Part shown: positions 1 through 32,688 of the stretch, piece after piece | Layout: each line of letters starts with the position of its first letter | Position numbering within the stretch: position 1 is the first letter of the stretch | Assembly (NCBI GenBank): GCA_012744275.1 | Contig: JAAYIE010000082.1 | Location: 1 to 32,688, forward strand | Direction of reading: 5' to 3' | DNA length: 32,688 bases | From: Desulfobulbaceae bacterium | GTDB taxonomy: Bacteria > Desulfobacterota > Desulfobulbia > Desulfobulbales > Desulfobulbaceae | The notes under the pieces: model-generated | The model's input: the letters and a program-made list of their open reading frames with translations, nothing else | Told to the model about the DNA's origin: nothing | Databases searched by the model: none | Translations under genes and position numbers: made by a program

Positions 1-161
1 AATAAGAGAATAAGGGATTGCCATGGGGAAGAAAAATATCTGGAAGGATGAAGATTATCGGTTTTTCCAAGTTAAATACACGGCTAATATCCACACGAAG
101 AAGAACCAGAACAATTTCTATATATCTTGCCCGTTCCTCCGTTAGAAAGGACAATCAAATC

Positions 162-1337
162 ATGAATGATGAGCTCAAAAACGTAAACGCCAAAGGCCTT
201 TGGTGGAAACGGTTTTTTTATAGCGCCACCGGAGCGAACTATGATTATGAAATAGGCCCCAACTGGTTCGCTTCAGTGATGGGGACTGGCATTATCGCCA
301 ACGCCTCTGCCTCATTGCCCCTTTTCTCAAATCATCTCAACACAATTGCCCTGGCAGTCTGGTGTCTTGCCTGCTCAATGCTGATCGGCCTTGTGCTGGC
401 ATCGGTGTTCTTCCTGTTTCGACGGACCAACGCATGGGTCAGACATTTCCGCGATCCCATGATGGCACAGTTCTACGGGGCGCCTCCCATGGCCATGCTG
501 ACTGTTGCCGGCGGAGCTCTCCTGGTGGGCCATCAGCTCATGGGCTGGAGTCTCGCTCTGAATATTGCCTGGACCCTCTGGTTCATAGGCACAATCACAG
601 GCTTTTTTTCGGCTGTCATCATCCCCTATCGTCTGTTTACTGTGTTCAAGGTACGCCCTGACTCTGCGTTTGGGGGATGGCTCATGCCGGTCGTGCCTCC
701 CATGGTGTCTGCCACTATTGGCGCTATGCTCGTTCCCTACACCCCCGTGGGCGTGCCCAGACAAACCCTCTTTTATCTGTGCTTTTCCCAGTTTGGCCTA
801 AGCCTGATGGCAGCGTTCATCATTATTGCCATGATCTGGAGCCGGTTAGCGCATCATGGCACTTCAGGCACCTCCCGCGTTCCAACCCTGTGGATCGTGC
901 TCGGCCCTTTAGGACAATCCATGACTGCTGCCGGCATAATGGGCACCGTTGCCGCAGGCGCGGTTCCGGCGGAAATAGCCTTTGGCTTCCAACTGTTCGC
1001 GGTGCTGTACAGCGTACCAATTTTCGGTTTTGTCCTCCTCTGGACCTGCCTGGCGATTCTTCTGACCCTCTTGGCTCAGCACAGAAACATGAAGTTTGCC
1101 CTTACCTATTGGGCCTTTACCTTTCCAGTCGGCACCTGCGTCACCGGAACGGCGCAACTGGCGCAGCATACGAGCTTGCCACTGTTTACCTGGGCCAGTA
1201 TCTTGTTCTACTTTGGACTACTCGCCGCCTGGGCGGTGGCCGCCTTCGGCACGACCAAGGGCATGATCACAGGGCACCTTTTCAGGCCGCCATCCGCAGC
1301 TGCAGGCCCCATCGTTTCTGTAAAAGAACCCTGGTAA
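162..1337 (+). CDS. TDT/SLAC1-family membrane transporter (tellurite resistance/dicarboxylate type)
   Basis: A 391-residue, strongly hydrophobic integral membrane protein with about ten predicted helices. The N-terminal segment at residues 32-50 (GPNWFASVMGTG) and the later FYGAPPMAMLTVAGG stretch fit the TDT superfamily, which includes TehA, Mae1, plant SLAC1 channels and fungal Ssu1 sulfite exporters. Members move small anions such as dicarboxylates, sulfite, chloride or nitrate across the inner membrane. The substrate cannot be read from sequence; sulfite export would suit a sulfur-metabolising host, but that is speculation. The open frame extends upstream to position 18, but I chose the ATG at 162 because an AGAAAGG ribosome site precedes it and the upstream residues are basic and unlike the family. 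It is convergent with chrA and has no obvious operon partner. Confidence 0.85.
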   Translation: MNDELKNVNAKGLWWKRFFYSATGANYDYEIGPNWFASVMGTGIIANASASLPLFSNHLNTIALAVWCLACSMLIGLVLASVFFLFRRTNAWVRHFRDPMMAQFYGAPPMAMLTVAGGALLVGHQLMGWSLALNIAWTLWFIGTITGFFSAVIIPYRLFTVFKVRPDSAFGGWLMPVVPPMVSATIGAMLVPYTPVGVPRQTLFYLCFSQFGLSLMAAFIIIAMIWSRLAHHGTSGTSRVPTLWIVLGPLGQSMTAAGIMGTVAAGAVPAEIAFGFQLFAVLYSVPIFGFVLLWTCLAILLTLLAQHRNMKFALTYWAFTFPVGTCVTGTAQLAQHTSLPLFTWASILFYFGLLAAWAVAAFGTTKGMITGHLFRPPSAAAGPIVSVKEPW

Positions 1338-1476
1338 GAGGAAACACACCAAAAAGAATAAACCGCGGGAAAAGCAGAGGGTCTGCAGTCAGGACAAAGC
1401 CGTTATTTTGGCAGAGCGCAGGCCGCACCAGGCGGTCTATACACCAAACTTCAGCCCCTTTCCTTAACCGATCATT

Positions 1477-1593
1477 TTATGGCATTACAAGAAGATTGGC
1501 ACCTTTCCTGTGTGTCAAACCCATGGCGGCTTCAACACAGACAAGTTCTGCATCTTCTTTTAACTCGGTGGCGTTCTTGAGATGGAACAGAAG
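1477..1593 (-). other. possible decayed coding remnant between the TDT transporter and chrA
   Basis: This 38-codon minus-strand open frame lies between two TAA codons and has no usable start. Its translation looks protein-like, with balanced charged and hydrophobic residues and segments such as KNATELKEDAELV and HRKGANLLVMP at the end. I do not recognise the family. Transporter and chrA flank a 278-bp spacer with nothing else evident. It could be the C-terminal scrap of a lost gene, or chance. Confidence 0.22.
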
Positions 1594-1615
1594 TTAATCT
1601 TTGCCTAAATCAAGG

Positions 1616-2824
1616 CTAAACCAGGCCTAATCCCCATCCACACGCAGCACAGGCCAACACCACCAGCCAAGGCGGAATTTTCCAGAAAATGAGGGCGACA
1701 AAGGCAAGAAGCGCGAGGGCAAAATCTTGCGGCGCATGGATGGCGCTGGTCCATACCGGATCGTATAGTGCGGCCAGCAAGACGCCCACCACTGCCGCGT
1801 TTATACCAGTAAGCGCTGCTTGCATGCGCATATTATGGCGTAACTTTTCCCAGAAAGGCAAAGCTCCTGCCACCAGCAGGAACGATGGCGCAAAGATGGC
1901 AAACAAACAGATGGCGCTGCCAAGCCAGCTATTGGGAGTGCTGTGCATGGATGCACCCAAAAACGAGGCAAAGGTGAAGAGTGGCCCTGGTACGGCCTGG
2001 GCCGCGCCATAGCCAGCCAAAAAGGTGTTGGCATCCACCCAGCCGGGCGGCACTACCTCGGCCTGCAAGAGCGGCAGCACCACATGGCCGCCGCCAAAGA
2101 CCAGGGAACCGGCGCGGTAGAAGGCGTCGATCAGGGCGAGGCTCTGATTGGGAAAAATTCCTGCCATAAGTGGCAGGAAGATGAGGCCGGCACAAAAGAG
2201 GCCAAACCAAAGCAAACCGGCCCGGTGTGAAATATTGAGTGCCAATGGCTCCCGGTCAGTCTCGTTTTGTGGCCTGAACAGGAAAAGGCCGACCATACCG
2301 GCAAGTACAATAACCGCCACCTGCGTCCACACACTGGGCACCAGCAAAAGTACGCAGGTGCAGAGCGCCATCAGGCTGGCGCGCCGTGCATCCGGGCACA
2401 GGTTTTTTGCCATTCCCCAAACTGCCTGTGCCACTACGGCCACTGCCACTATTTTGAGACCTTGTAGTGCTCCTGGTAAAACGTCCTGCTCAAACGCGCC
2501 AAGACTAAGGGCAAAGAGGGTAAGCGCAATAGCGGAAGGCAGGGTAAAGCCTGCCCAGGCAGCCAGAGCGCCCCAATAGCCTGCGCGGGAAAGCCCCACG
2601 GCCAGGCCAACCTGGCTGCTGGCTGGCCCTGGCAAGAACTGGCACAAAGCGACAATATCCGCATAACTCTGTTCACTGAGCCATTTTTTGCGGGCAACAA
2701 ATTCCTCCCGGAAATAGCCCAAGTGCGCCACTGGCCCGCCAAAGGAGGTCAGGCCAAGGCGCAAAAAAACAAGAAATAAATCCCATAGCCTGATGCTGGT
2801 GATCTTTGTGGTATTTATTTCCAT
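1616..2824 (-). CDS. chrA: Chromate transporter ChrA, two-domain (long-chain CHR)
   Basis: A 402-residue inner-membrane protein made of two homologous CHR domains, the usual size for long-chain ChrA. The first half carries SFGGP (residues 27-31) and FLPGPASSQVG (about 63-73). The second repeats the pattern with VFGGGHVVLPLL (about 242-253) and AVPGPLFTFASFLG (about 276-289). Characterised members export chromate from the cytoplasm by proton antiport; many homologues have untested substrates, and sulfate or another oxyanion is possible. The ATG at 2824 starts directly before the conserved first domain, although the ribosome site is weak. The gene stands alone, convergent with the TDT transporter and followed upstream by a long gene-poor spacer. 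Confidence 0.9.
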   Translation of the reverse strand: MEINTTKITSIRLWDLFLVFLRLGLTSFGGPVAHLGYFREEFVARKKWLSEQSYADIVALCQFLPGPASSQVGLAVGLSRAGYWGALAAWAGFTLPSAIALTLFALSLGAFEQDVLPGALQGLKIVAVAVVAQAVWGMAKNLCPDARRASLMALCTCVLLLVPSVWTQVAVIVLAGMVGLFLFRPQNETDREPLALNISHRAGLLWFGLFCAGLIFLPLMAGIFPNQSLALIDAFYRAGSLVFGGGHVVLPLLQAEVVPPGWVDANTFLAGYGAAQAVPGPLFTFASFLGASMHSTPNSWLGSAICLFAIFAPSFLLVAGALPFWEKLRHNMRMQAALTGINAAVVGVLLAALYDPVWTSAIHAPQDFALALLAFVALIFWKIPPWLVVLACAACGWGLGLV

Positions 2825-3492
2825 ATGTAATCAATTGCTGTCTTCAAAATTGTTGCCAACCATCCTCGTCCAATACCAGATTTAAGCTGTTATCAAGAAA
2901 AATACTACGAAGGCGTATCCAGGCACATTTTGGAACCATACTTGAGCCCTGATGTGCAAAAGCGCTTTGTGGTGGGGTTGAAAGAATATTCGGGCCACCG
3001 CAAATTGCCATGACATCATGCTGTTTTTTTCTGCCTCATTTGCTGTGGGAGTCTGTATCGTACCAGTATTATGAACAGATCATAACTTGGTTAGGCCGTG
3101 CACACGTATTGCAAAGTGCAACGTCTTGAAGCACACAAATCTGACCAACATTATTCAGGACGAGCTGGTATCTTGCACAGGGGCCTGTTTGGACAAGCAT
3201 CTACTTACTGGACTCCATGGAAGAGGAGGTTCTCTCGTGTATCCCAATCCTTTTCCAGAAATGGAGATTTAGGATTTCGCCCTGAAAAGCTGCCTAACCA
3301 TGGCCCCTGTTTTATCTGGCCTGGGCCGGGTGCTGTGGGCAGACCCGGAATGACTGCACAAGGTTCGTAATGGCCGGGAAGATACCATTCGGCACTGCAA
3401 CCCGGCCTTGCGGTGTGCGCCAGCTGATCTTCAGAAAAGAAGAAGGGGCGGCGGCACTCATAGCAAAGCGCTCTTCAGCATCTGGCAAACGC
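2825..3492. other. gene-poor spacer with one protein-like open stretch (2831-3013, +)
   Basis: No intact gene is supported in these 668 bp. A plus-strand frame with no start codon, 2831-3013, translates to a plausible 60-residue protein tail with segments EKYYEGVSRHILEPYLSP and RFVVGLKEYSGHRKLP before a TGA. It may be the remnant of a degraded gene; the family is not recognised. The remainder (3014-3492) contains short overlapping frames on both strands with unnatural composition. No terminator, repeat or RNA gene was seen. Confidence 0.3.
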
Positions 3493-4473
3493 TCACTTTG
3501 TCCCGGCAATAATGCCTGCGCCATTGGGCAATTTGATATCAAGCCGATGGATTTCATGCAGGCCTGCCTGCCGCATCATGGCAGCAACCTCTGCCTCGGC
3601 ATAGGCCTGGCCATCTGGCGTGCCGATGAGCATGTTCAGAGAAAAGAGGGTCGAATGCAGGGGCTCGGCTCGGTTGTCATCCAAAAGGAAATCCTGAATG
3701 AGCAGCAGTCCGCCTGCTTCCAGTGCCTGCACCGCCTTGTCCACGATGATCTGGCAAGACTCCGGCCCTTCACTGTGGAGCAAATGGGAAATCCACACCA
3801 CATCAAACCCTGATCCAATGCTATCAGTGGTGATATCACCAGCTGCAAAGGCAATGCGCTCAGACAAACCAAAGCGCGCCACGGTTTGTTCGGCAAAGGG
3901 CCGGGTGGTAGGATAATCAAAAATTACCGCTAACAGGCCAGGGTTTTCCTGGCAGAAATGGATGGCATAGGTGCCTGGCCCGCCCGCCAGATCAAGCAGG
4001 CGTTTGCGACCGCTCAGATCGATTGTTCTGGCAACAGTGGGTGCAAGCTGCATAGCCAGATTAAACATGCCCATGAGAAAACTTTCCCGCACCTTGGGAT
4101 CGGCATGGGTTGAACGGGTGCGCACCGGTTTGCCGGATACAACCGCCTGATCAAGCTTGTTCCAGCCTTCCACCAGATAGTGGTGGTGCATGATGATGTG
4201 GCCAATGTAATCAGGCGCATTTTGAGCAAGATAGCGAGTACTGAAATCGCTTGCCAGGTACCTGCCCTCATTCTTTTCTAAAAGTTCCAGCGCAGTAAGG
4301 GCGTTAAGGAGCATGGCAAGGCCGCGGCTGTCTGTCTGCAGTTGTTCTGCAAGTGAGTCGGCCGTCATCGGCTGCTGGGCAAGGGGAGTAAACACATCAA
4401 GCTTTACCCCGGCATGTATGGCGCAACTGCTCCAGAACCCACCGGATACTTTCAATAATTCAGATACATTCAC
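3493..4473 (-). CDS. SAM-dependent O-methyltransferase, plant/polyketide family 2 type
   Basis: A 326-residue cytoplasmic methyltransferase with the two-part build of the Methyltransf_2 family. An N-terminal winged-helix dimerisation region (about 1-95) is followed by a Rossmann fold with the SAM-binding loop LLDLAGGPGTYAI (about 159-171). The SHLLHSEGPESCQ segment near residue 233 matches the position of the family's catalytic histidine. Relatives methylate hydroxyls of small molecules such as hydroxyneurosporene, quinones or polyketides; the acceptor here is unknown. I use the GTG at 4473, not the GTG at 4482, because a GGAGGT ribosome site (plus-strand 4481-4486) lies 7 nt before it and would overlap the earlier codon. 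It is divergent from the metallo-hydrolase gene, with about 250 bp between them. Confidence 0.82.
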   Translation of the reverse strand: MNVSELLKVSGGFWSSCAIHAGVKLDVFTPLAQQPMTADSLAEQLQTDSRGLAMLLNALTALELLEKNEGRYLASDFSTRYLAQNAPDYIGHIIMHHHYLVEGWNKLDQAVVSGKPVRTRSTHADPKVRESFLMGMFNLAMQLAPTVARTIDLSGRKRLLDLAGGPGTYAIHFCQENPGLLAVIFDYPTTRPFAEQTVARFGLSERIAFAAGDITTDSIGSGFDVVWISHLLHSEGPESCQIIVDKAVQALEAGGLLLIQDFLLDDNRAEPLHSTLFSLNMLIGTPDGQAYAEAEVAAMMRQAGLHEIHRLDIKLPNGAGIIAGTK

Positions 4474-4726
4474 AAGGCCCACCTCCGCTTCGTTTCAATG
4501 TGCAGCACGGGTACAACGCCTGTAATTTTGGTTCATGCGGCCATGCCGAATTTCCGGCGACAAGTCATGTTGCAGGCCGTGGAACTGACTGGCTATCCAC
4601 AGCACACACCTTTCATAACAGGAAAATGATGTTTACACTCATCTGATATTCCCAACGCAGGGTGAAGGGAAAATATTGCAGCCTTGCACGCTTTACCGAT
4701 GACAACTTTAGCACAGGAGGTTCAGT

Positions 4727-5701
4727 ATGCTGCGATTTATCACTTTTATTCTCGCCATGTCCGTTTTCGGGAACCTTGCACTGCAGGCGAATGCAGCAGC
4801 TCCCATGGTACAGGCCCAGGTTCCTGGATACTACCGCTATCAACTGGGGCAATTTGAAATAACTGCCCTGCACGACGGCAAAATGGAGTTGGACGCACAG
4901 CTTTTAAACAATATCAATGCCCAGGAGGTTGAGCAACTAACCGGCCGCATGTTTGCCGGTTATCCCAAAATTCAGGGAACCGTCAATGCCTATCTGGTCA
5001 ATACCGGTGCTCATCTGGTGCTGGTGGATGCAGGTGCGAGCAAGGCATTCAACCCAAATCTGGGCAACTTGCTGGATAACATGCGGGCCGCTGGTTATAC
5101 ACCGGCTCAGGTAGATACGATTCTGCTCACCCACCTCCATCCCGATCATGTCGGTGCGCTGACCGATGCTGACGGCAAGCCAGTTTTTACCAACGCGCGG
5201 ATATACACTGCCAAGGCGGAAAGTGATTATTGGCTGGATAAAGATGCCGCCCAGGCCGCACCGGCAAGCGCGCAGCCCATGTACATAACCGCGCAAACAG
5301 CCACTGCTCCGTATATAACCACTGGTCAATGGCAGCCCTTTGCCGAAGGAGGTACACTTGTACCCGGTATCAAGCCTGTTGCTGCCTATGGTCATACTCC
5401 TGGGCATACCGGTTATGAGGTCGAGTCGGAGGGCCAAACCATGTTCATCTGGGGTGATGTGGTCCACGTGCACTCAGTACAATTTGCCAGGCCTGGTGTA
5501 GCTATTGCTTTTGACGTGGACCAAAACATGGCGGTTGCAACCCGACTCAGCATCATGAAAAAGATGGCGAGCGACAAGGCGATAGTGGCTGGTATGCACC
5601 TCCCCTTCCCTGGGATTGGCCATGTGCGCATGGATGCGCAAGACAGCTATTCCTGGATACCGGTGGAGTATTCCCCTATGTTGGACAGGAATGAAAATTA
5701 G
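4727..5701 (+). CDS. Exported MBL-fold metallo-hydrolase
   Basis: A 324-residue protein with a signal peptide (hydrophobic residues 4-20, probable cleavage near ANA-A at 24), so it should act in the periplasm. The zinc-binding motif HLHPDH is at 136-141, GHTPGHTGYE near 224, the bridging aspartate in WGDVVH near 245 and a final histidine in the MHLPFPGIGH segment near 291. This is the layout of the lactonase-like branch of the metallo-beta-lactamase superfamily, which covers lactonases, sulfatases and other hydrolases. The substrate is not predictable. The ATG is fixed by AGGAGG at 4715-4720. No beta-lactamase subclass signature is evident, so it should not be read as a resistance gene. Confidence 0.85.
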   Translation: MLRFITFILAMSVFGNLALQANAAAPMVQAQVPGYYRYQLGQFEITALHDGKMELDAQLLNNINAQEVEQLTGRMFAGYPKIQGTVNAYLVNTGAHLVLVDAGASKAFNPNLGNLLDNMRAAGYTPAQVDTILLTHLHPDHVGALTDADGKPVFTNARIYTAKAESDYWLDKDAAQAAPASAQPMYITAQTATAPYITTGQWQPFAEGGTLVPGIKPVAAYGHTPGHTGYEVESEGQTMFIWGDVVHVHSVQFARPGVAIAFDVDQNMAVATRLSIMKKMASDKAIVAGMHLPFPGIGHVRMDAQDSYSWIPVEYSPMLDRNEN

Positions 5702-6037
5702 CGCTACTGGCTGAGTACATGCGCGCTGACAAGGTGCTCAAGGCTATTTTGCCCGTTAAGCACCTGTTCAGCGCGCACCGCTTCTGCCAAAAAATCGCCG
5801 GCCGCTCTCTACCCTGCCTTTTTGATCAATTATTTGTCTTCTCAGGTCATTCCAATTCCAGTGATTTGACAAGGATGCCACCAATGCAGTGAATTTTACC
5901 CTTGCCAATTTCTTCGCTCATGAGTATCATTCTTTGCTTAGCAATCCATAGCATACCTTTTTTGATATCCAGTGCTAACTGGTTTATCTCTTGATACCTC
6001 AAAAGTTCATGCTGTTAACCAATTCCAAGGGGAAGGC
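5702..6037. other. non-coding spacer and AT-rich leader ahead of the RRM gene
   Basis: No gene is supported here. The first 100 bp contain a short minus-strand open frame with no start codon, flanked by stops. From about 5820 the sequence becomes AT-rich. A perfect short inverted repeat, CCAGT-4-ACTGG, lies at 5969-5982. It sits between a weak -35-like TTGATA (5962-5967) and a poor -10-like TATCTC (5985-5990). This could be the promoter and operator of the RNA-binding protein gene; evidence is thin. Confidence 0.3.
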
Positions 6038-6304
6038 ATGAAACTTTTCATCGGTAACCTGCCATACACCATCACTGAAACTGAATTATCCCAACTTTGC
6101 TCCAATTTTGGCGAAATAGTCAGCGCCAAACTTGTACGGGACTCTTTTACTGGTCAACCAAAAGGTTTTGGTTTCGTTGAAATGCTGAACCGTTCCATGG
6201 GCCATAAGGTTATGGAAAACCTGAACGGTATGGAATACAAACATCGGGCACTGGTCTGTAACGAGGCAAAACCTCAAAAGAAACGGAGCCAAAGAAGCTG
6301 GTAG
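6038..6304 (+). CDS. Small single-RRM RNA-binding protein
   Basis: An 88-residue protein consisting of one RNA-recognition motif. RNP2 is LFIGNL (3-8), RNP1 is KGFGFVEM (42-49), and a basic tail ends in KKRSQRSW. It belongs to the glycine-poor bacterial Rbp family known in cyanobacteria and many delta-proteobacteria, several of which are cold-induced and bind single-stranded RNA. The open frame extends to 5972, but the ATG at 6038 is preferred: AAGGGGA lies just upstream and the RRM begins at once. It is followed on the same strand by an RNA helicase and a cold-shock protein, which supports a role in RNA folding or cold response. I infer this from context. Confidence 0.9.
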   Translation: MKLFIGNLPYTITETELSQLCSNFGEIVSAKLVRDSFTGQPKGFGFVEMLNRSMGHKVMENLNGMEYKHRALVCNEAKPQKKRSQRSW

Positions 6305-6385
6305 GCAGGTGTTTCGCACACCCGCACGCCTTTGCTCATCCGCGGCCTCCATCTTTCCGGCATCATTCATTTTATAGTCAGGGCA

Positions 6386-6401
6386 TCTGAGCCGGCTCAG
6401 A
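6386..6401. repeat. perfect 16-bp palindrome upstream of the helicase gene
   Basis: TCTGAGCC is followed directly by its exact reverse complement, giving a 16-bp palindrome with no spacer. It lies in the 152-bp gap between the RRM and helicase genes, 55 bp before the helicase start. It could be a dimeric regulator site. A weaker hairpin, GGTGT-5-ACACC at 6308-6322, sits just after the RRM stop and may be part of a poor terminator. Confidence 0.5.
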
Positions 6402-6456
6402 CCATTGCGCTCGTCAGTGCAATTCCGGTAAGTGCTGTTCTGCATCAAGGACATTT

Positions 6457-7746
6457 GTGAATTTTTCGAACTTCTCTTTGCACCATCGGATTGCTGCGGC
6501 AATCCAGCGCTGTGGTTTTACCCAGCCCACACCCATTCAAGAACAGGCCATTCCCGCCATACTGGCTGGTCGTGATGTCATTGGTCTGGCACAAACCGGC
6601 ACAGGCAAAACCGCAGCTTATATGCTGCCGCTTCTGCACCAGCTTATCCGCGCAAAAAGCAGACAACCGCGCGCCCTGGTTCTGGCGCCGACCAGGGAAC
6701 TGGCCGAACAGATCAACACCTTTACCAAAGATATCATCCAAGGCACTCATTTGCGCAGCATCGCCATCTACGGCGGGGTGAGCAAACAGGCGCAGATCGA
6801 TCGCATCCGCCAGGGCGTGGATATTGTGGTTGCCTGCCCAGGCCGTATGCTCGACATTCTGGGTGATCGCGCCATCAATCTGAACCAGGTGGAATGCCTA
6901 GTACTTGACGAGGCAGATCACATGTTTGACCAGGGATTTCTGCCAGATGTTCGCCGCATTGCCCAAAATCTTCCCAAGAAGAAACAGACCCTGATTTTTT
7001 CCGCCACCATGCCGGCAGAAATCAATATTCTGGTGGAAGACATTTTGAATGACCCTGTTCGGGTGCAAATCAGCCCGAATCGATCGGTGGATGCGATTTC
7101 CCATCGTCTGTACAGACTTGTTCAAACGCAAAAAACACCCCTGCTAATGCACCTGCTGCGCGATGAAACGGTGCGCTCTGCCCTGGTTTTCACCCGCACC
7201 AAGCATAAGGCCAAAAAACTAGCGGCCAAACTGACTGCCTCCGGTTTCAGCGCCACCTCTCTGCAGGGTAATCTTTCTCAAAACATGAGAAAACAGGCGG
7301 TTGATGGTTTCAAAAGCGGCAGATTCAACGTCCTGGTGGCAACGGACATTGCCGCACGCGGCATTGATATTGCCGGCATCTCCCATGTATTCAACTATGA
7401 TATGCCGGACACCACCGAGGCCTACATCCATCGCACTGGCCGCACCGGTCGGGCTGCATTGGCAGGCGAAGCGCTGAGCTTCGCCACCAGTGATGATCTC
7501 TACCTGGTGAAGCGCATCGAACGCTTCCTGCCCAAGGGCCTGCAACATTGTAAAATCGAAGAATATATCCTGGAAGCGCCCAGCCAGACTGAAGCAGACG
7601 CAGCTGCTCCGCCAATGCCTGCGCGCGCAGCCCAATCGTATTCTCCTCGAAATGGCAGCAATAGAAGCTCTCGGCCTGGACAGGCAAGCGACAGCAGGAG
7701 AAGCAGGAAACGCTCTACCGCGCGGCCAGCAGGTGCTAAACGATAA
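6457..7746 (+). CDS. rhlE: DEAD-box ATP-dependent RNA helicase, RhlE type
   Basis: A 429-residue helicase with all family motifs in order: Q motif FTQPTPIQ (21-28), Walker A AQTGTGKT (45-52), PTRELA (78-83), PGR (128-130), DEAD (151-154), SAT (182-184), then in the second RecA domain [12 protein letters not shown] and HRTGRTGRA. The tail from about 380 is low-complexity, rich in Ser, Arg and Lys, as in RhlE proteins, where it adds RNA affinity. It unwinds short RNA duplexes in ribosome assembly or mRNA decay. The start is a GTG at 6457 with AAGGA upstream; no better ATG precedes the Q motif. The RRM gene before it and the cold-shock gene after it make a cold-response role likely. Confidence 0.93.
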
Positions 7747-7759
7747 CGAATTAACAGTA

Positions 7760-7832
7760 TTGAACGCCTTATGCGTTCAAGAAATCTGTTTTCATGAAGA
7801 AGACAGATTGATCATCCACGCGCTTAAGGCGC
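7760..7832 (+). promoter_or_regulatory. hairpin-rich leader of the cold-shock gene
   Basis: Three inverted repeats are strung through the 109-nt gap before the cold-shock gene: an 8-bp stem at 7760-7767/7773-7780 with a 5-nt loop, a 7-bp stem AATCTGT/ACAGATT at 7783-7789/7803-7809, and GCGC/GCGC at 7820-7823/7829-7832. None is followed by a T-run, so these do not look like terminators. Structured leaders are a known feature of cspA-type mRNAs; the equivalence is inferred. Confidence 0.45.
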
Positions 7833-7855
7833 ATTTGCACAAAAGGTACAGCAAC

Positions 7856-8056
7856 ATGGTTAATGGGACAGTGAAGTGGTTTAATGACTCAAAGGGTTTT
7901 GGATTTATTGCCCGTGATAACGGACAGGATGTCTTTGTCCATCACTCGGCTATCCAGGCCCAGGGCTTTAAATCACTCAGTGAAGGGGAACGGGTAAGTT
8001 TTGACGTGGTTGACGGCTCGAAGGGCCCGTCGGCTGCCAATGTGGTCAAGCTGTAA
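7856..8056 (+). CDS. Cold-shock protein (CspA family)
   Basis: A 66-residue single cold-shock domain, the normal length for CspA relatives. The nucleic-acid-binding motifs are KGFGFI (13-18) and VFVHHS (26-31), and the N-terminal NGTVKWFN is characteristic. It binds single-stranded RNA or DNA and melts RNA secondary structure. The reading frame is open upstream to 7652, but the ATG at 7856 begins at the conserved N-terminus and has AAAAGG before it; the upstream part overlaps the helicase gene. It is the last step before a strong terminator and so may be transcribed alone or with the helicase. Several paralogues per genome are usual, so the exact Csp type is not assigned. Confidence 0.95.
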
Positions 8057-8081
8057 TCCCAAGATTTTCCTTTGTTTGTCA

Positions 8082-8115
8082 GGGAATTCCGCTGATAGCG
8101 GAATTCCCTTTTTTT
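8082..8115 (+). terminator. strong intrinsic terminator after the cold-shock gene
   Basis: A perfect 11-bp stem, GGGAATTCCGC, with loop TGATA and its exact complement is followed by seven T residues (8109-8115). It lies 25 nt after the cold-shock stop codon. Confidence 0.95.
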
Positions 8116-8140
8116 ATCTCAACTATCAGGAGAGTGAAAA

Positions 8141-8299
8141 TTGGCGAAAAAGACAAATTACCAGTATGAAAAAAGGCAGCGTGAGCTGGAAAAACAAAAA
8201 AAGAAGGAGTTGAAAAAGGAACGCAAACAAAGCCAGCAGCAATCAGCCCAGCAGGAAACCGACAGCCCGGAGCAGGAATATACGCCAGAAGATAATTGA
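8141..8299 (+). CDS. Small highly charged protein, 52 residues, TTG start
   Basis: The frame begins at TTG 8141, 8 nt after a clear AGGAG site (8128-8132), and ends at TGA 8299. The N-terminal 30 residues are dominated by Lys, Arg, Gln and Glu (MAKKTNYQYEKRQRELEK), likely one charged helix or coiled coil. The C-terminal 22 are rich in Gln, Ser, Glu and Asp. Small proteins beginning like this are widespread as uncharacterised ORFs in proteobacteria, sometimes near cold-shock genes; the function is unknown. It starts just after the cold-shock terminator, so it depends on read-through or on a promoter inside the terminator region. The unusual start and short length make it easy to miss. Confidence 0.7.
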   Translation: MAKKTNYQYEKRQRELEKQKKKELKKERKQSQQQSAQQETDSPEQEYTPEDN

Positions 8300-8499
8300 C
8301 AGTGCCCTTCCGGACATGGAAAGAAAGCAATCCGAGCCAAGCATGTTGTGTCATAAACCGTATTCAGGCTTTGCTCCTGGTGATCGAATTTTGCCGTAAA
8401 TATCGTATGTTCCGTTGCAGGATCTTCATGGTAGACTAAGAGAGCGGAGTGTACTCACACCAGCAAACATGCAATAAATGCAAAGAATTATCATTTGCA
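8300..8499. other. spacer between the small charged protein and the catalase promoter
   Basis: No gene, terminator or RNA is supported here. Near its right end an inverted repeat TGCAAA-9-TTTGCA (8479-8484/8494-8499) abuts the promoter palindrome described next and may be a second regulatory half-site. The remaining leader, 8530-8624, holds nothing I can identify. Confidence 0.4.
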
Positions 8500-8529
8500 C
8501 TTGATTATCAAGAATGGTGTGGTTATAAA
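8500..8529 (+). promoter_or_regulatory. candidate catalase promoter with overlapping palindrome
   Basis: A 13-bp perfect palindrome, CTTGAT-T-ATCAAG, lies at 8500-8512. It covers a -35-like TTGATT (8501-8506) that is spaced 17 bp from TATAAA (8524-8529). The catalase ATG is 95 bp further on. A repressor such as a PerR/Fur- or OxyR-type peroxide sensor would fit the location, but the sequence is not a textbook Fur or PerR box. Confidence 0.5.
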
Positions 8530-8624
8530 AACATAATACACCGCAGCCGCCAGAACCTTAGCACGTACTGTATTGATTTCATAATGGCGGTTACTCCCCA
8601 CCAGACCAAGCAAAGGAGTTGATC

Positions 8625-10349
8625 ATGAAAGAAAAGGAAGTGAAGTGCCCCATGGAAAAAAATGGCCTGGGCGATCCTCTGTCGAGCAAGAACGATAACA
8701 AGGGAGCGGAACCAAGGATGACTTCCGCTGCCGGCGCGCCAGTTGAAAGCAACCAGGATTCCATGACTGTTGGTCCGCGCGGCCCCATGCTCTTGCAGGA
8801 CGTGTGGTTCCTGGAAAAACTTGCCCATTTTGACCGTGAGGTGATCCCGGAGCGGCGCATGCACGCCAAGGGATCGGGTGCCCACGGGGTATTTACCGTT
8901 ACCCACGACATCACCAAGTACAGCAAAGCGAAAATTTTTTCTGAAATCGGCAAAAAAACCGACATGTTCGCCCGCTTTTCCACTGTGGCTGGCGAGCGTG
9001 GTGCAGCAGATGCTGAACGCGACATCCGTGGCTTTGCCCTCAAATTTTATACCGAAGAGGGTAACTGGGATATGGTTGGGAACAACACCCCGGTGTTTTT
9101 CTTTCGCGATCCGCTTAAATTTCCGGATCTGAATCATGCGGTCAAGCGTGATCCACGCACCAACCTGCGCAGCCCAAATACCAACTGGGATTTCTGGAGT
9201 TCCCTGCCAGAAACGCTGCACCAGGTCACCATCATCATGAGCGACCGCGGCATCCCCTCCTCCTACCGTTACATGCATGGCTTCAGCAGCCATGCCTTCA
9301 GCATGATTAACGCTGACAACAAGCGCGTTTGGGTAAAATTCCACTTCCGTTCGCAGCAGGGCATCCAAAATTTCACTGACCAGGAAGCAGCCAAAGTGGT
9401 AGGGATGGACCGGGAAAGCCATCAGCGTGATCTCTACACCGCTATTGAAAAAGGCATGTTCCCAAAATGGAAGATGTACATCCAGGTGATGACCGAAGAG
9501 CAGGCCAAGGCCATGCCCTACAACCCCTTTGACCTCACTAAGGTCTGGTACAAAAGCGAATTTCCGCTCATTGAGGTGGGCGAGTTTGAACTGAACCGCA
9601 ACCCGGCCAACTACTTTGCCGAAGTGGAGCAGGCAGCCTTTAACCCGGCTAACGTGGTACCCGGCATCAGCTTTTCACCGGATCGCATGCTCCAGGGACG
9701 TTTGTTCTCCTACGGCGATGCCCAGCGGTATCGCCTGGGTGTGAACCATCATCAGATTCCGGTGAATGCGCCGCGGGGCGTCAAATGCCCACATAGCTTT
9801 CATCGCGACGGCCAGATGCGGGTGGATGGCAATTTGGGCAGCGAGAACCACTACGAGCCCAACAGCTACGGCAACTGGGGCGATAATATACACCATCTGC
9901 AGCCGCCGCAGCAGGCTGATGGCGATATCTTTCGCTATGATTTCCGCGAGGATGACCACGACTACTACAGCCAGCCAGGCAAGCTTTTTAACGCCATGAC
10001 CGCGGAACAGAAGCAGGTGCTCTTTGAGAATACCGCCAGTAACTTGGGAGATTCCACCCTGCAGATCAAGCACCGCTGGATCAATCACTGCTACCAGGCT
10101 GATCCGGCCTATGGTGAAGGCGTGGCCAAGGCTTTGCAGATTGATCTGAAGGATGTTGATCTGAAGCTGCCGCAGCGCACCTCGCGTGAGGCCAACTACG
10201 AGGCCAACAACAAGCATCCGGAATTGAATGTTGCGCAGCCCAAGCCCGCAGAGGCGAAGAAGGACGAAAGCTGCTGCGATATGGGCCGTGACACCAATGC
10301 CGATCCAAAGAGTTTAATCGCACCGATGGATGATCCATACTTGCTGTAG
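8625..10349 (+). CDS. Haem catalase (monofunctional), extended at both ends
   Basis: A 574-residue typical catalase that splits hydrogen peroxide to water and oxygen in the cytoplasm. The distal histidine is in [12 protein letters not shown] (His80), the distal asparagine in [10 protein letters not shown] (153/154), and the proximal haem tyrosine in [14 protein letters not shown] near 360. [10 protein letters not shown] is also diagnostic. At 574 residues it is longer than small-subunit clade 3 enzymes (about 480-500) but shorter than the 700-plus large type. The first 40 residues and the last 60 or so, ending in a DESCCDMG-containing tail, lie outside the core. ATG 8625 follows AAAGGAG by 6 nt; an upstream in-frame TTG at 8619 overlaps that site. 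It is a single-gene unit protecting an anaerobe from oxygen by-products. Confidence 0.96.
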
Positions 10350-10386
10350 CAGTCCGCAGTAGTTTACACATACAAGAAGCATCTGG

Positions 10387-10420
10387 AAACGGGCCACTAT
10401 ACACGGCCCGTTTCGTATTT
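10387..10420 (+). terminator. probable terminator after catalase
   Basis: A 9-bp perfect stem, AAACGGGCC/GGCCCGTTT (10387-10395/10405-10413), with a 9-nt loop is followed by a modest T-rich tail (CGTATTTT). It lies 38 nt after the catalase stop. Confidence 0.7.
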
Positions 10421-10454
10421 TGGACAATGGGCGGGAGGAATCAAGGCGAAAAAT

Positions 10455-11697
10455 GTGTACATGCTCTGCGCACTTTTGGCGGTACTGCTGACTGCCTGCG
10501 CCACAGAAGAGACAAAGACCATCAGGGTCAACCCCGAACCAATTCCTTCCCAGCCGCTGTACTCCGTAACTGGGCTGCCCAGTCTGCAGGAACAGACAGG
10601 CCCGCGCACTGCTGTGGATGGTGCTTACTGCAGGCCGAAGCTGTACCTGAACTAAACCGCTAGTCCTACAATGCACTTACGGAAAATCGTTTTCTGGCTG
10701 TGGGCAACAGTCCTTTTTCAACCTTCAGCATTGATGTAGACACGGCAAGTTACGCCAACGGACGCCGTTTCATCAATTCCGGCTCCCTGCCCCCGGTGGG
10801 CGCAGTACGTATTGAGGAGATGCTCAACTATTTCCCCTATACCTACTCCGAACCGCAGGGCAAGGCGCCCCTGGCGCTGAGCGCCGAGCTTGGCCCCAGC
10901 CCCTTTTACCAAGGCTATCAGTTGATGCGCCTCGGGTTGAGCGGGAACACCATGCCGGTGTTTACCTGACCGTGCTTGGCTTCGGCATGGGCAACTACCA
11001 TGACGACACTATGGAGATTCTGGCGAACAAGGGTAACGGCAACTATGCCTACATTAATAACTTGCTTGAAGCCAAAAAAGTGCTGCTCAAGGAGCTGACA
11101 GGCACGCTTTTCACCCTGGCCAAGGATGTCAAGATTCAGGTGGAATTCAACCCGGCCATGGTTGGCGCCTATCGCTTGCTCGGCTATGAAAACCGCCTGC
11201 TGGCTGCGGAAGATTTTCGTGATGACAGCAAGGATGCTGGAGAAATCGGACCCGGCCACCGGGTGACTGCCCTCTACGAACTGATTCCAGCCGGCCATAA
11301 AAACGTGCCTGATCTGGAAGCACGTCGTTACCAGCAGGCCGGAGACAGTCGAACCACAAATGCTGCCATGGGAGAATTGCTGAACGTGCAGCTCCGTTAT
11401 AAAGAACCGACTGGTCAGCAGTCAGGCCTCATCAGCCTGCCAGTACGTGCTGATCGTCATAAAAATGTAGATACAATAGATCAGATGAGTGTGGACTTCC
11501 GTTTTGCTGCAGCAGTGGCCGGTTTTGCTATGCTGTTGACTGATTCGGAGCATCTTGGTGATTTTACCTGGGAACGTTGCCTGCAGCTGGCCCGGGCCGG
11601 GCGCGGTGCAGATCCAGAGGGTTACCGGGCGGAATTCTATCGCCTGGTGGAGGCTGCACAGCTTATTAAAAGAAGTGATGACAGTCGGGAACGTTGA
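10455..11697 (+). pseudogene. Degraded VWA/YfbK-like lipoprotein gene lacking the MIDAS core
   Basis: Three pieces in three different frames belong to one gene of the von Willebrand YfbK-like family. Piece one (10455-10655) is a lipoprotein signal with lipobox LLTAC followed by a short linker, ended by TAA. Piece two (about 10670-10969) has the family's N-terminal signature STFSIDVDTASYAN and IEEMLNYFPYTY, then stops just after RLGLSGNTMP. Piece three (from about 10960) resumes with GVYLTVLGFGMGNY and ADKGNGNYAYI-like residues, and runs to TGA 11697 through the C-terminal DUF3520-type region. Between pieces two and three the VWA metal site (DxSxS and following strands, roughly 130 residues in relatives) is missing, so the join is an internal deletion plus frameshift. 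It is almost certainly non-functional. The apparent GTG start at 10700 is inside the conserved region. Confidence 0.85.
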
Positions 11698-11765
11698 GCA
11701 AAAGGAGCTATGCACGCTCCATTTTCAAGTATTGTATATCGAGTGCTCTGCACTCAATTCATTGC

Positions 11766-11801
11766 GTCGGCTTTGGCACATACACGTACGCCAAAGCCGA
11801 C
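11766..11801. terminator. bidirectional-looking hairpin between the VWA pseudogene and ackA
   Basis: A perfect 12-bp stem, GTCGGCTTTGGC (11766-11777) and its complement (11790-11801), with a 12-nt loop sits between two convergent genes. Neither side has a strong T-run, so termination may be weak or Rho-assisted. Confidence 0.6.
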
Positions 11802-11823
11802 ATCCTTTACTCTTCAACTGAAA

Positions 11824-13032
11824 TTAGCCACTAATTAAGCGCGCGGTTTGCCTGGCAATAGCCAGTTCCTCGTTGGTGGGGATGACGAAAATTTTTATCT
11901 TGCTGGCCTCCGCGCTGATGCAGCGGGCCGTACGAGAACGCGCCTCATTCAGCTGCTGATCCAGCACAATACCGAAATTGTGCAGGCCGCGCAGACTCTC
12001 CGCCCGCACCACCGGATCATTCTCACCAATGCCCGCGGTAAAGGCAATGGCGTCTACCTGACCCAGTACCGCCAAAAACGAGGCCAGATACTTGCGGTTG
12101 CGGTAACAGAGCACACTCAGGGCATGCTGGGCCCACTGGTCGCCCCCTGCCACAGCTTTGTGGATATCGCGCAGATCATTCATGCCGCAAAGTCCCTTCA
12201 AGCCAGACTCCTTGTTGAGCATGCGATCAATGTCGGGCAGTTCCATGCCAAGGTTCTGCTGCAGAAACAGGTGCAGGGCCGGATCTACATCGCCGCACCG
12301 GGTGCCCATGACCAAGCCTTCTAAAGGGGTCATACCCAAGCTGGTATCCACACTTTTACCGTTCTCTATGGCTGTCATGGACGAACCATTGCCCAGGTGC
12401 ACAGTCACCAGGTTGCAGTCATCAAGTGGTTTTCCCAGCATTTTGGCGCATTCGGCCGCCACATAGGCATGGGAAGTACCGTGAAAGCCGTAACGCCGCA
12501 CCCGTTGCTTTTCGTACAGTTCCCGTGGCAGGGCGTAGAGGAAGGCGCGTGCTGGCATACTCTGGTGGAAAGCAGTGTCGAATATCGCCACCTGAGGCGC
12601 CTGCGGGAAAAGTTCACGCGCCACCCGGATACCGTCCAGGTTGGGCGGGTTATGCAGGGGGGCCAGCGGTATGTTTTTTTCGATAGCTGCAACCACCTCG
12701 TTGGTTATCAAGGTGGGTTGGTGGAAATCCTCACCGCCATGCACTACCCGGTGGCCGATGCCATTGATCTCTCTAGTATCGGCAATGATCCCATCCTTGG
12801 GATCGCAGAGCAGATCAATCACTTTGAGCATGCCCTCTTTGTGGTTGGCGATGGGTTCTTCCCGCGACTTTTTGTGTTCTTCTGGAGTGTCCGGATAAAA
12901 CGTGCATTTGATCAGGCCCATGGCCTCACCAATGCGTTCCACCAATCCGGAGGCAAGCACTGCTTCCTTTTCCATGGCCAGCAACTGGTACTTGATGGAC
13001 GAGCTGCCGGAATTGATAATTAAAAGTTTCAT
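11824..13032 (-). CDS. ackA: Acetate kinase
   Basis: A 402-residue ASKHA-fold kinase, the standard length. Landmarks are the N-terminal phosphate-binding INSGSSSIKY with Asn7, GHRVVHGGE, HNPPNL, the catalytic aspartate in VAIFDTAFHQSMP, YGFHGTSH, HLGNGSSM, the adenosine loop AFTAGIGEND and the C-terminal TNEELAIARQT. It converts acetyl phosphate and ADP to acetate and ATP, the substrate-level step of acetate-forming lactate oxidation. It follows pta by 27 bp on the same strand, so the two form an operon, and it ends at a hairpin shared with the convergent pseudogene. The ATG at 13032 has an AAGG site upstream. Confidence 0.98.
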   Translation of the reverse strand: MKLLIINSGSSSIKYQLLAMEKEAVLASGLVERIGEAMGLIKCTFYPDTPEEHKKSREEPIANHKEGMLKVIDLLCDPKDGIIADTREINGIGHRVVHGGEDFHQPTLITNEVVAAIEKNIPLAPLHNPPNLDGIRVARELFPQAPQVAIFDTAFHQSMPARAFLYALPRELYEKQRVRRYGFHGTSHAYVAAECAKMLGKPLDDCNLVTVHLGNGSSMTAIENGKSVDTSLGMTPLEGLVMGTRCGDVDPALHLFLQQNLGMELPDIDRMLNKESGLKGLCGMNDLRDIHKAVAGGDQWAQHALSVLCYRNRKYLASFLAVLGQVDAIAFTAGIGENDPVVRAESLRGLHNFGIVLDQQLNEARSRTARCISAEASKIKIFVIPTNEELAIARQTARLISG

Positions 13033-13059
13033 TGCTCTGCCTTGCTTAGATGATGACGC

Positions 13060-15186
13060 TTATTCTTGTTTAGCCTTTGCCACCTGGGCCTGAATGGCGG
13101 TAAGGGCCACAGTATCGACGATATCTTGCACAGTACAGCCCCGGGAAAGATCATTTACCGGCTTGCGCAGACCCTGCAGAACCGGGCCCATAGCCACAGC
13201 ATTGGCAGCCCGCTGCACTGCTTTATAGGTGTTGTTGCCAGTATTGAGGTCCGGGAAGATGAACACTGTGGCCTGGCCGGCTACCTGGGAGCCAGGCAGC
13301 TTAAGCGCCCCCACGGTTGGATCAAAGGCGGCATCGTATTGCAGCGGCCCTTCCAAGGGAAAATTTAGCCCACGTTCGGCCATGAGCTTATGGGCGATTT
13401 CCGTGGCTTGCACCACCTTGTCCACATCCTTGCCTGAACCCGAGGAGCCAGTAGAATAGCTGAGCATGGCCACCCGGGGTTCAATGTCGAAAATTTGCGC
13501 CGTTTCAGCAGAACTGAGCGCAATTTCAGCCAGTTGCTGTGCATCCGGATCTGGGACTACAGCGCAATCTCCAAAAGCCAGTACCTTGGACTGCAGGAGC
13601 ATGATAAAAATGGAGGAAACCACCGACACCCCAGGCTTGGTTTTAACAAATTCAAAGGCCGGCCGGATGGTTTGGGCAGTGGTGGTGACTGAGCCGGAAA
13701 CCATGCCGTCGGCCAGGCCCCTGTGCACCATCATAGTGCTGAAGTAAGTGGGGTCAGACATGCGGTCACGGGCCACATCGCGCACGATGTTTTTATGCTT
13801 GCGCAATTCGAAGTAGGTTTCGACAAAGTCGTCGTAATATTCGGAGCTTATCGGGTCGACTATGTGCGCGGCTTCGATATTGAGGTTCAGACTCGCCGCC
13901 TTGTTGCGAATTTCTTCTTCCTTGCCCAACAGAGTTATTTCAGCAATGTTGCGGCGCAAAATAATATCAGTAGCGGTCAGGATGCGCTCACCTGTGCCCT
14001 CGGGCAAGACAATATGCTGTTTGTCTCCCGATGCCTTTTCAACCAGCGCATATTCAAACATACGCGGGGTAATCTTGGCGGAACGGGTGGAAATCAGCTT
14101 TTTGCCCAATTCGGCCACATTGACATAGCGGGAGAACCAGCCTAGCGCCGTGGCAATGCGGCGCTCGTCACCTGGTTCTATATGGCCGTAGAGTTCATTG
14201 ACACTGTGCACCGTGTCAAAGGTGTGTGAATCCACAAAAAGCACCGGTACCGGAATACCGGTCCAACCCTTAAGCAGTCGCTGTACCGTGGGGCTGAGTT
14301 CAATGCCGCCGGTGATGAGGATACCCGAGATATTGGGATAGGCTGTGGATATCCGGCTGGCCAGGCTGGCAATGATGATATCCGAGCGGTCACCCGGGGT
14401 AATAATCAGACTGCCTTCCTTGATATAGGTAAGGAAGTTACTGATCTGCATGGCAGCAACCAGATAGTTATCCACCAGATTGAGCATACTGGGCTTGCCG
14501 TACAACACCTCCGCACCCAGCCAGCGTTTAACATCGTCGATGGTGGGGCAGCCCAGGGCCTTATTTTCGGGGATTACATAGAGCGGAAACTCACCGGCAA
14601 AGCGATCCTGGCACCAGGTGGGGTTGGTCGCGGTCTCGCGGATAAAATGCTCTGGCGCACGGTTGATAATGCAACCGACGATGTCGATATTCATGCCCTG
14701 CAGACTGTCCACACTGATGTGCACGTGGGCGCAGATATCATTGGTGGTTTTATCACGACCAGATGCCACCAAAAGCACCTGTGCACCCAGATTGGCGGCA
14801 ATACTGGCATTGAGATCGAACTCGAATCCGGGATCCTTGCCACGAAAATCCGTGCCTTCGCACAGGATAAAATCGTAGTTGGCTTCCAGCTTTTTAAATT
14901 TTTTCAGGATATTACCGTAAAGCACTCCCTCCTGCCCGGTGGTGATAAGCTGACGTGCTTCAGTCAGGGTGTAGGCGTGGGTGTCCTCGTAGGGAACATC
15001 CAAGTTGAAGTGCTTGGTCATCAGGTTGATGTCATGGTCGGTGCGGCCGAACACATGGTCATTGATGATGGGGCGGAAAATCGCGGTTCGCCCTACCTCC
15101 TTCATGATCATCTGCATTACACCAAGCAGCACCGCAGATTTACCGCTCCGCTCCTCGGTGGCGGTTAGATAGAGCCGGTTTGCCAC
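13060..15186 (-). CDS. pta: Phosphate acetyltransferase, long three-domain type
   Basis: A 708-residue enzyme of the long Pta class. The N-terminal BioD-like P-loop domain (residues 1 to about 200) begins YLTATEERSGKSAVLLG. A DRTGG domain (about 215-330, with ILITGGIELSP) follows, then the catalytic PTA_PTB domain (about 385-705, with VLPEGTGERIL and LSYSTGSSGSGKD). It makes acetyl phosphate from acetyl-CoA for AckA. In long Pta proteins the N-terminal domains mediate assembly and allosteric control. The start is GTG 15186, 8 nt after AGGAGG. A terminator separates it from the upstream lut genes, so pta-ackA is probably its own transcription unit. Confidence 0.97.
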   Translation of the reverse strand: MANRLYLTATEERSGKSAVLLGVMQMIMKEVGRTAIFRPIINDHVFGRTDHDINLMTKHFNLDVPYEDTHAYTLTEARQLITTGQEGVLYGNILKKFKKLEANYDFILCEGTDFRGKDPGFEFDLNASIAANLGAQVLLVASGRDKTTNDICAHVHISVDSLQGMNIDIVGCIINRAPEHFIRETATNPTWCQDRFAGEFPLYVIPENKALGCPTIDDVKRWLGAEVLYGKPSMLNLVDNYLVAAMQISNFLTYIKEGSLIITPGDRSDIIIASLASRISTAYPNISGILITGGIELSPTVQRLLKGWTGIPVPVLFVDSHTFDTVHSVNELYGHIEPGDERRIATALGWFSRYVNVAELGKKLISTRSAKITPRMFEYALVEKASGDKQHIVLPEGTGERILTATDIILRRNIAEITLLGKEEEIRNKAASLNLNIEAAHIVDPISSEYYDDFVETYFELRKHKNIVRDVARDRMSDPTYFSTMMVHRGLADGMVSGSVTTTAQTIRPAFEFVKTKPGVSVVSSIFIMLLQSKVLAFGDCAVVPDPDAQQLAEIALSSAETAQIFDIEPRVAMLSYSTGSSGSGKDVDKVVQATEIAHKLMAERGLNFPLEGPLQYDAAFDPTVGALKLPGSQVAGQATVFIFPDLNTGNNTYKAVQRAANAVAMGPVLQGLRKPVNDLSRGCTVQDIVDTVALTAIQAQVAKAKQE

Positions 15187-15237
15187 AAGTTGTTCCTCCT
15201 TTTTTCTGACCTGTTCCTATTGATACAACCCTCTACA

Positions 15238-15286
15238 AATAAAAAAACGCGGGGCCCTTGCCGGTACAAGTTCAAGGGACACCCGC
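15238..15286 (-). terminator. intrinsic terminator closing the lutC-lutB unit
   Basis: Read on the minus strand, two paired blocks (GCGGG and CCCTTG with their complements, small internal loop) span 15249-15286 and are followed by a T-run, the complement of the seven A residues at 15241-15247. It lies 27 nt after the lutB stop and about 50 nt before the pta start. Confidence 0.8.
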
Positions 15287-15312
15287 ATGATTTTAGCACC
15301 GATACGACTCCG

Positions 15313-17451
15313 TCAGTCTTTGAGCTGCTCGGCTATCAGCTCAGCAGTGTGTCGCACCTTAACCCCGGATCCATCCTTATCCATGCCGCCACGGATCTGC
15401 ATAACGCAGCCTGGGCAGTCCATGGCCACCACAGGTGCTCCGGTGTCCTTGATGTTTTTCAACTTGCGCTGCAGGATCGGAGCAGACATTTCCGGCAGTT
15501 TGACCGAATACGAACCACCCATACCACAGCAGACATCGCATTCAAACATTTCACTGATTTCATAGCCACTCTTTTCTAGCAACTCGCGTGGGGGCTGGTC
15601 GGCACGCAGGGAGCGTTTGAGATGGCAGGAATCGTGGTAGGTCACCTTGCCCAGGGTCTGCCCTTCTTTAAGGGTTAATCTGCCCTCGTCTACCAGTTTC
15701 TTCACCAGGGTGGAGAAATCCATTACCTTGGCAGCCAGTTCCTCAGCTTGTGGCAGATAGGCGGTGTGTCCCAAACTCTTGAAGGTAGCGATGAACTCCT
15801 CATTCAGGGCCACCGTGCAGGTGGGGCAGGCAGAAATCACATAGTCGGCTTCAACGGACAGCAAGGCTTCGATATTATCCTTACCATTTTGAGCTGCCAC
15901 CTCATAGGCGCCACTGTAACGGGCCGGCGCACCACAGCAGGTTTGGTTTTCTGGGAAAAGTACTTCAATGCCGGCCTTATTGAAAGTTTTCACCAGGGCC
16001 TCACCCATTTCAGGGTAGGCAAAATCAATCAGACAACCGGCATAAAACACCACCTTTTGCTGCAGCCCCCTGGGTTGCTCGATTTTTTTAAAGATATCGC
16101 GCAGGGGCTTGGCAGCAATGGCAGGCAAACTGCGGCCTTCAGTGAGATCCGACAAGAACATGGGCAGATGGCGGATAAAACCATCCTTGCTGAAGGGCTT
16201 TCCTGCAACAGAAGCGGCACGGAGCATACCGTGAAACAGTTTACGGTTGTTCACCACCTGGTAGATGGATTTTTGCAGCAATGGCAGGCCCTGGTTTTTC
16301 ACTACCCGCCGCCGCACCTCCATGATGAGGCTGGGGATATCAATTTTGCCGGGACAGACGTCCTTACAGGCGCCGCACATGATGCACAGCCCCTGAATCT
16401 CTTCAGACTCTTTCAGGCCCTCGTACCAGGCGGTGAGGATGGTGCCGATGGCTCCGGTGTACACCTTGCCAAACACATGTCCGCCCACCAGACGGAAAAT
16501 GGGGCACACATTCAAACAGGAGGCGCAGCGGATACACTGCAGGGCTTCCTTGAACATGGGGTCATGGGCCATGGCGCTGCGCTGGTTGTCCATAAGGACG
16601 ATGTGCAGATCCTTCATGCCGCCGTCATCTGTGGGTGTGGGCCCGGTTACCATGGTGACATAACTGGTGAGCAGTTGGGCAGTAGCACTGCGCGGCAGAG
16701 CTTTCAGGATAGGGGCAATATCGGCAAAATTAGCCACCAGTTTTTCCAGGCCCACCACGGCTACGTGCACCTTGGGCAAGGTAGTGGTCAGGCGGGCATT
16801 GCCCTCATTGGTGATTAGCACCACAGTGCCGGTTTCGGCCACCGCGATATTGCCGCCGGAAATACCCATTTCAGCCCGCATGAATTTGGGCCGCAGCCGT
16901 TCCCGTGCCAGCTTCACCAGGCGAGGGATGTCAGAGGTCAGGCGTTCCTCCACTTCTTTGCTAAAGATATCGGCCACATCATCGCGGGTAAGATGGATGG
17001 CGGGCATCACCATGTGCGAAGGCCGTTGCCCGGCCAACTGGATAATCCATTCGCCCAGATCGGTCTCTGCCACTTCGATGCCTTCTTTTTCCAGGAAGGG
17101 GTTGAGATGCACCTCTTCCGTGGCCATGGATTTGGATTTGACAATGGTTTTAACCTGGTTGTCTTTGGCCACTTTTAAAATATACTCGCGCACCGATTCG
17201 GGGCTGTTGGCACGATAAACCTTGGCGCCACGGGCCTCGGCATTTTTGGTGAACTGAGCTGCCAGTTCCTCCATATGTGCGGCGGCAAAGCTTTTACATG
17301 CGGCGATCTGGCTGCGCAGAGCCTCGAAATCAGTATCTTCGTAGATCTTGGCCCGGTTGGCCTTGTAATCCACGGAAAACTTGCCCAAGGCAGCGCTCAG
17401 CTTGGCATCATCCAAGGCAGTGCCGATTGATTCTCTGAATTGCTTTTCCAT
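15313..17451 (-). CDS. lutB: Fused LutB-LutA lactate-oxidation iron-sulfur protein
   Basis: A 712-residue fusion of two polypeptides that are separate in Bacillus LutABC and Shewanella LldEFG. Residues about 60-290 are a LUD domain. Two ferredoxin-like [4Fe-4S] motifs follow: CIRCASCLNVCP (Cys 306, 309, 312, 316) and CIMCGACKDVCP (356, 359, 362, 366). The C-terminal third is two CCG domains of the LutA/heterodisulfide-reductase type, with Cys473, CC505-506 and CPTC 542-545, then Cys609, CC641-642 and CPGC 679-682. All cluster ligands are present. With LutC it should oxidise L-lactate to pyruvate and pass electrons on. The ATG at 17451 shares one base with the lutC stop (TGATG), so the two are translationally coupled; an alternative GTG is at 17454. 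Confidence 0.94.
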   Translation of the reverse strand: MEKQFRESIGTALDDAKLSAALGKFSVDYKANRAKIYEDTDFEALRSQIAACKSFAAAHMEELAAQFTKNAEARGAKVYRANSPESVREYILKVAKDNQVKTIVKSKSMATEEVHLNPFLEKEGIEVAETDLGEWIIQLAGQRPSHMVMPAIHLTRDDVADIFSKEVEERLTSDIPRLVKLARERLRPKFMRAEMGISGGNIAVAETGTVVLITNEGNARLTTTLPKVHVAVVGLEKLVANFADIAPILKALPRSATAQLLTSYVTMVTGPTPTDDGGMKDLHIVLMDNQRSAMAHDPMFKEALQCIRCASCLNVCPIFRLVGGHVFGKVYTGAIGTILTAWYEGLKESEEIQGLCIMCGACKDVCPGKIDIPSLIMEVRRRVVKNQGLPLLQKSIYQVVNNRKLFHGMLRAASVAGKPFSKDGFIRHLPMFLSDLTEGRSLPAIAAKPLRDIFKKIEQPRGLQQKVVFYAGCLIDFAYPEMGEALVKTFNKAGIEVLFPENQTCCGAPARYSGAYEVAAQNGKDNIEALLSVEADYVISACPTCTVALNEEFIATFKSLGHTAYLPQAEELAAKVMDFSTLVKKLVDEGRLTLKEGQTLGKVTYHDSCHLKRSLRADQPPRELLEKSGYEISEMFECDVCCGMGGSYSVKLPEMSAPILQRKLKNIKDTGAPVVAMDCPGCVMQIRGGMDKDGSGVKVRHTAELIAEQLKD

Positions 17452-18002
17452 CACGCCTCTCCTCCCAGCTTGTCCACACAGCAGATGATGAGCCTTCTCG
17501 GTCCATGCACACCAATGGTTAACACCCGTTCTATATCAGCGGTACGGCTCGGCCCGGTGATCATGGCCATGTAAGCGCCCAGTTTTGATGCATCAGCCTG
17601 GGCAATCCAGGCAGGCATGTCCGCCACAATGGTATTCGTGTCTAGAATGGCCAGGTGAATTTCAGGCAGCATGGAGACCAGGCGTTTATCAATAGCGGTG
17701 GCGTCCTGCACTAAGGTGCCGATTTCCGCCATGGCGCCATCCACCTGGCTGATACCGATCCAGGCCGCATTGGCGTCTTCACGGCTCACGGTAAAGCGCA
17801 TGCCCGGAATCGCGCTGACGCGTTCCTTGAAAGCGGCATCCAGAAAGGGACAGTCCGCCCATACCGCCAGGTGACCGGCCTGATCGCTTACCTGTTCCTT
17901 TTCAAAAAGGTCGACAACGAACGACTCGGCCTCTGCTTTGCTTGTAAAACGATGGACTTCCGCTCCTGCCCTTTCGGCTCGAGCCTTAAATTGGTCATAC
18001 AT
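17451..18002 (-). CDS. lutC: LutC-type LUD-domain lactate utilisation protein
   Basis: A 183-residue LUD-domain protein, the small partner of the LutAB iron-sulfur subunits. The C-terminal half carries the family pattern GTLVQDATAIDKRLVSMLPEIH-like (about 108-128), then AYMAMITGPSRTADIERVLTIGVHGP (about 146-171); the TGPSRTADIE box is diagnostic. It acts in the cytoplasm as part of L-lactate dehydrogenase. The frame is open to 18041, but ATG 18002 is chosen because GGAGG (plus-strand 18008-18012) lies 5 nt before it and the upstream ATGs lack a site. It leads the minus-strand unit and is divergent from lctP across about 290 bp that contain both promoters. Confidence 0.92.
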   Translation of the reverse strand: MYDQFKARAERAGAEVHRFTSKAEAESFVVDLFEKEQVSDQAGHLAVWADCPFLDAAFKERVSAIPGMRFTVSREDANAAWIGISQVDGAMAEIGTLVQDATAIDKRLVSMLPEIHLAILDTNTIVADMPAWIAQADASKLGAYMAMITGPSRTADIERVLTIGVHGPRRLIICCVDKLGGEA

Positions 18003-18043
18003 ATACGCCTCCATCATCAAAGAATCAAAAACGTTAACCAAAC

Positions 18044-18098
18044 ATGTAAGACAAGTACTTTATTCGAGTGTATATCTTTATATCCACAATGTTGTCAA
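18044..18098 (-). promoter_or_regulatory. candidate lutC promoter with downstream operator-like site
   Basis: On the minus strand a perfect -35, TTGACA (plus 18093-18098), is 18 bp from a TATACA -10 (18069-18074). About 20 bp downstream of it, at 18044-18054, is a tnGTnnnACna-type site; its plus-strand GTAAGACAAG (18046-18055) is identical to ten bases in the glcD promoter. Confidence 0.55.
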
Positions 18099-18127
18099 TA
18101 TCTTTTATGCCGCAGAAAATTATTTAA

Positions 18128-18165
18128 TTGACAAATGAAATACCATCGTATAACTGGTATGACAT
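18128..18165 (+). promoter_or_regulatory. candidate lctP promoter with operator-like site over the start point
   Basis: A perfect -35 TTGACA (18128-18133) is followed by TATAAC (18149-18154; spacing 15, slightly short). Directly after it is TGGTATGACAT (18155-18165), which matches the FadR/GntR half-site pattern tnGTnnnACna in all but the last base. An inverted repeat ATACCA-9-TGGTAT (18140-18145/18155-18160) also spans the -10. Confidence 0.6.
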
Positions 18166-18291
18166 ATTTTATATTCTTCAGGTAGTTCGTATGTGCATTG
18201 GATAAAGCTTCTGCTGAAACAAACAGCCCCGCTGTCACCAATTCCGGCGTAATGCGTCGTTCTTTTCCTTTCTCAATGGAGGTTAGTTAAC

Positions 18292-19986
18292 ATGCCACTT
18301 GGACTGCTTGCCCTTACTGCTTTATTTCCTATCCTTCTGGCGCTTGTGCTCATGGTCGGTTTACGCTGGCCAGCGACCCGGGCAATGCCCCTGGCCTGGC
18401 TGGCTACCGCCTTGGCCGGCGTTGCCATATGGAAAATGCCGATTGGCTTCGTCTTCGCCTCGACACTCAATGGTTTTGGCGGTGCATTGGGAGTCCTGAT
18501 TATTGTCTTTGGCGCCATCCTCATTCTCTACACCTTGCGGGACAGCGGCGGCATGGAAACCATTAACCATGGCTTCTTTGGCATCAGTCGCGACCGACGT
18601 ATTCAGGTCATCCTGATAGGCGCTATCTTTGCCGCCTTCCTGGAAGGAGCCGCAGGATTCGGCACTCCAGCAGCGATTGCGGCACCCCTGCTGCTCAGCC
18701 TGGGTTTTCCGCCTCTGGCTGCGGCCATGGTCTGCTTGATCCTGAATTCCTTTCCCGTCTCATTCGGTGCAGTCGGCACACCAATCTGGTTTGGTATCAG
18801 CCCGCTCAAAAATACGGTTGAAGCAGCTATTGCCGCCGGTACTGCCGGGAGCATCACCTCATTTGACATGTTTATCAAAACAATCGGTCAGTGGACAGCG
18901 CTCTTGCACCTGCCCATGGTTTTCATTACCCCGCTTTTGGTAAACATGATGCTTACCCGTTATTTTGGTGCCAATCGCTCCTGGAAGGAAGGGCTTGGAG
19001 CCTGGAAATTTTCCCTGTTCGCCTCAACCTGTTTTGCCATTCCCTATCTGGCCACAGCTTTTCTGTTCGGCGTTGAGTTCCCTTCACTAATAGGTGGTCT
19101 TATCGCTACTGCCATCACGGTCTATGCCGCCAAAAAAGGATTCCTGCTGCCTAAGACAAACTGGAACTTTGCCCCGCTATCTCAGTGGAAAGACGATTGG
19201 ACCGGCAGCATTACTGCCTCTGACAAGGATGAATTCAAGGCTCATATGAGCCAAATTCGTGCTTGGACTCCCTATATGCTCATCGGACTTATCCTGGTGC
19301 TCACCCGCATTAACACCTTACCGTTGAAGGCGTGGTTAAGCGGTGCGGCCATCAAGATTCCAAATATACTTGGCTACGAGACTGTCAACTTCTCCATCAG
19401 CCCGCTGTACTTACCTGGCACCATCCCCTTTATGCTGGTGGCTGTTCTGACCATCTTCATCCATGGCATGAACGGAGAAAAGGTTAAAAAAGCCTGGGGC
19501 GATTCCTTCCGAGCCATAAAAAACCCCACCATCGCCCTACTCTTTGCCGTTGCAATGGTGGAGATATTCAAACAATCTGCCAATAATCCTATAGGCATCA
19601 CATCCATGCCGTTATCAATGGCTGAAACCGCTGCCGGAATCGCCGGACAGAGCTGGCCCCTGTTTGCTTCCTTTGTCGGGGCGCTTGGATCATTTATAAC
19701 TGGCTCAAATACAGTATCAGACCTTCTATTTGCAGAATTTCAATATGCTACAGCAAATCAACTTGGCATTTCCCATCTGATTATTGTTTCATTACAGGCA
19801 GTCGGTGGAGCAATGGGCAACATGGTTTGTATTCATAACATTGTTGCGGCTTCAGCCACGGTTGGCCTGGCCGGGCTTGAAGGCGTGCTCATCCGCCGCA
19901 ATGCAATGCCCATGCTTGTCTATGGTCTTATTGTGGGTGTAGTTGGCATGGTTTTCACGTATGTACTTTTCCCTAACACCTTCTAA
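18292..19986 (+). CDS. lctP: L-lactate permease, LctP family
   Basis: A 564-residue inner-membrane transporter with about 13 hydrophobic segments, the normal size for LctP/LldP. Family-typical stretches are GAAGFGTPAAIAAPLL (about 120-135), SFPVSFGAVGTPIWFG (about 154-169), FITGSNTVSDLLFAEFQ (about 466-482) and GAMGNMVCIHNIVAASATVG near 510. It imports lactate (or glycolate) with protons. The ATG at 18292 follows GGAGG by 9 nt. It is transcribed away from lutC and ends in its own terminator, so substrate uptake and oxidation are arranged as a divergent pair. The predicted operator in its promoter matches that of glcD. Confidence 0.97.
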   Translation: MPLGLLALTALFPILLALVLMVGLRWPATRAMPLAWLATALAGVAIWKMPIGFVFASTLNGFGGALGVLIIVFGAILILYTLRDSGGMETINHGFFGISRDRRIQVILIGAIFAAFLEGAAGFGTPAAIAAPLLLSLGFPPLAAAMVCLILNSFPVSFGAVGTPIWFGISPLKNTVEAAIAAGTAGSITSFDMFIKTIGQWTALLHLPMVFITPLLVNMMLTRYFGANRSWKEGLGAWKFSLFASTCFAIPYLATAFLFGVEFPSLIGGLIATAITVYAAKKGFLLPKTNWNFAPLSQWKDDWTGSITASDKDEFKAHMSQIRAWTPYMLIGLILVLTRINTLPLKAWLSGAAIKIPNILGYETVNFSISPLYLPGTIPFMLVAVLTIFIHGMNGEKVKKAWGDSFRAIKNPTIALLFAVAMVEIFKQSANNPIGITSMPLSMAETAAGIAGQSWPLFASFVGALGSFITGSNTVSDLLFAEFQYATANQLGISHLIIVSLQAVGGAMGNMVCIHNIVAASATVGLAGLEGVLIRRNAMPMLVYGLIVGVVGMVFTYVLFPNTF

Positions 19987-20006
19987 GCATTAATTGCACC
20001 CCCCGT

Positions 20007-20062
20007 ACAGCCACAGGACAATCTTCTGTATACAGGAGACCCTGTGGTTGTATTTTCTTTCT
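20007..20062 (+). terminator. lctP terminator
   Basis: An 11-bp stem with one G-T pair (20007-20017/20041-20051) is followed by T-rich ATTTTCTTTC. The loop contains a 10-bp palindrome CTGTATACAG (20026-20035), so the RNA can fold as a forked hairpin. It begins 21 nt after the lctP stop. Confidence 0.75.
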
Positions 20063-20307
20063 ATTCACTCCAGCACAGCAACATTATTCCAGGTTCCGTG
20101 CTACTGCTTCGGTCACCACCTTGCCCATAGGACCTTTGCCTGAGGCAACCGCTGCCAGCCGAAGTGCTCATCCTTCTCCACCGGGTTCATCAGGCAATGC
20201 GTACCTCAGGCTTTTTCAACGCGCCCTGCCTGTGAGATCATTTGACTTTCCCATCGTTTTCAGTAAAGTGCTAACTATCCAGAATCCTCCAAACTCCATG
20301 AATAGCC
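20063..20307 (+). promoter_or_regulatory. spacer before the GntR gene, with a possible promoter at 20242-20269
   Basis: The 321-bp gap between lctP and the regulator holds the terminator above and no gene. TTGACT (20242-20247) and TAAAGT (20264-20269), 16 bp apart, are a plausible promoter that would give a leader of about 30 nt. No copy of the tnGTnnnACna motif was found here, so autoregulation is not indicated. Confidence 0.4.
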
Positions 20308-21039
20308 ATGCGCTTTAAACCGATAAAGCCAAAAAAGATTTCCACCCAGATTGCCGACCAGATCCGAGAGTCCATCCTCGCCGGAGACATCAGCCCTGGC
20401 GACAAACTGCCTCCAGAGCGGGAACTGGCGGAGATGTTTGGTGTATCACGGCCTTCGGTACGCGAAGCCCTGAACATTCTTTCTGCCTCAGGCCTGGTTA
20501 TGTCGTACCAGGGAGGCGGCACAGTCGTGCTCTCGCTTCTGGATATGGACAGGGATAACGCCTTAAGCGACCTGATCCGCCTGCAGCAGGAACGGGCGCT
20601 TGATGTGGTTGAAGTACGCAAGGGATTGGAATCATGGACCGCCTTTTATGCAGCCCAGCGCGCCAATGAAACCGACATCCGGCGCATGGATGAAATTATC
20701 GATTCCATGCAGCACAGTAATCACGGTATTGCCGAGCCTGAAGATCTGGACGCCAACCTGCACATTGTCATTGCCCGCGCCACCCACAACGTGGTTTGGC
20801 TGCACCTGATGCAAAGCATCTTTGACGCCATGCGCGATTTTCAACGCGGCGTCTGGCGGGCAGTCTATCTGACTGAAGAAGACCGCAGAATCCTGCTTGA
20901 ACATCACCAGGAAGTGGTGCAAGCGATCAAGGCAGCAAACCCGGAAGCAGCCCGTGACGCCATGCTCAGGCATCTCGATTTCGCCGAACGACGCAGCATT
21001 GCCTACGTATCGCTCAAAAGCGATACACAGCAACCCTGA
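20308..21039 (+). CDS. GntR/FadR-type transcriptional regulator, LldR-like
   Basis: A 243-residue regulator. Residues 11-75 are a winged helix-turn-helix with GDKLPPERELAEMFGVSRP and VREALNIL. Residues about 95-225 are an all-helical FCD effector domain with the metal-binding set Asp148, His152, His200 and His222. The FadR subfamily includes LldR, PdhR and GlcC, which sense lactate, pyruvate or glycolate and repress or activate the matching oxidases. Lying between lctP and glcD, it is the obvious regulator of the surrounding genes, and the motif in three nearby promoters fits the subfamily's site. The ATG at 20308 has no clear ribosome site, so expression may be low. Confidence 0.9.
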   Translation: MRFKPIKPKKISTQIADQIRESILAGDISPGDKLPPERELAEMFGVSRPSVREALNILSASGLVMSYQGGGTVVLSLLDMDRDNALSDLIRLQQERALDVVEVRKGLESWTAFYAAQRANETDIRRMDEIIDSMQHSNHGIAEPEDLDANLHIVIARATHNVVWLHLMQSIFDAMRDFQRGVWRAVYLTEEDRRILLEHHQEVVQAIKAANPEAARDAMLRHLDFAERRSIAYVSLKSDTQQP

Positions 21040-21169
21040 GCTAAGCACCTTTTTTCTTGTTGTTTCCCTGCGCAGTACGAGCATATTACCTCGTTACATT
21101 CGGAGAGCAGAGCTAATCGGCTTTCCACCCGAGAATGGCTATCATTTTCAAATCGTGTACGTTTTTTCG

Positions 21170-21238
21170 TTGACAGCACACCTTTGGGAAACTAAATTGG
21201 TAAGACAAGCGTACAATATCTGAGCGTTGTTACCAATT
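21170..21238 (+). promoter_or_regulatory. glcD promoter with operator-like site and long inverted repeat
   Basis: A perfect -35 TTGACA (21170-21175) is 17 bp from a TAAATT -10 (21193-21198). TGGTAAGACAA (21198-21208) matches tnGTnnnACna in every defined base and would lie over the start point. The arm AATTGGTAA (21195-21203) recurs inverted as TTACCAATT at 21230-21238, 26 nt apart, so a second half-site is possible. Confidence 0.65.
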
Positions 21239-21258
21239 ATTTTCTGGAGGAAACTACC

Positions 21259-22656
21259 ATGCTTGCGCAACCCGTGCTCTCCCAACTCGAACAGATCGTG
21301 GGCAAGGACAATATCCTTACCAGCAAAATGGACATGGTCGCCTATAGCTACGATGCCACCGCAGATATGCCCAAACAAACCCCGGACGTAGTGGTTTTTC
21401 CGCAAAGTAGTGGCATGGTGCAGGCTATCGTTAACCTGGCACGCGAACACAAGGTTCCTATCTACTCGCGCGGAGCTGGCACCAATCTGAGCGGCGGTGC
21501 AGTGCCCGTTAAAAAAGGCATTGTCCTCTCCTTTCAGAAAATGAACAAAATTATTAATATCGATCCGGATAATTTGAGCGCTGTAGTTGAGCCTGGCGTG
21601 ATTATCGGTGCGCTCAATGCAGCGGTAGCACCCCATGGCCTGATCTATCCCCCTGACCCAGGCACTGTGGCCACCGCCACCATGGGCGGTTCTGCGGCGG
21701 AAAATTCCGGCGGTCTACGCGGCCTTAAATACGGGGTGACAAAAAACTACATCATGGGCATGGAGGTAGTGTTAGCCAATGGCGAGAAGGTGCGCTTCGG
21801 CGGCAAGACCGTGAAGAATGTTACGGCCTATGACTTTGCCAACCTTTTTGTCGGCTCGGAAGGGACGCTCGGCATTATTACCGAAATCACCGCCAAGCTC
21901 ATACCTGCGCCCAAGTTTCGCCGCACCCTGGTGGGTACCTTCAAAACCCTGGCCGATGCAGGCAACACGGTCTCCGGCATCATTGCCGCCAAGGTCATTC
22001 CGGCCACCATGGAGATCATGGACAACATGACCCTGCGCACCGTGGAAAATTCCGCCAAGATTGGCCTGCCCACCGATGTGGAGGCCATGCTCCTGATCGA
22101 GGTGGATGGCATGTCGGAAGACGTAGTTACAGCTGAAGCCGAGGCAGTGAAAGAGGCAGTCATTAAAAATAACGGCACGCTTTCGGTGGCAGAGAGCGAC
22201 AAAGAGCGCGACGACCTCTGGGCCGCCCGTCGCAACGCCCTGCCCGCCCTGGCCCAGCTCAACAACACGGTTATCCTTGAAGACGCCACAGTGCCCCGCT
22301 CCCACATCACTGACATGCTCATTGCCTGCCAGGATATCGGCAAAAAATATAATCTGACCCTGGGCACCTTTGGCCACGCTGGTGACGGCAACCTGCACCC
22401 CACTATCTTGTGCGACAAGAATAACAAGGATGAGATGGAGCGGATGCACAAGGCGGTTGATGAGATTTTCGCCGCAGCCCTCAGCTTTGGTGGCACCCTT
22501 TCCGGTGAACACGGCATTGGCATGGCTAAGATGAAGTATCTCAAGGATGAAATTGGCGAAAGCGGGGTTGAGCTGATGCGTTCGCTCAAGGCCGCGCTTG
22601 ACCCGGATTCCATCCTCAATCCTGGCAAGATGGTGCCTGCGCCTGCGGAGGCCTAA
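21259..22656 (+). CDS. glcD: FAD-linked 2-hydroxyacid oxidase, GlcD/D-lactate dehydrogenase type
   Basis: A 465-residue flavoprotein of the GlcD/Dld-II family. The FAD-binding PCMH domain spans about 40-215, with YSRGAGTNLSGG (69-80), PPDPGTVATATMGG (131-144) and NSGGLRGLKYGV (149-160). The FAD-oxidase C-terminal domain has FGHAGDGNLHPT near 375 and SGEHGIGM near 415, which carry the substrate-site histidines. It oxidises D-lactate or glycolate to the keto acid, handing electrons to the GlcF-like partner. ATG 21259 follows GGAGG by 8 nt. The gene is separated from glcF by one base, so they form one operon. D-lactate is the likelier substrate here because of lctP, lut and pta-ackA; glycolate is not excluded. 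Confidence 0.94.
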   Translation: MLAQPVLSQLEQIVGKDNILTSKMDMVAYSYDATADMPKQTPDVVVFPQSSGMVQAIVNLAREHKVPIYSRGAGTNLSGGAVPVKKGIVLSFQKMNKIINIDPDNLSAVVEPGVIIGALNAAVAPHGLIYPPDPGTVATATMGGSAAENSGGLRGLKYGVTKNYIMGMEVVLANGEKVRFGGKTVKNVTAYDFANLFVGSEGTLGIITEITAKLIPAPKFRRTLVGTFKTLADAGNTVSGIIAAKVIPATMEIMDNMTLRTVENSAKIGLPTDVEAMLLIEVDGMSEDVVTAEAEAVKEAVIKNNGTLSVAESDKERDDLWAARRNALPALAQLNNTVILEDATVPRSHITDMLIACQDIGKKYNLTLGTFGHAGDGNLHPTILCDKNNKDEMERMHKAVDEIFAAALSFGGTLSGEHGIGMAKMKYLKDEIGESGVELMRSLKAALDPDSILNPGKMVPAPAEA

Positions 22657-22657
22657 T

Positions 22658-24004
22658 ATGAGCACAGAAGCAGCCATCAAGGAAAAAGTCAGCTATTTCG
22701 AGGAACTGGAAGCGATTCGTGCAGAACTGGACAAGTGCATGAAGTGCGGCAACTGCATGGCGGTCTGCCCGGTCTATGGTGCGGAAAAGCTGGAAACCTC
22801 GGTCACCCGCTCGAAAATAGCGGTTGCCGAGGCCGTGCTGGATGGCCAGTTGGAACTGGACGATCCACAGGTTTACGAAATGCTCTTCAACTGTCTGGTA
22901 TGCAAGTCCTGCATGAGCAACTGCCCCACCCAGGTGAATTTTGAGCGCATCATGCTGGCCCTGCGCGCTGCTCTGGTGCGCAAAAACGGGTTGCCTTGGC
23001 TGAAGAAGATGATCTTCGCCACCCTGAAACACCCGAAGTTGTTCGACGCTGGTATGCGCATCGGCGCTGCCATGCAGCCGCTGGCCTTCCGCGGTGAACA
23101 GGACGGCCGGGCCATGGCCCCGCGCTCACCCTTTGCCCTGGTGGGTAAAGGCATGGGCATGGATGGCGAACGCCTTTTGCCCAGTACCACCACAAAACCG
23201 CTGCGTGAGCGGATGCCCGAGGTGGTTACGGTTCAAGATGCGACTATGAAGGTGGCCTTTTTCACCGGCGATTCCCTTAACTACTTTTATCCCGAGGCCG
23301 GGGAAGATTTGATTAGCGTGCTTAGCGCCAACAACATCGAAGTACATATACCAAAGGAGCAGTCCTGCTGCGGCACCCCGGTGCTGGTGCATGGCGACGT
23401 GGCCACAGTGCGCTCGCTTGCTCGCAAAAATATCGATGCCATGGACAAAAGCGGCTGCACCTATATCATCACCGGCTGTGGCTCCTGTGGTAATGCCTGG
23501 CAGCACGACTATCCAGAACTGATGGCTGGCGACCTGGTTTACGCGGCAAAAGCGCAGTACTGGGCAGAGCGCACCTATGATATTTCCACCTTTTTAACTA
23601 GGGTGATCACCATGCGACCGCCCCAGGGCCGGGTGGAACAGGTGGTAACCTACCATGATCCCTGCCATCTCAAGAAAGGGATGCGGGTCTGTTCTGAGCC
23701 GCGTGACATTCTAAAAAACATACCTGGCCTTACTTTCAAAGAGATGAAGGCGCCGGATGCCTGCTGCGGCAGCGGTGGTTCCTTTGTCCTCACCCACTAT
23801 GAAACCGCCGCCAGCATCGGCAAGAAAAAGGCTGATGATATTGCCCAGACCGGGGCGGAAACAGTAAGCACCGGCTGTCCGGCCTGCATGATGCAGTTGA
23901 TGGACAACATGCACCGCTGCGGCCAGGACAAGGAAATCGTGCACTATATTTCTCTTTTGGCCGAATCGTACCGCCGCGAAAACGAAGCCACTAAAAAGAA
24001 CTAA
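22658..24004 (+). CDS. glcF: GlcF-like iron-sulfur electron-transfer protein
   Basis: A 448-residue partner of GlcD. Two [4Fe-4S] ferredoxin motifs lie at CMKCGNCMAVCP (Cys 27, 30, 33, 37) and CLVCKSCMSNCP (79, 82, 85, 89), followed by two CCG domains. The second CCG domain is intact: Cys336, CC369-370, CPAC 407-410. In the first, the leading cysteine is replaced: FFTGDSLNYFYPE has Asp205 where relatives such as the fused LutB-LutA here have GCLI. CC237-238 and CGSC 274-277 remain. That domain may bind a different cluster or none. The ATG at 22658 has GGAGG 6 nt upstream, inside the end of glcD. It probably sits at the membrane, passing electrons from lactate to quinone or another carrier. 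Confidence 0.93.
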   Translation: MSTEAAIKEKVSYFEELEAIRAELDKCMKCGNCMAVCPVYGAEKLETSVTRSKIAVAEAVLDGQLELDDPQVYEMLFNCLVCKSCMSNCPTQVNFERIMLALRAALVRKNGLPWLKKMIFATLKHPKLFDAGMRIGAAMQPLAFRGEQDGRAMAPRSPFALVGKGMGMDGERLLPSTTTKPLRERMPEVVTVQDATMKVAFFTGDSLNYFYPEAGEDLISVLSANNIEVHIPKEQSCCGTPVLVHGDVATVRSLARKNIDAMDKSGCTYIITGCGSCGNAWQHDYPELMAGDLVYAAKAQYWAERTYDISTFLTRVITMRPPQGRVEQVVTYHDPCHLKKGMRVCSEPRDILKNIPGLTFKEMKAPDACCGSGGSFVLTHYETAASIGKKKADDIAQTGAETVSTGCPACMMQLMDNMHRCGQDKEIVHYISLLAESYRRENEATKKN

Positions 24005-24119
24005 TCCAGCGCCGGAACCGGTGTCACCCGCTGCTCCTGTTTGAGCATGGATCTGCTGTTCCGGCCTTCGTATGTTTTCAATTGGTCCCGGTACGATTGA
24101 CCGGGAAAGGAGGCGCAAC

Positions 24120-24980
24120 ATGCAACTTGGTTTTATCGGACTTGGCCATCTGGGCAAGGCCATCTGTGGCCGGCTCATCGAATGCGGCAACGACATGGTC
24201 GTGTGGAACCGCAGCGCTGGCAAGGCAGAGGGACTCAAGGCCAAGGTCTTGTCTTCCCCTGCGGAAGTAGCCAGCCAGGCAGACATCATCCATGTCTGCC
24301 TCTTTGACAGCGCAGGCGTGCTGGAAGTGCTCACCCAGGAAAACGGCCTGCTCAAGGGCGATATTAAGGGCAAAATCATCATTGACCACAGCACCAACCA
24401 CTTCAAGGAAGTGCTGGCCTTCCACGAACTCTGCGCCAAGGCAGGTGCCTACTACCTGGAAGCGCCGGTACTCGGTAGTGTTGTTCCGGCCCAAAACGGG
24501 CAGTTGACCGTGGTGGTCAGCGGTGACAAGGCCGCCTACGACAAGGCCAAGCCAGTGCTCGATCAGGTGGGCTCAAGCGTGTTCTATCTGGGCGCGCCGG
24601 GCCAGTCCAGCAAGATGAAGCTGATCAACAACCTGGCCCTGGGCGGCTTTATGGCCATTCTGGGCGAAGCTGTGGCCTTTGCCGAATCTGTTGGTATCGA
24701 CAAGGCAGCGGCCCTGGATATCCTTGATGTGGGCGGCGGTAAATCCCTGGTGCTGAGCGGAAAAAAGGCCAAAATGCTCAACGATGATTTCTCCACCCAT
24801 TTTTCCACCAGCCTGATCTATAAAGATCTGCACTGCCTGCAGGATCTGGCCTACACTGAACAGCGCCCCCTATACATGGCAGCAACGACCAAGGAGATCT
24901 TTGCCCGCGCCATTGCCGAAGGCATGGGAGATCTGGATTTCTCCGCCGCCTACGCGGTATTTAAGAAGCAGATCAAATAA
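24120..24980 (+). CDS. NAD(P)-dependent beta-hydroxyacid dehydrogenase (HIBADH family)
   Basis: A 286-residue dehydrogenase with the Rossmann glycine motif GFIGLGHLG (4-12), the substrate loop EAPVLGSVVPAQNGQL (114-129), and the catalytic lysine Lys167 in GQSSKMKLINN. Relatives include 3-hydroxyisobutyrate dehydrogenase, tartronate semialdehyde reductase and glyoxylate/succinic semialdehyde reductases; the substrate cannot be assigned. Next to glcDF a glyoxylate or tartronate semialdehyde role would make sense, but that is inference. The ATG at 24120 has a very strong AAAGGAGG site 6 nt upstream; the longer frame from 24072 is rejected. It is 115 bp after glcF and closes with a strong terminator, so it is probably the last gene of that unit. 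Confidence 0.88.
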   Translation: MQLGFIGLGHLGKAICGRLIECGNDMVVWNRSAGKAEGLKAKVLSSPAEVASQADIIHVCLFDSAGVLEVLTQENGLLKGDIKGKIIIDHSTNHFKEVLAFHELCAKAGAYYLEAPVLGSVVPAQNGQLTVVVSGDKAAYDKAKPVLDQVGSSVFYLGAPGQSSKMKLINNLALGGFMAILGEAVAFAESVGIDKAAALDILDVGGGKSLVLSGKKAKMLNDDFSTHFSTSLIYKDLHCLQDLAYTEQRPLYMAATTKEIFARAIAEGMGDLDFSAAYAVFKKQIK

Positions 24981-25009
24981 GTAATCAACGAAAAAATACT
25001 GCTATTAAG

Positions 25010-25044
25010 CTGCAGGCCAGAAAATCTGGTCTGCAGTTTTTTTT
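25010..25044 (+). terminator. strong intrinsic terminator after the hydroxyacid dehydrogenase
   Basis: CTGCAG, a G-T pair and CCAGA pair with TCTGG and CTGCAG across an AAA loop (25010-25036), giving a 12-bp stem followed by eight T residues (25037-25044). Confidence 0.95.
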
Positions 25045-25059
25045 CGGAGCAGCCGGGTT

Positions 25060-25169
25060 CCAGATCAAAGATGCTATCAAAGGGGCAAGGGAAATGCGAC
25101 GCAGACGTACATAGAGGCACTTCGAAGAGAGCATTCCCCGAAGCCGACACAGATAGGGCTTTGATGTGG
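25060..25169. repeat. small inverted-repeat element after folP
   Basis: The ends CCAGATCAAAG (25060-25070) and CTTTGATGTGG (25159-25169) are inverted copies with one mismatch. Inside, GGGAAATGC (25090-25098) and GCATTCCC (25131-25138) pair with one bulge, so the whole 110 bp can fold. Its right 25 bp (25145-25169) recur with three mismatches at 26102-26126. It lies between the plus-strand terminator and the folP stop and encodes nothing recognisable. Confidence 0.5.
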
Positions 25170-25177
25170 CATTGGCA

Positions 25178-25978
25178 TTATTCCAATACCGCCTGCACTT
25201 TCAGCGCCTGTCTGGTGGCAGCCACATTATGTACCCGCAGGATGTCCATGTGGTGGCGAGCACAGAAGGCTGAGACCATGGCGGTGGCCAGATCACGCTC
25301 TACTGGTTTCTCTATTTGCAGGATCTCGCCCAGAAAACTCTTGCGCGAATGGCCGATCAAGACTGGGCAGCCATGCTGACGCAGGCTTTCCAGATTACGG
25401 AGCAGGGTGAGATTGTGTTCAAGGGTCTTGCCAAAGCCAAGCCCAGGGTCAACAATCATCCGTTTCCGCTCAATGCCTTGTTCCTCAAGCCAGTCAATAC
25501 GCCTGGCAAGATAGCTGTTAATTTCTACCACCACATCCCCGTAGTGGGGGGCTAGCTGCATGGTACGGGGTTGGCCCTGCATGTGCATGACTACTACCAT
25601 GGCCTGTGACTGCCGCAACACCTCCACCATGCCTGTATCGCCTTCCAGTGCGCTGATATCGTTAACAATATCTGCACCTGCGGCAAGCGCCTGTCTGGCC
25701 ACCTCTGCCTTGGTGGTATCCACAGAGACAGGAATGCTACTGAGCTTACGAATCGCCTTGATGGCAGGAAGTACACGGGCAAGTTCTTCCGCCACATCCA
25801 CTCCGGCTGATCCTGGCCGGGTGGATTCTCCGCCCACATCAATGATATCCGACCCATCGGTCAGCAGTTCTTCAATTCGGGCCTGCAACTGCTTTTCAGT
25901 GAGATAGCGGCCGCCGTCGGAAAAGGAATCTGGGGTGATATTTAATATACCCATGATTTTGGGTTGTGCCGTGTGCAT
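25178..25978 (-). CDS. folP: Dihydropteroate synthase
   Basis: A 266-residue TIM-barrel enzyme that joins 6-hydroxymethyl-dihydropterin diphosphate to p-aminobenzoate in folate synthesis; it is the sulfonamide target. Signatures are MGILNITPDSFSDGG (8-22), DVGGESTRPG (about 45-54), the SVDTTK strand, DPGLGFGKT near 180 and GHSRKSFLG near 210, with a final RVHNV. The open frame reaches 26029 by a TTG, but the ATG at 25978 starts at the family N-terminus with GAGG 8 nt before it. It lies downstream of ftsH on the same strand, an arrangement common in bacteria, but here a terminator-shaped hairpin stands in the gap. Confidence 0.96.
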   Translation of the reverse strand: MHTAQPKIMGILNITPDSFSDGGRYLTEKQLQARIEELLTDGSDIIDVGGESTRPGSAGVDVAEELARVLPAIKAIRKLSSIPVSVDTTKAEVARQALAAGADIVNDISALEGDTGMVEVLRQSQAMVVVMHMQGQPRTMQLAPHYGDVVVEINSYLARRIDWLEEQGIERKRMIVDPGLGFGKTLEHNLTLLRNLESLRQHGCPVLIGHSRKSFLGEILQIEKPVERDLATAMVSAFCARHHMDILRVHNVAATRQALKVQAVLE

Positions 25979-26001
25979 ACAAATAACCTCTTTCCCATCA
26001 A

Positions 26002-26038
26002 AGAAAAATCGGCCTTGCTTGTGGCACAAGCAAGGCCG
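26002..26038 (-). terminator. terminator-like hairpin immediately before the folP ribosome site
   Basis: A 13-bp near-perfect stem (26010-26022 with 26026-26038; GGCCTTGCTTGT and its complement) with a 3-nt loop is followed on the minus strand by a T-run (complement of A residues at 26004-26008). Only about 24 nt separate it from the folP ATG. It could end the ftsH transcript or act as an attenuator for folP. Confidence 0.8.
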
Positions 26039-26101
26039 GCAATGCCTAAACTCAATATAAACTTGATGCTCTTATGGAAAATTCCGGTTCTCAATCAAAG
26101 T

Positions 26102-26126
26102 CGACAGAGATAGCGCTTTGATATGG
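26102..26126. repeat. 25-bp repeat after ftsH, second copy of the one after folP
   Basis: This 25-bp sequence matches 25145-25169 at 22 positions and, like it, begins 8 nt beyond a stop codon read on the minus strand. A neighbouring ATCAAAG pairs with CTTTGAT here (7-bp arms, 15-nt loop, 26094-26122). A partial inverted end, CCCATCAAAG, lies at 25994-26003. Confidence 0.55.
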
Positions 26127-26134
26127 AACCAGTA

Positions 26135-27958
26135 TCAGGCTGGAAGTTCCTCTTCCTGACCTGCCAGCTCAACCTCGTTGATAATGGCCACCATGTCATC
26201 CAACATGATGGTCTCTTTGTCGAGCAGGGCTGCAGCAATCGCGTCCAGGCTGGCACGGTGTTCCTTAAGCATGGTGGTCACCTTCTCATTGGCCTGGATA
26301 ATGATGCTCTTCACCGCCGAATCAATCTTGCGGGCGGTTTCTTCGCTATAGTCTCTATGTTGGGCGATCTCGCGGCCCAGAAAGATATGCTCTTCTTTTT
26401 TACCGTAGGCCAGGGGGCCCAGTTCTTCACTCATGCCCCACTCGCACACCATTTTCCTGGCCAATTCGGTGGCGCGCTCGATATCGTTGCCTGCACCAGT
26501 AGTAATCTCGTTGAACACCAGTTTTTCCGCCACCCGGCCGCCAAAAAGGATGGCAATGGAGTTGAGGAGAAAACCTTTGGCGTGGGTGTATTTTTCGTCC
26601 ATGGGCAGTTGCATGGTCAAACCCAGGGCACGACCACGGGGGATAATGGTCACCTTGTGAATCGGATCGGTACCAGGCAAAAGATAGGCCACCAAGGCGT
26701 GCCCAGCCTCATGGTAAGCGGTGATCTCCTTTTCCTTGGGGCTGATGATCATTGATTTGCGCTCTGCACCCATCATGACCTTATCCTTGGCCCGTTCCAG
26801 CAACTCGGAATCCACCTCGTTGCGGTTCTCCCGTGCCGCCATCAGGGCAGCTTCATTGACCAGATTTTCCAGATCCGCGCCGGAAAAACCGGGCGTACCC
26901 CGGGCAATGACTGCCATGTCCACGTCTGCAGCCAGCTTCGTTCTCTTGCCGTAGATATCCAATATCTTTTCACGACCCTTCACGTCCGGCACCGGCACGA
27001 TCACCTGCCGGTCGAAACGGCCGGGCCTGAGCAGAGCAGGATCAAGAACATCTGGCCGGTTAGTGGCGGCTATAATAATAACCCCGTCATTGCCTTCAAA
27101 GCCGTCCATCTCAACCAGAAGCTGGTTTAAAGTTTGTTCGCGTTCATCATGACCGCCGCCCAGTCCTGCACCACGGTGGCGGCCAACCGCGTCGATCTCA
27201 TCGATAAAAATAATGCAGGGTGCATGCTTTTTGCCTTGGGCAAAGAGATCGCGTACCCGGGAGGCGCCCACACCCACAAACATCTCCACAAAATCCGAAC
27301 CAGAGATGGTGAAAAAAGGCACTCCGGCCTCACCGGCAATGGCACGGGCGAGCAGGGTCTTGCCGGTTCCCGGCGAACCAGCCAGAAGTACTCCCTTGGG
27401 TATGCGGCCACCCAAACGGGTAAACTTTTGCGGGTCGCGGAGGAAATCAATGATTTCTTCCAACTCCTCCTTAGCCTCATCAATGCCAGCCACATCTTTG
27501 AAAGTAACCTTAACCTCGCCCTCTTCCTGCAGTTTGGCCCTGGTTTTACCAAAGGAAAGCGCTCCACCTTTGCCCCCCATTTGCATCTGGCGCATGAAAA
27601 AGACCCAGATTCCAATCAAAAGCAGTAGTGGAAACCAGGAAATGAGCACTGACAGGTACCAGGGCATTTCCTTGGGTTTTTCCACGGCAATATTCACCTT
27701 GGACTGGCGCAGCATGGGAATCAGCTCGGCGTCATCCGGGGCGATAGTCTTGAACGGGCGGCCGTCCTGGCCAATACCGCTAATTTCACGATCCTGGATA
27801 CTCACCTTACTAATCGAGCCACGCTCCACATGTGACCAGAATTCACTGTACGTGATGGATTGGCTCGGCTTGACCGGGCTGTTGAGAAACTGGAACATGA
27901 AAACCATGGTCAGCAGGATCACTAGCCACATGGTCAAGTTTTTATAAAAGGTATTCAA
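26135..27958 (-). CDS. ftsH: ATP-dependent zinc metalloprotease FtsH
   Basis: A 607-residue membrane-anchored AAA+ protease. Two transmembrane helices (about 10-25 and 101-122) flank a small periplasmic domain. The AAA module has Walker A GSPGTGKT (194-201), Walker [12 protein letters not shown] and the second region of homology [19 protein letters not shown]. The protease domain carries the zinc motif HEAGH near 417. It hexamerises and degrades misfolded membrane proteins and short-lived regulators. The start is TTG 27958 with a GGAGAGG site about 6 nt upstream; the next in-frame ATG would cut into the first helix. It is 90 bp downstream of carB and upstream of folP. The C-terminus ends in an acidic tail EEELPA. 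Confidence 0.97.
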
Positions 27959-28048
27959 AAATCCTCTCCACTCTGTGTTCGCACAATACGGTCTGTCCGT
28001 CGAAATATTCTTTCAATACCAGCACACAACTTTAACACGCATTGCCGC

Positions 28049-31000
28049 TCAGTCAATACGCTTTGCACTTTCCTGGATGGTCATTACCTCCATCTCCCGA
28101 TAAAGCAGGGAGGCCAGGGCTTTAGTCACTGCCAAGCCGCCAGTAATGGTGGTGCAGTACGGAATATGGTAGTCCAGGGCTGCCCTGCGGATTAAATAAG
28201 AGTCCTCGGTGGTACGGTTGCCTGCCGAGGTATTGACAATGAGCTGCACCTCACCGTTTTGGAGCTTGTCAAGAATATGCGGCCTGCCCTGGGAAATTTT
28301 ATTCACCTCGCTGCAGGGAATGCCCGCCTCCTTGAATTTGGCTGCTGTGCCCCGGGTGGCGATAATGTTGAAGCCGAGTTCTGCAAGCCTGGCTGCAACC
28401 GGCAGCACTGCCTCTTTGTCCGGATGACGGACGCTAATAAACACCGTACCTGCGAGCGGTAGGTGGGAATTGGCCGCAATCTGCGATTTGGCCAGAGCCA
28501 GCCCCAGATCTTCATCAAGCCCCATAACCTCACCGGTTGATTTCATTTCCGGGCCCAGCAGGGTGTCCACGTTCTTAAAGCGGTCAAAGGGGAAGACCGC
28601 CTCCTTCACCGCCCAATGGTGGAGCTGCTTTTCCCTGGTGAAGCCAAGCTCCTCAAGCGACATTCCCATCATCACCTTGGTGGCAATCTTGGCCAGGGGC
28701 ACGCCTGTTGCCTTGGAGACAAAGGGCACGGTGCGCGAGGCACGTGGATTAACCTCCAGTACAAAAAGGGTATCGCCCTGTACCGCGAATTGCACGTTCA
28801 TCAGGCCAATCACGCCCAGTTCCAGAGCCATGGCCTTGGTGGCTTCACTGATCTGCCTGATCATATCCGCTGAAAGAGTATGTGGAGGCAGCACACAGGC
28901 CGAGTCACCCGAGTGAATGCCCGCCTCTTCAATGTGTTCCATAATGCCGCCAATCACCGTGAGCGTGCCGTCGCAGACCGCATCCACATCTACCTCAATG
29001 GCGTCCTTTAAAAACTGGTCAAGCAGGATAGGATGTTCAGAACCGCTCATGCCAGGAATTGCCATAAAGCTGCGAATACCGTCCTCATTGTAGACAATGC
29101 GCATATCCCGACCGCCGAGCACATAGGAGGGTCGCATCACCACTGGAAAGCCAATACGCTGGGCTACCTTAAGCGCCTCTTCCAGGTTGTGCGCAGTGCC
29201 GTTGGCTGGTTGGCGCAGCCCAAGAAGTTGGAGGAATTTCTGGAAGCGTTCGCGGTCTTCCGCACGGTCAATAGCATCCGGCGGAGTGCCAATAATGGGC
29301 ACTCCCTTCTGGGCCAGCGGTACAGCCAGATTCAGCGGTGTCTGACCGCCAAACTGCACAATCACCCCATCCGGCTGTTCCCGGTCAACGATATTGAGCA
29401 CATCTTCACGGGTGAGCGGTTCAAAGTACAGCTTATCTGAAGTGTCGTAGTCTGTGGATACGGTTTCAGGGTTGGAGTTGACCATGATGGATTCCACCCC
29501 GATTTCCTCCAGCGCAAAGGAGGCATGCACGCAGCAGTAGTCAAACTCAATACCCTGACCGATACGATTGGGACCACCGCCCAGGATCATGATTTTCTTG
29601 CGATCACTGGGCTGGGCCTCATCTTCGGTTTCATAGGTGGAATAGTAGTAGGGCGTGTAGGATTCAAACTCCGCCGCACAGGTATCCACCAGTTTAAACA
29701 CCGGCACTATTCCCATCTCCTGCCTGCGTTTGCGCACATCGTCTTCAGCGGTGCCGGTGAGATAAGCCAGTTGCAGGTCGGAAAAACCATCCTCTTTGGC
29801 GGCAAGCAGTTTTTCCTTGTCCAGGGCGGCAAAACCAGCCTCGGCAATGCCCTGGCCGCTGGCCACCAGTTCCTGGAAATTATAGAGAAACCAGGGGTCA
29901 ATACTGGTGAGCTCAAACAGGCGCTCTATACTCATATCCCGGCGCAGGGCCTCGAAAATATAGCTGACCCGCTTGGAATTGGGCTTGGCCAACCCTGCCA
30001 GCAGATCATCCTCATGCATGGTGCTAAAGTCGTTTTTGCCGTCAAAACCAAAGCCCATGCGGCCGGTTTCCAGGGAACGCATGCCCTTTTGAAAGGCCTC
30101 CTTGAAGGTGCGACCAATGGCCATGGTCTCGCCCACTGATTTCATGGCCGTGGTGAGGATGTCTTCGGTTTCAGGGAATTTTTCAAAAGTCCAGCGAGGA
30201 ATTTTTACCACACAGTAGTCGATGGTGGGCTCAAAGGCAGCGTAGGTTTCGCGGGTAATGTCGTTTTTCAATTCATCCAAAGTATAGCCCACCGCCAGTT
30301 TGGCAGCGATCTTGGCAATGGGAAAACCAGTGGCCTTGGAGGCGAGTGCTGACGAACGCGACACCCTGGGGTTCATCTCAATCACCATCAATTCACCATC
30401 CACTGGGTTCACTGCGAACTGCACGTTGGACCCGCCGGTTTCCACACCGATTTCCCGCATAATGGCAATGGCCGCATCGCGCATGGCCTGGTACTCACGA
30501 TCAGTCAGGGTCTGCGCCGGGGCCACGGTGATAGAGTCACCGGTATGGACGCCCATGGCATCCACGTTTTCAATAGAACAGATGATGACCACGTTGTCGT
30601 TGCGGTCGCGCATCACTTCGAGTTCAAATTCTTTCCAGCCTAGGAGCGAGCGCTCCAGCATAACCTCGCCGGTCATGGAAAGATCAATACCTGCCACAGC
30701 CATGGTTTTCAGCTCTGCCCGATTATAGGCCACACCGCCACCGGTGCCGCCCAGGGTAAAACTGGGCCGCACAATCAGAGGGAAACCAATGGCCTCGCCA
30801 GCTGCCATGGCTTCGTCCAGGCTGTGGACAATGGCGGATTCAGGTACCTTGAGCCCGATTTTGCGCATGGCATCACGGAACTCTTCCCGGCCTTCGGCCT
30901 TGCGGATAACACTGATGTTTGCTGCCAGAAGTTCCACCCCGAATTTTTCCAGCACGCCCATTTCCGCTACCTTGATGGCGGTGTTGAGCCCGGTTTGCCC

Positions 31001-31273
31001 CCCCAGGGTGGGCAGGAGTGCGTCCGGCCGTTCGCGCTCAATCACCCTGGCGACGAATTCCGGAGTGATAGGCTCTATGTAGGTGCGGTCAGCCAACTCC
31101 GGGTCGGTCATGATGGTGGCCGGGTTAGAGTTGATTAAAACCACCTCGTAGCCCTCTTCCTTAAGCGCCTTGACCGCCTGCGCACCGGAATAGTCGAATT
31201 CACAAGCCTGACTGATGATAATCGGACCGGAACCGATGATGAGGATTTTATGAATATCTGTCCTTTTCGGCAT
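28049..31273 (-). CDS. carB: Carbamoyl-phosphate synthase large subunit
   Basis: A 1074-residue, full-length CarB. The two homologous ATP-grasp halves are visible: the first opens [21 protein letters not shown] and has [13 protein letters not shown]; the second opens [20 protein letters not shown] and has [12 protein letters not shown]-terminal MGS-like allosteric domain (about 930-1074, with [16 protein letters not shown]) follows. It uses two ATP, bicarbonate and ammonia from CarA to make carbamoyl phosphate for arginine and pyrimidines. The ATG at 31273 has AGAGGAG upstream. It is 24 bp after carA, clearly one operon. Confidence 0.98.
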
Positions 31274-31297
31274 ACTGTGCTCCTCTGCTTTCCGGGC

Positions 31298-32407
31298 TTA
31301 GCGCGCTTGCGCGATCATCGTTATAAAATGTTCAAATAAATAACGGGCATCATGTGGTCCAGCGGCAAATTCCGGGTGATATTGCACGGAAAAAACCGGC
31401 AGACTGCGGTGGCGTACCCCTTCCAGGCTGCCATCGTTCAGGTTGATGTGGGTGATTTCAGCCTCTTCAGGCAAAGTAGCAGGATCCACACAAAAACCAT
31501 GATTTTGGGCCGTGATCTCCACCTTGCCCGTGGCCAGGTCCTTGACCGGCTGATTACCGCCCCGGTGACCAAATTTCAGTTTATAGGTAGAAGCACCCAA
31601 GGCCAGGGCTATAAGCTGATGGCCAAGACAGATGCCAAAAACAGGTATCTTGCCGATGAGTTGGCGGATTTCCTCAACTACACCACGCACTCCAGCCGGA
31701 TCGCCAGGCCCATTGGAAAGAAAAACACCGTCGGGCTTAAGCGCCAGCACATCTTTGGCCGAGGTGTAGGCTGGCACCACCAGAATGCGGCAGTCGTGCT
31801 TGTGCAGCATACGTAACTGGTTATACTTGACGCCAAAATCATAGACCACCACCTTCCAGCGTCCGCTGTCAGGAAAATCCGTACCCGGCTGTGCTCCTTC
31901 CTTGGTCCAGACATAGGGGGCCTTGCAGGTCACCTGGGCCACCATGTCCTGCCCAACCAGCCCTTCCCACGCACGGGCACGGGCCACCAGTGAATCTGCA
32001 TCCAAATCCGTAGTCGAAACAATGGCCTTCAGCGCACCTGCAGTGCGAATTTTGCGGGTGAGCATACGGGTGTCAAAGCCTTCAACTCCGAGAATGCCGT
32101 ACTGCTTGAGAAACCCGACCAAGTCGCCGGTGCTGCGGAAATTGCTGGGGCGGGGCTGGTACTGCCGCACCAGAAAGGCTTTGGGGTGCGCAGATGCTGA
32201 CTCCATATCCGCGGCATTAACGCCGTAGCTCCCGATAAGTGGGTAGGTCATGGTGACCAGTTGGCCGGTATAGGATGGGTCGGTGAGCAGTTCCTGATAT
32301 CCGGTCATGCTGGTGTTAAAAACCATTTCTCCCAAGGCCTCGCCAGCACCGGTAAAGGAGCGAGCAGGGATGATGGTGCCGTCTTCCAGGGCAATGAGTG
32401 CTTTCAT
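31298..32407 (-). CDS. carA: Carbamoyl-phosphate synthase small subunit
   Basis: A 369-residue glutaminase subunit. The N-terminal CPSase small-chain domain ([31 protein letters not shown]) is followed by a class I glutamine amidotransferase domain with the nucleophile in [15 protein letters not shown] and the His/Glu pair in [11 protein letters not shown]. It releases ammonia from glutamine and channels it to CarB. The ATG at 32407 has only a modest GAGA ribosome site. The 107-bp gap upstream to the edge gene shows no terminator I could recognise. Confidence 0.98.
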
Positions 32408-32514
32408 AGACGTTCTCTCGTTATTAATACATACTGTCAGCAGAGGTACTGCAAGCGGTCAAATCAACTGTTGAAACCCCGTGCTTTGGCTGTGCTGCTG
32501 AAGCCAGCAGTATT

Positions 32515-32688
32515 TCAAGCCTCCAGGGAGTAAACAAAATGTGTAACCTGCTCATGCACCGCAAGATCCATATATTCCGGTTTTGTACAGTTGCCCACAA
32601 AAAGCTCACCAGCCAGGGTGGTTTTAAAATAGGGCGTCATGCGCTTAAAGGCGATAAAAGCACATTCGGCATTGTTGTCATACTGGCT
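32515..32688 (-). CDS. C-terminal end of an unrecognised protein (cut by the window edge)
   Basis: On the minus strand an open frame enters from the right edge and runs 57 codons to a TGA whose complement is at 32515-32517. The residues look like real protein: NNAECAFIAFKRMTPYFKTT, then GELFVGNCTKPEYMDLAV and a final HFVYSLEA. The codons in each position resemble those of neighbouring genes. I do not recognise the family; the start and most of the protein are outside the window. It is upstream of carA on the same strand and could be the preceding gene of that unit. Confidence 0.65.
   Translation of the reverse strand, partial: SQYDNNAECAFIAFKRMTPYFKTTLAGELFVGNCTKPEYMDLAVHEQVTHFVYSLEA

Follow-up and report, generated by a model that had tools for sequence, protein, structure and literature searches.

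BOX repeats of the pneumococcus are multi-copy and thought to be mobile; passages of their description count 58 coding sequences (CDSs) that overlap BOX, with BOX supplying the stop at the extreme 3' end in 36 CDSs and no strong evidence of truncation reported there (PMC3049150). REPs tagged with GTAG/CGTC are palindromic and lie mostly downstream of genes, and, in the sections of the source devoted to them, their GTAG termini often provide a TAG stop (PMC3733652). Likewise, excerpts of PMC2759123 describe ERIC (RU-1) as a 127-bp sequence with inverted ends, a hairpin, target duplicates and insertions at the 3' ends of genes, and the Coxiella MITE QMITE2 is placed mainly in 3' untranslated and intergenic regions by the part of PMC5896051 that covers it. 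For the IS1031 group of IS5, passages of PMC12016507 give a preference for TNA targets and a 3-bp duplicate. Furthermore, multicopy palindromic intergenic sequences have been catalogued in the Geobacteraceae, a related group within the phylum, as seen in portions of three papers (PMC2700814, PMC2996986, PMC3543383).

The DNA analyzed in this study (the window) is a stretch of 32,688 nucleotides from a Desulfobulbaceae bacterium. Its first-pass annotation had described a 25-bp repeat beyond the stop codons of two minus-strand genes, folP (dihydropteroate synthase; 25178-26029; PF00809, E 2.5e-85) and ftsH (AAA protease; 26135-27958; PF01434, E 3.1e-70, with PF00004 and PF06480), and this was read correctly: segments 25145-25169 and 26102-26126 mismatch at 3 of 25 positions (22/25 identical), and 8 nt separate the repeat from the stop at both folP (25178-25180) and ftsH (26135-26137). 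As a unit the 25-mer is real but incomplete, being the left end of a longer element, ~128 bp at folP and a 53-bp short form at ftsH. The constant distance from stop to repeat follows from the stop codon serving as the element's left junction triplet.

At the folP 3' end, the full-length element of ~128 bp occupies 25050-25180 of the minus strand (25050-25180 with R2, a model with structure; 25056-25179 with R1, a sequence-only profile), and its left triplet is the folP stop codon TAA (25178-25180, minus strand), which the sequence shares with the left TNA junction of the element. Terminal inverted repeats, with limits set by eye, lie on the same strand at 25159-25177 (left; the 25-mer is its inner part) and 25053-25070 (right; the outer end has decayed and has no clean TNA). 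Used as a blastn query, the folP copy returned at least 40 and at least 38 matching places, and its strand folds with a z of -4.0. The short form at the ftsH 3' end (26082-26137, minus strand; hairpin of -19.4 kcal/mol) consists of the TGA stop (26135-26137) and a 53-bp body, and matches profile positions 2-43 with an E of 3e-5. Both inverted ends are present, which rules out a mere truncated left end. Its right junction is TTT, with no clean duplicate; indeed, neither window copy has a clean right-hand duplicate. Two further hairpins lie close by. Between ftsH and folP, positions 26010-26038 resemble a terminator, with a perfect 14-bp inverted repeat that on the minus strand leads into T's; a similar hairpin is present by eye in a relative (L044) that has no element there. 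At 25010-25044, a GC-rich hairpin with eight T's (by eye) faces the end of folP and comes after a plus-strand gene for an NAD-binding dehydrogenase (24072-24980).

Alignment of 34 copies gave an element of ~128 bp (body ~124 bp) with imperfect ~20-bp inverted ends (TTCCAATTCCATATCAAAG / CTTTGATCTGGAACTGGAA) and a hairpin core. The first-pass annotation had proposed a search for more copies with the stop spacing kept, and such a search was productive: further copies were found and the spacing was kept. With 101 bases round the folP copy, 23 matching places were obtained in the genome, and with 216 bases at least 40 (the best 40 of 92 candidates, all matching); the 26-mer of the ftsH copy, allowed up to 3 mismatches, found only itself in the genome. 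R1 counted at least 150 copies in the element's own genome G000 (150 of 150 scored) and at least 138 in the congener G014 (138 of 150 scored), with 18 of 150 scored in G011 and 1 of 150 in G004. The inverted-end pattern occurred 62 + 62 times on the two strands of G000, 118 + 113 times in G014 and 73 + 75 times in G160, and a reversed-pattern control gave 0 to 2 per strand. Mean identity among 95 copies was 72%. The element is short and multi-copy, carries no transposase gene and has terminal inverted repeats, as MITEs do, and we regard it as non-autonomous and MITE-like, with many diverged copies and a few short forms.

Some individual copies deserve mention. Pairs of inverted end-like motifs lie 76 and 46 bp apart at two loci (L209 and L241) and are perhaps short forms like the ftsH copy. 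Genes at L169 (G000:C159) and L190 (G000:C146), on different contigs, are 93% identical over the last 120 residues, and each has the element on its TGA stop; the element may have been copied together with the gene in a duplication, or the pair may reflect an assembly or strain mixture. On the antisense strand of the genus-type consensus, AAGGAGG lies eight bases upstream of an ATG that opens a 6-codon frame, a feature absent from the far consensus (both by eye).

Insertion very probably duplicates TNA, as indicated by the agreement of the middle base between the left and right triplets. This base was equal in 61 of 79 copies (33.2 expected), and none of 5000 shuffles reached 61; the test used the 79 of 106 copies with clear ends, and only the middle base was informative, the first and third triplet bases varying too little. 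Alike copies in G160 and G053 read, by eye, TTA/TTA, TAA/TAA and TGA/TGA. By eye, the orthologue comparisons revealed no empty site whose flanks could be aligned on both sides, and the duplication therefore rests on junction statistics. At intergenic copies, the third junction base was A in 41 of 46 on the left and 31 of 46 on the right; as A is commoner on the left, a 2-bp TN duplicate with the A belonging to the element is possible. Beyond TNA, no clear wider flank motif was seen by eye in 39 sense or 46 intergenic copies. The TNA target and 3-bp duplicate of the IS1031-group type are thus both found here, with the 2-bp alternative possible.

When simple open frames were tabulated, 83 same-strand gene ends lay near the left end of 102 copies, and 44 gene ends fell exactly on element positions 1-3 (31 TAA, 10 TGA and 3 TAG). 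In a stricter test, each element was excised together with one triplet and genes were predicted on the resulting empty site; the position actually used was then set against every TNA site, in either orientation, within that space. The stop table used 106 of 121 matches (at least 45 bits), and 90 of the 106 copies were tested, as 7 had an end missing, 4 were at the edge of a contig and 5 lay inside a called gene. These copies came from the best-scoring R1 places, which supplied about 106 copies from two genomes out of a total of at least 288, and gene ends were those of the simple gene caller of this analysis, except in the RefSeq-annotated Trichlorobacter lovleyi case given below.

The left triplet was the stop of the adjacent gene, in sense, in 39 of 90 testable copies (9.0 expected), whereas the element lay on a stop in antisense in 5 of 90 (9.0 expected), which is not an enrichment; the 39:5 ratio of sense to antisense has a P of 1.4e-7. 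When sites closer than 25 or 40 nt to a gene start were disallowed, the expected number of sense-stop copies rose to 12.6 or 14.5, and allowing only the 60 nt after stops gave 14.2 expected for 67 copies. The excess held under these stricter nulls (Poisson P of at most 7.2e-8), and exact sense-stop placement exceeded the prediction from the remaining TNA sites in those intergenic spaces by a factor of 2.7 to 4.3. From 1 to 60 nt after stops the orientation reverses, with 8 sense and 22 antisense copies (Fisher P 6e-8), the 22 including copies between convergent genes that were also counted among the 39. Sense-stop placement was seen in each of the two genomes (21/47 and 18/48), and copies near the consensus were more biased (19/36 at 110 bits or more versus 11/34 below 95 bits). 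The earlier suggestion of a small mobile repeat inserted beside stops is therefore supported, with the refinement that the stop itself is the left junction triplet of the element. A small hairpin with the stop in its loop had also been pointed out at each gene; it can be read at both sites but was dismissed as a meaningful feature, because stems of at least 4 bp round the stop occurred in 20 of 44 copies, compared with a mean of 22.5 after upstream sequences were shuffled among copies, and are thus attributable to chance.

Element-free orthologues were used to ask how the same genes end where no element is present. Pairs were taken from matches of at least 77% identity, among the matches listed, together with ftsH by eye; weaker matches (paralogues and FolP of other genera) were left out. 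In 5 of 7 pairs the element-free stop was displaced by no more than one codon. Three of these pairs (L216, L185 and L196) have their stops at an identical codon, another (L231) is off by one codon, and the ftsH pair, in which the element-free relative likewise ends PA-TGA with a one-codon indel just upstream, was counted as having the same end (4/7 in total). The stop lay elsewhere in the other two: the element-bearing gene of L194 at 3844 is 7 codons longer than its element-free orthologue, and folP with the element ends 5 codons earlier than in its relative. The nearest named FolP record, at 77% identity, comes from a Desulfobulbaceae MAG (L044), which has an element ~640 bp beyond folP and none at the folP stop. 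Given these shared ends, most of the stops seem to pre-date insertion, with folP as the exception. Two pairs have an insertion common to both members (L194 with L228, and L175 with L140 of G011), and some insertions are therefore probably older than the species split.

Within the genus, the window copy had a blastn match in 4 of 23 genomes, its own included; at an E of 1e-5, R1 had matches in 18 of 193 genomes from the order, in some cases confined to the core, and with R2 the element was detected in 27 of 297 genomes from the phylum, representing 20 of 198 genera. In seven genomes outside the genus, 40 testable copies comprised 9 sense, 1 antisense and 30 other placements (2.7 expected for each orientation at stops). 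This count was confined to matches with both ends (2 from 9 regions in G444, 6 from 9 in G057) and set aside 2 copies at edges and 9 inside called genes; because its junctions were assigned by a rule biased towards equal triplets, the resulting triplet table is not taken as evidence of duplication. G160 and G053, whose rows in that count are the same copies as in their separate count, are weak alone (3 sense and 1 antisense of 18; 1.4 expected). On plasmid pGLOV01 of Trichlorobacter lovleyi, the element opens with TAA where RefSeq ends GLOV_RS18160, which provides one check of the pattern with independent annotation. Searched against plasmids and phages, the window copy gave no match, and searches of plasmids with far copies matched a single plasmid and nothing else. 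Core-only matches (positions ~23-103) with different ends were seen in G184 and G192 (L257, L259, L267 and L268), possibly from a related element with other termini.

The arms of the hairpin co-vary. On average, pairing between a copy's own arms was 2.1 kcal/mol stronger than pairing with arms taken from the nearest copy (95 copies, P 2e-7, the comparisons not being fully independent), and against the five nearest copies the difference was -2.0 kcal/mol for intergenic versus -2.9 kcal/mol for stop copies. Compensatory changes were present at 12 of 28 consensus pairs in a wide alignment of 22 far and 4 genus copies. RNAalifold predicted no pair from the first 29 copies and 28 pairs from the wider set. 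This co-variation suggests that arm pairing is important for the element, either in its movement or in an RNA function. Both strands folded far better than shuffles (mean z of -4.1 and -6.3; 40 of 95 copies shuffled), and of the two the antisense strand had the greater stability in 89 of 95 copies, and likewise in 16 of the 21 far copies (2 of the 21, L287 and L289, were left out of one far-copy step). G-U counts differed little between the strands and the difference changed sign in the far family, so no inference was made about the functional strand.

An RNA 3'-end signal had been the other initial suggestion, and in the sense of an intrinsic terminator it did not hold. No T-run follows the hairpin, the right end reading GGAATA in the alignments; ftsH has a separate terminator-like hairpin of its own, with a similar one in a relative; and the window had 0 Rfam matches at the gathering score. 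Rfam searches of 4 loci down to an E of 0.01 returned tRNAs and two matches below the gathering score, none at an element. Beyond termination, the element may serve mRNA tails in some other way.

REPs are mobilized by Y1 transposases (RAYT) and are not known to duplicate their target. The present element, at 128 bp and with a TNA duplicate, is not a 20-40 bp GTAG/CGTC-tagged palindrome, and a REP of the RAYT kind was rejected. Y1 enzymes were likewise discarded as the mover, since Y1_Tnp was found in 4 of 5 genomes and not in G475, which has at least 11 copies; no element stood beside a Y1 transposase in the 10 Y1 loci examined of 15 matches. PF01609 transposases were rejected as well: none of five such loci had element ends on both sides, although a whole element lay ~0.4 kb from the match at one PF01609 locus (L272). 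DUF4096, a part of IS1031-group (IS5) transposases, was present in 1 of 9 element-bearing genomes searched and was also rejected. An interval of 2.3 kb between two end-like motifs in G000:C88 contained no transposase-like frame by eye. As this search for an autonomous copy or a transposase with the element's ends, which covered two Pfam families and one end pattern among the matches listed in limited stretches, found none, the element was filed as MITE-like and not as a MITE of a named IS. An IS5-type enzyme may since have been lost from the genomes.

Taken together, these data make it probable that the repeat is a MITE-like, TNA-duplicating element, whose excess at stops would arise mainly through survival, combined with an orientation-dependent effect of its hairpin. 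The enzyme would place the element by duplicating TNA, and an insertion on TAA or TGA would rebuild the stop, spare the protein and hence survive. Stop insertions may be the least harmful, as the stop is rebuilt and the site is farthest from the ribosome site of the next gene, and the transcribed hairpin, acting differently in the two orientations, would sort the survivors. By itself, the rebuilt stop explains tolerance and part of the excess, but not the orientation or the bias of near-consensus copies; these would need, in addition, either targeting or an effect of the transcribed element that differs with its orientation. We incline slightly towards selection after insertion as the source of the excess. 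Against it, near-consensus copies might be expected to be less biased under selection, yet they are more so. That observation also favours a possible, though unlikely, targeting by an insertion machinery that recognizes sense stops, through translation termination, the transcript or strand asymmetry at gene ends. Excess at the exact codon in one orientation (39 versus 5), its reversal 1-60 nt downstream (8 versus 22) and the same placement in other families of the phylum would fit such recognition. However, the flanks show no clear preference beyond TNA, the alike copies of G160 and G053 are little biased, and no enzyme is known for it. Its broadest form, a phylum-wide mobile hairpin whose machinery reads sense stops (for example, where translation or transcription complexes end) and rebuilds the stop at each insertion, strikes us as distinctly doubtful.

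Retention as a functional RNA hairpin in mRNA tails, affecting stability, processing or coupling to the next gene and by now a host regulatory part, appears rather unlikely. The advantage of own-arm pairing, the compensatory changes, the folding of both strands beyond shuffles in the copies tested and the orientation bias would all agree with it, but arm co-variation could serve mobility alone, intergenic copies co-vary nearly as much as stop copies, RNAalifold gave no pairs on the first 29 copies, and a match exists in just four genomes of the genus. We find it improbable that the element creates the stop, inserting within coding sequence and truncating the gene with its own left-end TAA. The shorter folP and some copies with TAA on the left and TAC, TAT or TAG on the right would be expected from truncation, whereas five of the seven element-free orthologues end at the same place or one codon off, one element-bearing gene is longer and not shorter, and TGA and TAG occur as left triplets (10 and 3 of 44). 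Chance or gene-duplication matches beside two stops could be proposed from the window, which holds just two copies with 22/25 identity; more than 100 copies elsewhere in the genome refute this, and the match is almost certainly not of that origin.

The placement at issue in the survival reading that we favour is sharply stop- and orientation-specific, and its frequency can be measured against every other possible site in the spaces concerned. Choice of gene ends versus mere tolerance is therefore directly testable. In this group, a motif at a constant distance past stop codons can turn out to be a piece of mobile DNA instead of a terminator, and many genes have an annotated 3' end that abuts repeat sequence.

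Compared with the described systems, the element resembles BOX in being multi-copy, in mobility and in supplying stops, while the BOX sequence differs and its build is modular; the passages of PMC3049150 give neither a TNA duplicate nor a test of orientation at stops. REPs are 20-40 bp with tagged ends in the sections describing them, unlike the 128-bp element with its duplicated TNA and TAA or TGA stops (PMC3733652). ERIC is enterobacterial and duplicates TA, whereas the element has TNA with A, T or G in the middle, and the ERIC excerpts speak of fusions and read-through and not of stops regenerated by the duplicate (PMC2759123). Duplicate type and host, as given in the description of ERIC, thus set the element apart from it. 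QMITE2, in the part of its description concerned, differs in its variable 7-11 bp duplicates and its length of 150-190 bp (PMC5896051), and the IS1031 group is autonomous, with ends in the member described in those passages that differ from the element's (PMC12016507). Members of the present element may be among the catalogued Geobacteraceae palindromes, for which the portions cited name no placement at stop codons (PMC2700814, PMC2996986, PMC3543383). The family was not named in the titles or abstracts of the literature found, a weak indication, as subscription papers and supplements fell mostly outside that scope. Overall, stop-supplying repeats are already in print, and the element is a new family of a known kind with an unusually sharp placement.
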